Below, in pieces: positions 1 to 64,000 of a stretch of 64,000 nucleotides of DNA. Source of the DNA: Pelosinus sp. UFO1. GTDB lineage: Bacteria > Bacillota > Negativicutes > DSM-13327. Each line of letters begins with the position of its first letter. The first letter of the stretch is position 1. The DNA lies in assembly GCF_000725345.1 (NCBI RefSeq), contig NZ_CP008852.1, positions 4,270,001 to 4,334,000 on the forward strand, given 5' to 3'. The position numbers were made by a program, and so were the translations under genes. The notes below the pieces were generated by a model. That model was not told the DNA's origin. It saw nothing but the letters and a program-made list of their open reading frames with translations, and did no database searches.

Positions 1-572
1 TCATTTAAAAGTACGCCATTGGTCGTCAAAGTTAGTTTAAACTTTTTACCAGTTTCCAATTCACGACGGCGAATATAGGTTACAGCATGACGTACAGTAT
101 CCATATTCATCAAAGGTTCGCCACCAAAAAAGTCAATTTCGCTATTAATTCTTGGCCCACTATTTTCAATAATAAATTCCACGGCACGTTCTGCTACTTC
201 TTTACTCATCAAACCCCGGGTATGTCCAAAATCTCCTGTTCCTGCGAAACAATAATTACAGCGTAAATTACAATCATGAGCCACATGCAAACATACAGAT
301 TTAACCAAAGGTTTTTGACTAAAGTGCAAAGGCACTTCTGGCATTTTTGAAAATAACTTATTATCATTCATTAGTTCATGAAGTTCTACTAATACATCTG
401 CCAGATCATCGGCAGCATATTGACCAGAAAATGCGGACATTACAGCCTCATCATTACTACCATCAAACACGTCCATCATATCAAAAACCATTTTATCTAC
501 AACGTGGACAGCCCCACTATTAATATCCAATATAATATATAAACCATTTAAATAAAACTTATGTATATTCAT
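1..572 (-). CDS. scfB: SCIFF peptide maturase, radical SAM (3' end missing)
   Basis: The reading frame starts at the ATG at 572, behind a GGTG ribosome site, and runs off the left edge, so only the first 190 residues are present. An N-terminal part of about 95 residues is followed by the radical SAM cluster motif CNLRCNYC (three Cys binding a 4Fe-4S cluster with S-adenosylmethionine), then FFGGEPLMN, the glycine-rich SAM-binding strand. Known family role: it forms Cys-to-Thr thioether links in the SCIFF peptide. The gene lies directly downstream of the SCIFF peptide gene, which fixes the assignment. The C-terminal SPASM domain expected in the family is outside the window. Confidence 0.9.
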   Translation of the reverse strand, partial: MNIHKFYLNGLYIILDINSGAVHVVDKMVFDMMDVFDGSNDEAVMSAFSGQYAADDLADVLVELHELMNDNKLFSKMPEVPLHFSQKPLVKSVCLHVAHDCNLRCNYCFAGTGDFGHTRGLMSKEVAERAVEFIIENSGPRINSEIDFFGGEPLMNMDTVRHAVTYIRRRELETGKKFKLTLTTNGVLLN

Positions 573-621
573 TTTTTCACCTTTAAACTAATTTATTTGT
601 ACTAAACTACTAAAAAATTTA

Positions 622-703
622 AACCACAAAGACACAGAGGACACAAAGAAACTTTCATTTTTCCCTTTGTGTGTCGCACTAGCGACATTGTGCCTTTGTG
701 GTT
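622..703 (+). repeat. Family A palindromic repeat unit
   Basis: Arms AACCACAAAGACACAGAGG and CCTTTGTGGTT face each other. Near the right arm sits the mini-hairpin GTCGC-acta-GCGAC. The unit lies between the terminator of the SCIFF peptide gene and the start of its maturase. Confidence 0.85.
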
Positions 704-721
704 CATTCATTCTTAAAATCA

Positions 722-748
722 AGCCCTCTGCCAACTGGACAGAGGGCT
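722..748 (-). terminator. Hairpin after the SCIFF peptide gene
   Basis: Stem AGCCCTCTG / CAGAGGGCT just after the peptide stop codon, followed by TGATTTT. It can reduce transcription into the maturase, giving more precursor than enzyme (inference). Confidence 0.75.
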
Positions 749-759
749 GTCTTTACGGT

Positions 760-900
760 CTACTTCTGGCAGACCTGATTGCCAACGGTGCATGATGTCT
801 TGCAGGCCGATTGGCAGGAAGTTTGGCACTCTCCACAGCCACCAGTATGTACAGTTTCTTGTAGAGAAGCTTTATTAACAGTAATAATATGCTTTGCCAT
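760..900 (-). CDS. scfA: SCIFF ribosomal peptide precursor (six Cys in about 45 residues)
   Basis: A 46-residue frame read on the minus strand. The N-terminal leader MAKHIITVNKAS is followed by six cysteines at residues 22, 25, 29, 33, 37 and 44, interleaved with Thr and Ser (GGCGECQTSCQSACKTSCT). This is the SCIFF pattern. It has a strong AAGGAGGG ribosome site, a promoter at 942-970 and its own terminator. The radical SAM maturase is the next gene downstream. In the known family the product is a thioether-linked peptide found nearly universally in Clostridia; its biological role is not settled. Length and Cys count fit the family exactly. Confidence 0.93.
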   Translation of the reverse strand: MAKHIITVNKASLQETVHTGGCGECQTSCQSACKTSCTVGNQVCQK

Positions 901-941
901 GATAATCCCTCCTTGCCCTTATTTTTATTCTTGCTTAACCT

Positions 942-970
942 ATTTTATACGTTTTTCTAATACTAAGCAA
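942..970 (-). promoter_or_regulatory. Promoter of the SCIFF peptide gene
   Basis: On the minus strand TTGCTT, 17 bases, then TAAAAT. It lies about 40 bases upstream of the ATG, with AAGGAGGG in between. Confidence 0.6.
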
Positions 971-1027
971 TAGGTATTAGAAATTGTGTTCAATCGTAAA
1001 ATAGTATCTTATTCGAAAATGAGAAAA

Positions 1028-1056
1028 GGAAACCATCGTTTATTACGATAGTTTCC
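1028..1056 (-). terminator. Terminator of the TRAP transporter genes
   Basis: Stem of 11 pairs (GGAAACYATCG type) downstream of the DctQM stop, followed on the minus strand by TTTTCTCATTTT. Confidence 0.8.
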
Positions 1057-1090
1057 TTTCCTGAGTCAGGAGCTAACCAAACTAGTTAGT

Positions 1091-2932
1091 TCATTTTAGC
1101 ATTCCCATCATGCCAGGCAATATTTGGACAATCCAAGGACAAGCTGTGACTACGGACAAAACGATTAAGTTAGCCAATGCGAATGGCCATACCGCTTTGG
1201 TAACAGCCTCTAGACTAATATTAGTAATTGCTGTTGACACAAATAAGCAAATTCCAATTGGCGGTAAAATCATACCTAAAGCCGAATTGATCGCTACAAT
1301 AATACCAAAATGAATCGGATCAACCCCTGCAGCTAACATTGCTGGTAAGAGGATAGGGACGACCACTAAAATGCACGTTCCTGTTTCTAGTACCGTATGA
1401 ATTAAAATCAGGAAGATATTAACGATTACTAAAATCCAGAAAGGATCATTGGTGATACTAAACAGCATGCCAGCTATTTCTTGAGGTATTTGCTGAGATG
1501 CTAAATACCAAGCTAATAGCATTCCAGCTGAGGCGATAGACATAACTCGTGCCGTATTAACAGCGCCAGTCGTCACGACTTCTGGGATTTTACTAAGTGG
1601 CAATTCCTTATAAAAAACAGTACTCACAAGTAACGCATATACTACCGTCACAGCACCCGCTTCTGTGGCAGTAAATAAGCCCCCTAATATGCCACCTAAA
1701 ATTAAAATAGGCGTAAATAAGGCCCATATTGAATGAATAAACGCTTTACCTAGATTTTTAAATCCTACCCACTTCTCAGCAGGATAGTTATGTCTACGGG
1801 CTATGATTAGACCAGTAATGATAAATGACAGAGCTACTAAAAAGCCAGGTATAAAAGAAGCCATAAATAAATGAGTAATAGAAACATTGGCTACAAAGGC
1901 ATATAACAACATACCCGAACTTGGTGGAAATTGAACACCTAATGATCCAGCAGCAGCCTGCAATGCGGTAACAAAGTTTTTCTCGTAACCCCGTTTAATC
2001 ATACCTGGCATCATGACATTACCAATAGCGGCAGTATCAGATGCCGCCGAGCCAGACATATCGGCAAAGATAACACTGGCAAGTACGTTAGCTGGAATCA
2101 AACCGCCGCGAATCCACCCCACCAAAGAACTGGCAAAGTTTATTAACCGGAGGGCAATACCGCCTTCATGCATAATTGCACCAGCTAACATAAAAAAAGG
2201 AACTGCCATTAATGTAAAGGAGTCTAAGCCAACAAACATACGCTGAGGGACAATTGTCAGAGGAATGTCCCCTGTAGTAGTAAAGGCTACTACAGTTACC
2301 ATCGCTAGAGAAACAAAGATCGGCACACTCATCCCAAAGAACAGTAAAAGTAAGACAATCAATAGCAAATTAATTTGTTCAAATGGCTGACTAGTTATCA
2401 AAGAAAATCCTGCAGCGACTGCCAACATAACACCTATACCTAGTACCGAATTTCCGAGTTTTTCCTGGGACTCTTCAGCTACTAAGTACAATGTGTGAAT
2501 CAGCATAAATAGACCACCGACTGGCAATGCAGCATAAGCCCAAGATATGGTAAAATCCAGAGCTGGCGTTTTATCAGGAATCACTGCTATAGCAAGCCGA
2601 GTACCCTCAACAAGGAAATGATAACAAAAAAGTGCAGCTATACCACGTGTTACTAAAAATAGATAGGGCCTCATTTTTATCGGCAACAGCTTTACACCCA
2701 TAGTAATATTCGGAAGCGAATTGTACCGTAATGCAACAGATGCTCCGAGAAAAGTCGTCCACATAAAAGCATAACGTGCTAATTCCTCGGACCAAGATAA
2801 AGGCATTTTTAACACATAGCGAAAGATGATTTGTAAAAACACTGCCGTTACCATGGTACAGGCTGCTGCAAGTAATAAACCCTTCGCAAAGCCATTGACT
2901 CGATCACTGATGAAACGTAAAAAATTAATCAT
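1091..2932 (-). CDS. dctQM: TRAP transporter fused permease, DctQ-DctM
   Basis: Inner-membrane permease of a tripartite ATP-independent periplasmic transporter, driven by an ion gradient. Residues about 1-160 form the small DctQ-like part with four helices (WSEELARYAFMW is typical). Residues about 180-613 form the large DctM part with many helices and the GSAASDTAAIG and QFPPSSGMLL segments. In many species these are two genes; here they are one 613-residue chain. A longer frame opens at 2947, but the GGAGG site lies inside it and points to the ATG at 2932. The binding protein gene is upstream at 3000-4022. The substrate is probably a small carboxylate (inference). Confidence 0.9.
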   Translation of the reverse strand: MINFLRFISDRVNGFAKGLLLAAACTMVTAVFLQIIFRYVLKMPLSWSEELARYAFMWTTFLGASVALRYNSLPNITMGVKLLPIKMRPYLFLVTRGIAALFCYHFLVEGTRLAIAVIPDKTPALDFTISWAYAALPVGGLFMLIHTLYLVAEESQEKLGNSVLGIGVMLAVAAGFSLITSQPFEQINLLLIVLLLLFFGMSVPIFVSLAMVTVVAFTTTGDIPLTIVPQRMFVGLDSFTLMAVPFFMLAGAIMHEGGIALRLINFASSLVGWIRGGLIPANVLASVIFADMSGSAASDTAAIGNVMMPGMIKRGYEKNFVTALQAAAGSLGVQFPPSSGMLLYAFVANVSITHLFMASFIPGFLVALSFIITGLIIARRHNYPAEKWVGFKNLGKAFIHSIWALFTPILILGGILGGLFTATEAGAVTVVYALLVSTVFYKELPLSKIPEVVTTGAVNTARVMSIASAGMLLAWYLASQQIPQEIAGMLFSITNDPFWILVIVNIFLILIHTVLETGTCILVVVPILLPAMLAAGVDPIHFGIIVAINSALGMILPPIGICLFVSTAITNISLEAVTKAVWPFALANLIVLSVVTACPWIVQILPGMMGMLK

Positions 2933-2999
2933 AGTTTTTTCCTCCATGACTGTTATTATAGTGGCTGGATAAATCCAACCACTATAATAACCTTACCGA

Positions 3000-4022
3000 T
3001 TATTTGCTACGCAATTTCTCTATCTCATCAAATGTATCTTTACCTACTACTTCCTCTAATGACTTCCAAAGAGGTTTAGCTCTTTCAAAGAAAGGCGTCG
3101 TATTCACATCATTAAACTTCATCCCAGCGGCTTTTAGTTTTTCAACAACGTCTTTCTCTGTCTTCTGGAATATTTCACTCTCGTCTTTTTGCGATTCAGC
3201 GGAAACTTCCATCAATACCTTTTGTGCTTCCGGCGAAAGTTTTGCCCAGCTCTTCTGACTTATTAATAATATATTAGGAGCGGCAAAATGATTTGTATAG
3301 GAAAAATAAGGACATACTTCATTCATTTTAAAGGATAGTACCGTGGCAGGATTATTTTCCCAACCATCAAGTATTCCAGATTGTAAAGCATTGTATACAG
3401 CACCTTGATCCATCGGCGTAGCAATACCGCCCATAGCATTAATGCCATCAACCATTGTCTTAGCAGGCATAGTACGAATCTTTAGCCCTTTTAAGTCTTC
3501 CGGAACATTTACTGGTCCCTTTTTAGTTGTTATGCTGCGAAAACCACTCCACTGGTAAGCTAAGCCTTTCAGACCACTTGGTTCAATTTCTTTGAAAAGC
3601 TGTTGTCCGATGGGGCCATTCACAACCTTATACATATGTTCTTCGGATTGGAAAAGATAAGGTAAGCTAAACACCTGCCATCGAGGGGCAAAACTTGTCA
3701 TAAGAGCACTATTGACATTTGCCATATCAACTGTCCCTATTTTCATTCCTTCGACTAAATCACGTTCTTGGCCTAGTGTTCCGTTATTAAATACAGTAAT
3801 TTCAATTTCGCCATTACTCTTTTCCTTAACCTTTTTAGCGTACAAAATGGCAGCTGCCGCAATAGGGTGACTTTCTGGCAACTGAGTCGCTAATTTTAAT
3901 TTGTACTTAGGTCCAGCTGCTGGCTGCTGAGTAGATGTTTTTTGACCACCGCATCCCGCTAGAATCGTTCCTATTAAAAAAACGGCAGCCATGGTAAGCA
4001 TTAGCATCTTTGACTTTTTCAT
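3000..4022 (-). CDS. dctP: TRAP transporter substrate-binding lipoprotein, DctP family
   Basis: Captures the substrate outside the inner membrane and delivers it to the DctQM permease. A lipoprotein signal peptide ends in the lipobox LAGC at about residue 24, followed by a Gly/Gln/Thr linker. Conserved DctP features include TQLPESHPIAAAA near the start, GTVDMANVNSA, and WSGFRSITTKKGPVNVPEDL with LKGLKIRTM, which holds the Arg that binds the carboxylate. The length of about 340 is usual. Two adjacent ATG codons exist at 4025 and 4022; the GGGGGAG site fits the second better. It is the first gene of the transporter pair. Confidence 0.92.
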   Translation of the reverse strand: MKKSKMLMLTMAAVFLIGTILAGCGGQKTSTQQPAAGPKYKLKLATQLPESHPIAAAAILYAKKVKEKSNGEIEITVFNNGTLGQERDLVEGMKIGTVDMANVNSALMTSFAPRWQVFSLPYLFQSEEHMYKVVNGPIGQQLFKEIEPSGLKGLAYQWSGFRSITTKKGPVNVPEDLKGLKIRTMPAKTMVDGINAMGGIATPMDQGAVYNALQSGILDGWENNPATVLSFKMNEVCPYFSYTNHFAAPNILLISQKSWAKLSPEAQKVLMEVSAESQKDESEIFQKTEKDVVEKLKAAGMKFNDVNTTPFFERAKPLWKSLEEVVGKDTFDEIEKLRSK

Positions 4023-4267
4023 CATTACTCCCCCTATATTTGAGTACGCAAAAGCTCTTTTACTATCGGTCCTTCTTTTGTTAATGACAAGATATACTTT
4101 AATCCTTACCTTTACTTACTATTTCCACCTAACCTACGTCAACTGATTACCCGTTTAGAAAAGCCCCCCTTTCAACCCACCATGTGGACTTTAATTCTAT
4201 CATATGATATGTACATACGCCCTTTAGGATTAAAAACCCTGCTAAGTTTTCTGAATTTAATGATTTT

Positions 4268-4282
4268 TTCCACAATGCGGAA
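4268..4282. promoter_or_regulatory. Candidate operator, IclR-like palindrome
   Basis: TTCCACAATGCGGAA is a near-perfect palindrome of the TTCCRCaaTGYGGAA kind seen at some IclR-family sites (from memory). It lies about 245 bases upstream of dctP and may control the transporter. No regulator gene is in the window. Confidence 0.3.
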
Positions 4283-4319
4283 TACTTTTTCACATCCAAG
4301 GCTGAGTACGCGCAAAGAA

Positions 4320-4350
4320 GATGAGTCAAGGACCCCGTCCTTGACTCATC
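4320..4350 (-). terminator. Terminator of pta
   Basis: Perfect 14-bp stem GATGAGTCAAGGAC / GTCCTTGACTCATC with a three-base loop. T-rich on both sides, so it may act in both directions. Confidence 0.85.
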
Positions 4351-4365
4351 TTTTTGGCCTATCCC

Positions 4366-5364
4366 TTATGAATGCTCTGCTTGCGCTTGCACCGCTGTCA
4401 TCGCAATTACGCCAATAATATCTTCCGCCTTGCAACCTCTTGATAAATCATTAATAGGCTTTGCTAACCCCTGAGTAATCGGCCCGTAGGCTTGCGCTTT
4501 TGCTAGCCGTTCCGTAAGCTTATAGCCAATATTTCCTGCATTTAAATCTGGAAATATCAGTACATTTGCTTGCCCTGCTACAGCACTATTAGGAGCTTTC
4601 AGTTTAGCAGTACTTGCCACCAAAGCCGCATCTACTTGCATTTCTCCATCAATCAACAAATCCGGTGCCTTTTGTTTTGCCAAAGCAGTTGCTTGTACTA
4701 CTTTTTGTGTGAGCTCACTATTCGCACTTCCGTAAGTGGAATAAGAAAGCATGGCAACAATTGGTGTAATACCCAGTAAACCTTTCATCGTGTGAGCCGA
4801 CGAAATGGCAATCTCTGAAAGTTGATCTGCATTTGGATTTTCGTTTAAGCCACAATCAGAGAATAAAAATACGCCGTCTTGTCCATATTCGCAATCAGGA
4901 ATCACCATAATGAAAAAGGATGATACCAAACTAGTACCCGGTGCTGTTTTAATAATTTGCAGCGCTGGTCTTAAGGTATCTGCTGTTGAATGAATCGCTC
5001 CAGAAACCAGCCCATCAGCATCATTCTGTTTTATCATCATGTTGCCAAAATACACTGGATCTTTCATTAGCTCACGTGCTTGGTCTTTTGTAACCCCTTT
5101 TGCTTTTCTCAATTCATAAAATCTTTCAATATATTCTTCCTTCTTTTCTGCTGTAACAACATCTACAATTAGCACTTGGGATAAGTCAATTTCCCCAGCA
5201 GTTTTTAAAATGTCTACTTTATTACCAACTAATATAATCTCGGCAAGTCCTTCTTTCGCTGCCGCACTAGCTGCTGTCAAAACTCGCAGGTCAGTCCCTT
5301 CAGGTAGAACTATTCTCTTTTTACTAGCTCTTGCTTTTTTCTTCATGTCATCAAGAAAACTCAT
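4366..5364 (-). CDS. pta: Phosphate acetyltransferase
   Basis: Converts acetyl-CoA and phosphate to acetyl phosphate, the first step of acetate and ATP formation in fermentation. The 332-residue length, the start MSFLDDMKKKARASKKRIVL followed by PEGTD, the block VSGAIHSTADTLRPALQIIK and the C-terminal block NVLIFPDLNAGNIGYKLTER with QGLAKPINDLSRGC are typical of Pta rather than of phosphate butyryltransferase. Terminators at both sides suggest a single-gene unit. The acetate kinase gene is not in the window. Confidence 0.95.
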   Translation of the reverse strand: MSFLDDMKKKARASKKRIVLPEGTDLRVLTAASAAAKEGLAEIILVGNKVDILKTAGEIDLSQVLIVDVVTAEKKEEYIERFYELRKAKGVTKDQARELMKDPVYFGNMMIKQNDADGLVSGAIHSTADTLRPALQIIKTAPGTSLVSSFFIMVIPDCEYGQDGVFLFSDCGLNENPNADQLSEIAISSAHTMKGLLGITPIVAMLSYSTYGSANSELTQKVVQATALAKQKAPDLLIDGEMQVDAALVASTAKLKAPNSAVAGQANVLIFPDLNAGNIGYKLTERLAKAQAYGPITQGLAKPINDLSRGCKAEDIIGVIAMTAVQAQAEHS

Positions 5365-5478
5365 CCTCTAACCTCTCCTCGCTTTTTCATTCCATAAGCT
5401 AGGGTCAACTGCTATTTTACCTTGGCATAATTACCCATGTTTTCCCTTTTTCTTCTAGAATATCTTAAACGAAAAGAA

Positions 5479-5502
5479 GAGTCAAGGAACCGCCCTTGAC
5501 TC
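5479..5502 (-). terminator. Terminator of the secreted-protein gene
   Basis: Stem GAGTCAAGG / CCTTGACTC just after the stop at 5512, followed on the minus strand by TTCTTTTCG. Its stem shares GAGTCAAGGA with the pta terminator 1.1 kb away. Confidence 0.75.
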
Positions 5503-5511
5503 TAGTCTTCT

Positions 5512-6582
5512 TTATTTTGCTGGAGCAATAATTAATTTTATCGGTAGATTGGAAGCGCCTGGTGGGCTAAAGGTCAACCATACTGCTTTTCCCGTTTCGT
5601 AGGTGCCAAGAAAAGCACTCTCACTGATTTTTTTAGAACCGAAAGACATAACATCAGCAGGTGTCGGTATGGAGTGTTCATCTTGATGGCGATACTCTAA
5701 ACCTAACCACCCTGCATATTCTCCACCCCGTGGATTTAAGTAATAAGATGCTTTTCCACCTGACATGGAGGGCAAGAATACCTTATAGACAATACCGTAA
5801 TTGCCATAATTTAAAGTAGACGTGCCATCTGTAGCATCAATCCCTGTGACATAAGGGTCAATGTGATTATCTGCTAAGGTAAGAGCAACTGCTCCGCTTT
5901 GTTTGCTATCGTAGACTTCTTTTCCTACAACTAAACGATCTTTGCCTTCAAATGTTCCACGTAATCGGTACTGATCTGCTGGCAACACTTTTGCTGTTTC
6001 AGCAAACTTCTGAATATCCGCCTCCACAGGCATCATCATTACTTTTACAGTAATGGGTCGATCTGTCTTGAAATCGTACATGCCGTTTACAAGCATATTA
6101 GGTTCTACAATACTTGTATCAAGAAAGGAAATTAAACTTCTGGAGCCCTTTTCAGGAACTTCCAACAGATATAAGTTCTCATCCTGCAAATAATCTTTTT
6201 GTACCTTTTTACCAACCTCTAGATAATCCAAACTTGGCCCACCTAATCCAAACTTTGTTACAGTAACATGGGCCGGTTGCACCTCATCAGCATTTTCTAA
6301 CAAAACAATAATTTTTTTGTTTACTTGTGTGCCATTTACGTGGTGAAAAAATAAGCGAATATCACCATCTACAGTATCCTGATACATAATTCCATCATCA
6401 GGCACTGTCTCTGGGCTATCTGATAATAATAGTTTACCGCCATAAGGCGATACAGTTGTTGACCATTCTGGTAATTTTAAACCATCCAATTTCACCGTAG
6501 AATATACAGTAGATGCCAGTGCTGTACTATGTAACATTACGGGCATGATAAGCGCTAATACGCCAGTTTTAAACCAATTCAT
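5512..6582 (-). CDS. Secreted protein of unknown function
   Basis: I do not recognise this 356-residue protein. It starts MNWFKTGVLALIMPVM, a signal peptide probably cleaved after ALA near residue 24. The rest is soluble and rich in beta-type segments, with no Cys pattern, no transmembrane helix and no repeats visible. GGRGEYAGWLGLEYRH-like and TGKAVWLTFSPPGASNLPIKL segments near the C-terminus suggest a beta-sandwich surface or periplasmic protein. It has a GGGGG ribosome site and stands alone between the nrfA and its own terminators. An exported role is supported; anything more would be a guess. Confidence 0.75.
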   Translation of the reverse strand: MNWFKTGVLALIMPVMLHSTALASTVYSTVKLDGLKLPEWSTTVSPYGGKLLLSDSPETVPDDGIMYQDTVDGDIRLFFHHVNGTQVNKKIIVLLENADEVQPAHVTVTKFGLGGPSLDYLEVGKKVQKDYLQDENLYLLEVPEKGSRSLISFLDTSIVEPNMLVNGMYDFKTDRPITVKVMMMPVEADIQKFAETAKVLPADQYRLRGTFEGKDRLVVGKEVYDSKQSGAVALTLADNHIDPYVTGIDATDGTSTLNYGNYGIVYKVFLPSMSGGKASYYLNPRGGEYAGWLGLEYRHQDEHSIPTPADVMSFGSKKISESAFLGTYETGKAVWLTFSPPGASNLPIKLIIAPAK

Positions 6583-6647
6583 TATGCTACCCCCTTTTTG
6601 GACATAGCATCATTATACCAACACCTGTATAGTATGTAAAATGACAA

Positions 6648-6700
6648 AATAAGACCCATTTGGCAGTTATTTGTAAACAACTATACCAAAAGGGTCTTAT
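6648..6700 (-). terminator. Terminator of the nrf operon
   Basis: AATAAGACCC pairs with GGGTCTTAT around an inner AGTTGTTTACAAATAACT hairpin. TTTTGTCATTTT follows on the minus strand. Confidence 0.8.
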
Positions 6701-6707
6701 CTGTATT

Positions 6708-7988
6708 TTACAGTTGATTACCAACTGCTCGATTTGCCGCATCAATGGCTTGATGAGATAGATCAATAGACTGGCCTAAGGTGTGTAATTCCTGCACTGA
6801 ATTATGAAAGCCCATACTATTTGCAGCTGCGACATAATCCCAGTACCACTGCGCCTTACGTAATAATTCCCGAGCATTACCAAGTTCTGCTTGATTGGCA
6901 TTCGGGTTATTCCCAGCTTTTGCTATGGTTTCATGAGCCTTTGCTACGTTCATGCCCGCTGTATGTTGCAATTGCCAAACATTATCCTGCTCTGCCTTCA
7001 CTTGATTGTAGAGTTGATCCATTCCCTCTTTATGACAAGGCATACAGGAAGCATCCAAGTTTTTCAAAGGACTTGTCATCCAATGGGAACTATACTTTTT
7101 TCCTTGCGCGCGAATATAGGGCATATGACAGTCGGCGCAAGATACTCCAAATTTACCATGAACACCATTCTGCCATTCCTCAAAGTCAGGGTGCTGTGCT
7201 TTTAACACAGGAGTTTTAGAATCAGGGTGAATGAAGTCTTGGGCAAATCCATTGGGTTTTGTTTCATAATACTGATACATTTCTTGTGGTGTTACACCTT
7301 TGTCCCAAGGAAACACAACCCTTGTTGTTCCAGGTTCAAAATAGTATTCTGCATGACACTGTCCGCAAACATAGCTACGCATTTCTTCCCGGCTGGCTTT
7401 TGTTACATCGACTCCTTTTCGCCCCATCGCTTCAATAAAGGCAGGATTTATAACCCTAAGGTTCATTGTCTCTGGATCGTGGCAATTAGCGCAGCTTACA
7501 GGATGTTTGGATTTTTCAATGAGCTCCGACAGTGGCTGGTTAGCAAAACCCCAACCCGATTGTTTGTAGAACTCTTCTATATAGGGTGTTTTACAAGTAA
7601 TACAGGCACCTTTACTAGTCGGACCGATTCGTTTCGATTCTCTAAGGTCATCTAAAGCATATAAATGTCCTCGTTCTTCTGTATAATCTTTACTAAAAGG
7701 ATTGCCCTTAAAATTAACATATATTTCAGGTTGCATCTCAGCTTTCTGCAGTTTTACGCTACCCCCATACCCTGTTGGTGATGGTGCTTGTTCTAGATTT
7801 TTTTGATAACTTGCATATTCAAGGGGATATGCTTTGCCCCACACTGCTGGATCATACTCCCCAGCTGCTATTGGAGATAATTTAATTGTAGAAGACGGTT
7901 TTAGGGCCCAAACGCGCACTACTACAAAACCAAAAAAAAGCACCATCATACCTAAAAACACTGCCAAAAATTTCTGCGCTCTACTCAA
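6708..7988 (-). CDS. nrfA: Ammonia-forming cytochrome c nitrite reductase
   Basis: Reduces nitrite to ammonium with six electrons outside the inner membrane. Five haem sites are visible in order: CITCK (the active-site haem, with Lys as ligand), CANCH, CGQCH, CADCH and CMPCH. The catalytic surroundings EYYFEPG, QHPDFE and SHWMTS are also present. The N-terminus is an uncleaved-type signal anchor. A longer frame reaches 8030, but AGGAGG lies 8 bases before a TTG at 7988, so that start is preferred; it overlaps the nrfH stop by 8 bases and suggests coupled translation. It is the last gene of resB-ccsB-nrfH-nrfA. Confidence 0.95.
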   Translation of the reverse strand: MSRAQKFLAVFLGMMVLFFGFVVVRVWALKPSSTIKLSPIAAGEYDPAVWGKAYPLEYASYQKNLEQAPSPTGYGGSVKLQKAEMQPEIYVNFKGNPFSKDYTEERGHLYALDDLRESKRIGPTSKGACITCKTPYIEEFYKQSGWGFANQPLSELIEKSKHPVSCANCHDPETMNLRVINPAFIEAMGRKGVDVTKASREEMRSYVCGQCHAEYYFEPGTTRVVFPWDKGVTPQEMYQYYETKPNGFAQDFIHPDSKTPVLKAQHPDFEEWQNGVHGKFGVSCADCHMPYIRAQGKKYSSHWMTSPLKNLDASCMPCHKEGMDQLYNQVKAEQDNVWQLQHTAGMNVAKAHETIAKAGNNPNANQAELGNARELLRKAQWYWDYVAAANSMGFHNSVQELHTLGQSIDLSHQAIDAANRAVGNQL

Positions 7989-8454
7989 CCTTAACCCCTC
8001 CTGGAACCATTTTTTGCCCGTGAGCGACACCTCTATGACACGTTATGCAATTTAGTTTCCCCTTTGCTAAATGGGTGTTTTCCACTACGGAGGCATGACA
8101 ACGTAAGCAGTTCCCATTAGCAATTTCTTTACCCCTTGATGTGAAATATAGGGTATCAGGATAATCTCGTAAAAATTCATGGTAAACATCCCGCATACCG
8201 TTTTCTCCCTTAACGTACATGGTTTCAACAATATTATCATGAGGAACATGGCAATCACTACAGGTAAATTGTTTATGATTGGATACCTGCCAGGTGTAAT
8301 ATACATGCTCCATAGAGTGGCAGCTACCACAAAAATCGGGACCGCTGGAATATACAAAACTGGCCCCGGATAATAACATCCCCACTACAGCGACAATAAC
8401 GCCTAACAAAATTAATTTAAGTGAACTACGGGATAACAACTCTCCTAAATCCAA
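7981..8454 (-). CDS. nrfH: Cytochrome c nitrite reductase small subunit, membrane tetrahaem quinol oxidase
   Basis: Takes electrons from menaquinol and passes them to NrfA. One transmembrane helix (residues about 12-33) precedes four CxxCH haem sites: CGSCH, CSDCH, CLRCH and CITCH. At 157 residues it fits the NapC/NirT-NrfH family. The start appears to be TTG at 8454 behind GGGGTGGGATGA. The stop lies inside the start region of nrfA. The pair forms the NrfHA complex. Confidence 0.95.
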   Translation of the reverse strand: MDLGELLSRSSLKLILLGVIVAVVGMLLSGASFVYSSGPDFCGSCHSMEHVYYTWQVSNHKQFTCSDCHVPHDNIVETMYVKGENGMRDVYHEFLRDYPDTLYFTSRGKEIANGNCLRCHASVVENTHLAKGKLNCITCHRGVAHGQKMVPGGVKVE

Positions 8455-8512
8455 TCATCCCACCCCTTTCAATACCTCCAGTAAAGATTTGCAGCACGAT
8501 GTTGTCCGTATT

Positions 8513-9343
8513 CTAAAGCAACGCATAACTATGTAAACCTGGCAATAACACATTTACACCGATAAAGGTAAATAGAACAGTGATAAAGCCAACAACTGCC
8601 CAATTCATAGCTTTTTTCCCTCGCCAACCCAAAGAAACACGCCCATGAAGATAAATTGCATAGATTAACCAGGTAATTAAAGACCAGGTTTCTTTAGGAT
8701 CCCATCGCCAATACGATCCCCAGGCATATTCTGCCCAAACGGCACCTGTTATTATGAGCAGCGTCAAAAAAGGTACCGCCAAATCAATACATTGATTCAC
8801 CAAAGCACTTAATGTTACCAAGGGCGGTAACTTGCTCATAATGGGTCCCTCCTCCCCCGTTTCCTCAATACGCTGTTTCCATAAATACATGAGAGCCAAG
8901 GCAAAGGAAATCGCCAATGCTCCATAGGCAATAACAGCCGTTATGACATGAATTAACAGCCAATTGCTTTTTAGAGCAGGCATTAGAGGATGGGCTTCTT
9001 GATAAAAATTAGAAAATATGCCCGTAAGCACAAAAGCCACTGGTAATACAAAGGCTCCCAGGGAATAATTCTTATGATGATACTCTATATAAATATAGAG
9101 TAAGATAAGGCCCCAAACAAAGGCCATGCCAAACTCATACATATTAGCAAAAGGAATGTGCCCAGCATTCATGGTGCGAGCTGCCATGGCTAACGTATTA
9201 ACAAGAAACCCAAGAATAGTGAAAACTCTTGCCCAGCTCCCTAATTTTTCTTTCAACCAAATTAAATGTCCAATATACAAACAACTCGCTACAAAATAAC
9301 TAATAAAAGCCACACTAAAAAACTCTTTTTCCCAATTTCCCAT
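8513..9343 (-). CDS. ccsB: Cytochrome c biogenesis protein, CcsA/ResC family (CcsB in many annotations)
   Basis: Membrane part of system II haem ligation, which moves haem outward and attaches it to CxxCH sites together with ResB. The 276 residues hold about eight helices. The haem-binding tryptophan-rich WWD segment is clear at WAEYAWGSYWRWDPKETWSL, and conserved His residues flank it. The neighbours nrfH and nrfA are its likely clients: together they need nine haems, one of them at an unusual CxxCK site. A decayed second copy of the first about 60 bases of this gene lies upstream at 9554. Confidence 0.92.
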   Translation of the reverse strand: MGNWEKEFFSVAFISYFVASCLYIGHLIWLKEKLGSWARVFTILGFLVNTLAMAARTMNAGHIPFANMYEFGMAFVWGLILLYIYIEYHHKNYSLGAFVLPVAFVLTGIFSNFYQEAHPLMPALKSNWLLIHVITAVIAYGALAISFALALMYLWKQRIEETGEEGPIMSKLPPLVTLSALVNQCIDLAVPFLTLLIITGAVWAEYAWGSYWRWDPKETWSLITWLIYAIYLHGRVSLGWRGKKAMNWAVVGFITVLFTFIGVNVLLPGLHSYALL

Positions 9344-9406
9344 GTTAGTTTCACCTATCCTTACTATTAGTTAGTACCACCAAAAGAAAATACTGACATA
9401 TTTTTT

Positions 9407-9478
9407 AACCACAGAGGCACAGAGGACACAGAGAAAAGGGTTATAAATCCCCTCAGCGCACTCTGCGCCTCTGCGGTT
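9407..9478. repeat. Family B palindromic repeat unit
   Basis: AACCACAGAGGCACAGAGG opposite the CTCTGCGCCTCTGCGGTT arm. It lies in the left copy of the tandem duplication. Confidence 0.85.
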
Positions 9479-9496
9479 AAATTATTTTTTCTTTTT

Positions 9497-9538
9497 CCCC
9501 TTTGTGTACCACGTTAGTGGTATTGCGCCTTTGTGGTT
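9497..9538 (+). repeat. Right half of a family A unit
   Basis: CCCCTTTGTG, mini-hairpin TACCAC-gtta-GTGGTA, then the CCTTTGTGGTT arm. No left arm is adjacent. Confidence 0.8.
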
Positions 9539-9658
9539 CAAAAAACACTTTTTGCTACGGAATAACTAATTAAAACAACACTAAGAAACTTCCCAATTAT
9601 TTTATCTATCCTTACTATTATTTCTTACTACTATAAGAAGAACGCTGATATATTTTTG

Positions 9659-9736
9659 AACCACAGAGGCACAGAGGACACAGAGAAAAAATAAGGTTAT
9701 AAAATCCTCTCAGCGCACTCTGCGCCTCTGCGGTTA
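9659..9736. repeat. Family B palindromic repeat unit
   Basis: Second copy of the unit at 9407-9478 within the tandem duplication. The loop sequence differs by small insertions. Confidence 0.85.
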
Positions 9737-10777
9737 AATTATTTTTTCTTTTTCCCCTTTGTGTACCACGTTAGTGGTATTGTGCCTTTGTGGTTCAAAA
9801 ACCGTATTATCTTTTTTATATAAGCTTACAAAAAAGCCAAAAGCCAATAAAACAAATCCTGTCCACACAAGAGGAATCCCAGGATCTCGTTTTATGAGTA
9901 AACCAGAAAAGGGCTGGGCTTCTTTGAAACTTACCATACCCATAGCATTGCCAATGGACTTGCTGCTGCCTAGAGGCAATGACCCCCAATCATATTCCCG
10001 CCCCTCTTTATATACGATGTATAAAACTTGAGGAGTAGGGCTAGGTATATATCGTATAAATCGAATCATCATGCCAGGCTGTTCCTCAATCACCATTGCG
10101 TTACCTTCTTCTAAACTAGCCTCCTGCAGCACAGCTCCCCCATTACTCAAATATTGGGTTCTCATTGCCATGCCAAAAGATGATTGATAAATGCTAACTC
10201 CATGATACGTATAGGGATGATTGACTTTTATCTCCTGAGCCGCTGCTTCTTCCCCCTCGCCTAGAATAATAATATAGCTCACCCAGTCAGACACAGAGCG
10301 ATCCGGATTATATCTCGTTTCAAAGTTTTGGAGCTGCAAGGTAAAGGAATCATTAATTCCGTACTTAGCATTATTAATCTCATAAGTCCTACCTACAGGC
10401 AGGTTAATTTCTTCATTAAAGCCATATTGATTACCATATAATGCCCCCATTACAATGAGTAAAATTGCTACATGTACAAGCAAACTTCCCCAAGAAGAAA
10501 GCCTTGTCCTAGCCTTTGAAGAGTAAAGGATAGAAAACTGCCACACACTGCGGAGAAAAATGGCACTACATACTAAGAGTAGTAATATCCTAAAACCTAG
10601 ACTATGATACACATCGTAGCCTTTTACCGAAATGATTGTACCAGCCATGGATGCCCCAATTAATAGTAATAACAGCACCATGCCTACCTTTATAGAACTA
10701 CAAACTTTCATTGCTTTTAAAAATAACTTACTTTGCTTATGAGCTTCCCCTTGTAGGGCAACATCTTTTTCAGCCAT
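9734..10777 (-). CDS. resB: ResB/Ccs1-like cytochrome c biogenesis protein
   Basis: Partner of CcsB in system II haem ligation. Helices near residues 30-50, 58-80 and 95-115 (VHVAILLIVMGALYG) precede a large outside domain and a last helix IPLVWTGFVLLAFGFFVSLY near residue 310. It is shorter than classical ResB but has the same plan. A GTG at 10789 is possible; GTGAGG before the ATG at 10777 favours the latter. The final about 22 residues (from FEPQRHNTTN) are encoded by a half family A repeat, so the natural end has been replaced by repeat sequence. First gene of the nrf unit. Confidence 0.85.
   Translation of the reverse strand: MAEKDVALQGEAHKQSKLFLKAMKVCSSIKVGMVLLLLLIGASMAGTIISVKGYDVYHSLGFRILLLLVCSAIFLRSVWQFSILYSSKARTRLSSWGSLLVHVAILLIVMGALYGNQYGFNEEINLPVGRTYEINNAKYGINDSFTLQLQNFETRYNPDRSVSDWVSYIIILGEGEEAAAQEIKVNHPYTYHGVSIYQSSFGMAMRTQYLSNGGAVLQEASLEEGNAMVIEEQPGMMIRFIRYIPSPTPQVLYIVYKEGREYDWGSLPLGSSKSIGNAMGMVSFKEAQPFSGLLIKRDPGIPLVWTGFVLLAFGFFVSLYKKDNTVFEPQRHNTTNVVHKGEKEKII
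9754..9795 (+). repeat. Right half of a family A unit, inside the end of resB
   Basis: Same as 9497-9538. Mini-hairpin TACCAC / GTGGTA. Read on the minus strand it codes for the resB tail. Confidence 0.8.
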
Positions 10778-10846
10778 AATACGCCTCACCCCTTTTTTGC
10801 TTGTGGTTGACTCGAATGAAAATAGTATTCCACAATACGTAAAAAA

Positions 10847-10886
10847 AATAAGCCTAAACCATAAGTCGATATGGTTTAAGCTTATT
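10847..10886. terminator. Terminator of the deacetylase gene, two-way type
   Basis: Stem of 16 nearly perfect pairs (AATAAGCYTAAACCAT type), with T runs on both strands. It closes the whiA-deacetylase unit on the minus strand. Confidence 0.85.
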
Positions 10887-10892
10887 TTTTTG

Positions 10893-11642
10893 TTATAGTC
10901 CTAGCTTACTATAGAGATGAGCCCTGAATAGACGCAAACGAAATTCCCATAAGCCATACTTTGGATGAGGCACATTAACCCGTTTCAAGGCAAAGACATC
11001 TGTACTGCTTCGATTCAGTCCAGCAACCCCTGAACAAGCTCCTTGGTATCCTGCTTCCCGTAGAATTTGCTCCGTAGTTCCCGTAAATTGTCCGTAAGGA
11101 TAGGCAAAAAAGACAACAGGTTTACCAATATGCTGCTGCAGAACTGTTTTTGAGTCTTCTATTTCATGGCGTTGCTCCTCTGGACTAATCTCATTTAATG
11201 CAATATGAGACATTGTGTGGGACCCGATCTCTGTATGTCTCTCCTCTAATGCACTTACTTGCTGCCATGACAAATACTCTGTTGTTCCCACTAAGCTAGG
11301 TACAACAAAAACAGTAGCCCTCATACTGTACTTTTCCATAATAGGCAAGGCCGTGAGATAATTATCTTCATAACCATCATCAAAGGTAATCACCACTGGT
11401 TTTTCCGGCAACTTACCTTGCCCCTGATAAGATTTAAATAAGTCCTCTAAGGAAATGGCATGATAGCCATTTTCCTGCAAATATTTCATTTGATCCTCAA
11501 ACTGACTCGCTGTTACGCTATAGATATCATCCTCTTCACTTACCTGATGATAAGCCAATATAGGCACCCCAGCCGTTGGCCAAACAATCCAACTAAAGAC
11601 AAATACAATGAAAAGGGCACCTAGTGCCAGATATTTATTCAT
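10893..11642 (-). CDS. Polysaccharide deacetylase family protein, membrane anchored
   Basis: Metal-dependent removal of acetyl groups from a cell-wall or surface glycan, acting outside the membrane. One N-terminal helix (about residues 4-22) anchors it. The NodB-type motifs are present: VVITFDDGYEDN (catalytic Asp, metal Asp), SHTMSH (metal His pair) and FAYPYGQF. A frame opens at 11660, but the ATG at 11642 overlaps the end of whiA by 8 bases and has GGAG before it. Translation is therefore probably coupled to whiA. The substrate (peptidoglycan or other) cannot be told. Confidence 0.88.
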   Translation of the reverse strand: MNKYLALGALFIVFVFSWIVWPTAGVPILAYHQVSEEDDIYSVTASQFEDQMKYLQENGYHAISLEDLFKSYQGQGKLPEKPVVITFDDGYEDNYLTALPIMEKYSMRATVFVVPSLVGTTEYLSWQQVSALEERHTEIGSHTMSHIALNEISPEEQRHEIEDSKTVLQQHIGKPVVFFAYPYGQFTGTTEQILREAGYQGACSGVAGLNRSSTDVFALKRVNVPHPKYGLWEFRLRLFRAHLYSKLGL

Positions 11643-12573
11643 GTTCCAACTCCATCGCAATCTGCTCTATTTTGCGCAATCGGTGATTCATGCCTGATCT
11701 TCCGACTCGACCATCCATAGCATCTACCAACTCCTGCAAAGTGGCTTCTGGATGAGCTAACCTTAAATCTGCAACCTCTCTTAAAGAATGGGGGAGCTTA
11801 TTTAGGCCAATCCGTAGAGCAATTAATTGAATGCACTTGACCTGCCTAACCGCCGCATTCACTGTCTTTTGCAAATTGGCGGTTTCACAGTTCACTAGGC
11901 GATTCACCTGATTGCGCATTTCTTTTACCACACGCACATTTTCAAAGGTCATAAGTGCATTATGTGCGCCAATAATCCGCAAAAAGCTCGTTATGGCATC
12001 ACCATCTTTTAAATAAACAATATAATCATTCTTTCGCTCTGTCATACGAACAGGCAGAGAAAAATATTTCATTAGCCTTACCAAAGTTTTAGCAAAATCT
12101 AAATTTCCCGTAACCAACTCTAGATGATAATCCCCTTCCGGTTTATTCACTGAACCGCCACCCAAAAAGGAACCACGTAAATAGGCCCGTCGACAGCAGG
12201 CCTTGCGTAAAATACCACTATCACTTTTTACATTCAAATTATCGCCACGCATAATCCCAAGTACGGACAGCAATTCTGTTACTACTGGGGATGGTACTAC
12301 TTTAATTAAATAAGAATTATTTTTTTTCAAGCGGCGGCCACGGGTGACAACCACTTCTGTTTTTAAATGAAAGCCACTCTTAATCAAAGTTAGGGCTTTA
12401 CGCGCTACAGCCGCATTTTCGGTAGTAAAATTAATGCCCAAGCTACTATTCCCACCAATTAACATGGTGCCACCCATACGAATAAGGGAAGCTAGTTCTG
12501 CTACATTGCAACATTCCTGCTCTCCCACAATACGAGCCAATTCATTTCTCACTTCAGCAGAATAAGAAGACAT
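11635..12573 (-). CDS. whiA: DNA-binding regulator WhiA
   Basis: Transcription factor or chromosome-associated protein conserved across Gram-positive lineages. In actinobacteria it controls sporulation; in Bacillus it affects division and chromosome segregation. The 312 residues contain an N-terminal LAGLIDADG-like domain (RRAYLRGSFLGGGSVNKP around residue 130) and a C-terminal helix-turn-helix (LRLAHPEATLQELVDAM, about 265-305). It follows yvcK and rapZ in the widely conserved order rapZ-yvcK-whiA. Confidence 0.95.
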   Translation of the reverse strand: MSSYSAEVRNELARIVGEQECCNVAELASLIRMGGTMLIGGNSSLGINFTTENAAVARKALTLIKSGFHLKTEVVVTRGRRLKKNNSYLIKVVPSPVVTELLSVLGIMRGDNLNVKSDSGILRKACCRRAYLRGSFLGGGSVNKPEGDYHLELVTGNLDFAKTLVRLMKYFSLPVRMTERKNDYIVYLKDGDAITSFLRIIGAHNALMTFENVRVVKEMRNQVNRLVNCETANLQKTVNAAVRQVKCIQLIALRIGLNKLPHSLREVADLRLAHPEATLQELVDAMDGRVGRSGMNHRLRKIEQIAMELEHE

Positions 12574-12618
12574 ATTTCATTCACTCCAGTCAAGCCGCCT
12601 TGCTATTCGCCGCAAAAT

Positions 12619-13983
12619 TCAGCGCTCCGATTTCTTTAAGTCTTTTATGCTTTCGGCTATTAAATAATAATCCAATAATCGCATACGTTCCGAATTGGCT
12701 TTTAGTTTATAAATCATTGATACAATCGTCCGGGATAACTTAAGAGGATCATGGCGTACCCAATTTGTTTCGCTAATGACGTCTGCCATGACAGCTTTAA
12801 TCCCCATCGCCTCAATTGCCTTTAAATCAGGTTCTACAGGATAGGCCCCTTGATCTGCATACTTTTCCTGTAACTCAACGGCTACATTTTGTCCATTGAT
12901 CACAACATAATCAATCACTCCGGGGCCTACATGATCCAATATTGCTTTCACATGTTCTGAAGCACTATATCCATCTGTCTCCCCTGGCTGGGTCATAACG
13001 TTACATATATATATTTTTACAGCTTGGCTTTTACGTAGGGTATCGGCAATGCCTCTTACTAAAAGATTAGGAAGTATGCTGGTATATAAACTGCCAGGCC
13101 CTAAAATAATAGCGTCTGCATCACGAATGGCCTCTAGGGAACTTTCTACAGGCATAGTTTCTTCTGGCTGTAGATACACACTCTCAATCCTTTTATTAGC
13201 AAGAGGAATTTGAGACTCCCCTTCTACAACGCTACCATCTACCATTTTGGCCCAGAGCCTTACCTTCTGGGTGGATGCTGGTAATACCTTACCTCGAACT
13301 GCCAAAACTTTACTAGACTCTTTTAGAGCCTGCTCCACATCTCCCAGCACTTCTGTCATGGCCGCAATAAATAAATTGCCAAAATTATGGCCTGCCAATC
13401 CTCCAGCACCACCAAATCGATGCTGAAATAGCTTTTCCATTAAGGGCTCTGTATCCGCTAAGGCTACTAAACAGTTACGTAAATCTCCTGGGGGAATCAT
13501 ATCTAGATCTTGACGAATCCTTCCAGATGACCCACCATCATCAGCTACTGTTACAATGGCTGTAATATTGCTGGTCACACCTTTAATCCCGCGTAATAAT
13601 ACGGATAATCCAGTCCCGCCACCAATAACAGTCACAGCAGGTCCGCGATTGAGTTTGCGTTTTTGAAAAATCAATTCGATAAGTCGATCAGAACCTTCCG
13701 GGATTAATACACTAATAACTGAAGCAATAATCTGCCTAGTAGCCAATGTCATAACGATTAGGCCACCAGCGATAATAAAGATCCCCACCACAGTGGTTAC
13801 TGTATAATAATATTTTCCAGTTGTCAGATACACCATTCTAAAAATGGTTTCTTCCAAATTACCTGCATATTTATAATTCAACACAATAGCAAGCCCCATG
13901 CTGGCAACTAAAACACCCAAAGAAAATAATAACAGCCAGCGTTTTACCTTAATGCCTGGGTACATCCATTTTAAAAAGTGCAT
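12619..13983 (-). CDS. yvcK: YvcK/GlmR-type UDP-sugar binding protein with membrane anchor
   Basis: Family member needed for cell-wall precursor balance during growth on gluconeogenic carbon; it binds UDP-GlcNAc in Bacillus. Residues about 15-35 and 60-85 are membrane helices, an N-terminal addition seen in some Clostridia and Negativicutes. The core begins VTVIGGGTGLSVLLRGIK and includes VADDGGSSGRIRQDL and PPGDLRNC, then GPGSLYTSILPNLLV. It sits between rapZ and whiA as expected. Older annotation calls it a CofD-like transferase, but the neighbourhood argues against cofactor F420 synthesis. Confidence 0.93.
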   Translation of the reverse strand: MHFLKWMYPGIKVKRWLLLFSLGVLVASMGLAIVLNYKYAGNLEETIFRMVYLTTGKYYYTVTTVVGIFIIAGGLIVMTLATRQIIASVISVLIPEGSDRLIELIFQKRKLNRGPAVTVIGGGTGLSVLLRGIKGVTSNITAIVTVADDGGSSGRIRQDLDMIPPGDLRNCLVALADTEPLMEKLFQHRFGGAGGLAGHNFGNLFIAAMTEVLGDVEQALKESSKVLAVRGKVLPASTQKVRLWAKMVDGSVVEGESQIPLANKRIESVYLQPEETMPVESSLEAIRDADAIILGPGSLYTSILPNLLVRGIADTLRKSQAVKIYICNVMTQPGETDGYSASEHVKAILDHVGPGVIDYVVINGQNVAVELQEKYADQGAYPVEPDLKAIEAMGIKAVMADVISETNWVRHDPLKLSRTIVSMIYKLKANSERMRLLDYYLIAESIKDLKKSER

Positions 13984-14048
13984 ACATTACACCTCTACTT
14001 TTTATCAAACCGTATGATTTCCTGTACCTTACCCTTATTTTAAAAGTA

Positions 14049-14954
14049 TTAGCACTCAGGAGGAGCTTCTATAGCAGCAGGAATAGTATTATTCTTAACA
14101 ATATCCCTATGATCTAGGTTTACCTTGTAACCTTTATTTCGTAATCCCTCATAAATTTTTCTTGCTACAAATACGGAGCGATGCAAGCCACCAGTACAAC
14201 CAATCGCAATAATTAACTGACTCTTGCCTTCTTTAATATAATTTGGTACGAGAAAATCAACAAAACCAGTTATTTTTTCCATAAACTGCTGGGTAATCGG
14301 CCATTTCCAAATGTAATCCCCAACCTCAGCTACTTCGCCACTTTTACGCCTTAAGGACTCTACATAAAAGGGATTCGGTAGAAAGCGAACATCAAAAACC
14401 ATGTCTACATCCAAAGGAATACCATATTTAAAGCCAAAAGAAACCACCGTAATATTCATACGCTGCTGTTCGTGATCACTGGTAAATAACGCAGTAACTT
14501 TTTCTCGTAAATTAGCGGTTGTTAATTCAGAGGTATCAATAATTTGAGTAGCTCTTCCTCTAACATGTTCAATCCGCTCCCTTTCTCTAGTAATACCTTC
14601 ACTGATACGGCCATGGGGTGCCAGAGGATGCCGCCTTCTCGTCTCCTTATACCTTCTAATTAAGGTTTCGTCAGAGGCCTCTAAAAAGAGCATTTCATAG
14701 CGATGCCCTTGTTTCTCTAACTCCTCTAAGGCTTGTATCAAGGTATCAAAAAATTCACGTCCACGAATATCAACTACTAAACCAACCTTATTGACCCGCC
14801 CTGCGGACTGGGAACAAAGTTCAGCAAATTTCGATATCAACATAGGAGGTAAATTATCAACACAAAAATATCCTATATCCTCCATAGTGCGCACAACCTG
14901 AGTCTTGCCAGCACCTGACATGCCTGTGATAATCACCAAGCGCACATCTTCCAT
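14049..14954 (-). CDS. rapZ: RapZ/YvcJ nucleotide-binding protein
   Basis: P-loop protein that hydrolyses or senses nucleotides. In enteric bacteria it guides RNase E to a small RNA controlling glmS; in Bacillus (YvcJ) it affects competence. The N-terminus has Walker A GMSGAGKT and DNLPP. The C-terminal domain ends with IAIGCTGGLHRSVFVARKI, which carries the Cys and His typical of the family. Length 301 is slightly over the usual 285-295. Second gene of the PHP-rapZ-yvcK-whiA run. Confidence 0.95.
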   Translation of the reverse strand: MEDVRLVIITGMSGAGKTQVVRTMEDIGYFCVDNLPPMLISKFAELCSQSAGRVNKVGLVVDIRGREFFDTLIQALEELEKQGHRYEMLFLEASDETLIRRYKETRRRHPLAPHGRISEGITRERERIEHVRGRATQIIDTSELTTANLREKVTALFTSDHEQQRMNITVVSFGFKYGIPLDVDMVFDVRFLPNPFYVESLRRKSGEVAEVGDYIWKWPITQQFMEKITGFVDFLVPNYIKEGKSQLIIAIGCTGGLHRSVFVARKIYEGLRNKGYKVNLDHRDIVKNNTIPAAIEAPPEC

Positions 14955-14972
14955 TCTTTACACCTCCACTAT

Positions 14973-15704
14973 CTATCGAACACTTTGTTTCCGGTTAGAA
15001 CGACGATTTAGATGACGCAGCACACCCTCAATCGATGTATTAATTACTGCATCGGGAGAAATCTCATACTTTTCCAGCAGTTCATTTGCTTTACTAAAAT
15101 CTCCAATGGCTAAAGAAAAATGACTATCTGTCCCAACGATTATCTTTGCCCCATGTTCTTTTGCCAAACAAGCAATATTTTCACAGTGGGGTTTGCTGCC
15201 TACCCTAGATATTTTAAGGGAGCTATTATTAATTTCTATGGCTACGTCATATTCTACGGCTGCCTTTACAATTGTTTCCTCGTCTACCAAAAACTCTGGG
15301 TTCCCTGGATGAACAATCGCATCTACCCAAGGATTTTTCATAGCATTCACCATCATCTGTGTATTTTCTAAAACAGAACCATAAGGTGAGCATACAGAAT
15401 GTAATCCAGCTAATACAATGTCTAGTCCAGCTAATCGTTCTTCAGCCAAGTCCAATGTTCCATCTCGATCAATTACATTGGCCTCTACTCCCTTTAAAAT
15501 TCGTACCCCAAACAATTCCTCTGGCACTGCCTTTAAATTGCCGAAGTGGTAAGCATGTGGTCCACCGGGCATATCTGGACCATGATCTGTAATAGCTATC
15601 ATGGCAAGCCCAATATCGGCCGCTGCCCGAGCATTCTCCAATATAGTACTATAAGCATGCCCACTTGCTACCGTATGAATATGTAAATCAGCGACAAACT
15701 TCAT
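14973..15704 (-). CDS. PHP-domain phosphoesterase, YcdX-like
   Basis: Predicted metal-dependent phosphatase. The start ADLHIHTVASGHAYST gives the first metal motif HxH; ITDHGPD, GVEANVID, LAGLHS, DAIVHPGNP and GTDSHFS supply the other ligands, in the order known for YcdX-type PHP enzymes. A frame begins at 15740, but GGGGGGCGATGAG precedes the ATG at 15704. It is the first gene upstream of rapZ and probably co-transcribed with it. The substrate is unknown. Confidence 0.88.
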   Translation of the reverse strand: MKFVADLHIHTVASGHAYSTILENARAAADIGLAMIAITDHGPDMPGGPHAYHFGNLKAVPEELFGVRILKGVEANVIDRDGTLDLAEERLAGLDIVLAGLHSVCSPYGSVLENTQMMVNAMKNPWVDAIVHPGNPEFLVDEETIVKAAVEYDVAIEINNSSLKISRVGSKPHCENIACLAKEHGAKIIVGTDSHFSLAIGDFSKANELLEKYEISPDAVINTSIEGVLRHLNRRSNRKQSVR

Positions 15705-15760
15705 CTCATCGCCCCCCTTATTTCTTATGCTATCCCTCAATTATATGGCAAATTCTATAA

Positions 15761-15808
15761 AAAAGCAAAAAACCAATCGCAGCTACATTACGATGGTTTT
15801 TTGCTTTT
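15761..15808 (-). terminator. Terminator of the biotin operon
   Basis: AAAAGCAAAAAACCATCG pairs with CGATTGGTTTTTTGC across a short loop. It ends the run after bioA. Confidence 0.8.
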
Positions 15809-15844
15809 CATTGCATTGTTAGGCTACCTTAAGGTTTCACGGAC

Positions 15845-19145
<3,301 letters not shown>

Positions 19146-19159
19146 TTTGGCTCCCTCCC

Positions 19160-19906
19160 TCAAATTTTCACAAGCACAGGCTGGTGCTGCAAATATTCTT
19201 CTAGTGCTAATAAATCTGTATTGGGATTGATAAAAAAAATCCTTCCGCCAATCCCATTACCAAGGGGCTTACAGTGGGGAATCCGTAGGTACCCTTGAGG
19301 GCAAGCCACATAGCCAGTAGTATATTCAGGATCATCCGACCAACAAAGTTCTGCCACAATGCCAGGGCCTGCTGCTACCTTGCTGGCTAACACCAATGCC
19401 TCACGCACATGCATATTATCAATCCCTTGTTCTACCAATTTTCCCATAAATACCTCTTCATTCTCGATATCCATGCGGGATACTCGAATGCCCTTTTCCC
19501 CTGTATTATCTAGCCTTCTGCCAGTTACAGCACATAGTAACATAGCGCCTCGCATACTGTCCGGAAGAGATTGCAACAAATGTATTCCCTCCTTAGCCCC
19601 AGTAAGAGATACTCCTGCTGCCACTAGAGCTTTTTCTGCTACACAAAGGCCTTCTGCTACCCCATAGGCCTTTGCCGTGGAAATGGTCAATAAAGGTACT
19701 TGTTTTATTGCAGAGTTCTCTATCTTTTCTACAATAATATTCACAAAATCAGCTTCTCCCCTAGTATGAGAAAAAGCCCTTTCTAACATAGCACTTGTTG
19801 TTTCTTCTACTCTTTCCTCTGGAACAACCCGCTCTGCTCCAGAAATATGACGGCCACCTTCTTCATGCCGCCCTCCCTGAGCTGCCCGCATTCTAACGCT
19901 GTACAC
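19160..19906 (-). CDS. bioW: 6-carboxyhexanoate-CoA ligase (pimeloyl-CoA synthetase)
   Basis: Activates free pimelate with ATP and CoA, feeding BioF. The GTG start gives YSVRMRAAQGGRHEEGGRHI, which matches the BioW N-terminus, followed by SGAERVV and HTRGEADFVNI. The 248-residue length fits. Its start overlaps the end of the upstream membrane gene. The window therefore encodes the BioW route. Whether pimelate is made inside or taken up cannot be seen. Confidence 0.94.
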   Translation of the reverse strand: MYSVRMRAAQGGRHEEGGRHISGAERVVPEERVEETTSAMLERAFSHTRGEADFVNIIVEKIENSAIKQVPLLTISTAKAYGVAEGLCVAEKALVAAGVSLTGAKEGIHLLQSLPDSMRGAMLLCAVTGRRLDNTGEKGIRVSRMDIENEEVFMGKLVEQGIDNMHVREALVLASKVAAGPGIVAELCWSDDPEYTTGYVACPQGYLRIPHCKPLGNGIGGRIFFINPNTDLLALEEYLQHQPVLVKI

Positions 19907-20399
19907 TTTGCATCACCCTTTCCGTTTGTACCTTTACCCGTTTTAGCAATAAAGCGAGGGGCCAAGCTGCCAGAGCGGTATAGACCATACCAGGCAGGGC
20001 TGCTAATAAAAGAGGCACTGCCGCCTTGCCGATTATATTACCAAGGGCTATCCTGGCTGCACTAGATCCAATCGGCCCCGCTATCACCAATACTGGCCAT
20101 GTTGCACCAAAAACACCTACACAGATCCCTACTACTACACGAAATATCATCGCGACCCCGACATTTAGTAAAGTTTGCGTTCCTAGTATTAATCCAATGA
20201 GACTAGACAATATCCCAGCCATTATATAGGTAGAAAAACCAAACACCCCACAGACAGCTACCGCTAAAGGAGCGGATAGCTGAAATTCCGTCCCTGGGAT
20301 CAAACCAGGAAGCTTAATCGCACCAGAAATAGTAAGTAAAGCAGTCAATAAAGCTGTTTCCGTCAGTCTTCTCGTCTTGGGCATTGCAACATTTCTCAT
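19893..20399 (-). CDS. Membrane protein of the biotin operon, ECF S-component-like
   Basis: A 168-residue protein with about five membrane helices, starting MRNVAMPKTRRLTETALLTALL. The basic start followed by a TALLTALLTISGAI helix is the style of S-components of energy-coupling-factor transporters. It does not show the clear sequence of BioY, so I leave the symbol empty. First gene behind a BirA operator (20415-20442) and overlapping bioW, it likely takes up biotin or a precursor such as pimelate (inference). A longer frame opens at 20453, but GAAAGGGGG lies just before the ATG at 20399. Confidence 0.75.
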   Translation of the reverse strand: MRNVAMPKTRRLTETALLTALLTISGAIKLPGLIPGTEFQLSAPLAVAVCGVFGFSTYIMAGILSSLIGLILGTQTLLNVGVAMIFRVVVGICVGVFGATWPVLVIAGPIGSSAARIALGNIIGKAAVPLLLAALPGMVYTALAAWPLALLLKRVKVQTERVMQSVQR

Positions 20400-20414
20400 A
20401 AATACCCCCTTTCG

Positions 20415-20442
20415 GTTAACCATCATATTTTCCTCGGTTAAC
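20415..20442 (-). promoter_or_regulatory. BirA operator, proximal
   Basis: GTTAACC, 14 bases, GGTTAAC: the inverted repeat and spacing of BirA biotin-repressor sites. It ends 16 bases before the start codon of the first operon gene. Confidence 0.85.
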
Positions 20443-20557
20443 GTTAATAACAAAAAAATAAGCGTTCATTCCGATTATTTCTTATCAATTCATATAAAGC
20501 CTATGACTAACCTATCTAATTCAAAGTAAATAGGCTAAATGACAATCGTCAGGAATG

Positions 20558-20628
20558 GGATATAGGGATGAGAGGCGTTACGTAGGAAGCAAACGAAGCC
20601 CTATATCCAGTTGCTGGCAGACCAGCAA
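20558..20628. ncRNA. Hairpin-rich leader segment between two BirA operators
   Basis: A perfect 10-bp stem GGATATAGGG (20558-20567) / CCCTATATCC (20599-20608) is followed by a 7-bp stem TTGCTGG / CCAGCAA (20611-20628). It would be in the 5' leader of a transcript starting at the distal promoter. It may be an RNA structure or a remnant of a mobile element. Confidence 0.45.
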
Positions 20629-20681
20629 TATAGATACAACCTTCTTTAAGGCACTCTATAGTAAAGAATTGCTTCCTCATC

Positions 20682-20709
20682 GTTAACGAAAATTTATTAT
20701 ATGGTTAAC
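20682..20709 (-). promoter_or_regulatory. BirA operator, distal
   Basis: GTTAACG, 14 bases, GGTTAAC. One mismatch from the perfect inverted repeat and the same spacing as the proximal site. It covers the expected transcription start of the promoter at 20717-20745. Confidence 0.75.
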
Positions 20710-20716
20710 ATTATTA

Positions 20717-20745
20717 ATCATACACTCCTTGTTGTAAAATGTAAA
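20717..20745 (-). promoter_or_regulatory. Promoter of the biotin operon
   Basis: On the minus strand TTTACA, exactly 17 bases, TATGAT. The distal BirA operator begins 8 bases downstream of the -10 box, so bound BirA would block initiation. Confidence 0.7.
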
Positions 20746-20750
20746 TTATT

Positions 20751-20922
20751 TTATAAGAAAAATGCTACGCGTCCTTTTTGAACCACAAAGATACAAAGGT
20801 CACAAAGGGGTTAAGGGGTTCTATCCATTTCATTCCCCTCTTCTTTGTGTGCCGCGATAGCGGCATTGCGTCTTTGTGGTTCAATCTTTTTAACTAGAAA
20901 CTTATAAATTATGATACCATAA
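20751..20922 (+). repeat. Extended family A element, copy 1
   Basis: Core palindrome 20781-20882 with mini-hairpin GCCGC-gata-GCGGC. Flanks are conserved on both sides with copies 22285-22448 and 44750-44917: GCTACGCGTCCTTTTTG on the left and TTTAACTAGAAACTTATAAA with GATACCATAA on the right. Confidence 0.85.
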
Positions 20923-20927
20923 TAAAA

Positions 20928-20962
20928 AACCGGAGCTATCTTTTTTAAGATAACTCCGGTTT
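20928..20962 (-). terminator. Terminator of namA
   Basis: Stem AAACCGGAG-TATCT / AGATA-CTCCGGTTT after the stop at 20973. Confidence 0.8.
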
Positions 20963-20972
20963 CTATACTATT

Positions 20973-21986
20973 TTACCATTTTCCTCGTAAATACTGTACT
21001 GGCCACTCTACTTCCTGCTGTAGAACATGCGCAGCCTGCAAGGGCCAATATGGATTGCGTAACAATTCTCTACCCGTGTACACCAGGTCAATACCAGCCT
21101 TAACTAATTGCATGGCCTGGGCAGGTTCCGTTATGAGCCCGCCTGCTAATACGGGCAATTGGGTTTTTTCCTTAATCGTTAAAGCCATAGCTACCTGATA
21201 TCCTGGATATGCCCTTGGCATAACCGGAATTACAGCTCCGGAGCTTACATTGATTATATCAATACCATACTGTTTTACTAAATTCAGCATCTCGGCTACA
21301 ATCTCCGGTGTATTGCCATCTTCATGATAGTCATCTGCCGATACACGGACGATAACTGGCATTTCTTTAGGAATGACCTGCTTCACCGCAATCAAAACTT
21401 CTTGTAAAAAACGTACCCTATTAACAAGATTGCCACCATACTCATCCTCACGAAGATTCGTTAATGGTGATAAAAATTCATTAATTAAATAGCCATGAGC
21501 AGCGTGAAGCTCTATCGTGTCAAAGCCCGCTGCTACCGCACGTTTTGCTCCTTGGACGAATTTTTGTATGATTTCTTGAATTTCTCCTGCTGTTAAAGCT
21601 GTAGGTAAACGATATTCCTCATTAAACGCAATGGCGGAAGGTGCTACAGGATTACTTCCAACCGCTTCACTCTTTCTCCCCGCATGAGCTAACTGAATGC
21701 CAATTTTACCTCCTTGGGCATGGATATGGTCAACAATACTTTTCAAACCAGCAATATGTTTATCATCCCAAATGCCCAAATCTTTGTTGGAGATACGCCC
21801 TCGAGGTTCTACCCCTGTGGCCTCCACAATAATTAGACCAACCTGCCCTACCGCCCGTGTTGTATAATGGGTTACATGCCAGTCTGTAACCATACCGTCA
21901 TCTGCTGCACTATACATGCACATAGGTGGCATAACAACTCGATTTTTTAAGGTTAACTGTTTAAACGAGATCGGTGTAAATAACAT
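20973..21986 (-). CDS. namA: NADPH dehydrogenase NamA, old yellow enzyme family
   Basis: FMN enzyme reducing activated C=C bonds with NADPH; the physiological substrate is uncertain. It has the TIM-barrel pattern of YqjM: FTPISFKQLTLKNRVVMPPM, MCMY with the Cys near FMN, IQLAHAGRKSE, ELHAAHGYLINEFLSPLTN (active-site His pair HAAH), VRVSADD and a C-terminal DLVYTGRELLRNPYWPL. The 337-residue length is right. It stands alone between repeats and terminators. Confidence 0.94.
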   Translation of the reverse strand: MLFTPISFKQLTLKNRVVMPPMCMYSAADDGMVTDWHVTHYTTRAVGQVGLIIVEATGVEPRGRISNKDLGIWDDKHIAGLKSIVDHIHAQGGKIGIQLAHAGRKSEAVGSNPVAPSAIAFNEEYRLPTALTAGEIQEIIQKFVQGAKRAVAAGFDTIELHAAHGYLINEFLSPLTNLREDEYGGNLVNRVRFLQEVLIAVKQVIPKEMPVIVRVSADDYHEDGNTPEIVAEMLNLVKQYGIDIINVSSGAVIPVMPRAYPGYQVAMALTIKEKTQLPVLAGGLITEPAQAMQLVKAGIDLVYTGRELLRNPYWPLQAAHVLQQEVEWPVQYLRGKW

Positions 21987-22179
21987 TCAGATCATCCTTT
22001 CTTTTCATTACTAGATAAATTGAATCCAAATTAGCTTTACAATTCTAACACCTTCAAGGATATTCAAGTTTCTACCAATTTATGATATCATTCTAATAGA
22101 TATAGGAAGACAATACAAGTACATACTTTTTCGTAGTATAGTAACAAAAAACATACTATTGATAACCATAAGATTTTTG

Positions 22180-22264
22180 AACCGCAGAGGCGCAGAGAAC
22201 GCAGAGGTATGTTTATCAGGGGTATTAATAGTACCTCTCAGCGTCCTCTGCGCCTCTGCGGTTC
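22180..22264. repeat. Family B palindromic repeat unit
   Basis: AACCGCAGAGGCGCAGAGAA opposite a CTCTGCGCCTCTGCGGTT arm, loop of about 35 bases. Confidence 0.85.
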
Positions 22265-22284
22265 ATTGCTTTTATCTAATTCTA

Positions 22285-22448
22285 TTATAAGAAAAACGCT
22301 ACGCGTCCTTTTTGAACCACAAAGACACAAAGGTCACAAAGGGATTCTATCCATTTCATTCCCATCTTTTTTGTGTGCCGCGATAGCGGCATTGTGTCTT
22401 TGTGGTTGAATCTTTTTAACTAGAAACTTATAAATTCTGATACCATAA
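22285..22448 (+). repeat. Extended family A element, copy 2
   Basis: Core 22315-22407 with mini-hairpin GCCGC-gata-GCGGC. It shares both long flanks with 20751-20922, 1.5 kb away, in the same orientation. Confidence 0.85.
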
Positions 22449-22454
22449 AGAAAA

Positions 22455-22483
22455 ACTTCGCTCTTATTTTCTAAGAACGAAGT
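22455..22483 (-). terminator. Terminator of the HAD hydrolase gene
   Basis: ACTTCG..CTTA / TAAG..CGAAGT hairpin six bases after the stop, with a T-rich stretch following on the minus strand. Confidence 0.75.
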
Positions 22484-22488
22484 CCCTG

Positions 22489-23286
22489 CTATCTCAATAC
22501 ATATTTTTCAATTGCTTCTGCCACACCATGTTCGTTATTGTGAGTTGTTACAGCTTGGGCAACGGCTTTTACGCGGTCGGATGCATTTCCCATAGCTACA
22601 CCAAATCCAGCATATTCAATCATAGGATAGTCATTATTAGAATCACCAATCGCCATGACTTCTTCTTGTTTAATACCTAGCGTCTTTGCAAGAAGTTCTA
22701 AGGCGTGTCCCTTATTAACACTAGGATGGGTCAGTTCCAGATAGTTTGACTTAGAAGTAGCCGTAAATACCTCTCCTGCAAATTCTCGATTAATAACCTT
22801 TTGAATTTCTTGAATTTCATGAGGTTCCGCCATGGCAAGCATCTTTGTTGGCTCATGCTGCATGGTATAAAATTTCTCACCAAGAGGAATTGCCTGAATA
22901 CCAGATAATCTTTCATAAGACTTTGCCTTCTCACAACGCTCCACCACAAATAATTCATCATTCATATAGGATTGTAGATACCAGCCCCGTTCACGGAATA
23001 AGGCTACCACTTTATTAGCCACACTGGATGCAATCGTCTTATGAAATACCATCTCTTTCGTAAAGGCTGAGCGAACCATACCACCATTATAAGTAATAAT
23101 TGGTGTTTTCATATTCAATTTCTTGGCAAATGGCACCGCCGAACTAAACATTCTACCTGTAGCGATGGTTACCAAAACCCCTTGCTCTTGAGCTTTGGTA
23201 ATGGCTTCACAGGTCCGTGGCGATACTTGTAATGTTTTATCTAATAGCGTATCATCCATATCTACTGCTACTAATCGGATTGTCAT
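22489..23286 (-). CDS. Cof-type HAD-IIB family sugar-phosphate phosphatase
   Basis: Predicted cytosolic phosphatase of small phosphorylated metabolites. HAD motif I is VAVDMDDTLLD, motif II lies around ATGR, the motif III Lys is in KGHAL, and motif IV is AIGDSNNDYPMIEYAGFGVAMGNA. Length 265 and the large C2 cap fit Cof/YkrA-type enzymes. It probably shares a transcript with the holin-like gene upstream (22-base gap). Confidence 0.9.
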   Translation of the reverse strand: MTIRLVAVDMDDTLLDKTLQVSPRTCEAITKAQEQGVLVTIATGRMFSSAVPFAKKLNMKTPIITYNGGMVRSAFTKEMVFHKTIASSVANKVVALFRERGWYLQSYMNDELFVVERCEKAKSYERLSGIQAIPLGEKFYTMQHEPTKMLAMAEPHEIQEIQKVINREFAGEVFTATSKSNYLELTHPSVNKGHALELLAKTLGIKQEEVMAIGDSNNDYPMIEYAGFGVAMGNASDRVKAVAQAVTTHNNEHGVAEAIEKYVLR

Positions 23287-23308
23287 TAAAAAACCTCCAC
23301 TGCTCTCC

Positions 23309-23653
23309 TTATCGATCCTTTATCACTCTTGACAAAGTACAACTGCAAACCGTCATCAAGCATACGCTGGTTACAGGGGCAATCATACTATAAATTTGAA
23401 ATCCCGGCAAAGCTTTAATCACCATAAATGGCGTCAATATATTCATAAAAAAGGTCAATCCACCTAGGGTAACCCAGTTTAAAGGCTTATCCTTCAAGGC
23501 TAATAATGGCCTTACGGCTCCATTTGCTATGCCAATAATTGCGGCTCCAAGTAAAGCACCACCTAACGTATCAACAAAAACTCCTGGTAGTTCTACAATA
23601 AGTAAAAACAATAAGACGCCATTAAGAATCATACGCAGCAGAAAACCGCACAC
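23309..23653 (-). CDS. Phage holin family IV / YvlD-like membrane protein
   Basis: Small membrane protein of 114 residues with four hydrophobic helices (RMILNGVLLFLLIVELPGVF, then GGALLGAAIIGIANGAVRPL, then LTFFMNILTPFMVI and a last one). GIANGAVRPLL followed by LTLGGLTFFMNILTPFM-like text is the mark of the YvlD / 4-TM holin-like family, which in Bacillus is linked to envelope stress. The GTG at 23653 behind AAGGAGG is preferred over an upstream TTG. The name does not imply a phage here. Confidence 0.8.
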   Translation of the reverse strand: MCGFLLRMILNGVLLFLLIVELPGVFVDTLGGALLGAAIIGIANGAVRPLLALKDKPLNWVTLGGLTFFMNILTPFMVIKALPGFQIYSMIAPVTSVCLMTVCSCTLSRVIKDR

Positions 23654-23743
23654 GTTTTGGCCCTCCTTCAAATCCTAACTAAAAGTAATACTAATCCTTA
23701 TTATATCCTGTTGGACAAATCGTTGACAATATATTTTTTGCCT

Positions 23744-24235
23744 TTATCCCTCACTACTTTCTAATAACAACAAGGCTTGCTTTAGTTCAATACCACCCCC
23801 AAACCCTGTCAAAGTACCTTTTGCTCCTATCACACGGTGGCAAGGTACAACGATCGGTACCCGGTTGCGGTGCAAGGCTCCCCCTACTGCTCGTGCGGCT
23901 TTGGGGCTATTAATTTCTCGCGCCAGTGTACCATAGCTTGTAGTCTGTCCATAAGAGATCGTTGCCGTAAATTTAAGTACGGTAGCCTGAAAAGAAGTAT
24001 ATCCACGCCAATCAATTGGCACGCCAAATGCAACAGCGAACCCACGCCAATACATATTTAATTCCTGCCTTAGTTGCTCTGACCAAAATTTCACGGATTC
24101 CGTTACTTCACCCTTTGGCTCCTCAGGCTTATTTTTTACCGGAAAATCGAGCTCCCATAACCCTAAATCTGTCCAAATAGCAGTCATATAACCCCAATCT
24201 GTTTCTAATATTGTATGCATTTGTTGCATCATCAT
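23744..24235 (-). CDS. ogt: Methylated-DNA-[protein]-cysteine S-methyltransferase
   Basis: Repairs O6-alkylguanine by taking the alkyl group onto its own Cys. The acceptor motif IVVPCHRVIG and the helix-turn-helix segment with ARAVGGALHRNRVP are clear, and TSYGTLAREI leads into it. The short N-terminal domain fits Ogt. Several ATG codons crowd the start (24241, 24235, 24232); the AAAGGA spacing favours 24235. Usually a single-turnover protein. Confidence 0.92.
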   Translation of the reverse strand: MMMQQMHTILETDWGYMTAIWTDLGLWELDFPVKNKPEEPKGEVTESVKFWSEQLRQELNMYWRGFAVAFGVPIDWRGYTSFQATVLKFTATISYGQTTSYGTLAREINSPKAARAVGGALHRNRVPIVVPCHRVIGAKGTLTGFGGGIELKQALLLLESSEG

Positions 24236-24255
24236 CCACATCCTTTAATAAAAAA

Positions 24256-24292
24256 AATACCTAGTGCCATATTCTATAGCAACTAGGTATTT
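24256..24292 (-). terminator. Terminator of mdh
   Basis: AATACCTAGT / ACTAGGTATT stem followed by eight T on the minus strand. Confidence 0.85.
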
Positions 24293-24326
24293 TCCTATTT
24301 TAAAAAATATATGTTTTGCTTGTAAT

Positions 24327-25265
24327 TTATACTAGTTTCATATCTACTAATACTGCGTTCATTTTACGAACTGCATCAGCGCTCTTATTGAATTTTTCTT
24401 GTTCTACTGCATTTAATTTATAATCAACAACTTTTTCCCAACCATTTTTGCCGATTACAACAGGAACGCCTAGGCAGATGTCTTTTTGACCATATTCACC
24501 ATCCAATGCCACGCAGCAAGGATATACTTTTTTCTCATCACGAACAATTGCTTCTACCAATAAGGCACCAGCAGCACCAGGAGCATACCAAGCGGAAGTT
24601 CCTAATAAACCAGTTAAGGTAGCACCACCAACCATAGTATCAGCCGCTACTTTTTCCAAAGTTGCTTCATCTAACAATTCAGAAGCAGGAATACCCATGT
24701 ATGTAGCAAAGCGAGTTAATGGAATCATTGTAGTATCACCATGACCACCAATAACCACACCATGAATATCAGTAGCAGGAACAGCAAGAGCTTGGCTCAA
24801 ATAACATTTGAAGCGAGAGCTATCCAAAATACCGCCCATACCAATAATACGATTTTTAGGCAGGCCACTAGCTTTTAATGCAAGATAAGTCATAGTATCC
24901 ATAGGATTACTGATGATAACAAAAATAGCATCTGGGGAATATTTCAAAATGCTATCAACTACACCTTTAACAATACCTGCATTGGTACCTATCAAGTCTT
25001 CACGAGTCATACCAGGTTTACGAGGAATACCGGAAGTGATGACAACTACATCAGAACCAGCAGTTTTGCTATAATCATTTGTACTACCAGTAACCCGAGT
25101 ATCAAATCCCAACAAAGTAGCAGTTTGCATCATATCTAGAGCTTTACCTTCTGATACGCCTTCTTTGATATCGAGCAATACCAATTCACTTGCTAATTCT
25201 CTTTGTGCAATTACATTTGCGCAAGTTGCGCCTACATTACCAGCACCAACGACAGTAATTTTCAT
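24327..25265 (-). CDS. mdh: Malate dehydrogenase (lactate/malate dehydrogenase family)
   Basis: Interconverts malate and oxaloacetate with NAD. The Rossmann motif VVGAGNVGATCA opens the protein. The mobile loop reads IPRKPGMTREDL, with Arg at the specificity position, as in malate rather than lactate dehydrogenases. The catalytic His is in VIGGHGDTTMIPL, and the substrate Arg in the ISNPMDT and SSRFK region. Length 312 fits the tetrameric LDH-like Mdh class. It forms a single-gene unit with its own terminator. Confidence 0.93.
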   Translation of the reverse strand: MKITVVGAGNVGATCANVIAQRELASELVLLDIKEGVSEGKALDMMQTATLLGFDTRVTGSTNDYSKTAGSDVVVITSGIPRKPGMTREDLIGTNAGIVKGVVDSILKYSPDAIFVIISNPMDTMTYLALKASGLPKNRIIGMGGILDSSRFKCYLSQALAVPATDIHGVVIGGHGDTTMIPLTRFATYMGIPASELLDEATLEKVAADTMVGGATLTGLLGTSAWYAPGAAGALLVEAIVRDEKKVYPCCVALDGEYGQKDICLGVPVVIGKNGWEKVVDYKLNAVEQEKFNKSADAVRKMNAVLVDMKLV

Positions 25266-25290
25266 CCTGACATCATCCTCCTAAAGTTTG

Positions 25291-25302
25291 TACAATATTG
25301 TA
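25291..25302. promoter_or_regulatory. Palindrome in the mdh leader
   Basis: TACAATATTGTA, a perfect 12-bp palindrome between a TATACT-type -10 box and the AGGAGG ribosome site of mdh. A possible operator; no regulator can be named. Confidence 0.25.
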
Positions 25303-25462
25303 TTCTTAGTATATGTTAACCCTATTAGTAATTATAACTCCCAGCTCATAGGTTTGTATAGATCTTAAGTGAAAAAAAATACATACTATCGAAAAAATAA
25401 TAACAATAATGTGAAAATAAAGAAAGAAATAAGTAACTAAGTAAAATATAGACCTTTTTTCG

Positions 25463-25541
25463 AACCACAGAGGACGCAGAGGTGTATATCTACTACGTTA
25501 ACCACACTCTCTTGCTCTGTGTTCTCTGCGCCTCTGTGGTT
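25463..25541. repeat. Family B palindromic repeat unit
   Basis: AACCACAGAGGACGCAGAGG opposite a GTTCTCTGCGCCTCTGTGGTT arm. Confidence 0.85.
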
Positions 25542-25559
25542 AATATCTTTATCAAAAAA

Positions 25560-25585
25560 ACTCCTTCTACAATAGTAGAAGGAGT
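25560..25585 (-). terminator. Terminator of the first zinc-ribbon gene
   Basis: ACTCCTTCTAC / GTAGAAGGAGT, 11 perfect pairs with a short loop, followed by seven T on the minus strand. Confidence 0.88.
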
Positions 25586-25601
25586 TCATCGTTAATATGT
25601 A

Positions 25602-25910
25602 TTAACGACCGCTATTTTTGCTGAAGCAATCGCGGCAATATACAGGACGATCGCTGCTTGGACGGAAAGGCACTTGTGTTTCTACACCGCAAGCTGCACA
25701 AGTTACATCATGCATTTCGCGTTGTGGACGAGCGCCACCACGGTTGAAGCTGCCACCGCCATTATTTCTTTGTTTGCGAGCTGCACGGCATTGTGGGCAA
25801 CGGCCAGGCTCATTAGTGAAACCTTTTTCGTTGTAAAATTCTTGTTCTGAAGCTGAGAACACGAATTCTGCGTTACATTCGCGGCATGTTAAATTTTTGT
25901 CTTGAACCAT
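25602..25910 (-). CDS. Double zinc-ribbon protein, paralog 1
   Basis: A 102-residue soluble protein with two four-Cys zinc ribbons: TCREC...RCPQC (residues about 9-40) and TCAAC...YCRDC (about 70-97), joined by a Gly/Arg/Asn-rich linker. The same family is often labelled a zinc-binding or cytochrome c551-like protein in databases, but there is no CxxCH haem site. A paralog with the same layout is at 63292. The start at 25910 follows GGGGGACT; a longer frame opens at 25928. It has its own promoter and about 120 bases of leader. Function unknown; nucleic-acid binding is possible. Confidence 0.8.
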   Translation of the reverse strand: MVQDKNLTCRECNAEFVFSASEQEFYNEKGFTNEPGRCPQCRAARKQRNNGGGSFNRGGARPQREMHDVTCAACGVETQVPFRPSSDRPVYCRDCFSKNSGR

Positions 25911-26038
25911 TGTGATAGTCCCCCTCAAATTTTATGGCCCAAAATGGTTTAGGGTTCACTACTGTCCTTACCAAAAACCTACTTGAGAAGGATATATAAT
26001 GGAATCTCACTAGACCTATTTAGATGGGCTCAATCATT

Positions 26039-26067
26039 AGTATACATTTTTTTACTGTGAAAGTAAA
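26039..26067 (-). promoter_or_regulatory. Promoter of the first zinc-ribbon gene
   Basis: TTTACT, 17 bases, TATACT on the minus strand. It gives a leader of about 120 bases. Confidence 0.65.
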
Positions 26068-26200
26068 GGATTATTGCAATTTTTTGAATTCCAATATTTA
26101 TTAAAAATCCCCTTTAAAAAATGTATGAACAACTTCATTCATGCACATACTATTTATGATTACATCAGCTTAACATTTTGTAGTAGGGAGGTTATACGAT

Positions 26201-26740
26201 ATGACAATTCTTGAAAAAGTAAGCTCAGAAACTCGTGGCATATTCAACATGTTTTTTGACAAAGAGCCCCTTAACTATTTAGAGGCAGCTAGTTTATATG
26301 GAGTCATTGCCCAAGGTCGTTATAACATTGCTGCGCTAGAAATCCTTTACAACCATGCCGAGGATACAGAATTAAAAAGCCTAATCAAAGAAGCACTTGA
26401 AAGACACAACAAAACCCTGATTGAGCATTCTGAAGAAATGTTACAAAATAGTGGTGGCAACATTCCTGCCTTAAGCTTTAACCGTCGTACACTGCACAAA
26501 ACATCTTTAAACATTCCTCCAGATGCCCATCTAACTGATGGTGAAGTTGCCATTGCAGTTGGCACCATGGGAAAGGCAGCACAAATGGCATTGCTAGCAG
26601 CATTGCATCAATCCTACCAAGTAGACGTAGCTTTAATGTATCGAGAAATGCTAGATGCCGGCTTAGACTGGGATTATCGTTTACTGCAACTTATGTTAGA
26701 CCGCGGTTGGCTCCCACGCCTTGCAAAAATTCAGCATTAA
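26201..26740 (+). CDS. DUF3231-like helical-bundle protein
   Basis: One of only four plus-strand genes. The 179-residue protein looks fully helical, with an EALERHNKTLIEHSEEML helix and an LTDGEVAIAVGTMGKAAQMALLAAL helix. This resembles one repeat of the DUF3231 / CotF-like ferritin-like bundle found in spore formers, without clear metal ligands. A GGGAGG site precedes the ATG. The stop is followed at once by the 103-nt repeated element. The family call is from overall look only. Confidence 0.6.
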   Translation: MTILEKVSSETRGIFNMFFDKEPLNYLEAASLYGVIAQGRYNIAALEILYNHAEDTELKSLIKEALERHNKTLIEHSEEMLQNSGGNIPALSFNRRTLHKTSLNIPPDAHLTDGEVAIAVGTMGKAAQMALLAALHQSYQVDVALMYREMLDAGLDWDYRLLQLMLDRGWLPRLAKIQH

Positions 26741-26840
26741 GAAAAGACTTGGCTTAGGCCAAGTCCTCAGACGCAGGCAGAAGCCTTAGTCGCTCTTACT
26801 TGGAATCAAGGAAGTGTTATACTTTCTGATTCCGTAAAAA
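26738..26840 (-). repeat. 103-nt structured repeat, copy 1
   Basis: Identical to 57024-57126 except one base. On the minus strand: hairpin GGAATCA / TGATTCC, the segment TAAGAGCGACTAAG, a small AGGC-ttct-GCCT hairpin, then GACTTGGCC / GGCCAAGTC-type hairpin followed by TTTTC. It lies between convergent genes, and its first T run serves the rubredoxin terminator. Confidence 0.85.
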
Positions 26841-26842
26841 TA

Positions 26843-26870
26843 AAAACCTTCCAGTGTACTGGAAGGTTTT
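26843..26870 (-). terminator. Terminator of the rubredoxin gene
   Basis: AAAACCTTCCAGT / ACTGGAAGGTTTT hairpin with T run on the minus strand. Confidence 0.85.
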
Positions 26871-26874
26871 TTTA

Positions 26875-27036
26875 TTATGCTTGTTTTTCGAATTGGTCTT
26901 TGCCAACTCCACATAATGGACAGACCCAATCTTCAGGAATATCTTCAAATTTAGTACCAGGAGCAATACCGCTATCTGGATCTCCCTCTTCTGGATTATA
27001 AACATAACCACATACTACACATACCCATTTTTCCAT
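26875..27036 (-). CDS. Rubredoxin
   Basis: A 53-residue electron carrier with one iron held by four Cys. The two ligand pairs are CVVCGYVY near residue 6 and [11 protein letters not shown] near residue 39; the loop between them, with [20 protein letters not shown], is canonical. In anaerobes it feeds rubrerythrin or superoxide reductase systems. Ribosome site GGAGGG upstream. It stands alone with its own terminator. Confidence 0.97.
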
Positions 27037-27135
27037 TTCTAAAAATCCCTCCATTATTTTCTACTAATTTTGCCTCTTACCATTTTACCATATTTATATA
27101 AATTAGCAAATGATATCCACTATCAACTAAAAACT

Positions 27136-27897
27136 TTACCATTTTCGACTGGAACCGCCACCGCCGCCTGAGCCGCCGCCAAATCCGCCACCACCACCAT
27201 TGCCACCACCACGTCGAAGCACGATGGATAACAGTAAGTAAGTTATTGTTCCACCAAAAAATATCCAATCTATCATAAATAAAAGGAGAACACCAGCAGC
27301 AATCACGACTTTCAGCCACCAGGGAAGGGTATCCCAACCTGAACCTTGATTAGCAGCTTGCGTGCGTTGCACTGGTTTTGCCTCAGTCTTTAGCTCTAGT
27401 TTGTATTCTTTAGCTACTTCCGTCGCAACAGTAAGGTAACCATTTAAAATTCCTTTATCATAATCCCCATTTTGAAAGTACGGAATCATATAATCATCTT
27501 GAATACGCCCCGTCTTCGCATCAGGCAGTGCACCTTCTAGACCATAACCTACCTCAATACGAGATCGTTTGTCATCCACAACGACTAAGATAAGTACTCC
27601 ATTATTTAATGTTTTGTCACCAATCCCCCATTGCCTGAGAAGCTCTAAGGAATAATCCTCCAAAGCTGCACCGTCTAGGGTTTTGGTCGTGACTACAACA
27701 ATCTGGGCTTTTGTTTTAGCCGCTAGTTGACTTCCTAAGTTATTGATACGAGCTTTCGTATCAGCACTTACTACACCAGCGTAATCCTGAATATAAATAC
27801 TAGATGTTGGCACTGGTGGTATTTGCGGCTGGGCCCAGGCCACTGCAGCCATCAGTAGATATGCCACACATATAATCCAGGCTAGCCTCTTTTTCAT
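27136..27897 (-). CDS. TPM-domain membrane protein, YgcG-like
   Basis: Exported then membrane anchored: a signal peptide (to AWAQ, about residue 23), a TPM domain (YIQDYAGVVSADTKARINNL to about residue 170, with the VGYGLEGALPD segment), a transmembrane helix and a C-terminal tail of Gly, Ser and Arg ending GGGSSRKW. TPM proteins are linked to photosystem repair in plants, but their bacterial role is unsettled. It is paired with lemA upstream, a very common pairing. A frame opens at 27924; GAGGGAAGACT favours the ATG at 27897. Confidence 0.88.
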   Translation of the reverse strand: MKKRLAWIICVAYLLMAAVAWAQPQIPPVPTSSIYIQDYAGVVSADTKARINNLGSQLAAKTKAQIVVVTTKTLDGAALEDYSLELLRQWGIGDKTLNNGVLILVVVDDKRSRIEVGYGLEGALPDAKTGRIQDDYMIPYFQNGDYDKGILNGYLTVATEVAKEYKLELKTEAKPVQRTQAANQGSGWDTLPWWLKVVIAAGVLLLFMIDWIFFGGTITYLLLSIVLRRGGGNGGGGGFGGGSGGGGGSSRKW

Positions 27898-27956
27898 AGT
27901 CTTCCCTCGCTTATGAAATAACATTACAGCATTTTATGAAACCTTAAAACCCTTTG

Positions 27957-28031
27957 AACCACAAAGACACAATGCCGCTTTCGCGTCACACAAAGAAGAC
28001 GTTCCATAGTTTCCTTTGTGTCTTTGTGGTT
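27957..28031 (-). repeat. Family A palindromic repeat unit, inverted
   Basis: The mini-hairpin GCCGC-tttc-GCGTC lies next to the left arm, so the unit is inverted relative to most copies. It separates lemA from the TPM gene. Confidence 0.8.
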
Positions 28032-28045
28032 AATCATGTTCCCTC

Positions 28046-28600
28046 TTAGAACTTAACTTGTGGTACTTGCTGAGCTCCTTCAGCCGCTTTGAAATATTCT
28101 TTTGGGCCAAAGCCTAGCATACCTGCATAAATACTAGAAGGGAAGGTCCGAATTTTGGTATTATACATCTGAACTGAATCGTTATAGTCTTTACGGGCTA
28201 CTGCTATACGATTCTCCGTTCCAGCCAGTTCATCTGAAAGTTGTCTAAAGTTCTGATCTGCCTTTAAGTTAGGATAGTTTTCCGCAATGACCAGTAATCT
28301 AGATAACGCGCCACCTAATTCATTATTAGCTTCTGCTTTGGCGGCAGGTCCTTGCCCCCCTGCCAGCTTAGCCCTTGCATCCGCAACTGCTTGAATCGCA
28401 GCTTGTTCATGCTTGGCATAACCAGATACGGTGGCTGTTAAATTTGGTATTAAATCAGCACGACGCTGCAATTGATTTTCTACCTGACTCCATTTACCAT
28501 TCACAGCTTCATTCATACCTACAAGACTGTTATAACCTGAAAATGCTCCTACCACTAGTACAGCAACTAGGGCAAGTACAATCCATACTGTTTTATTCAT
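28046..28600 (-). CDS. lemA: LemA family protein
   Basis: Membrane-anchored helical protein of unknown exact role. One N-terminal helix (residues about 4-22) is followed by NSLVGMNEAVNGKWSQVENQL with QRRADLIPNLTATV, the LemA signature, then long helices. The 184-residue length is standard. It is the first gene of a pair with the TPM protein, although a repeat now lies between them. Confidence 0.94.
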   Translation of the reverse strand: MNKTVWIVLALVAVLVVGAFSGYNSLVGMNEAVNGKWSQVENQLQRRADLIPNLTATVSGYAKHEQAAIQAVADARAKLAGGQGPAAKAEANNELGGALSRLLVIAENYPNLKADQNFRQLSDELAGTENRIAVARKDYNDSVQMYNTKIRTFPSSIYAGMLGFGPKEYFKAAEGAQQVPQVKF

Positions 28601-28684
28601 ATTACTTAATCCTCCTTAGAATCGATACTACTTATTATTTTATCCAAATTTAGCGAAAATAGAAAGCAATTATTTTTCCAGTTA

Positions 28685-30484
28685 TCACCGTTGCTGCCTA
28701 AAAAAATCATATACGGCTTGCGCCGCGGGGAAAGTCATCGATGGCGCGGCAGCTAATTCTTCTACTGTAGCCCCCTTTATTTTAGGCAGGCTGCCAAAAT
28801 GATCCCATAGAGCTTTACGACGTTTGGCGCCAATTCCTGGTACATGATCAAGAACTGACACCATATTCCGCTTGGAACGCAATGTACGATGATAAGTTAC
28901 AGCAAATCGATGGGCCTCATCCCGTATGCGCTGCATCAGATAGAGCGCCTGGGAGTGACGGGGTAAAATCAAAGGCTCACTCTGACCTTCACAAAAAATA
29001 TATTCAAATTCTTTCGCTAGACCAATTACAGGAACTTCTAGCAAACCAGCTCCGCGAATAATGGTAAGAGCCGCACTCAACTGTCCTTTGCCGCCATCAA
29101 TAATGATTAAATCAGGTATTGGTTGATTTGTTCCGCCATAACGCCTACTAACTACCTCCTGCATGGATTTAAAATCATCTGGCTTACCTTCTACCGTGCG
29201 TAGTTTATAACGACGATAAGCTTCTTTCTTAGGCATGCCATTTTCAAAAACCACCATAGAGGCAACCGTTTCTGACCCTTGAATATGAGAAATATCAAAA
29301 CATTCCATACGTATAGGAGGAGCCTGTAGTCCTAAATATCGTCCAAGATCCACCATAGCTCCTTCTGTTTGTTCTGAATGGGCTTTGATTTTTCCTTCTT
29401 GTTCACTAAGGACAATCGCTGCATTTCCATCAGCCATAGTGACAATATCTTTTTTCGTGCCTCTTTTTGGGGTTTCTACAGCTACACGACTGCCTTTTAA
29501 TTGGCTTAACCAATCCGATAGCAACGCCTGCTCGGGAACATCCATAGGCAGCAATAATTCCTTGGGGATAAAGGTAGACTGGCTATAATATTGCTTTATA
29601 AAAGCAGCTAATACTACATCATCCTCTTCTTGCTCACTACCTGCTAGCAAGAAATGATCCCGCCCCACCATTTTTCCACTGCGGATAAAATAAACTTGCA
29701 CACAAGTTCCTAAGGCTGAACAAGCCAAACCAATAGCATCTTGATCCCCCGCTCCAGTAACAATGTTTTGTTTTTCTCTGACTTTTTCTACAGCTGCGAG
29801 TTGATCCCTGAGTTTTGCAGCTTGTTCAAATTGCAGTTCTTCTGCTGCTAATTCCATCCGTTTTTTTAGACTCTGCACTACAGCATCACTACGACCTTCG
29901 AGCAGTAAGCAAACTTCTTTGATCATGCCGTTATAAGTTTCGCTATCTACAAACCCAGCGCAAGGAGCGAGACATCGTTTTATATGATATTCCAAACAAG
30001 GGCGTCTGGCATCTAAATTACGACAACTACGCAGAGGAAATAACTTTCTCATTAGTTTAATGCTTTCATGGACAGCCCCTGCACTAGTAAAAGGACCAAA
30101 ATAACGAGCACCATCTTTTTGTACCCTACGGGTAGCATACAAACGAGGAAACTCTTCATTTGTCGTTACCTTAATATAGGGATAGGTTTTGTCATCTCGC
30201 AAACTAATATTGTATTTCGGCCGATGTTTTTTTATTAAATTACATTCAAGAATTAAGGCTTCAATTTCCGAGGCTGTAACAATATATTCTAAATCGACAA
30301 TCCGTGAAACCATGGCCTGCACTTTTGGAGAGTGATTACGACTGGATTGAAAATAGGAACGAACACGATTTTTTAGTACTACCGCTTTGCCAACATAAAT
30401 AATGTGATCTTGGGCATCCTTCATTAAATAAACACCTGGTTTATCTGGCAAGTGGTTTACTTTTTCTAATAATTCATCATTCAT
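28685..30484 (-). CDS. uvrC: Excinuclease ABC subunit C
   Basis: Makes both cuts at a DNA lesion marked by UvrB. N-terminal GIY-YIG nuclease (PGVYLMKDAQDHIIYVGKAV), a Cys cluster near residue 150, a UvrB-binding UVR motif (KKRMELAAEELQFEQAAKLRDQL, about 205), the RNase H-like nuclease (MECFDISHIQGSETVASMVV, then IIDGGKGQL) and a C-terminal helix-hairpin-helix (LDHVPGIGAKRRKALWDHFG). The 599-residue length is normal. It is separated from uvrA and uvrB by accC. Confidence 0.97.
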   Translation of the reverse strand: MNDELLEKVNHLPDKPGVYLMKDAQDHIIYVGKAVVLKNRVRSYFQSSRNHSPKVQAMVSRIVDLEYIVTASEIEALILECNLIKKHRPKYNISLRDDKTYPYIKVTTNEEFPRLYATRRVQKDGARYFGPFTSAGAVHESIKLMRKLFPLRSCRNLDARRPCLEYHIKRCLAPCAGFVDSETYNGMIKEVCLLLEGRSDAVVQSLKKRMELAAEELQFEQAAKLRDQLAAVEKVREKQNIVTGAGDQDAIGLACSALGTCVQVYFIRSGKMVGRDHFLLAGSEQEEDDVVLAAFIKQYYSQSTFIPKELLLPMDVPEQALLSDWLSQLKGSRVAVETPKRGTKKDIVTMADGNAAIVLSEQEGKIKAHSEQTEGAMVDLGRYLGLQAPPIRMECFDISHIQGSETVASMVVFENGMPKKEAYRRYKLRTVEGKPDDFKSMQEVVSRRYGGTNQPIPDLIIIDGGKGQLSAALTIIRGAGLLEVPVIGLAKEFEYIFCEGQSEPLILPRHSQALYLMQRIRDEAHRFAVTYHRTLRSKRNMVSVLDHVPGIGAKRRKALWDHFGSLPKIKGATVEELAAAPSMTFPAAQAVYDFFRQQR

Positions 30485-30654
30485 TTTTTACAAAACTCCT
30501 TTTGAGAAAAAAATCACATTGCCAAAAACATAAAACTATGAGATAATTGTAACATACTTTTAGCACCTGCTCACAATAAAAATCTAAACTGACCCACTTC
30601 CAATATATTCCTGAACTTTAATGAGACGTTCAATGTATACATGCATGAAACTCA

Positions 30655-30683
30655 TTGTAGACTTAATTCTTATATACTATAAT
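30655..30683 (+). promoter_or_regulatory. Promoter of accC
   Basis: TTGTAG, 17 bases, TATAAT, 56 bases upstream of the GGGAGG ribosome site. Confidence 0.65.
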
Positions 30684-30744
30684 TAATTTCATTGGTGTTA
30701 AGAGCACATTAAACTTTGCGATTTTAAATGGGAGGTCAATGCTG

Positions 30745-32127
30745 ATGTTCAAGAGACTACTTATCGCCAATCGTGGTGAAATTGCAGTTAGAATTATTCG
30801 AGCCTGCCAGGAACTAGATATTGAAACGGTCGCCGTATATTCAGATGTTGATGCCGATGCTCTCCATGTACAATTGGCTGACCACGCATACAATATCGGG
30901 CCTGCAGATGCAATGAAAAGCTATCTAAACATGGATGCGATTATTATGGCTGCCAAAGCATCAAAAGCAGAAGCCATTCACCCGGGATATGGATTTTTAT
31001 CGGAAAATGCTGATTTTGCTGAAAAGGTTACCAATGCTGGTTTGGTGTTTGTCGGCCCTAGTGCTGAAATCATCCGCCAAGTAGGAAACAAAGATGCAGC
31101 CCGAGAAGCCATGAAGGCTGCTGGTCTGCCAATGACAATAGGCAGTGAACCGATTACTAGCAATGAACATGCTTATAAACTTGCCAAGGAAATAGGCTAT
31201 CCTGTTATTTTGAAACCTGTGTCAGGTGGCGGCGGTAAATCTATGTTTGTCGCCAATAACCAGGATGAGTTAGTTAGTGCTTTAAATAAAGTAGATGTGA
31301 CATATAGTTCTTTTTATTTGGAAACCTATATCTCCGAAGCACGACATATTGAAGTGCAAATTATGGCAGATACCTATGGAAACATTCTTCATGTTGGTGA
31401 GCGGGAATGTTCCCTGCAGCGCCGCAACCAAAAGGTGCTTGAAGAATCTCCTTCTAGTGCTTTAACCCCAGAAATGCGTACAAAAGTGGGAGCCATGGCG
31501 ATTCGTGCCGCAAAAAGCATTTTTTACACCAATTTAGGTACTGTTGAATTTTTATTGGATGTAAAAACAGGTAAGTTCTACTTTATGGAAATTAACCCTC
31601 GGATTCAAGTAGAACATGCCGTTACGGAAATGGTCACCGGTATTGATTTAGTACGTCGACAAATTCGTATCGCTGCTGGTGAACCTCTTAACAAAAAGCA
31701 AGAGGATATTATTTTTAGCGGTCACGCTATCGAATGTCGTATTAATGCAGAAGATCCCGATATGTGTTTTGCCCCTTCCCCTGGTTATATTGATTTTTAC
31801 CACGAAGCAGGCGGTCCAAGAGTTCGTGTAGATAGTGGCGTATGCGCTAGTATGACGGTACAACCTCATTATGATTCTATGATTGCCAAAGTCATTGCCC
31901 ATGGTCGTACCAGAGGGGATGCCATTAAAATTATGCGCAGAGCCTTAGCTGAATTCCGTATTTCTGGCATAAAAACGAATATTAGCTTTCAGCAAGAGGT
32001 CTTGAATAACCCTCATTTCTGTAGTGGTAATATCGATACTCAATTTATTTATAAACGCATGACTCCTCGTAAAGAAGAAGAATGTGAAATAGAAAACGAA
32101 AATAGAAAATTTTATTCCCAAGAGTAG
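30745..32127 (+). CDS. accC: Biotin carboxylase subunit
   Basis: Carboxylates biotin with bicarbonate and ATP for acetyl-CoA carboxylase or a related biotin enzyme. FKRLLIANRGEIAVRIIRA, HPGYGFLSEN, the ATP-grasp loop KPVSGGGGKSMF, ERECSLQRRNQKVLEE and EINPRIQVEHAVTE are all in place. The 460 residues contain no BCCP or carboxyltransferase domain. The start is probably the ATG at 30745, the second of two. It is a plus-strand gene by itself, so which complex it serves is open (fatty acid synthesis or a pyruvate carboxylase subunit). It consumes the biotin made by the bio operon. Confidence 0.92.
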   Translation: MFKRLLIANRGEIAVRIIRACQELDIETVAVYSDVDADALHVQLADHAYNIGPADAMKSYLNMDAIIMAAKASKAEAIHPGYGFLSENADFAEKVTNAGLVFVGPSAEIIRQVGNKDAAREAMKAAGLPMTIGSEPITSNEHAYKLAKEIGYPVILKPVSGGGGKSMFVANNQDELVSALNKVDVTYSSFYLETYISEARHIEVQIMADTYGNILHVGERECSLQRRNQKVLEESPSSALTPEMRTKVGAMAIRAAKSIFYTNLGTVEFLLDVKTGKFYFMEINPRIQVEHAVTEMVTGIDLVRRQIRIAAGEPLNKKQEDIIFSGHAIECRINAEDPDMCFAPSPGYIDFYHEAGGPRVRVDSGVCASMTVQPHYDSMIAKVIAHGRTRGDAIKIMRRALAEFRISGIKTNISFQQEVLNNPHFCSGNIDTQFIYKRMTPRKEEECEIENENRKFYSQE

Positions 32128-32143
32128 GCGCTACGCCTACTCT
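32121..32143 (+). terminator. Terminator of accC
   Basis: AGAGTAGGCG / CGCCTACTCT stem that includes the stop codon, followed by seven T. Confidence 0.85.
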
Positions 32144-32186
32144 TTTTTTATTCTTTTGTTGTGGAAAACAACTGGGGGAACGGTTT

Positions 32187-32275
32187 AACCGCAGAGAACA
32201 CAGAGAGCGCAGAAAGAAACTAACCTAAATGAGGGTTTGCCTATCTTCTCTGTGATCTCTGCGCCTCTGCGGTTA
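32187..32275. repeat. Family B palindromic repeat unit
   Basis: AACCGCAGAGAACACAGAGAG opposite a TGATCTCTGCGCCTCTGCGG-TT arm. It lies between the convergent ends of accC and uvrA. Confidence 0.85.
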
Positions 32276-32282
32276 AATTATA

Positions 32283-35117
32283 TTATTCTCGAATTCCTCT
32301 TTCTAATACAGGAGCCAAATATTGTCCGGTATAGGACTCCGCAGTTTTTGCGATTTCTTCAGGAGTACCTTTAGCAATAATCGTACCACCTCGACTGCCA
32401 CCTTCTGGTCCTAGATCTATGACATAATCCGCAGTTTTTATTACATCAAGATTATGTTCAATCACTACAACTGTATCCCCACCATCTGCTAAACGCTGAA
32501 GTACAGTAAGTAAACGATGAATATCGGCTGTATGAAGACCAGTGGTTGGCTCATCTAAAATATATAACGTCTTACCTGTACTGCGCCTTGCTAGTTCCGT
32601 GCCCAATTTTATCCGCTGGGCCTCTCCTCCGGATAAGGTGGTGGCAGGCTGGCCCAGCTTAATATAGCCAAGACCAACATCCTGTAAAATTTGTAACTTC
32701 CGTTGAATCTTGGGGATGTTTTGAAAAAACTCTACCCCCTCATCAACTACCATATCCAGCACTTGAGAGATACTTTTTCCTTTATACCGTACTTCTAACG
32801 TTTCTCTGTTATAACGATCGCCCTTACATACTTCACAAGGAACATAGACATCAGGCAAAAAATGCATTTCAATTTTGATAATACCATCGCCACGGCAAGC
32901 TTCACACCGTCCGCCCTTAACATTAAAACTAAAACGCCCAGGCTTATAGCCCCGCATTTTTGCTTCTTGGGTTTGGCTAAAAACTTCCCGAATGACATCA
33001 AACAATCCTGTATAGGTAGCAGGATTAGAGCGTGGCGTACGACCAATTGGTGACTGATCAATATCAATTATTTTATCAATATTCTCCACGCCACGAATGT
33101 CATCATGAGCTCCCGAGCGATGCTTTGAACCACGATATACCCTAGATGCCAAGCCTTTGTATAAAATTTCGTTGACTAAGGTACTCTTACCAGAGCCTGA
33201 TACCCCTGTCACAGCGGTAAATACGCCTAAAGGAAACTTCACTGTAACTTTCTTTAAATTATTTTCTTTGGCACCTACAACCTCTAGCCACTTGCCGTTG
33301 GGTTTACGCCTTACTTTTGGTATGGGAATGTATTTACTTCCATTTAAATATTGTCCTGTAATCGATTCTGGGCAAGCCTTAATCTCGTCGACTGTACCTT
33401 GAACTACTACTTGTCCACCATGTGCACCTGCTGCTGGACCAATATCAATAATATGATCTGCTGCATACATCGTGTCTTCATCATGTTCAACGACCAACAA
33501 GCTGTTACCCACATCTCGTAAATGTCGCAACGTGGCCAATAAACGATTGTTATCCCGTTGATGCAGCCCAATGCTGGGCTCATCTAGGATATACAATACC
33601 CCAACTAAACCAGAACCAATTTGGGTAGCCAAACGAATTCGCTGTGCTTCACCACCAGATAAAGTGCCCGCTGCCCGATCTAACGTCAAATAGTCTAACC
33701 CAACATTTAGTAAGAAACCAAGTCGAGCATTAATTTCTTTGAGAATCTGTTGGGCAATGGTCTTTTCCCGTTGTGTCAGATCTAAATTACGGAAAAACTC
33801 CTGACTTTCCCCAATCGTTGCCGTGGTTACTTCATAAATATTTTTACCACCGACCTTAACGGATAAGGATTCCGGTTTTAACCTAGCTCCCTTACACTTA
33901 GGACAAGGCTTGGTGCTCATATATTCTTCAATGTCTTCCCGAGACCAATCAGAAACAGTTTCTCGATATCTACGGTTCAATAAAGGAATTACTCCTTCAA
34001 AAACAGCATAATAGGTTTTGCTTTCTCCATACATGTTGTCATATTCAAAATGGAATTTTTCCAATCCTGAACCTGTCATAATAATTTCTTGTACCTCAGG
34101 AGATAAGCTTTCCCAAGTATTCGTTAAAGAATAATTGTATTTTTCCAAAACAGCTTCCAATTGACACATGAAATAGGAATTGGTATTTTTGCTTAATGGC
34201 GCGATGGCTCCATCAATGAGTGTTTTTCCAGGATCTGGAATAACAAGAGATGGATCAACCTCCATATTGTTCCCCAGACCGGTACAATCAGGACAAGCAC
34301 CAAACGGATTATTAAACGAAAAGATCCGTGGGGCAATTTCCGGCAGACTAATCCCACATTCAATGCAAGCAAAATTTTGACTAAATATTTTTTCTTGGTC
34401 ACCAACGATATCAACATTGACGACACCTTCCCCTAAGGTAAGAGCTGTCTCCAAGGAATCGGCTAAACGCTGGGTAATTCCTTCTCGCACAGCGATACGA
34501 TCCACTACCACCTCAATGGTATGCTTTTTATTTTTCTCTAATTTAATTTCCTCTGAAATATCACGAATTTCCCCATCAATTCGCACCCTAACATAGCCAT
34601 TTTTACGGATATCCTCAAGCACTTTCTGGTGCTCCCCTTTTTTGCCACGTATTACACCGGCAATTAACATGAGGCGAGTTCCCTCGGGCAATGCAACCAA
34701 TTGATCCACCATTTGCTGAATTGTCTGTTGACTAATGGGTTTACCACATTTAGGGCAATGAGGCCGTCCTGCTCTTGCAAATAAGAGACGCAAATAATCA
34801 TAGATTTCCGTTACTGTTCCGACGGTAGAACGAGGATTACGACTAGTAGTTTTTTGGTCAATAGAAATTGCCGGTGATAAGCCTTCAATATAATCCACAT
34901 CCGGCTTGTCCATTTGTCCCAAAAACTGACGAGCATAGGCAGACAGTGACTCTACATACCGTCTTTGCCCCTCAGCATAAATCGTATCAAAAGCCAGGGA
35001 AGACTTGCCAGACCCACTTAGACCAGTAATAACCACTAATTCATTACGCGGAATCTCTATATCAATATTTTTCAAATTGTGCTGTCTAGCACCTTTAATA
35101 ACAATTTTTTCTTTCAC
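32283..35117 (-). CDS. uvrA: Excinuclease ABC subunit A
   Basis: Damage-sensing ATPase that loads UvrB. Two ABC modules are visible: Walker [10 protein letters not shown] near residue 33 and GVSGSGKST near residue 640, with two signatures [13 protein letters not shown] and [13 protein letters not shown]. Zinc fingers CPKCGKP, CIEC...CPDC and CEAC...CEVC are present. A longer frame reaches 35174 but would begin in a repeat. The GTG at 35117 behind GAAAGGA gives 944 residues and the canonical [17 protein letters not shown] start. It lies downstream of uvrB. Confidence 0.97.
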
Positions 35118-35152
35118 TAGAATGTTCCTTTCTGTCACATAATATTTAATTG

Positions 35153-35256
35153 AACACAAAGACACAAAGGACACAAAGGCTTACACAAAAAGGCAACCAA
35201 TACCCTTACTATTATCCTTTGTGTGCCGCAACAGCGGCATTGTGCCTTTGTGGTTC
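35153..35256 (+). repeat. Family A palindromic repeat unit
   Basis: Left arm AACACAAAGACACAAAGG (two C lost), mini-hairpin GCCGC-aaca-GCGGC, right arm CCTTTGTGGTT. It lies just upstream of the uvrA leader. Confidence 0.85.
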
Positions 35257-35269
35257 ATAAAGAAGACTT

Positions 35270-35387
35270 GATTCAGATGGAATTTTAACTCCATCTGAAT
35301 CTTAGTCGCACTTATCCAGGGACTTAGCCGCTCTTAACTCCCACTTATAGAAGATGGGAGTCTTAGAGCGGTTTAGTCATCGGATAA
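35270..35387 (-). ncRNA. Two-hairpin element between uvrB and uvrA
   Basis: A perfect 12-bp hairpin GATTCAGATGGA / TCCATCTGAATC (35270-35301) and a long interrupted hairpin (35311-35387) built from TTATCC/GGATAA, GACTxAGCC/GGxxTAGTC, CCGCTCT/AGAGCGG and ACTCCCA/TGGGAGT. On the minus strand it contains TAAGAGCGGCTAAG and TAAGTGCGACTAAG, close to TAAGAGCGACTAAG in the 103-nt repeat. It could be an RNA, an element end or a complex terminator. Confidence 0.5.
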
Positions 35388-35397
35388 ATCTTATTCA

Positions 35398-37458
35398 CTA
35401 TTTCTTCTTTTTACTCCTAGGTGGCGATTCCTTTGGCGCTTTACCTACGCGGCCTTTTAATTCTACAATCATATCTCGAAGCTCTGCAGCCCGTTCAAAT
35501 TGGAGTTGTTTAGAGGCGAGGCGCATTTCTTTTTCTAGATTACCAATTAAGTCTAACATTTCTCCTTGGCTCATATTTCCTAGACGGTCTGTTTTATATA
35601 TTTCAGGTGTTTCTGCTACCTTCGTTGTTTCAATCAATTCCTTGACTTTCTTTCGGATAGTCATAGGAGTAATACCGTGCTCCTCGTTATAAGCCTCTTG
35701 AATTGCACGACGACGATTGGTTTCTTCCATCGCTCGCGCCATAGATTTAGTAATCACGTCGGCATACATAATAACCTTTCCGTTTACGTTACGTGCTGCT
35801 CTGCCAATGGTCTGAATTAGAGACGTATCGGAACGCAAAAAGCCTTCTTTATCTGCATCTAGAATCGCCACCAAAGTGACTTCTGGCAAATCTAAGCCTT
35901 CCCGTAAAAGGTTGATGCCAATCAATACATCAAAAACACCTGCCCGCAAATCACGAATAATTTCTCCCCGCTCAATGGTAACAATATCAGAATGTAAATA
36001 CCGTACACGGATTCCCATCTCTTTCAAAAACTCCGTGAGATTTTCTGCCATCTTTTTTGTCAAGGTAGTTACTAAGACCCGTTCATTGGCAGCAGCTCGT
36101 ATTTTGATTTCACCTAGCAAATCGTCCATCTGCCCCTTAATGGGGCGTACTTCTACTTCAGGATCGATAAGACCCGTTGGCCGAATGACTTGCTGGGCAA
36201 CTTGACTAGCCTCCCCTAATTCATAAGCACTTGGTGTCGCCGATACATAGACAATTTGGTTAATGCGCTCCGCAAACTCTAAAAAGGTAAGAGGCCGATT
36301 ATCGAAAGCAGAAGGCAAGCGAAAACCATTTTCCACCAAAGAGGCTTTGCGGGCTTTATCTCCTGCATACATAGCCCGAAGCTGGGGAAGCATGACATGA
36401 GACTCGTCCACAACAATCATAAAATCCTCAGGAAAATAATCAATTAGTGTATAAGGAGAATCTCCTGGATTACGCCCCGTTAGATGGCGGGAATAATTTT
36501 CGATCCCTGAACAATACCCCATTTCTTGCATCATTTCCAAATCATATTTCGTCCGCTGCTCAAGGCGTTGGGCTTCTACCAATTTACCGTTCGCCTTAAA
36601 ATAGGCCAATTGAGCTTCTAGTTCTGCCTCAATATCTCTTACTGCTCGCAGCATATTTTCCCTGGAGGTAACGTAGTGAGAGGCAGGATAGATGGCAATG
36701 TGCTTGCGTTCTGCCATAATTTCGCCAGTTAAGGTATCAATCTCTAAAATTCTTTCAATTTCATCACCAAATAATTCAACTCGTATGGCTCTCTCTCCAT
36801 AGGCTGCAGGGAAGATTTCTACCACATCGCCCCGTACCCTAAACTTACCGCGAATAAAATTAATATCATTTCGTTCATACTGAATAGCGACTAACTTACG
36901 TAATATTTCATCTCGATCTTTTGTTTGTCCTTGGCGTAAAGACAGTACTAGGCCATGATATTCATCTGGCGAACCTAAACCATAGATGCAAGATACACTG
37001 GCAACTATAATCACATCACGTCGCTCAAATAAGGAACTGGTAGCCGAGTGACGCAATTTATCAATCTCATCATTAATCGAAGCATCTTTTTCAATATAGG
37101 TGTCTGTATGAGCAATATACGCTTCTGGTTGGTAATAATCATAATAACTAACAAAATACTCCACTGCATTGTTGGGAAAAAACTCTTTGAATTCACTGGC
37201 TAATTGAGCAGCCAGTGTTTTATTATGAGCAATGACTAAGGTTGGTTTTTGGACCTGTTCAATTAATTTAGCAACAGTAAAGGTCTTACCTGTGCCTGTT
37301 GCCCCAAGAAGTACCTGGGCCTTTTGACCTTCTAAAATACCCGTTTCCAGGGTGCGGATGGCAGAAGGCTGATCTCCTGTTGGCACGAAAGGAGCTTCTA
37401 CTTTAAAAGGTATGCCTCCCTCATGGTAGGCCGTATTCAACTTAGGTACAGTAGCCAT
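35398..37458 (-). CDS. uvrB: Excinuclease ABC subunit B
   Basis: Helicase-like protein that checks damage and recruits UvrC. Walker A is [12 protein letters not shown] near residue 55; the beta-hairpin region has [29 protein letters not shown] is the DEAD-like motif; [17 protein letters not shown] is motif VI; the C-terminal UVR domain ([24 protein letters not shown]) binds UvrC. The 686-residue length fits, with a Lys-rich end. It lies between minJ and uvrA as in Bacillus. Confidence 0.97.
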
Positions 37459-37616
37459 AATATCACCAGTCTTTACAAAATATTAATCCACATTTATATA
37501 TGTTTTTATCTTATCACAGTACATACGTTCGGTCAAAGTGAAAATTAATGATAGTCATGTTTCTATTATATAATAATTCTCTTATAATATATATTGTTTT
37601 TAAATTACTATATTTA

Positions 37617-38864
37617 CTATTTATTCCTCCATTTTTTTTTCACTTTCTCCCACAACCAAAACTTATCTTCTGTTAACTCTACATAATATAATTCGTTGCC
37701 TTCTGGTACTAAAATCACACCTAACATTCGCTGACCTTTGGAGAACTTCACCTTCTTCTCCATTTTTTGACCATCTCTTACCATTTGTATCACAAATTCA
37801 TTAGGGGCAAGGGAAATAGCTTCTGCCAATTGATCCCTCCTATTGATCGTCATGCCATGTAAGGTCAGCAAAATATCACCGGATTTTATCCCGGCCTTTG
37901 GTCCTGGAGTATCAATTACCGTATCTAATACCATAAGCCCCTCTGTTGGCGGCACATAACGAGGAATGCCTTCCAATTCTCGTCGACTGTCTAGTTGAAT
38001 TAGCATTTCATGGCCTAAGAAAGAGACCATCGCCGCCACAACTTGCAGCCATTTATAATGAATGGATAATAAGGCTAATGCCAAGAGTATAATACTATAA
38101 ATAGCTAAATGAAAGGCTGAGTTACGTCGGCGCATTTTAGGTGAACTAGCTACCGCAATATCGGTGTAGCCTAAAGCAGCAACTACGGGAATCATCGCGT
38201 ACATCCATGTATGTCCTTCGGGCAGACTCATATTGATTGGCAACAAAGGCCACCAGTCAGGCATAGGCAATACTCCTGCCGGAACCTTACTTTCAGGCAA
38301 TGCAACCGCCGACATCAAAAGCAAGGGCAGTGGCCAAAAGTTTTGTAAATTAAAAGCCCCTACTAATTGTCCATTGCCTCGCCTTAAAATAACAGGCATA
38401 CTGCCATAATATCCACTGATGGCAATTAATATACTTTCGGTTATATGAAGAACTGCCACTAACACTAATACCTGAGATACATCTACCGCTGGCCAGCCAA
38501 TTAATGCTTTGGACAAAGCCACTAATCCTCCCGCATAGGCAAAACATAAAAAGCGCATATTAACTGCCATTAGTAAAATAGCCACCGGCCAAATGTAGGC
38601 AAGACCTAATTGATCTACATTAATTCCGACGACAGTTAATAGAAAACTCCCCAACATACCCCCGATGCTCCCTAGCATTACAGCTAAGGTCACCTGCTGG
38701 GTCAGTGAAAAACCGCATACTCCAAACATCCGTTTTTGACTTTTCTGCAATTGCCAATATTGATAAGTAACCAGGGCGATAATCATCCAAAATATGGGTT
38801 CAAAATAAGCTGCTACCACACCACCAATCGCCAGTCGAATCAATTCCTGCCATGGAAACATCAT
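37617..38864 (-). CDS. minJ: MinJ-like membrane PDZ protein
   Basis: In Bacillus MinJ links DivIVA to MinD and places the division site. Here 415 residues carry about eight helices (to about residue 285) and one C-terminal PDZ domain (LDTVIDTPGPKAGIKSGDILLTLHGM, about 310-390). Sequence identity with MinJ cannot be judged by eye. The call rests on the helices-plus-PDZ plan and on the position between ctp and uvrB, the same as for B. subtilis minJ between ctpB and uvrB. Two ATG codons are possible at the start. Confidence 0.75.
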   Translation of the reverse strand: MMFPWQELIRLAIGGVVAAYFEPIFWMIIALVTYQYWQLQKSQKRMFGVCGFSLTQQVTLAVMLGSIGGMLGSFLLTVVGINVDQLGLAYIWPVAILLMAVNMRFLCFAYAGGLVALSKALIGWPAVDVSQVLVLVAVLHITESILIAISGYYGSMPVILRRGNGQLVGAFNLQNFWPLPLLLMSAVALPESKVPAGVLPMPDWWPLLPINMSLPEGHTWMYAMIPVVAALGYTDIAVASSPKMRRRNSAFHLAIYSIILLALALLSIHYKWLQVVAAMVSFLGHEMLIQLDSRRELEGIPRYVPPTEGLMVLDTVIDTPGPKAGIKSGDILLTLHGMTINRRDQLAEAISLAPNEFVIQMVRDGQKMEKKVKFSKGQRMLGVILVPEGNELYYVELTEDKFWLWEKVKKKWRNK

Positions 38865-38911
38865 CTCACCTCAAAATTTAAAATATTAGTGGGTAAAACA
38901 TAGAACCTTTT

Positions 38912-38993
38912 AACCACAGAGGCGCAGAGAGCACTGAGGGGGCTAATATCTTAAATCCAATCTTTTCTCTGTGTCCTCTGTGCCTCTGCTGTT
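38912..38993. repeat. Family B palindromic repeat unit
   Basis: AACCACAGAGGCGCAGAGAG opposite a GTCCTCTGTGCCTCTGCTGTT arm. It lies between ctp and minJ. Confidence 0.85.
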
Positions 38994-39081
38994 CAATCCC
39001 TTCGTTCCTAACTACATTCAAAAAACTATAAATTTACCATTAGAAAAAAGCGGCTAAGCAAAAGCCCGCCGCTACTTTTCT

Positions 39082-40233
39082 TTATTTGCCTAACTTTTCT
39101 TTTACGAATTGTGTGGCTTTGTCTAGTTGTATATCCTTAGTTGCATCCTTTTCCATTTCTACCTTTATATCTGGCTCAATACCAATTCCATTGATGGAAC
39201 GATCATTAGGTGTTAAGTATTTTGCAATCGTCAATTTTATCGCACTGCCATCTAATCTAAGTACGGTTTGCACAGAGCCCTTACCATACGTTTTAGTGCC
39301 GATCAAGGTACCAGAAGCAGTATCTTGAATGGCTCCTGACACAATCTCGGAAGCACTCGCACTTCCGCCGTTTACTAGCACTGCCACAGGATATTTTACC
39401 GCTTCCAAGTTAGAAGAGTGAGTTTCTCTATGCCCATCTCGGGTGACTACAGAAACAACCGGCCCTTTTGGTACAAATTTACTAGCAACTTTCACACTTT
39501 CTTCTAATAATCCTCCAGGATTATCCCGAAGATCTAGAATAATGCCCTGCATACCTTCGGCTTCTAATTCTTGATATTTTTGATTAAAGTCACTTCCTGT
39601 GTTTTCATTAAACATAGAAATACGAATGTAACCAATTTTATTAGGCAGCATTTTGCCTGATACGGTTTTAATTTGAATGTTGGATCGTTGTAAAACAACA
39701 TCCTTCATCGGCTCAGTTTCATGCCGAATCGTGAGTGTGACTTGTGAACCTTCTGGACCACGGATTTTGCCCACGGCTTCATCCAATGCCATATCCTTTG
39801 TATCTTTTCCATCAATCTTAATGATTTGATCCCCGCTTTTGATTCCTGCCTTATCACTAGGTGTACCTTCAATCGGCGAAACGACAGTCAAAGTCTTGTC
39901 CTTTACCCCAAGAACCATGCCGACGCCACCAAAGGAACCTTCCGTTTCCACCATGAATTCCTTATACATCTTGGGATCCATATAAACGGAATGAGGATCA
40001 CCCAAAGAGCTAACCATACCTTTCACAGCACCTGCTACCAAGGTATCCGTGTCTACAGGCTCCACATAGCGAGCCTTCACAATCTGCAAGGCCCGGAAGA
40101 ACTTTAACGTGCTGACAATATCCGCGGAATTTCCTCTTAAAAGATATAAGAATCCAGCGGTTGTTACAGTGAAGGTAAATACAACCAATAAAATGGCTGC
40201 TACTATAATTTTACGACGACTCAATACATACAC
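39082..40233 (-). CDS. ctpB: S41 family C-terminal processing peptidase
   Basis: Protease with a signal anchor (residues about 9-32), a PDZ domain (about 90-180; GSFGGVGMVLG, then AGIKSGDQIIKIDG) and the S41 catalytic core with the Ser in VNGGSASASEIVSGAIQD and the Lys in GTKTYGKGSVQ. In Bacillus, CtpB cleaves SpoIVFA during sporulation. Here the neighbours ftsX, M23 hydrolase and minJ suggest a role in division or sporulation. Length 383. Confidence 0.9.
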   Translation of the reverse strand: MYVLSRRKIIVAAILLVVFTFTVTTAGFLYLLRGNSADIVSTLKFFRALQIVKARYVEPVDTDTLVAGAVKGMVSSLGDPHSVYMDPKMYKEFMVETEGSFGGVGMVLGVKDKTLTVVSPIEGTPSDKAGIKSGDQIIKIDGKDTKDMALDEAVGKIRGPEGSQVTLTIRHETEPMKDVVLQRSNIQIKTVSGKMLPNKIGYIRISMFNENTGSDFNQKYQELEAEGMQGIILDLRDNPGGLLEESVKVASKFVPKGPVVSVVTRDGHRETHSSNLEAVKYPVAVLVNGGSASASEIVSGAIQDTASGTLIGTKTYGKGSVQTVLRLDGSAIKLTIAKYLTPNDRSINGIGIEPDIKVEMEKDATKDIQLDKATQFVKEKLGK

Positions 40234-40375
40234 CCCAATTCGAGAGTTGAATCTACGTTCACCTCTTCGCTAATATACCCTATAAACACACACATATTAA
40301 CTATATGCAGAACACGCATTAAATATTCCATAAGGGCACCCACTTTGGGTACCCTTATGGCAAATTATCAACCTT

Positions 40376-41503
40376 TTATGGCAAGTAGTCCATTGGATTT
40401 GTTGGTGATCCGTTCTGCCGCACTTCAAAATGCAAATGAGGTCCTGTAGAGTAACCTGTCGAACCTACTCGGGAAATAACTTCTCCCTTACGTACTCTTT
40501 GCCCTTCACTGACTAGCAACTCCGAATTATGCCCATATAAAGTAGAAATGCCATTACCGTGCTCGATAATTACCGCTTTACCATAGCCACCCATCCAATC
40601 TGCATACATAACGACACCACTATCCGCTGCTCTGACCGAATCTCCATAATCAGCGCCAATATCAATACCACTATGGTAACGTGATGTACCAAAAATCGGA
40701 TGGGTGCGCCAACCATAGGGTGACGTAATTTCAGTAACGTCTGTCGGCCACATCATAGAGCCTGTACCACTGCTAGGCCCTTGCTTCTTATTTTGGTTTC
40801 GGCGAATCATATCTTCAATCTTACGTGAGGTTTCTAGGAGTTCCTGGTAGGATTGCTCTGCAGTATCCCGCTCATTAACTGCAGAAGCCAAAACAGCTTC
40901 TCGTTCTTTCTTACTGGACTCAATAATCTTTTTCTTTTCTATTGCTACTTGCTTCAATGTTAAAATTGAGGCCCGATCACTTTCTAATTCTGACTTTTTC
41001 TGTAATACTAATTCTCGTTCAGCCTTTATTTTGACGATTAGCTCAATGTCTTTGTTCATAATGCGTTTCAAAATTTCCATACGAGTCGTAAAATCGCCAA
41101 AATCATTTGCACCAAATAGCACATCCAAATAATTTAGCTGACCATTTTGATAAATATCTCGAATACGCTTATTTAAAATCACACCGCGTTCTGACAAACT
41201 TTTTTCCGCTTTAGCCAGAACAACAGAATTTACCTCAATTTTTTCTTCTGTCTCACTTAGCTTCTTTTGGACAGAAAGATAATCACCTTGTGCATTATCT
41301 AGTTCCATCTGCACTTTTTGCAACTGGTCAGAAACACTCTCTACCTTCCGTTTAGCCTGGGCTGATTTCTCCTGTTGCACCTGCATTTGCTGCTGCACCT
41401 GCTGTTGCTGCTCTGCCAATTCATTGGCTAAGGCAGGACCAACAGCTATAATCATCATAACAAGTGCTAAACCTAAGGCCAAATACCGTTTGCTACTAAA
41501 CAT
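40376..41503 (-). CDS. Secreted M23 peptidase with coiled coil (EnvC/PcsB-like)
   Basis: Cell-wall hydrolase or activator controlled by FtsEX. A signal peptide (cleaved near ALA-NE, about residue 26) is followed by a Gln-rich coiled coil to about residue 235 and a C-terminal LytM/M23 domain with the metal motif YHSGIDIGAD and the catalytic HLHFEV. The Zn ligands look complete, so it may be an active peptidase. The ATG at 41503 fits the AGGAGGGG site better than an upstream TTG. It lies directly downstream of ftsX, which supports the functional link. Confidence 0.92.
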   Translation of the reverse strand: MFSSKRYLALGLALVMMIIAVGPALANELAEQQQQVQQQMQVQQEKSAQAKRKVESVSDQLQKVQMELDNAQGDYLSVQKKLSETEEKIEVNSVVLAKAEKSLSERGVILNKRIRDIYQNGQLNYLDVLFGANDFGDFTTRMEILKRIMNKDIELIVKIKAERELVLQKKSELESDRASILTLKQVAIEKKKIIESSKKEREAVLASAVNERDTAEQSYQELLETSRKIEDMIRRNQNKKQGPSSGTGSMMWPTDVTEITSPYGWRTHPIFGTSRYHSGIDIGADYGDSVRAADSGVVMYADWMGGYGKAVIIEHGNGISTLYGHNSELLVSEGQRVRKGEVISRVGSTGYSTGPHLHFEVRQNGSPTNPMDYLP

Positions 41504-41524
41504 CAAACCCCTCCTGCTTACCCA

Positions 41525-42412
41525 CTATACTTTCATAAATCGACGTAGTGATATGGTGCTGCCAAGAGCCCCTATCACCGTGCCTGTTACCAATAGCACT
41601 ACACTTATGTTTGTAATAAATGGGTATTGGGGGATTAGCGGTAAAAATGCCAGGGATTCATACACTTGATGTATCAAAACTCCATAGGTTTCATTTAAAC
41701 ACAATACGGCAACCAACGCTCCACCAAACCCTAACATCATACCTTCCAATAAGAAAGGCCAACGAATAAACCAATTTGTGGCACCCACATATTTCATAAT
41801 ACCGATCTCTTTACGCCGGGCAAATACGGTAATACGGATCGTATTGGAAATAATAAATAGCGCAGCTAAGGCTAAAAATAGAATGATAACCAAACCAAAG
41901 ATTCGCACCATTCTCGTTAACGCAAAAAGCTGTTCCACTACTTCTTGACCAAATTTTGCATTTTCTACCCCTTTTAATTGAGTAATGGCTTGGGCTACTG
42001 GTTTTACACGATCTGTCCTGTCCACCTTGACCTCAAAGGCATTTGGCAGTGGGTTTGCTTCACCAAGGGCATTCAGCAAGCTCTGCTGTTCTCCTAAACG
42101 CTGTTTGAAGCGTTTCATGGCTTCTTCTTTATCAATGAAGTTCACTTGCACAACACCAGGCAGCTTTGTAATACGAGTTCCCACTTCACGCATCTCGTGC
42201 TCACTTAAACCATCCTGCAGATATACAGAAATCTGTACCTGTGATTCTAACGTAGAAGCCATATTATTTAAATTTAAAACCATTACCAAAAACATACCCA
42301 AAATGAGCAGAGACAAGGCCACAGTACTAACTGACGCAAAGCTCATTAGGCCATTTCGCCTAAGAGAAGAGACTGCTTCTCTGATAAAATACTCCATCGT
42401 TCTAATCTTCAT
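41525..42412 (-). CDS. ftsX: Cell division membrane protein FtsX
   Basis: Membrane half of FtsEX, which transmits ATP hydrolysis to wall hydrolases. Four helices: about residues 21-45, 170-195, 220-245 and 265-285, with the outside domain between the first two. Start FIREAVSSLRRNGLMSFASV and RRKEIGIMKYVGATNWFIRWPF are typical. The start overlaps ftsE by 11 bases. Followed by the M23 peptidase, its expected partner. Confidence 0.95.
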   Translation of the reverse strand: MKIRTMEYFIREAVSSLRRNGLMSFASVSTVALSLLILGMFLVMVLNLNNMASTLESQVQISVYLQDGLSEHEMREVGTRITKLPGVVQVNFIDKEEAMKRFKQRLGEQQSLLNALGEANPLPNAFEVKVDRTDRVKPVAQAITQLKGVENAKFGQEVVEQLFALTRMVRIFGLVIILFLALAALFIISNTIRITVFARRKEIGIMKYVGATNWFIRWPFLLEGMMLGFGGALVAVLCLNETYGVLIHQVYESLAFLPLIPQYPFITNISVVLLVTGTVIGALGSTISLRRFMKV

Positions 42413-43088
42413 AACCGTATACCCCTTTCACCTGATCCCGAGCAATACGGCTTTTTTCAATTGCAATAACTCGTTTTTTCATAGCATCTACCACAGTCTT
42501 ATCATGAGTAGCCATAACAATGGTTGTCCCATCTTTATTAATTCGTTCAAAGATTTTCATAATTTCCCAAGACGTTTCTGGATCTAAGTTTCCTGTAGGC
42601 TCATCAGCAATCACTACTACAGGATTATTGACAATGGCTCTTGCAATTGCAATGCGCTGTTGCTCACCACCGGATAGTTCACCAGGGAAGTTCTTGGCTT
42701 TGTGCCGCAAACCAACTAAGTCCAATACATGAGATACGCGTTTTTGAATTTCTCGACGAGAGGACTCAATTACCTGCATAGCAAATGCTACATTTTCATA
42801 CACCGTTTTATTCGGCAACAAGCGATAATCTTGAAATACAATACCTAAATTGCGCCTCAAGTAAGGTACTTCTGAAGGCTCTAACTCGCCCACATTACGG
42901 CCATTGACAATTAATTTACCTTTTGTCGGCAGCTCCTCCCGAAAAATCATCTTTATAAAGGTGGATTTACCTGCCCCACTGGGGCCCACCACAAATACAA
43001 AATCACCTTTAGGAATGTCAACCGTAATATCAGAGAGGGCGACACAACCATTATCATAAATTTTAGAAACACCATCTAAATGAATCAA
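42402..43088 (-). CDS. ftsE: Cell division ATP-binding protein FtsE
   Basis: ABC ATPase of the FtsEX complex. Walker A VGPSGAGKSTFIKMI, Q-loop FQDYRLLPNKTVYENVAF, signature LSGGEQQRIAIARA, Walker B VVIADEPTGNLDP and a switch His in MATHDKTVVDA. 228 residues. First gene of the ftsE-ftsX-M23-ctp-minJ-uvrB-uvrA run. Confidence 0.96.
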   Translation of the reverse strand: MIHLDGVSKIYDNGCVALSDITVDIPKGDFVFVVGPSGAGKSTFIKMIFREELPTKGKLIVNGRNVGELEPSEVPYLRRNLGIVFQDYRLLPNKTVYENVAFAMQVIESSRREIQKRVSHVLDLVGLRHKAKNFPGELSGGEQQRIAIARAIVNNPVVVIADEPTGNLDPETSWEIMKIFERINKDGTTIVMATHDKTVVDAMKKRVIAIEKSRIARDQVKGVYGYED

Positions 43089-43331
43089 CTATAGTCACTC
43101 TCCCTACTACCAGAAAAATTTCAGCTCTACTTGTAATTCTTTGACGTTTATACCAAAATCCCTTTTTTTTGCTGTTAATTTTCACAATCCAACTTTTTCA
43201 AAGTTATATTTTGTAAAAATACCCGCGAGGATACTATTCTTAGTAGTAATAAGAAAGATATGCTCAATAAATTGTCTCCAAGCAATTGCTGTATTTATTT
43301 TAATTACATCCTAAATCATGGTTTCCTCAAT

Positions 43332-43856
43332 TTAAAACCAGCTTATAATGTTTTCAGAAATAACCCTTCTTTTTGACCTTATATTATTTTTGTTTGGATA
43401 GCCTACAGATATAACAGCCATTAATTCTAACTCCTTTGAAGCTCCCAACATTTCTTTCACCAGATCTTCATTTTTTAGTATCTCACCAATCCAACAAGTA
43501 CCTAAACCAAGCTCATGGGCAGCTAGTAACATATTCTGTATTGCGGCTCCGATTGCTTGCACATGTTTTAGATAAATACCCTCTACTTTATTATCTACCA
43601 CTTTAGTATCAAGAAAGACTGCTATCAAGCAGGGTGAAGTCTGTAGCCAACTTTGATAAATCGTTAGCGATGAAAGCCTTTTAATTAGCTCTTCATTATT
43701 CATTACAACAGAAAATTTCCATGGTTGTAGATTATTACCTGAAGGAGCCCAACTCGCAGCAGTTAGTATTTTAGTAATATCGTTTTTGCTTATTTTTTCT
43801 GATGTATAGGATCTAATACTTCTGCGGTTTACTATTGTTGACATGATTGAATCCAT
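43332..43856 (-). CDS. Nitroreductase family protein
   Basis: FMN-dependent oxidoreductase of unknown substrate. RRSIRSYTSEKIS at the start and APSGNNLQPWKFSVV bind FMN phosphate and ring; GAAIQNMLLAAHELGLGTCWIG is the dimer and flavin segment; AVISVGYPN is near the end. At 174 residues it is a short member. It has more AT-rich codon use than its neighbours and sits in an AT-rich spot, so it may be a recent arrival (inference). Confidence 0.9.
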   Translation of the reverse strand: MDSIMSTIVNRRSIRSYTSEKISKNDITKILTAASWAPSGNNLQPWKFSVVMNNEELIKRLSSLTIYQSWLQTSPCLIAVFLDTKVVDNKVEGIYLKHVQAIGAAIQNMLLAAHELGLGTCWIGEILKNEDLVKEMLGASKELELMAVISVGYPNKNNIRSKRRVISENIISWF

Positions 43857-44139
43857 TTTGAATCCCTCTACTCTTTGCTATTATTTTATTAGGATTACCT
43901 GTGATACTATATATTACTTTATATCTGAAGTAGGATATTCCTGCTACGTTTCGCCTTAAGATTACATATCTTAGCAATATATGAATTTATCTGCAAAATA
44001 GCAGGAGTTTTATGCTATATCGCTAATTTATTATGATTATGTTTTACTGCTTATTTTTACATAATTAAAAAGATCATGTCTTTAAGACCTTCTTTTTCCA
44101 AAGTAGAAAATCTTAGATGAAACAAAATTGGAGGTAAGT
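43857..44139. other. AT-rich intergenic region between divergent genes
   Basis: About 280 bases between the nitroreductase and acetyltransferase starts. No gene, repeat unit or convincing promoter pair was found. Confidence 0.5.
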
Positions 44140-44562
44140 ATGCAATATCGAATCCAAGGAAATAGTGAAAATGTTAATTGGCAAGAAGTTTGCAATGTAC
44201 TCCGCGAAGCAGGCTTGGCAACTCATTCTGCAGAATTGACGAGGAAAGCATTTGAAAATAGCTACCGTGTAGTATTTGTATTTAATAATGAATCGTTAAT
44301 TGGGGTAGGTCGGGCTATTTCAGATGGTGCGTACCAGGCAGCGATTTACGATATTGCTGTTCTCCCTTCCTATCAAGGAAAAAACATTGGCAGACTGGTT
44401 GTTGAAGAGATTCTTAAGGGTTTAGAGGATATGAATATCATCTTGTATGCAAGTCCAGGAAAAGAACCATTTTATCGCAAAATTGGCTTTCACAAAATGC
44501 TTACAGGGATGGCAAGATTTACGAAGGAAAGAGTAATGCGTGAAAGAGGCTTTATTGAATAA
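44140..44562 (+). CDS. GNAT family N-acetyltransferase
   Basis: Transfers an acetyl group from acetyl-CoA to an unknown amine. The acetyl-CoA loop is seen in YDIAVLPSYQGKNIGRLVVEEIL (Q/RxxGxG-type pyrophosphate site), and the C-terminal ASPGKEPFYRKIGFHKM is typical of small YhbS/PhnO-like members. GGAGG before the ATG at 44140 sets the start; a TTG at 44128 is less likely. Plus-strand single gene with its own terminator. Confidence 0.9.
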   Translation: MQYRIQGNSENVNWQEVCNVLREAGLATHSAELTRKAFENSYRVVFVFNNESLIGVGRAISDGAYQAAIYDIAVLPSYQGKNIGRLVVEEILKGLEDMNIILYASPGKEPFYRKIGFHKMLTGMARFTKERVMRERGFIE

Positions 44563-44569
44563 GTTACGA

Positions 44570-44601
44570 ACACAGCTGTCCGCGAATCGGAGCAGCTGTG
44601 T
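44570..44601 (+). terminator. Terminator of the acetyltransferase gene
   Basis: ACACAGCTG / CAGCTGTGT stem followed by CTTTTTT. Confidence 0.88.
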
Positions 44602-44940
44602 CTTTTTTGTAGTACCAAAAAGTATAAGTTTTGTTGTTGTTTGTAGGTCGCTTCGAGTCCATATTATTAACGCTTCACCGTGTTACTTGACTTACGCTTA
44701 TAATAACATGAACCCGTCGCTTGATCAGTGGACTAAAAGGACGCAAAGTGTTTTTCTTATGGTATCAGAATTTATAAGTTTCTAGTTAAAAAGATTGAAC
44801 CACAAAGACACAATGCCGCTATCGCGGCACACAAAGAAGATGGGAATGAGATGGATAGAACCCCTTTGTGACCTTTGTGTCTTTGTGGTTCAAAAAGGAC
44901 GCGTATTGTTATTCTTACGTTCTTTACACTGGTACAATCT
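44602..44940. other. Intergenic region between convergent genes
   Basis: About 340 bases. The first 145 show nothing recognisable. The remainder is the third extended family A element. Confidence 0.6.
44750..44917 (-). repeat. Extended family A element, copy 3, inverted
   Basis: Core 44798-44891. Reverse complement of the elements at 20751 and 22285, including both flanks (TATGGTATC...TTTATAAGTTTCTAGTTAAA on one side, CAAAAAGGACGCGT on the other). Confidence 0.85.
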
Positions 44941-45690
44941 TTACCTGCCGTTAAAGATTGCGCCAATGTATAATGTCGTCGCCCCTAACACAATTACCAA
45001 GCCAAAATACCACCAAGCGACTGCTAATCGCTGACTTAGCGTAAGGTGATAATAATTGTAATCATCCTTCAGGTCGACATTTTTCCAAATCCGATATAAA
45101 GAAAACAAAAAAAATAAAAGCAGGAAAAAATTATAAGTATATAAATATAACCCCCCAATCACAAGACTTCCTAACCACCAAAGACGATGGGTAATGGCAA
45201 CGGCAATACGACCTCCATCCAGGGGGTCGCAGGGAATTAGATTAAATAAATTTAGTAAACAGGCAGTATAGGAAAGAACTAATAACAAAAGACTATCCGT
45301 CCATAAGTAGAAGGCTAAACAAATCAATGCACTTAAAGTTCCCATCGCCGGTCCACCGATTGCTACGTTGGCTTCCATTTTTGCATTACGAGGCAATTCC
45401 TTGATTCTTATAATTGCCCCAATAAAGGGAAGAAATACAGGGCGAGAAACATTTAGACCAACTACCTTTGCTGCCATTAAATGTCCCCATTCATGAAGCA
45501 GAAGTAAGAGCACAAAACCAATCGCAAAAGACATACCAAAGGCCATTGCATAAACAAATATAGAAAGCACCATAGATACAGCCATGGTTACCCCAGATCC
45601 CATCTTTAACATGGCAATCAAGCCTACTAAAAAAAGGGCTAACTTACCCAGCATCTTTCTACCCAAACTGACTACTTGCCATGCCTTCAT
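44941..45690 (-). CDS. Site-2 protease family (M50) metalloprotease
   Basis: Intramembrane zinc protease. The metal site HEWGH lies in a membrane helix near residue 67 and the third ligand in NLIPCDPLDGGR near residue 155. About six helices in 249 residues; no PDZ domain. Similar small members include SpoIVFB-like and house-keeping forms of unknown substrate. GGAGGGTAAAGG precedes the ATG. Confidence 0.88.
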   Translation of the reverse strand: MKAWQVVSLGRKMLGKLALFLVGLIAMLKMGSGVTMAVSMVLSIFVYAMAFGMSFAIGFVLLLLLHEWGHLMAAKVVGLNVSRPVFLPFIGAIIRIKELPRNAKMEANVAIGGPAMGTLSALICLAFYLWTDSLLLLVLSYTACLLNLFNLIPCDPLDGGRIAVAITHRLWWLGSLVIGGLYLYTYNFFLLLFFLFSLYRIWKNVDLKDDYNYYHLTLSQRLAVAWWYFGLVIVLGATTLYIGAIFNGR

Positions 45691-45733
45691 CCTTTACCCT
45701 CCATACGATATAAAAAATACGTAGCTTATTTTG

Positions 45734-45802
45734 AACCACAGAGACACAGAGAAAAGATAGGGAAAGTTAGAGCCCCTCTGCGTACTCTGCGCCTCTGTGG
45801 TT
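45734..45802. repeat. Family B palindromic repeat unit
   Basis: AACCACAGAGACACAGAG opposite a GTACTCTGCGCCTCTGTGGTT arm. Confidence 0.85.
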
Positions 45803-45822
45803 AAATCGTTTTATCATAACAA

Positions 45823-45863
45823 AAAACGCCCCTCTACATGTGTATGCATGTGAGGAGCGTTTT
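45823..45863 (-). terminator. Terminator of the split transketolase genes
   Basis: AAAACGC..CTC.ACATG / CATGTGAGGAGCGTTTT hairpin after the stop at 45878, with a T run on the minus strand. Confidence 0.85.
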
Positions 45864-45877
45864 ATCTTTATTGGAAC

Positions 45878-46813
45878 TTATTTCTTCCGACTAACTGCTT
45901 TCTTGGCAGCAGCTACAATATCTTCTGCTGTTAAATGATATTTTACTAATAGAGAACTAGGAGTTCCGGACTCACCAAAGGTATCCATTACACCTACACG
46001 TTCCATTGGTACTGGGTTATTTTCTACTACTACTTCGGCAACAGCACTGCCAAGGCCACCAATAATGCTATGTTCTTCACAAGTGACAATTGCACCTGTG
46101 TCAGAAGCTGCCTTAATAATTGCTTCCCGATCAATTGGCTTAATGGTATGTATGTTAAGAACTCTTGCTGAGATTCCAGCAGCAGCAAGTTCTTCGGCGG
46201 CTTGTTTTGCAGTTGCCACCATAATTCCTGTGGCAATAATGGTAACATCTTTACCATCTACAAGCTGTACTGCCTTACCAAGTTCAAAAGTATAATCAGC
46301 GGCAAATAAATCTGGCACTGACATACGGCCCAAGCGAATATAAACAGGACCATCATAGGTAGCCGCAAAAGCCACAGCTTTACGGGTCTCTTCTGCATCT
46401 GCAGGCACAATGACTGTCATATTTGGAATGCTGCGCATTAAAGAAATATCTTCAATGGATTGGTGAGAAGCTCCATCTTCACCAACTGTCAAACCAGCAT
46501 GGGTTGCGGCAATCTTTACATTAAGTTTTGGATAACAAATTGAATTACGAATTTGTTCAAAAGCACGACCTGCAGCAAACATTGCAAAGGTAGATACGAA
46601 AGGAATCTTACCACTCGCTGCTAGACCTGCCCCAATCCCCATTAAATTTTGTTCTGCAATTCCTACGTTAAAAAAACGCTCAGGAAAGGCTTTCTTAAAT
46701 ACTGCTGTCTTGGTCGATTTTGATAAATCCGCATCCAATACCACAATATCCTTATGTTTTTCGCCAAGTTCTTTTAGTATGTCTCCATATGCTTCACGAG
46801 TTGCTAACCCCAT
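45878..46813 (-). CDS. Transketolase, C-terminal subunit
   Basis: Pyrimidine-binding and C-terminal part of a two-subunit transketolase (non-oxidative pentose phosphate pathway). MGLATREAYGDILKELGEK, the GIAEQNLMGIGAGLAASG loop with the catalytic Glu, and HAGLTVGEDGASHQSIEDI are clear. 311 residues, the usual size for split transketolases in Clostridia. The partner is the gene just upstream. Confidence 0.94.
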   Translation of the reverse strand: MGLATREAYGDILKELGEKHKDIVVLDADLSKSTKTAVFKKAFPERFFNVGIAEQNLMGIGAGLAASGKIPFVSTFAMFAAGRAFEQIRNSICYPKLNVKIAATHAGLTVGEDGASHQSIEDISLMRSIPNMTVIVPADAEETRKAVAFAATYDGPVYIRLGRMSVPDLFAADYTFELGKAVQLVDGKDVTIIATGIMVATAKQAAEELAAAGISARVLNIHTIKPIDREAIIKAASDTGAIVTCEEHSIIGGLGSAVAEVVVENNPVPMERVGVMDTFGESGTPSSLLVKYHLTAEDIVAAAKKAVSRKK

Positions 46814-46875
46814 TTTTTAACACCTCTCATCGGCTGATGATAACCGCTTTTAGCGTTCATCCAACCTATTTATAT

Positions 46876-47721
46876 TTATTTTGATTCGAGATCATTTAAT
46901 TGTGCCATAAACAATTCACACTGCTCGCGACTAGGCGCTTTGCCATGCCAATCTGCTTTATTTTCCATTTCACATACGCCTTTCCCTTTTATGGTTGTGG
47001 CAACGATCATGGTAGGTTTGCCTTTTATTGTTTTTGCAGTTTGAATCGCAGCATAAATAGCTTGGATATCATGTCCATCAATCTCAATAACATGCCAATT
47101 AAAAGCTTGCCATTTTTCTGGTATAGGCAGTGGTGAAAGTACTTCTGAAACAGGACCATCGATTTGTAATCCGTTAAAATCAACAAAAGCTGTTAGATTA
47201 TCCAATTTGTAATGAGCAGCAAACATGGCTGCTTCCCATACCATTCCTTCTTCTAGTTCCCCATCTCCAAGAACTGCGTATACGCGATTGGTACGTCCAT
47301 CAAGACGAGCAGCTAAGGCCATACCCGATGCAGCACTTAAGCCCTGTCCTAGGGAACCTGTGGACATATCAATCCCAGGTAAACTCTTCATGCTAGGATG
47401 TCCTTGGATACGACTGTCAATCTTACGCAATGTCAATAGTTCTTCCTTGGGGAAAAAGCCCTTTTCTGCCAACGTTGCATACAAGACAGGAGCTGCATGT
47501 CCTTTTGACAAAACAAAACGATCACGGTCAACCTGATGAGGATCACTCGGATTTACATTCATTTCAGCAAAATATAATGTTGTTAAAATATCAGCTGCGG
47601 ATAGGGAACCCCCTGGGTGACCCGATTGAGCCTCCGTAACCATTGCTACAATATTAGAGCGAATGGATTTTGCATAACTCTCTAATTGAGATACTTTTTC
47701 TTGCGTTAGTTTTTCAGCCAT
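46876..47721 (-). CDS. Transketolase, N-terminal subunit
   Basis: Thiamine-diphosphate-binding half of the same enzyme. SGHPGGSLSAADILTTLYF near the start and the GDGELEEGMVWEA(ca. 25)N thiamine motif bind the cofactor and metal; SKGHAAPVLYA carries a conserved His. 281 residues. AAGGAGG precedes the ATG. It is followed after 62 bases by the C-terminal half. Confidence 0.95.
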   Translation of the reverse strand: MAEKLTQEKVSQLESYAKSIRSNIVAMVTEAQSGHPGGSLSAADILTTLYFAEMNVNPSDPHQVDRDRFVLSKGHAAPVLYATLAEKGFFPKEELLTLRKIDSRIQGHPSMKSLPGIDMSTGSLGQGLSAASGMALAARLDGRTNRVYAVLGDGELEEGMVWEAAMFAAHYKLDNLTAFVDFNGLQIDGPVSEVLSPLPIPEKWQAFNWHVIEIDGHDIQAIYAAIQTAKTIKGKPTMIVATTIKGKGVCEMENKADWHGKAPSREQCELFMAQLNDLESK

Positions 47722-47762
47722 AGATACAACCTCCTTTAGTTTTAAGAAAAATGCTTATGTCT

Positions 47763-48614
47763 TTAACCCTTGTTTACTTCTGTAAATCCTTCGCCTAATA
47801 CTTCATGCGCTGTTGTCACAATTACAAAAGCCTTAGGATCAATTTGGTAAATCACCTCTTTGAGTTGAGTTACCTCACTGGTGCTTACCACACACAATAA
47901 TGTTTCCCTAGACTCCCCAGTGTAGCCACCCTTTGCTTGCAGTACAGTCACACCCCGATCCATTTCATTGATAATGGCAGCAGCCACCTGTTTCGGTTGG
48001 TTGCTCATAACAAAAAAGGCCTTGGATGTACTAGGTCCTTCTTGCACTAGATCAACAATTTGACCTGTAACAAACATGGAGATTAAAGCATATAAGGAAA
48101 GTTCAGCACTTTTAAAGGCTAAACCTGCAAACACAATTACAAAAAAATCGGCTGCCATCATAGCTTGCCCAATTCGGATTCCTAGTATTTTATTGAGAAT
48201 AACAGCAGCTAAGGCCGTTCCAGCCGTATTGCCCTTGGACCGAAATACCAATCCCATACCAATACCGCCCACCACTCCACCGTACAACGAATTTAACAAT
48301 AAATCCGATGTTAGCACAGGGGTAAAAGGAGCCGTAAGATCAATCATTATGGACAACATAGCAGCACCAAATAAAGTATTAATCCCATAACGGGCCCCTA
48401 ATACTTTAAGACCAATAATAAACAAAGGAACATTAAAGACCAGCATAATTACACCGACCGGCCAGTTTAACAAATAATAAAGTACTGTTGCTAGACCACT
48501 TACGCCGCCCGCTGCTATTTTATTTGGAATTAAAAACATATTCAAACTAATCGCAGTAATCAAGGCGCCTAGGGTAATTCCCAAATAATCACGCCATGCT
48601 ATTTTCCTCATCAT
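47763..48614 (-). CDS. YitT family membrane protein (DUF161 + DUF2179)
   Basis: Membrane protein of unknown function. About five or six N-terminal helices (with IAAGGVSGLATVLYYL and NSLYGGVVGGIGMGLVFRSKGNTAGT) are followed by a soluble C-terminal DUF2179 domain (about residues 205-280, GVTVLQAKGGYTGES then LLCVV). The ATG at 48614 overlaps the csaB stop as TAATG, which argues for it over an upstream GTG at 48629. Confidence 0.9.
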   Translation of the reverse strand: MMRKIAWRDYLGITLGALITAISLNMFLIPNKIAAGGVSGLATVLYYLLNWPVGVIMLVFNVPLFIIGLKVLGARYGINTLFGAAMLSIMIDLTAPFTPVLTSDLLLNSLYGGVVGGIGMGLVFRSKGNTAGTALAAVILNKILGIRIGQAMMAADFFVIVFAGLAFKSAELSLYALISMFVTGQIVDLVQEGPSTSKAFFVMSNQPKQVAAAIINEMDRGVTVLQAKGGYTGESRETLLCVVSTSEVTQLKEVIYQIDPKAFVIVTTAHEVLGEGFTEVNKG

Positions 48615-49723
48615 TATGCCTTCCCGCACTTTCTTTGAGAAATAAGTTCCAACGCTAACTCTGCATTCTGAAACGCTTTATCCCGTAACTGGGCACTCTG
48701 TTTCGCCTTCGAAGGGTTCATCCCTGTACTCGTAGGCCATAGCTGCCGCACCTTCTCAACCAACATCTGACTATCTATATTTTGCAGTGTTCCTACATGA
48801 CACTCTCCCAAAGACTCAAGAAAACGATCAATCTTCGGATCGTAAGAAATGCCAACCATAGGGACATGCATAACGGCAGCAAAAATCAAAGCATGAAGCC
48901 GTATACCTATTAATACATTAAAATTCCCTACTAAGGATAACAACTCACTCGTCGTGTACTCTTCATCTAATACAATAGATTGTTTTTTTGTGCGAATGGC
49001 CATTTTTTTTGATACGGAACAATCCTCTGGCCACTGCATGGGTAAAAACACAATTTTAGCCCCAAATTCCACTGCTAATTGGTCAGCGACTTCCACGAGG
49101 GCCTGTTTATAATGTTTCCAATCCTTCCATTCTCGAACGGAAATACCAATTAGTGGTGCTGTACCTTCAACACCAGCCTTTTGCAAAATTCTTCTACCAA
49201 TCTGCTTATCCACTTGGTGCATTGCTAGCACAGGATCCGCAGTAACGTGAATGGGTGGCTTCACTACTCTAAGTCTTTTTAATTCAGCAAGAGAGCCTTC
49301 GTCTCGTACAGTAATTAAATCTACCATATTGCCAATATAACGCATAGCACTTCTCGCCAAGGTTCCCCGTACAGGCCCTATACCTTGGGCATAGAGCATC
49401 ACAGGCGTACCTAATTTTTTAGCCAGCATCATAATGCTTAGATAATAATATAAACTCCGCTCACTCGTCACATCCTGGAGCAAGCTGCCACCACCGCTAA
49501 TCAGTAACTGGCTTCGTGATAAAGTTCGGGCAATCTCCGGGTAATTTAATCGATAGATAGCCGCTACTCCATGGCGCCTGCGAGTATCCTCTGGATTACC
49601 CGAAAGTACCGTAATCTTTATATCTGATGCAAGTTCAGTTAATACTTCAATCATGGCTGCCAACATTGCTTCATCACCGGCATTACCAAAACCGTAGTAC
49701 CCTGAAATAACAATCTCACTCAT
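48614..49723 (-). CDS. csaB: Polysaccharide pyruvyl transferase CsaB
   Basis: Adds a ketal pyruvate to a wall polysaccharide, which creates the binding site for SLH-domain surface proteins. ISGYYGFGNAGDEAMLAAM, the ISGGGSLLQDVTS loop, IGISVREW and LIGIRLHALIFAAV are family blocks. The start overlaps DUF5693 by 8 bases. In Negativicutes SLH-domain proteins tie the outer membrane to peptidoglycan (known for the group), so this enzyme may serve envelope attachment, although there the tether may be amine-decorated instead. Confidence 0.92.
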   Translation of the reverse strand: MSEIVISGYYGFGNAGDEAMLAAMIEVLTELASDIKITVLSGNPEDTRRRHGVAAIYRLNYPEIARTLSRSQLLISGGGSLLQDVTSERSLYYYLSIMMLAKKLGTPVMLYAQGIGPVRGTLARSAMRYIGNMVDLITVRDEGSLAELKRLRVVKPPIHVTADPVLAMHQVDKQIGRRILQKAGVEGTAPLIGISVREWKDWKHYKQALVEVADQLAVEFGAKIVFLPMQWPEDCSVSKKMAIRTKKQSIVLDEEYTTSELLSLVGNFNVLIGIRLHALIFAAVMHVPMVGISYDPKIDRFLESLGECHVGTLQNIDSQMLVEKVRQLWPTSTGMNPSKAKQSAQLRDKAFQNAELALELISQRKCGKA

Positions 49724-51770
49724 TCTCAGTAGGTCTCCTTCCTAGGACAACAGACAAATAGCAGAGCAACTGTACACCAATTACCGCCAATATACCCATA
49801 CCAATCCCTGCTACCATACCATCTATACCACGGACAAAAGACATAAAGACAGGAGTGCGTATGTGGGCAAAGGTTTCTACTAGAGAACCTTGAGCGATAG
49901 TAGCAACTACAACTAAGGTATAGTGTACTACTCTTGGCCATTGGCGATACAAGGCCATCACTGCGAGGAAAAAGGCAGGATGCCCTATCATAAACTCTTT
50001 TTCCCGAGGTCTAGCAAACATTACTCTCTCCAAAAAAGCCCGCATTTTAAGTTCAATATCAGGTACAGGCACACCTGCAGTGTGACCCGATCTACCCACA
50101 AATACCCATCCGGCTAGAGCTACTAAAGCAAATATCACTAAGGTTTTAATTTGTACAGGATAATTCAGCAATTTTACTACTTGCTGCCAAACATCTTTAC
50201 GATTTTCTTGCTCCGTTGCCAATAAATTATACCGAGTTAAATACACGACGGTAATTAAGAGAAGAGGAGCAACAAAGGTTAATTTTACGCCACGGAATAT
50301 TTCCATTTCGAGAAAAAAACGCACATCACCAAGTACAGCAGCGACATACATACCACCAATCATTGACAGTATAACGGTAATTATTAAACCACCGATCCCA
50401 TCTCTAATAATACCAATTAGAGGTTTACGACCTTGAATAGTCATACCTCTCCAACGATCAATTTGCCAGGTCATGGCCAGAACAGGAAAAATAATCGCAC
50501 TAAATAAGGCGACAGCCTGGCGAACCACATCCCCACTCCCTTTTACTAAAGGAAATGTAAAGATAAGACCTAGAAGCAGCAACAATCCATATTGGTATTT
50601 AGGGGAGAAAGGACGCACTAACGTCAAAAACAATACTCCTGCAGCTACTGCACCAAGTGCAATGATCGCTAATAAAAATTTATTAGGGAAATAAGGTTGG
50701 TATGTACCGGCACGCCCTATGGTAAAACCGCTATTGATCAAACCATCACGCACATCGGCCACATATTCCAAATTAGTTTCTATAAGGGTCTTGCCTGGTT
50801 CCGCTTTGTCATACTTTCGCAAAAGATTAACACGTATATTACGCTCTTGATCCGTTACGATCCAGCGCTGTACAGCTTCTGCCTGCTTTAACTTAGGCTG
50901 TTCATCTTTGGGAATCACATAAACTCGCGCTGCCTTATAATCATTGGCAACCGCCATAGGCACAAGACCTTCTTGTTTGAAGAACTGCAGCTGTAATGGA
51001 TGTTCAATTAAGTCTAAGGTTAGCTGTTTTTCTTTGACCTTTTTCAAGGTTACGGGTAAAAGATCTGGATACCCTAATGCTTCATCTCCAGTAAACATTA
51101 ACGAAGAAACCTTATCTATACCTGCTAATCGGTCAAACACACCTAACACATCTGATTCTTGTACTTTTGAATAGTTACTAGGCCGAGCTACGACCCAAAA
51201 TCCTTGGCTTGCCACATAACGCATCTCATCCGTAGGCAACCCAAGATTCCATTTAATTACTTTTTCATAATTAGCTTTAACAGATAAAATCTGTTTTTGA
51301 CTGTCAAGAAGGGTTACCCTTTCAGGACTTAAGCGCTTGCTTAAATCTTCCTTAACCTCGGCAAAAACTTGTGGGTCACGACCAATTACATATACATCTT
51401 CCGCTTTAATACGCCCTGTCTCTACCAAGTTCCGCCAAACAATATCACTCAGCATACCGGTATGGTATTGCTGTAACAATTGGGCACCAGAAAGAGACGT
51501 CACCTTACCGCTTTTATTTAATTTTTCTAAGGTAGTCTCGTAGACTGCGAGGGAAGTAATACCTGCATCCTTAATTCGTTGCATCAAAGCATCTATAGGA
51601 GCACCCTCAAGCTGTGCCAATTCAAGAACATCTTCATATTCCATAACCATTTCAACGGTTGTATTGTTTTCTTCTACCTTATGACGCTGCCATACAATAG
51701 ATAAGGCTGCGACTAAGCCAATTGCAATCAATGCTACTAATATCCGATTATATGTAAACTGTTTCAACAA
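49716..51770 (-). CDS. DUF5693 family membrane protein
   Basis: 684 residues: one N-terminal helix (about 8-25), an outer domain to about residue 365 with the repeated-looking LEKLNKSGKVTSLSGAQLLQ segment, then about eight helices. The family is usually found next to csaB, as here, but its role is unknown; a transport or transfer step for the wall polymer is plausible. The start appears to be TTG (51770 or 51767) behind GAGGTGGG. Confidence 0.8.
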   Translation of the reverse strand: MLKQFTYNRILVALIAIGLVAALSIVWQRHKVEENNTTVEMVMEYEDVLELAQLEGAPIDALMQRIKDAGITSLAVYETTLEKLNKSGKVTSLSGAQLLQQYHTGMLSDIVWRNLVETGRIKAEDVYVIGRDPQVFAEVKEDLSKRLSPERVTLLDSQKQILSVKANYEKVIKWNLGLPTDEMRYVASQGFWVVARPSNYSKVQESDVLGVFDRLAGIDKVSSLMFTGDEALGYPDLLPVTLKKVKEKQLTLDLIEHPLQLQFFKQEGLVPMAVANDYKAARVYVIPKDEQPKLKQAEAVQRWIVTDQERNIRVNLLRKYDKAEPGKTLIETNLEYVADVRDGLINSGFTIGRAGTYQPYFPNKFLLAIIALGAVAAGVLFLTLVRPFSPKYQYGLLLLLGLIFTFPLVKGSGDVVRQAVALFSAIIFPVLAMTWQIDRWRGMTIQGRKPLIGIIRDGIGGLIITVILSMIGGMYVAAVLGDVRFFLEMEIFRGVKLTFVAPLLLITVVYLTRYNLLATEQENRKDVWQQVVKLLNYPVQIKTLVIFALVALAGWVFVGRSGHTAGVPVPDIELKMRAFLERVMFARPREKEFMIGHPAFFLAVMALYRQWPRVVHYTLVVVATIAQGSLVETFAHIRTPVFMSFVRGIDGMVAGIGMGILAVIGVQLLCYLSVVLGRRPTENE

Positions 51771-51936
51771 TCAATCCCACCTCATACATAAATAAGTTCA
51801 TGTAACTATATTCTAACCGCTTTCTGCAATACTTTATGCAACTTCATCATATTCTGTCAGAACTGCCCAATATCCTGCTTATCGGTAAAATTTTTATTAT
51901 TAAATAGAGAAAAAACAAGGTTACTAAAAAAAAATT

Positions 51937-51953
51937 GCCCTTGGGTGAAGGGC
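51937..51953 (-). terminator. Terminator after the DUF2993 gene
   Basis: GCCCTT-cacc-AAGGGC directly at the stop codon, then nine T on the minus strand. Confidence 0.8.
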
Positions 51954-52642
51954 TAGTGGGGGCGGTTATCCAAATATAAATTCACTTTCCCACTTTCCAT
52001 TACAATGTCACGAACATTTACGTGGAATGGTAACTTATTTAAATCCACTAGAGGAATCTCTGTTAAAAGAGTACCACCAATATTGCCTGTCATTCTATTA
52101 TTAATTAAAAATCGTTCCGTAACAAACTTGATTTTTTGGCCATCGCCTACTACTTTGCCTTCCATGCTCACAGCCACATTGGCAAAACCGCCAAGGGCAA
52201 ACGTACTTGTCGCCTTTATCTTATCCGAGGTAATATCCACGACTGCGTTTTTTACCCCTTTTACAGATTGGTTCAAGTATTTGGCTAACTCTTCTTGCGT
52301 AACTATAGCCTTAATATCTACATCACCAACAGATTGAAGGGCGACTACCTTGCGCGTTAAGAGTGCCCCCATATCTAACTGGGCATTTTTCAATGTTATA
52401 TCCATCTGGGCAAACTGAATTTTATCCCCTTTTACCTGTTGGGCGCTAAGAGCAATTTCATCAAACTTACCACCTAACATGTATAAAGCAGGCCTTTTAG
52501 TTAGGGTGACTGCTACTTGCTCACTCCCTACAAGCCCCATCATACCCTTAGCCACAATATCAGATAGTATCGTTGGCAGCAGTAGCTCTGCTGCTACTAC
52601 CAAAATAAGTACTGCCACTACAAGACGCAAGCCCTTTGTCAC
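51953..52642 (-). CDS. DUF2993 / LmeA-like phospholipid-binding protein
   Basis: Exported or anchored protein of 229 residues. One N-terminal helix (about 5-25) is followed by repeated beta-hairpin text (LYMLGGKFDEIALSAQQVKG, and MDITLKNAQLDMGALL), typical of the tubular lipid-binding DUF2993 fold also found in mycobacterial LmeA. In a diderm such a protein could move lipids between membranes (inference). It follows prfB by 21 bases. Confidence 0.8.
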   Translation of the reverse strand: MTKGLRLVVAVLILVVAAELLLPTILSDIVAKGMMGLVGSEQVAVTLTKRPALYMLGGKFDEIALSAQQVKGDKIQFAQMDITLKNAQLDMGALLTRKVVALQSVGDVDIKAIVTQEELAKYLNQSVKGVKNAVVDITSDKIKATSTFALGGFANVAVSMEGKVVGDGQKIKFVTERFLINNRMTGNIGGTLLTEIPLVDLNKLPFHVNVRDIVMESGKVNLYLDNRPH

Positions 52643-52663
52643 AGGATACGCCCCCTTAATTCA

Positions 52664-53762
52664 CTACTTCCCGCTTTTTAAAAAAGCTTCGATGAAGATG
52701 TTTAATTCTCCGTCCATAACGGCGTGAACATTGCCCACTTCCGCGCTAGTACGGTGATCTTTTACCATATTGTAAGGATGAAATACGTAGGAACGAATTT
52801 GGCTGCCCCACTCAATTGCTTGGTAATCGCCGCCAAGCTCATTTTTTATATTCTCCTGTTTCTGCCGTTCTAATTCATACAACTTAGCCCGCAGCATTTT
52901 CATACACTGTTCCCGATTTTTAATTTGAGAACGTTGGGTTTGACATTGCACGATACTGCCTGTTGGAATGTGAGTCATGCGTACAGCAGAGTCCGTCTTA
53001 TTAATATGCTGCCCACCAGCACCACTGGCGCGATAAGTATCAACTCGAACATCTGCCATATTGATGTCAATTTCCACATTGTCATCAATTTCTGGCATAA
53101 CATCAACTGCCGCAAAAGAGGTATGACGACGACCACTGGCATCAAAAGGAGAAATACGCACTAGGCGGTGTACCCCTTTCTCGGATTTTAAATATCCATA
53201 GGCATTTGGCCCGGATACCAAAATGGTAGCACTCTTCACGCCGGCTTCATCACCAGCCAAAAAGTCCATGGTCTCAACCTTGTAGCCATTCTTCTCTGCA
53301 TAACGCACATACATCCGAAGTAACATTTGAGCCCAGTCCTGTGCTTCCGTACCACCAGCCCCGGCATGCAACGTAAGTATGGCATTACTACCATCATGTT
53401 CTCCCGAGAGCATTAAGGCAACTTCCAAACGTTCAATATCTTGAGTCATTTTATCAATGGCTGCCACTACTTCTGGGTATACACTTTCATCCTTTTCTTC
53501 CATACCCATTTGCCACAGCAAACCTAAGTCTTCATATTCAGTGGATAGCTGTTCAAATTGAGCAACACTATCTTTAAGTACATTTAGTTCCTGAGCCACT
53601 TTTTGGGCAGTATTCGTGTCATCCCAGAATCCTGGCCCGCCCATCTGATCTTCTAATAGAGAAATACGCTCTTCTTTGCCAGCAACGTCAAAGAGAAGCC
53701 CTCACTTCAACTAATTTTTGTTCAAAAGCAGCAATCTGCACTCGCAAATCTTCTAACAACAA
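52664..53762 (-). CDS. prfB: Peptide chain release factor 2, with programmed +1 frameshift
   Basis: Ends translation at UGA and UAA. The first 24 codons begin at a TTG (53762) and end CTT TGA C (53693-53687). Skipping the T at 53690 joins them to the long frame running to 52664, giving 365 residues, the normal length. An AGGG stretch lies shortly before the shift site and can act as its stimulator. The SPF tripeptide (RISPFDASG) and GGQ (GAGGQHINKTDSAVR) are in place. In-frame UGA lets RF2 control its own level. Located downstream of secA, the standard order. Confidence 0.96.
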
Positions 53763-53807
53763 CTGTATCAACTCCAATAAATTTTAAAATAGGATATAAA
53801 ACATTTT

Positions 53808-53838
53808 AACGCGAAGATACGAAGGATACAAAGAGGAC
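53808..53838. repeat. Left half of a family A unit
   Basis: AACGCGAAGATACGAAGGAT and ACAAAGAGGA, a worn left arm with no right arm, directly before a family B unit. Confidence 0.65.
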
Positions 53839-53842
53839 GTTG

Positions 53843-53924
53843 AACCACAGAGGCGCAGAGGACGCAGAGGTATATATTATTTTACCCTATCCATTGCTCT
53901 GTGTTCTCTGTGCCCTCTGTGGTT
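53843..53924. repeat. Family B palindromic repeat unit
   Basis: AACCACAGAGGCGCAGAGG opposite a GTTCTCTGTGCCCTCTGTGGTT-type arm. Between secA and prfB. Confidence 0.85.
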
Positions 53925-53963
53925 CGTACTCTATTTTATATCTCTTCGTTTTTCACAAGTTCC

Positions 53964-56483
53964 TTACTTCGCGGCACCGCAGCATTTCTTGTACTTCTGG
54001 CCAGAACCGCAAGGACACAAATCATTACGACCAGTATGATCTTTATTGACGACTGGCTGCTGCTGTTTTTCCACTGGTTCTTCTGCCTCATCCCCATGTA
54101 CAGCATGGGCTTGTTGCAAACGATCCTCTGGCGGAGCCACAATATTTACGCGGAATATATATTTTACAATATCTTCCTGAATTAAGTCGATGAGTTGCTG
54201 GAACATATCATATGCTTCAATTTTATATTCAATTAAAGGATCACGTTGACCATACGAACGCAGACTAATCCCTTCACGTAACGTATCCATTGCGTCTAAA
54301 TGTTCCATCCATTTTGAGTCAACTACTTTTAGCATAACGACTTTTTCCATTTCACGCATATTGTCGCTGCCAAATAAAGTTTCCCGCGCGTCATAGGAAA
54401 CGGTTGCTACCCGCAGTAACTCTGCTTGTAGTTCTTCACGGCTCAGTTTTCTCAGTTCTTCTTCTTGCAACTGGCCCTCTGGTGCAAATATTTCCTCACA
54501 ATACTCGATTAAACCTTGGTAACCCCATTCTTCTGGATACAGTTTTTCATCAGCAAATAGCTCCATACCCCGGGCAACCAACTTTTCGATCATATGGAAA
54601 ATATTTTCCTTCATGTTTTCCCCCACCAAAATTTGGCGGCGTTGTCCATAAATCACTTCCCGCTGCTGGTTCATTACATCATCATATTCTAACACGTGCT
54701 TACGCATGTCAAAATTGCGACCTTCTACTTTCTTTTGGGCCTGTTCAATAGAACGAGTAATTAAGCTATGCTCAATGGGCTCATCCTCTTCCATACCCAA
54801 TTTATCCATGATAGCAGCAATATTGTCGGAACCAAATAAACGCATCAAATCATCTTCTAACGATAGGTAGAAATGGGACGAACCTGGATCCCCTTGACGA
54901 CCTGCACGGCCACGTAACTGATTATCAATCCGGCGGCTTTCATGGCGTTCCGTACCAATGATGTGAAGTCCACCTAACTCCGCTACGCCTTCACCTAATA
55001 CAATATCCGTACCACGCCCTGCCATATTGGTAGCGATTGTGACAGCCCCTAATTGACCAGCTTGCGCTACAATCTGCGCTTCCATCTCATGGAATTTAGC
55101 ATTCAAAACATTATGGGGTACATCTTTCTTCTTCAGCATATCACTTAAATGTTCTGATTGTACAATGGAGGTGGTTCCTACCAATACAGGCTGACCTTTC
55201 GCATGGCGTTCCACAATGGAATCCACTACGGCCTTGTACTTAGCCCGAGTAGTTTTGTAAATTACATCAGGTAAATCCTCACGGCTAACTTCTTTATTGG
55301 TTGGGATAGTAATAACATCCAACTTGTAAATTTTCCGGAATTCTGCCTCTTCCGTTTTTGCCGTACCTGTCATACCTGACAGTTTTTTATACATACGGAA
55401 ATAGTTCTGGAAAGTAATCGAAGCTAATGTCTGGCTTTCTCTTTCTACTTTTACGCCTTCTTTTGCTTCAATGGATTGGTGAAGACCATCGGAATAACGA
55501 CGACCAAACATTAAACGGCCTGTAAATTCATCGACAATAACGACTTCTCCGTCTTTTACCACGTAGTCCCGATCCCGTTTCATCAAACCCTTGGCTTTTA
55601 GCGCTTGGGTAAAATGATGGGACATTTCAATATTTTCATGGTCATATAAATTTTTGATACCAAGTAGTTTTTCCGCTTTCGCGATACCACTTTCCGTAGG
55701 TGCTACGGTACGAGTTTTTTCATCTACCGTGTAGTCTTCTCCTTCTTTGAGCTTAGGAGTAATTCTTGCCATTACATGGTATAACTCTGTTGATTTCTCC
55801 CCTGGTCCGGAAATGATAAGAGGTGTGCGGGCCTCATCAATCAAGATACTATCTACTTCATCCACAATGGCATAATTTAATGGACGTTGTACCATTTGAT
55901 CCGCGTAGATAACCATATTATCACGCAGATAATCAAAACCAAATTCATTATTGGTACCGTATGTAATATCTGCATGATACGCTTGTTTACGATCAACAAA
56001 ATCCAGTCCATGAACAATCAAACCAACGGATAAGCCTAAAAAGCGATATACCTTTCCCATCCACTCGCTATCCCGTTTCGCTAAGTAATCATTCACTGTA
56101 ACGACATGTACCCCTTCACCTGTAAGTGCGTTCAAGTAAGTGGCAAGGGTACCTACAAGGGTTTTTCCTTCCCCTGTACGCATCTCCGCAATATTACCTT
56201 CATGTAGGGTAACACCACCTAAGATCTGCACATCAAAATGCCGCATTCCAAGTACACGACGTGACGCTTCCCGCACAACTGCAAATGCTTCAGGCAAAAT
56301 ATCATCCAAGGTTTCGCCCTTTTCCAAACGTCGTCTAAACTCAACTGTTTTAGCCGACAGTGAACTATCACTCAACTTATGCATAGTTGGCTCAACTGTA
56401 TTCACTTGCTCTACATATTTCATCATACGTTTTATTTCTTTTTCGTTATCATCACCGAATAAATTTCTTAAAAATTTAAGCAA
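53964..56483 (-). CDS. secA: Protein translocase ATPase SecA
   Basis: Motor of the Sec export pathway. Walker [15 protein letters not shown] near residue 100, the [19 protein letters not shown] motif II region, [14 protein letters not shown], and [15 protein letters not shown]. The C-terminal zinc-binding tail [14 protein letters not shown] is complete. 839 residues. The start is TTG at 56483, behind AAGGAG. It lies between hpf and prfB in the common Firmicutes order. Confidence 0.97.
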
Positions 56484-56536
56484 CAGGTATCAACTCCTTA
56501 ATAGTTGGCATATATCATATTCTTCTATTAGTTTAC

Positions 56537-56565
56537 AGTATATGCCTAATTTAAAATTTTATCAA
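56537..56565 (-). promoter_or_regulatory. Promoter of secA
   Basis: TTGATA, 17 bases, TATACT on the minus strand, about 50 bases upstream of the TTG start. Confidence 0.6.
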
Positions 56566-56704
56566 AAGATAGTAGATAAGTCAAAATAAATAAACTTAGT
56601 GAGCTTCCTTAAAAAGCATAACTTCTCGAATCAAGCTGCATATTTCATTGTTTAAATGGAAATACTTAGTAGTATAATACCATCTAATGCAAGGGGGAAT
56701 ATCG

Positions 56705-56917
56705 ATGCAAGCCAATAACATTAATATCATCGGACAAATCGCTGACTTGAAAGATACAGATTACAAAAACACACTGGCAATTAGCACATTATTAGAGTTA
56801 CTAATTGAAAAAAACTTCTTCAACAGAGAAGAATTTGCTCATAAGGCCCTAGAATTAGAAAATGCTACGATCCGTGAGATTTCAACACTGCGACGTGTCA
56901 AAAAGTTGACAGTGTAA
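56705..56917 (+). CDS. Small protein of unknown function (70 residues)
   Basis: I do not recognise it. It begins MQANNINIIGQIADLKDTDY and is predicted helical, with alternating charged and hydrophobic residues (ELLIEKNFFNREEFAHKALELE), and ends in RRVKKLTV. A strong GGGGGAATATCG site precedes the ATG. No membrane segment and no Cys. It stands alone on the plus strand within minus-strand genes, followed by a family B unit and the 103-nt element. Confidence 0.65.
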   Translation: MQANNINIIGQIADLKDTDYKNTLAISTLLELLIEKNFFNREEFAHKALELENATIREISTLRRVKKLTV

Positions 56918-56933
56918 AACATAGGGCTTCGCG

Positions 56934-56988
56934 AACCACAGAGGCGCAGAGAATACAGAGTGGCTGCGTTCTCTGTACCTCTGTGGTT
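56934..56988. repeat. Family B palindromic repeat unit, short loop
   Basis: AACCACAGAGGCGCAGAGAA opposite a TTCTCTGTACCTCTGTGGTT arm. The loop is only about 15 bases. Confidence 0.85.
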
Positions 56989-57023
56989 TATTCACTTTTC
57001 CCATAATATTTCAATATTTTACA

Positions 57024-57126
57024 TAAGAAAAGACTTGGCTTAGGCCAAGTCCTCAGACGCAGGCAGAAGCCTTAGTCGTTCTTACTTGGAATCAAGGAAG
57101 TGTTATACTTTCTGATTCCGTAAAAA
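57024..57126 (-). repeat. 103-nt structured repeat, copy 2
   Basis: One base different from 26738-26840. It again lies between a plus-strand orphan and the terminator of a minus-strand gene (here hpf), using the same T run. Confidence 0.85.
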
Positions 57127-57151
57127 GCCGGAGCAAAATGCTCCGGCTTTT
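57123..57151 (-). terminator. Terminator of hpf
   Basis: AAAAGCCGGAGC / GCTCCGGCTTTT, 12 perfect pairs, T run on the minus strand. Confidence 0.9.
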
Positions 57152-57166
57152 CTTGTAATTTTTAGC

Positions 57167-57697
57167 TTAGTTAGAATTTGGTTCAATTAAACCATATCTT
57201 CCATCCTTACGACGATACACTACATTAACTTCTTCTGATGTAGCATCCCTAAAGACGTAGAAATCATGATTGATCAAATTCATCTGTAAAATAGCTTCTT
57301 CTGTATCCATCGGTTTAACAGCGAACCGTTTGGTTCTTACGACCTGTAGTTCATCTGTTTCTGACGGTGCAGTCGCCGCAACTAATTCCCCTTTGAAAAC
57401 TCCAGCTTTCAGTCTACGGGAAATTTTGGTTTTATATTTTTCAATCTGTTTTTCAATCTTGTCAACAACAAGATCAATAGAAGTATACATATCAGCAGTA
57501 GCTTCTTCGCCTCTGAGAATCATACCATTAATAGGTACGGTTAGTTCTATAATGTGACGACCCTTTTCTACAGCTAAGACAGCTGTAATCTCGCCTAGAG
57601 TATGGAAGTATTTTGTAATTTTACTGGTGCGCTTTACTACGTAATCCTTTAGTGCTGGTGTAATTTCGATATTTTTGCCTCGTACAGTGATTGCCAT
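57167..57697 (-). CDS. hpf: Ribosome hibernation promoting factor, long form
   Basis: Pairs idle ribosomes into 100S particles in stationary phase. N-terminal S30AE domain (MAITVRGKNIEITPALKDYV with KTSKI; AVLAVEKGRHIIELTV) to about residue 100, a linker, then the C-terminal dimerisation domain (RFAVKPMDTEEAILQMNLINHDF with YVFRD). 176 residues, the long Firmicutes form. A frame opens at 57742, but the AAGGAG site points to 57697. Upstream of secA, as usual. Confidence 0.95.
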   Translation of the reverse strand: MAITVRGKNIEITPALKDYVVKRTSKITKYFHTLGEITAVLAVEKGRHIIELTVPINGMILRGEEATADMYTSIDLVVDKIEKQIEKYKTKISRRLKAGVFKGELVAATAPSETDELQVVRTKRFAVKPMDTEEAILQMNLINHDFYVFRDATSEEVNVVYRRKDGRYGLIEPNSN

Positions 57698-57851
57698 AAT
57701 CGCCCATCTCCTTCCAGTGTCTATATAAGTATTATTCTCCATATTAACAATAAAATCCTTTATGAATTTTAATTATTTTAAAAATTAAATCATATTACAA
57801 TAACCTACTTATTCATTCCTAATTAAGAGAAATCTGTAAGGTGGGATACGT

Positions 57852-57922
57852 TACCACAGAGGCGCAGAGACCACAGAGAAAACCTTAATTATCCACTCTG
57901 CGTTCTCTGCGCCTCTGTGGTT
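57852..57922. repeat. Family B palindromic repeat unit
   Basis: ACCACAGAGGCGCAGAGACC opposite a GTTCTCTGCGCCTCTGTGGTT-type arm. Confidence 0.85.
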
Positions 57923-57939
57923 AAAAAATAAATCAAAAA

Positions 57940-57961
57940 ACCCGGCTATAAATAGCCGGGT
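57940..57961 (-). terminator. Terminator of the cold shock gene
   Basis: ACCCGGCTA / TAGCCGGGT with a three-base loop, then six T on the minus strand. Confidence 0.9.
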
Positions 57962-57978
57962 ATATTTGTCAAAATCTA

Positions 57979-58176
57979 TTAAGCTTTAGCAACGTTAGCT
58001 GCTTGCGGTCCACGTGCGCCATCAACAATATCAAACTCAACTTGTTGACCTTCAGTTAAAGTTTTGAAGCCTTGATCTTGAATTGCTGAGAAATGTACGA
58101 ACACGTCGCCGCCATCTTCTCTTTCAAGGAAACCATAGCCTTTTTCAGAACTGAACCATTTAACTTTACCAATCAT
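57979..58176 (-). CDS. Cold shock protein, CspA family
   Basis: Small RNA and single-strand DNA chaperone. [20 protein letters not shown] contains RNP1 (KGYGFLER); VFVHFSAI is RNP2. 65 residues ending in NVAKA. A longer frame opens at 58221, but AGGAGGAG precedes the ATG at 58176. It has a very strong promoter with an inverted repeat across the -35 box and about 55 bases of leader. Confidence 0.96.
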
Positions 58177-58236
58177 TATGAAACTCCTCCTAAAAATAAA
58201 CGATAAACTGGGGCCAACCACGTGACCACAATATAA

Positions 58237-58265
58237 AGTATAACATTACTGGATAATGGTGTCAA
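58237..58265 (-). promoter_or_regulatory. Promoter of the cold shock gene
   Basis: TTGACA, 17 bases, TATACT on the minus strand: a near-consensus sigma-A promoter. Confidence 0.8.
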
Positions 58266-58275
58266 TGTGACACCA
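58257..58275. promoter_or_regulatory. Candidate operator over the -35 box
   Basis: TGGTGTCAATGTGACACCA, a perfect 8+3+8 inverted repeat that covers the -35 box of the cold shock promoter. It could also be a weak hairpin after the ABC ATPase gene, but no T run follows. Confidence 0.45.
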
Positions 58276-58306
58276 ACTGGAATTGGCATAATTACCATCC
58301 AATTTT

Positions 58307-59026
58307 TTACAATATTTTGGATAAAAATGCCTTTGTGCGTTCTTCTTTTGCGCTATTAAAAATTTGTTCAGGAGTCCCCTCTTCCACAAGACGTCCTTCA
58401 TCCATAAAGATAACACGGTCACCAACTTCACGGGCAAAACCCATTTCATGGGTAACAATCGCCATAGTCATACCTTCATGAGCCAAGGATTTCATAACAT
58501 CGAGTACTTCATTTACCATTTCTGGATCAAGAGCAGAAGTCGGTTCATCGAACAACATGACTTTCGGTCTCATCGCCAAGGCTCTCGCAATCGCGACCCG
58601 TTGCTGCTGTCCACCAGATAATTGTTCTGGATAAGCAGAAGCCTTATCACCTAAACCCACTTTCTCTAGTAAATCTAGTGCTACTTTTTCCGCTTCTGCT
58701 TTTGGCATTTTGCGTACTGTCATAGGTGCTAAGATTACATTTTCCAGGACAGATTTATGAGGGAACAAGTTAAAACGCTGAAATACCATTCCCACTTCTT
58801 CTCTTACCTTATTAATGTTCGCTTCGCTAGTCAGAGGAATACCATCTACCACGATTTCCCCTTCTGTTGGCTCTTCCAAATAATTAATGCAGCGAAGCAG
58901 CGTACTTTTACCTGAACCACTAGGTCCAATGATAACCACTACTTCTTTCTCTGCAATATGAGCATTAATGCCTTTCAATACATGAAGTGCACCAAATTTT
59001 TTGTGAATATTTTTAATGCTTATCAT
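58307..59026 (-). CDS. Polar amino acid ABC transporter, ATP-binding protein
   Basis: GlnQ/HisP-type ATPase powering uptake. Walker [18 protein letters not shown]-loop [17 protein letters not shown], signature [17 protein letters not shown], Walker [14 protein letters not shown] and the His in [11 protein letters not shown]. 239 residues. Its start overlaps the permease end by 14 bases. Confidence 0.94.
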
Positions 59027-59678
59027 CGATCTTGTACCTCCGCTCCAAATAATCTACCAGGCGAGAAATAGTGAAGGTCATAATCAAATAAATAAATGCA
59101 ACAGATAACCATATCTCAAAGGATCCATAAGTACGAGCAATAATCAACTGTCCTCTTCTCGTAAGCTCTTCAAAGCCAATTACAGATACCAAGGAAGAAT
59201 CTTTCATCATCGCGATAAATTCATTACCAAGGGGCGGAATGATCCGTTTGAAAGCCTGGGGCAAAATAATATGATACATAGTCTGCCGCCAAGTCATCCC
59301 CAGGGAACGTCCTGCTTCCATTTGTCCTTTGTCAATAGACTGAATACCGCCACGGAAGATTTCAGCAACATAAGCACCACTGTTGATACTGCAAGCAGTA
59401 ATCGCAGCGATAAATGGATCAATTCGTTGTCCTACCAAAATAGGCAGAGCAAAATAAATAAGGAAGATCTGCACCAGTAAAGGTGTCCCACGAATAAAGT
59501 CAACATACACGGCAGCTAAGGCCTTAATAATCCATGTATTGGATAAACGGGCGATCCCAACAAACATCCCGATTAACATACCAAGACTTACACTAAATGC
59601 TGTAATTTGTACTGTAACCCCTGCACCGACTAATAAAAGCGGAAAGGATCGTACAACCAAATCAAAATCAAAGTTCAT
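59013..59678 (-). CDS. Polar amino acid ABC transporter, permease
   Basis: HisM/GlnP-type membrane subunit, about five helices, with the EAA loop [30 protein letters not shown]-type segment seen as [20 protein letters not shown]. One permease gene only, so it probably works as a homodimer. A frame opens at 59717, but AAGGGTGAAAACG precedes the ATG at 59678. It has its own promoter. Three candidate binding proteins follow upstream. Confidence 0.93.
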
Positions 59679-59734
59679 CGTTTTCACCCTTAATTCAAAA
59701 AATATACATACATGCATATTAATGCAATACTATG

Positions 59735-59762
59735 ATTATAACATACAGCATAACACTGTCAA
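59735..59762 (-). promoter_or_regulatory. Promoter of the permease-ATPase pair
   Basis: TTGACA, 16 bases, TATAAT on the minus strand. Confidence 0.7.
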
Positions 59763-59807
59763 TCCTATTTCTAAAAACCCTTGATGCCCTTTAAACATAG
59801 ACCTTTC

Positions 59808-59836
59808 AACCACAAAGGTACAAAGGATATAAGGGG
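59808..59836. repeat. Left half of a family A unit
   Basis: AACCACAAAGGTACAAAGGAT without a right arm, 20 bases before a family B unit. Confidence 0.75.
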
Positions 59837-59856
59837 GATAATTTAACGCGTTTTTT

Positions 59857-59930
59857 AACCGCAGAGGCACAGAGAAGGGATTGATAGAGTTAAAAAAATC
59901 TCCCTCTGCGTACTCTGCGCCTCTGCGGTT
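59857..59930. repeat. Family B palindromic repeat unit
   Basis: AACCGCAGAGGCACAGAGAA opposite a GTACTCTGCGCCTCTGCGGTT arm. The loop GGGATTGATAGAGTTAAAAA is shared with 61076-61157, so the two arose by local duplication. Confidence 0.85.
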
Positions 59931-59944
59931 AGTTATTTCCCCTA

Positions 59945-60015
59945 TGTTTTGTATTGAAAAAGTAATACAAGCTTAAATTGCATAGAGGAACAATCGAACC
60001 ACAAAGACACGAAGG
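59945..60015. repeat. Duplicated intergenic segment, copy 1 (pair at 60975-61045)
   Basis: TGTTTTGTATTGAAAAAGTA followed by a similar tail up to a family A left arm. The same segment lies downstream of the next binding-protein gene. Confidence 0.75.
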
Positions 60016-60060
60016 ATTTCTTTTCGAGCTACGCTAATGACATTGTATCTTAGTGTTCGA
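59997..60060 (+). repeat. Worn family A unit
   Basis: Left arm AACCACAAAGACACGAAGGA is good; the right side (CATTGTATCTTAGTGTTC) and mini-hairpin are degraded. Confidence 0.65.
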
Positions 60061-60084
60061 AAAACTTATTATTTCTAGATAATA

Positions 60085-60113
60085 ATAAGACGCAACATTA
60101 TATTGCGTCTTAT
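60085..60113 (-). terminator. Terminator of binding-protein gene 1
   Basis: ATAAGACGCAA / TTGCGTCTTAT, 11 perfect pairs, followed by TATTATC on the minus strand. Confidence 0.85.
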
Positions 60114-60125
60114 AGAGGCATTTTA

Positions 60126-60902
60126 TTATTGAGGTTTTTTCCCAAACCATTTCATGTAAATCTTTTCGTACTCGCCATTTTTTTTCAGTTCATCTAAAGC
60201 TTTATTCACTTTTTCAGCTAATTCTGTGTTTTTCTTGGTTACTGCCATACCATATTCTTCTGCATTCATAATATCGCCAACTAGCTTGGCATTTTTTTCG
60301 CCGCTTTTTGTTAAATAATATTCATTTACTGGTAAGTCATTCACTACTGCGTCTACCCCACCAGCTTTAAGTTCCATGTAAGCTTCTGAGTTACTATTGT
60401 ACTCTCTTACATTAGCATCTTTTATTTTTCTAGCTTCTTCAGCGCCTGTAGTACCAATCTGTACAGCAATTTTTTTGCCTTCTAAGTCTTTGAAACTCTT
60501 GATCGTAGTATTATCGCTCTTAACTACAATAGACAAGCCTGATTTATAGTAAGGTTTAGAAAAAGCAATCTTTTTGCTACGTTCTTCTGTAATACTCATA
60601 CCAGAAACAATCATATCAATATTGCCTGCTTCTAGAGCAGGAATCAAACCATCAAAACCGATATTCTGAATTTCTGTTTCATAACCCATTTGTTTTGCAA
60701 CTGCCCGTGCTAAATCCATGTCAAAGCCAACATATTCTTTATTGCCTTCCTCTTGAAATTCAAAAGGCGGAAATGTCATTTCAGCACCAATCTTAAGTAC
60801 CTTCGCTTTTCCCGTATCAGCAGCCTTTTGACCACAGCCAACTAACCCCAAAGATAGTAGGAAAATTCCTACAACAAGTAAGCTCATCATTTTCTTAGAC
60901 AA
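60126..60902 (-). CDS. Amino acid ABC transporter substrate-binding lipoprotein 1
   Basis: Family 3 solute-binding protein. Lipobox VGCG at about residue 23, then the domain with GFDMDLARAVAKQMG, VSGMSITEERSKKIAFSKPYYKSG and AVQIGTTGAEEARKI. 258 residues, TTG start behind GGGGAGG. Closest of three paralogs to the permease. Unlike the other two it lacks a clear TTGACT promoter. Its ligand pocket text differs slightly from genes 2 and 3, so the three may bind different ligands or share one permease. Confidence 0.93.
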   Translation of the reverse strand: MSKKMMSLLVVGIFLLSLGLVGCGQKAADTGKAKVLKIGAEMTFPPFEFQEEGNKEYVGFDMDLARAVAKQMGYETEIQNIGFDGLIPALEAGNIDMIVSGMSITEERSKKIAFSKPYYKSGLSIVVKSDNTTIKSFKDLEGKKIAVQIGTTGAEEARKIKDANVREYNSNSEAYMELKAGGVDAVVNDLPVNEYYLTKSGEKNAKLVGDIMNAEEYGMAVTKKNTELAEKVNKALDELKKNGEYEKIYMKWFGKKPQ

Positions 60903-60974
60903 CCAAAAAACCTCCCCATAACTCTCTATTTATTTTCCCTATATCATTTTACATCTTTTTGCCAAATCATCAAG

Positions 60975-61045
60975 TGTTTTGTATTGAAAAAGTAGTACAA
61001 AGTTAAAATTCGTAGAGGAAAAGCTTGAACCGCAAAGACACGAAG
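60975..61045. repeat. Duplicated intergenic segment, copy 2
   Basis: Matches 59945-60015 including the approach to the family A left arm. Confidence 0.75.
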
Positions 61046-61056
61046 GACACAAAGGG
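61027..61056. repeat. Left half of a family A unit
   Basis: AACCGCAAAGACACGAAGGA then CACAAAGGGGG, without a right arm. Confidence 0.75.
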
Positions 61057-61075
61057 GGTTATTTATACTTTTTTT

Positions 61076-61157
61076 AACCGCAGAGGTGCAGAGAGCACAG
61101 AGAAGGGATTGATAGAGTTAAAAAATTCTCCTCTGCGTACTCTGTGCCTCTGCGGTT
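61076..61157. repeat. Family B palindromic repeat unit
   Basis: AACCGCAGAGGTGCAGAGAG opposite a GTACTCTGTGCCTCTGCGGTT arm. Loop almost the same as 59857-59930. Confidence 0.85.
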
Positions 61158-61194
61158 AGTTATTTTCCCCTCGCCTTTTTCTAAAAAACACAAA

Positions 61195-61235
61195 AAGCAC
61201 AGGCGAGCTTCATATTCTGAAACCCGCCTGTGCTT
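61195..61235 (-). terminator. Terminator of binding-protein gene 2
   Basis: AAGCACAGGCG / CGCCTGTGCTT, 11 perfect pairs, followed by TTTGTGTTTTTT on the minus strand. Confidence 0.88.
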
Positions 61236-61262
61236 ATTCTCTCATTTAACACAATTCTATTA

Positions 61263-62033
61263 CTAAGGTTTTTTGCCAAACCATTTTACATAGATTTTTT
61301 CGTATTCGCCATTCTTCTTAAGTTCATCGATGGCTTTGTCTATCTGAGTGGCTAATTCTTTGTTCTTGCCAGAAGCAGCGATACCATAATCTTCAGCAGT
61401 CAGCGGCTCGCCGACCATTTTAGCATCTTTGCCGCCTGCTTTTGCAATGTAGTATTCATTAACTGGTTTATCATTGACAACAGCATCCACACCGCCAGCC
61501 TTAAGTTCTAAAAAAGCTTCAGGAGCACTGTTAAACTCGCGAATTTGCGCATTTTTCACTTTTTTCGCTTCATCAGCACCAGTAGTACCGATTTGAACAG
61601 CGATTTTTTTGCCTTCTAAATCATTAAAGGTTTTAATGGAATTGTTATCAGTTTTGACCACCATAGTTAAGCCAGATTTATAGTAAGGTTTTGAAAAGCT
61701 AACCTTTTTTGCTCTTTCTTCTGTGATTGTCATAGCGGAAATCGCTACATCAATATTATTTGCTTCCAGAGCAGGAATAAGTCCATCGAAACCCATATTT
61801 TGAATTTGAACTTCAGCTCCCATCTGTTTACCTATAGCTTTAATTAAATCAATATCAAAGCCAACATATTCTTTTGTACCTTCATCTTGGAACTCAAAAG
61901 GAGCAAAAGCTGCTTCTGAACCAACTTTAAGAACTTTTGCAGGCTTAGCAGCCTCTTGTTTGCCACAACCTACCAAACCCAAGGATAAAATAAATACTCC
62001 CACAATGAACAAACTCATTATTTTTTTAGACAT
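61263..62033 (-). CDS. Amino acid ABC transporter substrate-binding lipoprotein 2
   Basis: Paralog of the flanking binding proteins, with lipobox VGCG, GFDIDLIKAIGKQMG, ISAMTITEERAKKVSFSKPYY and the same AVQIGTTGADEAKKV block. 256 residues from the ATG at 62033 (GGGGGAAGGAATA before it); a frame opening at 62099 would start in the promoter region. It has its own promoter and terminator, so it can be expressed apart from the permease. Confidence 0.93.
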   Translation of the reverse strand: MSKKIMSLFIVGVFILSLGLVGCGKQEAAKPAKVLKVGSEAAFAPFEFQDEGTKEYVGFDIDLIKAIGKQMGAEVQIQNMGFDGLIPALEANNIDVAISAMTITEERAKKVSFSKPYYKSGLTMVVKTDNNSIKTFNDLEGKKIAVQIGTTGADEAKKVKNAQIREFNSAPEAFLELKAGGVDAVVNDKPVNEYYIAKAGGKDAKMVGEPLTAEDYGIAASGKNKELATQIDKAIDELKKNGEYEKIYVKWFGKKP

Positions 62034-62079
62034 TATTCCTTCCCCCTCAACTCTTTCTTGTAATCTTGTAATGTTAATA

Positions 62080-62109
62080 ATTATACATACTACCCGCATA
62101 ATTAGTCAA
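62080..62109 (-). promoter_or_regulatory. Promoter of binding-protein gene 2
   Basis: TTGACT, 18 bases, TATAAT on the minus strand, the same boxes and spacing as gene 3. Confidence 0.7.
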
Positions 62110-62134
62110 CGTTTTTTTGAAAATTTATAAGAAA

Positions 62135-62160
62135 AAGAACTCGGTTTTCACCAAGTTCTT
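62135..62160 (-). terminator. Terminator of binding-protein gene 3
   Basis: AAGAACTxGG / CCxAGTTCTT hairpin, then TTTTTCTTAT on the minus strand. Confidence 0.8.
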
Positions 62161-62186
62161 CAATGTATACAGAATACTTTATATTA

Positions 62187-62960
62187 TTAATTCCCTGGTT
62201 TTTTACCAAACCATTTTACGTATATTTTCTCATATTCGCCATTCTTTTTAATCTCTTCCAGTGCCTTATCTAGTTTGCCTGCTAACTCTGTATTCTTCTT
62301 AGCAACAGCAATACCATATTCTTCTGCTTGCTGAGGCTCGCCAACAGCTTTGGCATCTTTACTACCTGATTTTGCAATATAGTATTCATTTACAGGTTTG
62401 TCATTCACTACGGCATCCACGCCACCTGCTTTTAATTCCATGAAAGCTTCTGGTGCATTATTAAATTCACGAACCTGAGCATCCTTAATTTTCTTAGCTT
62501 CTGTTGCACCTGTTGTACCGATCTGTACAGCAATTTTCTTACCCTCTAGATCTTTGAAACTTTTGATCGCGGTATTATCGTTTTTCACTACAATTGTTAA
62601 GCCAGATTGATAATAAGGTTTGGTAAAATTAACTTTTTGGCTTCTAGCATCAGTAATCGTCATACCAGCAATAGCTACATCAATACTGTTAACTTCTAGA
62701 CCTGGGATCAATCCATCAAAATTCATATTTTGAATTTGTACTTCATACCCCATCTGTTTACCAAGTGCTTTTATCAAATCTACATCAAAGCCAACATACT
62801 CTTTTGATTTTTCATCTTGAAACTCAAAAGGCGCAAACCCTGCATCCGTACCCACCTTTAACACCTTAGCAGTAGTTGCTGCATCTTTGCCACACCCAAC
62901 TAAACCAAATGATGCGATAAGCACCATTAACATTATCAACGACATAATCTTCTTCGACAT
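62187..62960 (-). CDS. Amino acid ABC transporter substrate-binding lipoprotein 3
   Basis: Third tandem paralog, 257 residues. Lipobox VGCG; GFDVDLIKALGKQMG, IAGMTITDARSQKVNFTKPYYQSG and AVQIGTTGATEAKKI. It is closer to gene 2 than to gene 1 in the loops read by eye. AGGAGG lies before the ATG. First gene of the cluster in the direction of transcription, with its own strong promoter. Confidence 0.93.
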   Translation of the reverse strand: MSKKIMSLIMLMVLIASFGLVGCGKDAATTAKVLKVGTDAGFAPFEFQDEKSKEYVGFDVDLIKALGKQMGYEVQIQNMNFDGLIPGLEVNSIDVAIAGMTITDARSQKVNFTKPYYQSGLTIVVKNDNTAIKSFKDLEGKKIAVQIGTTGATEAKKIKDAQVREFNNAPEAFMELKAGGVDAVVNDKPVNEYYIAKSGSKDAKAVGEPQQAEEYGIAVAKKNTELAGKLDKALEEIKKNGEYEKIYVKWFGKKPGN

Positions 62961-63001
62961 CCCATATACCTCCTGTTGAACTTCTTCGTTTTATATTTAT
63001 A

Positions 63002-63031
63002 ATTATACACTTTTATTGTATATTTAGTCAA
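63002..63031 (-). promoter_or_regulatory. Promoter of binding-protein gene 3
   Basis: TTGACT, 18 bases, TATAAT on the minus strand. Confidence 0.7.
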
Positions 63032-63074
63032 TACTTTGTTGTAACTTTTTTATAGTACATGAGAGGAATTGTGC

Positions 63075-63100
63075 GAACCACGAAGACACAAAGGATAATA
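63075..63100. repeat. Left half of a family A unit
   Basis: AACCACGAAGACACAAAGGAT without a right arm. Confidence 0.7.
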
Positions 63101-63115
63101 ACGGATTAGGATACT

Positions 63116-63197
63116 AACCACAGAGGCGCAGAGGACACAGAGAAGAGATAGATAGGATGAAAGACTCCCTCATCGCACTCTGCGCCTCTGCGGTTAA
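63116..63197. repeat. Family B palindromic repeat unit
   Basis: AACCACAGAGGCGCAGAGG opposite a GCACTCTGCGCCTCTGCGGTT arm. Confidence 0.85.
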
Positions 63198-63252
63198 ATC
63201 ACTTTTCCTCAATCTCTTCCACAAAACGCATATATTCTAACATAATAAAAAA

Positions 63253-63276
63253 GCTCGGATGATTTCTCATCCGAGC
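63253..63276 (-). terminator. Terminator of the second zinc-ribbon gene
   Basis: GCTCGGATGA / TCATCCGAGC, 10 perfect pairs, followed by six T on the minus strand. Confidence 0.9.
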
Positions 63277-63291
63277 AGCATTACATATTTA

Positions 63292-63582
63292 TTATCTTTG
63301 AGCGGCAAAACATTCGCGACAGTAAACCGGTCTATCATTACGAGGTTTAAATGGTACTTGTGTGGTTATTCCACATCCGGCACAAATTACCTCATGCATT
63401 TCACGTTGCGTTGTTTGACGATCCCCACCATCGCGACTACGTTTTTTAGCATCACGGCACTCGCGACAACGTGCAGGCTCATTTTCAAATCCCTTTTCCT
63501 CATAAAACTCTTGTTCCCCTACCGTAAACACGAAATCTACGCCACAGTCTTTACACTTTAGAGTTTTGTCCTGAAAAGCCAT
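63292..63582 (-). CDS. Double zinc-ribbon protein, paralog 2
   Basis: 96 residues, same plan as 25602-25910: CKDC...CREC (residues about 10-42) and CAGC...CREC (about 66-92), with the shared EQEFYEEKGFENEPARC and RPVYCREC blocks. The linker is shorter and lacks the Gly-rich part. GGTGAGGGGA before the ATG at 63582 sets the start. The transcript would begin at a strong promoter (63861-63889) and carry a long folded leader (63600-63854). Function unknown. Confidence 0.82.
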   Translation of the reverse strand: MAFQDKTLKCKDCGVDFVFTVGEQEFYEEKGFENEPARCRECRDAKKRSRDGGDRQTTQREMHEVICAGCGITTQVPFKPRNDRPVYCRECFAAQR

Positions 63583-63599
63583 TAAAGAAATCCCCTCAC

Positions 63600-63854
63600 C
63601 TTTGTGAATTTTAAGGACCACACTGCTTAGCTGACCTGGTCTTTGCCCCCACACCCGCCTGCTGGAAGGTTCGCTAATAAGAATTCAATCTCCTCACTAC
63701 TGCCACTCTCGAATCTAGCTGACGTAGCTAATAACTCGGCAGGACTTACCCCTAAACCGCACCATGCTCAGAGCCACTTTGGACTCCTTATGTGGATCGT
63801 TTCGCCTGCGACTGGCCTCGACTTTCAACCACAGACCTAAGCAATAGGTTCTTA
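63600..63854 (-). ncRNA. Long structured leader RNA, possibly raiA-type
   Basis: About 255 bases, GC-richer than the surroundings and without a credible reading frame, directly after a consensus promoter. On the minus strand: TGTGG / CCACA closing stem, a CTGCC / GGCAG stem around TAGCT-acgtc-AGCTA, and conserved-looking single strands such as GGGGTAAGTCC and GAGGAGATTGAATTC. The nearby hpf (raiA) gene and the position fit the raiA RNA motif of Firmicutes; this identity is from memory and unproven. Other possibilities are a riboswitch or an independent RNA. Confidence 0.55.
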
Positions 63855-63860
63855 TGTTAT

Positions 63861-63889
63861 AGTATAGGTTTTTTTATAGGTAAATGCAA
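63861..63889 (-). promoter_or_regulatory. Promoter of the structured RNA / zinc-ribbon transcript
   Basis: TTGCAT, 17 bases, TATACT on the minus strand, in an A/T-rich surrounding. Confidence 0.75.
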
Positions 63890-63931
63890 GCCCATAATCG
63901 ATCTTTTTTTGAAGATAAATTAATTCATAAC

Positions 63932-64000
63932 CTACTCATGTAAGCACTCTTCCATCAAGGCAGATTGAACCCGTTCTATAACCTCTTGCCAGTCACCAAT
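63932..64000 (-). CDS. C-terminal end of an unidentified protein (5' part outside)
   Basis: An open frame of 22 codons enters from the right edge and stops at TAG (63934-63932). It reads DWQEVIERVQSALMEECLHE near the end, an amphipathic helix. Too short to name. It is accepted because the frame is open to the edge and the promoter of the next transcript follows right after it. Confidence 0.4.
   Translation of the reverse strand: MGDWQEVIERVQSALMEECLHE

Follow-up and report, generated by a model that had tools for sequence, protein, structure and literature searches.

The raiA RNA, also named ModT, is abundant, stable, SigA-driven and trans-acting, and in C. difficile it affects the transition to stationary phase (PMC11706538). 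In some clostridia few RNAs are more abundant, and its structure has been solved: the fold is compact and monomeric (PMC11751092, PMC12286853), with two pseudoknots and a tertiary core seen by cryo-EM (PMC11751092). The published tests of trans function were done in clostridia (PMC11706538). The neighbours reported for it are comFC on the upstream side (74%) and raiA/hpf on the downstream side (66%), and gene neighbourhood has been judged a poor guide to the function of the RNA (PMC11706538).

Here we describe a raiA RNA near the end of a 64,000-nucleotide stretch of the Pelosinus sp. UFO1 chromosome, hereafter the window. The next gene, very probably on the same transcript, encodes a small zinc-finger protein. 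The pairing recurs in relatives, and such a recurring partner gene offers a specific protein candidate as binder or effector of the RNA. The features of the locus are collected in Table 1.

Table 1. Features of the raiA locus and of related elements in the window
Feature	Position	Strand	Basis or remark
Sigma-A/sigma-70-type promoter TTGCAT-N17-TATACT	63861..63889	-	Sequence match; similar box in relatives
raiA (ModT) RNA, RF03072, full length	63622..63845	-	cmscan 186.6 bits; curated gathering cut-off 101.3 bits
Linker of 39 nt, raiA to zinc-finger start codon	63583..63621	-	Length conserved, no terminator, P1 extension
Zinc-finger gene, 96 aa, two treble-clef zinc fingers, subfamily I	63292..63582	-	Pfam, NCBIfam, tree, AlphaFold
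Intrinsic terminator, 10-bp stem and T6, closing the raiA-zinc-finger unit	63253..63276	-	
Gene for the ribosome-hibernation protein (hpf/raiA), some 5.9 kb downstream	57167..57742	-	Pfam PF02482 and PF16321
secA	56483-53964	-	Downstream of raiA RNA
prfB	53644-52664	-	Downstream of raiA RNA
Zinc-finger paralog, subfamily II, unlinked to raiA	25602..25910	-	NCBIfam, tree, sequence
Unannotated leader before the subfamily II paralog	25911..26031	-	CCUUCUCAA complementary to its Shine-Dalgarno UUUGAGGGGG

Identity and setting of the RNA

An Rfam scan of the window end matched RF03072 from model position 1 to 209, without truncation and with an E value of 4e-49, far over the gathering cut-off, and the RNA is raiA. 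The match is the only one in a genome-wide search, and the genus' other genomes, among those having a raiA, give similarly strong matches. The G+C content of the raiA part is 52%, against 40% for the window. A SigA-type promoter stands immediately 5' of the RNA, and about 255 nt of RNA lie between it and the zinc-finger gene; taken alone the promoter match is weak evidence, and in many families a TTGCxx-N17-TATAAT-type box precedes raiA at a near-constant distance. Minimum-energy folding of the leader was tried as evidence for an RNA and dropped as uninformative (z = 0.23, no better than shuffles). Because the folding energy is no better than that of shuffles, the RNA is identified by the covariance model and not by its stems.

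The sequence-only reading of this DNA had pointed to the promoter, to some 255 non-coding bases with G+C above the surroundings, and to hpf, secA and prfB downstream, and had guessed at raiA. All of this is borne out, the three genes lying on raiA's strand, and the Rfam model search that it proposed returned the full-length match. Its other thought, that the RNA may be new, is overturned by the same match. A 65-aa open frame on the opposite strand might be cited for a coding gene in the interval; set against the covariance match and the equally strong matches elsewhere in the genus, the chance that the interval is a coding gene, or a new RNA in place of raiA, is next to nil.

The window raiA is thus an ordinary member of a known RNA family. 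It resembles the published RNA in its full-length match, sigma-A-type promoter, raised G+C, single copy, and hpf and secA downstream. It is unlike the published RNA in that the next gene is the zinc-finger gene, very probably in the same transcription unit, and in that the upstream gene encodes a TPR protein, not ComFC. Between raiA and hpf there are a cold-shock gene and a cluster of genes for amino-acid ABC transport. The separation of hpf from raiA by this cluster had been singled out as of interest. The cluster does lie between them, but since hpf is found about 0.5-5.4 kb 3' of raiA in those relatives where hpf was located, the distance is ordinary.

Two further observations concern this part of the window. 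Three adjacent paralogous genes for amino-acid ABC substrate-binding proteins (60126-62960, minus strand) lie between raiA and the permease and ATPase genes. A dispersed intergenic repeat, ACCACAGAGGCGCAGAG..CTCTGCGCCTCTG, has copies at 63115-63196, about 25524, 38916, 53847, 56938, 57856 and other positions, and the copy at 63115-63196 is an inverted repeat with 19-nt arms.

Pairing of raiA with a zinc-finger gene

How widespread is the pairing? We searched for raiA in the window's family, in 151 genomes of its class and in 300 of its phylum, fetched the loci and read the downstream gene. The zinc-finger gene lies within 150 nt 3' of raiA in 61 of 103 genomes, representing 31 of the 43 sampled raiA-bearing families. 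The linker is mostly 33-42 nt; larger values come, among others, from copies of a short raiA form, described below, in which the match stops early, and from a small number of longer linkers. The remaining 12 of the 43 families have raiA without the gene, some of those loci lying at contig ends, and in a few loci counted as lacking the gene the sequence stops shortly past raiA. Pelosinus fermentans, P. propionicus, Sporomusa malonica and Anaerospora hongkongensis all carry the pair. The link to a zinc-ribbon gene, raised earlier as a point of interest, is therefore real and conserved, though common across families and not peculiar to this genome. We found no mention of it in the raiA literature covered, which does not extend to Soares 2024 and Weinberg 2017, two primary papers on raiA neighbourhoods, and its novelty is provisional.

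Searches were also begun from the protein. Of its 80 closest relatives among records of named genomes, 16 have raiA just upstream. In the class-wide protein search, 56 genomes have a best match of at least 150 bits, and all of these matches, judged by comparing coordinates, adjoin raiA except in G047 and G139, where the contig ends at raiA. Class genomes with an unlinked raiA have weaker, paralogous zinc-finger matches or none. A protein family tree separates two subfamilies, I and II, and places 66 of 67 raiA-linked rows in subfamily I; the tree has a midpoint root and few columns, and its deepest split is weakly supported. One family, f11, has kept a subfamily I gene without raiA.

Since raiA stands alone in 12 families and the gene in f11, neither partner strictly needs the other. 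This independence speaks for a reading in which a conserved strong promoter simply drives both on a shared transcript with no functional link. Against such a reading are the near-constant linker, the near-exclusive pairing with subfamily I, and the recurrence in 31 families with differing upstream genes, which in the loci inspected were read from sequence as flagellar, glycosyltransferase and others. The pairing also persists where the RNA has shrunk, and we consider the absence of any functional link quite improbable.

As to the length of the RNA itself, short raiA matches in G041 and G139 were considered as true truncations and set aside, as a stretch of N and the end of a contig account for them. 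In the window's own class, genome G015 has a shortened raiA of about 105 nt before the zinc-finger gene (L222). This deletion looks real and is unlike that of the short form in other families; G015 is the sole genome of its family sampled.

A probable shared transcription unit

The gene begins with the ATG at 63582 and encodes a CxxC-rich product. The linker holds a Shine-Dalgarno sequence, AAGGTGAGGGG, at 63602-63592, and its first bases, GGTCCTT, are able to extend helix P1 by pairing with AAGAACC at the 5' end of raiA. The linker is too short to hold a further promoter beyond the RNA. None of 56 loci with the pair has a terminator-like hairpin in the linker, and in 54 of them a terminator comes soon after the zinc-finger gene. 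Of the 39 raiA copies that lack the gene, 24 are followed by a terminator no more than 150 nt away, and several more lead straight into T-rich sequence. In a sister genus (G001) the zinc-finger gene is absent, and CTCGGATGAGAAATCATCCGAG-T6 stands 28 nt after raiA; this hairpin matches the one that follows the zinc-finger gene in the window. It looks, from the sequences, as if the gene had been lost in G001 from between raiA and a shared terminator, with raiA retained. Together these arrangements make it very probable that raiA and the zinc-finger gene share one transcript. In the window, minus-strand positions 63889-63253 would then form one unit of promoter, raiA, linker with ribosome-binding site, zinc-finger gene and terminator.

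The zinc-finger protein and a proposed mechanism

The 96-aa protein belongs to the zf_Tbcl family. It matches PF13451 and PF23477, both over the curated cut-offs (81.9 against 24 and 71.7 against 27 bits), as well as TIGR04272 (74.8 against 36 bits), and the PF23477 region is also NCBI's CxxC-x17-CxxC domain. The closest relatives are Pelosinus proteins at 91-93%. An AlphaFold model has two hairpin-plus-helix units (pLDDT 82.9), and the pI of 7.5 is not notably basic. A Foldseek search with the model gave no match under E 0.1. Among solved structures none is convincingly like the protein; the only matches, of C2H2 type and LIM type, share its cysteine spacing by sequence. A weak match (E 1.9) to one chain in 9znf, a Methanosarcina ribosome entry, was dropped, the entry being absent from the follow-up sequence search. 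A literature search for the function of PF13451 or TIGR04272 found no papers. The near-neutral pI and the want of a convincing structural relative count against the explanation proposed next, as does the occurrence of either partner alone.

What might the pair do? We think it fairly likely that the best explanation overall is one transcript that yields both the raiA RNA and the zinc-finger mRNA, with the protein taking part in the same process as the RNA. By analogy with clostridia, the raiA part would be released, or would accumulate, as a stable and abundant RNA with a trans-acting role at a growth transition, and trans action of raiA in this genus is on that analogy a good probability. The full-length transcript would supply the zinc-finger mRNA, and for that reason we propose that protein output may be tied to raiA transcription, possibly to the folding of P1. 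The protein would most likely take part in that process too, perhaps by binding nucleic acid as a partner of the RNA, and on the functional partnership of RNA and protein we lean towards acceptance. The OLE RNA and OapA, which form an RNP (PMC11706538), are a further case of a large structured RNA working with a protein, and serve here by analogy only. In many relatives P1 is extended by the pairing of AAGAACC with a GGTTCTT-like sequence, followed by a short U-rich run. Speculatively, the extended helix and U-rich run could act as a weak conditional terminator that sets the level of read-through.

Short raiA forms and possible leader control

Two families outside the class, f69 and f122, have a mini-raiA of about 110-120 nt that scores 39-59 bits, with none over the Rfam cut-off, and that occurs in 8 of 9 and 11 of 13 of their genomes, respectively. 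The same zinc-finger gene follows in 19 of 19 loci, and the linker and ribosome-binding site are similar there. The alignment has an invariant 5' domain, CTTAGGTCTGTGGTTGAAAGTCGA, and 3' P1 strand, ACCAGGTCAGCTAAG, around a variable middle, without the core that full raiA has at its centre. Mini-raiA marks out what the RNA retains beside the zinc-finger gene, and from the alignment we read it as the part needed there. A second leader class of the zinc-finger gene, group B, is 110 nt long and keeps a P1-like helix and GCCGCGGGC.

Do these short leaders mean that raiA acts, or at first acted, in cis as a riboswitch-like leader that controls the zinc-finger gene, its trans role being secondary or later? 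Mini-raiA, which lacks the core and precedes the gene at every one of its loci, and group B both speak for such a view, and Rfam types raiA as cis-reg. Leaders of subfamily II genes, moreover, are often complementary to their own ribosome-binding sites, so that control by a leader seems a habit of this gene family. We compared each leader with its own Shine-Dalgarno sequence and counted it if the complementarity was reached in at most 5 of 100 shuffles. Unselected subfamily II leaders did so in 25 of 59 cases, against about 3 expected. A group chosen partly by its motif (H-type) reached 23 of 29, a figure that is partly circular because the motif itself was used in the selection, and therefore the unselected set is the fair test.

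The raiA leaders have no such excess (3 of 64), nor do other subfamily I leaders (2 of 29). Neither form of expression platform that a riboswitch or attenuator would use was found at the raiA loci: there is no excess complementarity of the kind that would sequester the Shine-Dalgarno sequence (3 of 64), and no terminator in the linker (0 of 56). In addition, raiA is retained in genomes without a linked gene, and the C. difficile phenotypes were restored by complementation in trans (PMC11706538). The gene downstream of raiA in C. difficile is a different one (PMC11706538), and for that reason the lineages that bear the pair fall outside the published evidence against a cis role. Weighing these points, we regard a primarily cis-acting raiA as unlikely, and prefer the explanation of one transcript that yields a trans-acting RNA and the mRNA of a protein in the same process.

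A more tentative proposal, to which we would give somewhat less than an even chance, takes raiA and the subfamily I protein as one functional module. raiA may have evolved as, or may still be, the 5' leader of the gene, with the protein acting with or through the RNA. Lineages that have lost the gene, possibly the studied clostridia among them, would then keep only the trans-acting half of the module, and the mini-raiA lineages only the leader half.

Leaders of subfamily II genes

The subfamily II leaders and raiA are alike in that both follow a promoter, precede genes that are paralogs of each other and are putatively structured; they differ in that complementarity to the Shine-Dalgarno sequence is a property of the former and not of raiA. 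No subfamily II leader that was scanned, that of the window included, matched an Rfam model over threshold. The CCUUCUCAA element has two alternative pairing partners, a GGGAAG-type strand further downstream and the Shine-Dalgarno sequence UUUGAGGAGG, in the window leader as well as in L193, L194, L199, L207, L208, L218, many of L242-L274, L121 and L139. Many copies of the leader with this element also have a GCCCA/UGGGC outer helix. From its alternative pairings the leader looks like a translational switch.

Clostridia MAGs have further distinct leaders of 100-130 nt before subfamily II genes (several of L104-L161, for example L110, L127, L106 and L130). Several of these carry CCUCC-type elements complementary to the Shine-Dalgarno sequence, and the examples scanned had no Rfam match. 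Right after the promoter of some subfamily II genes (L205, L240, L247, L262 and L266) there is a palindrome, for example AATCAATAATATTACT..AGTAATATTATTGATT, which from its position is a possible operator.
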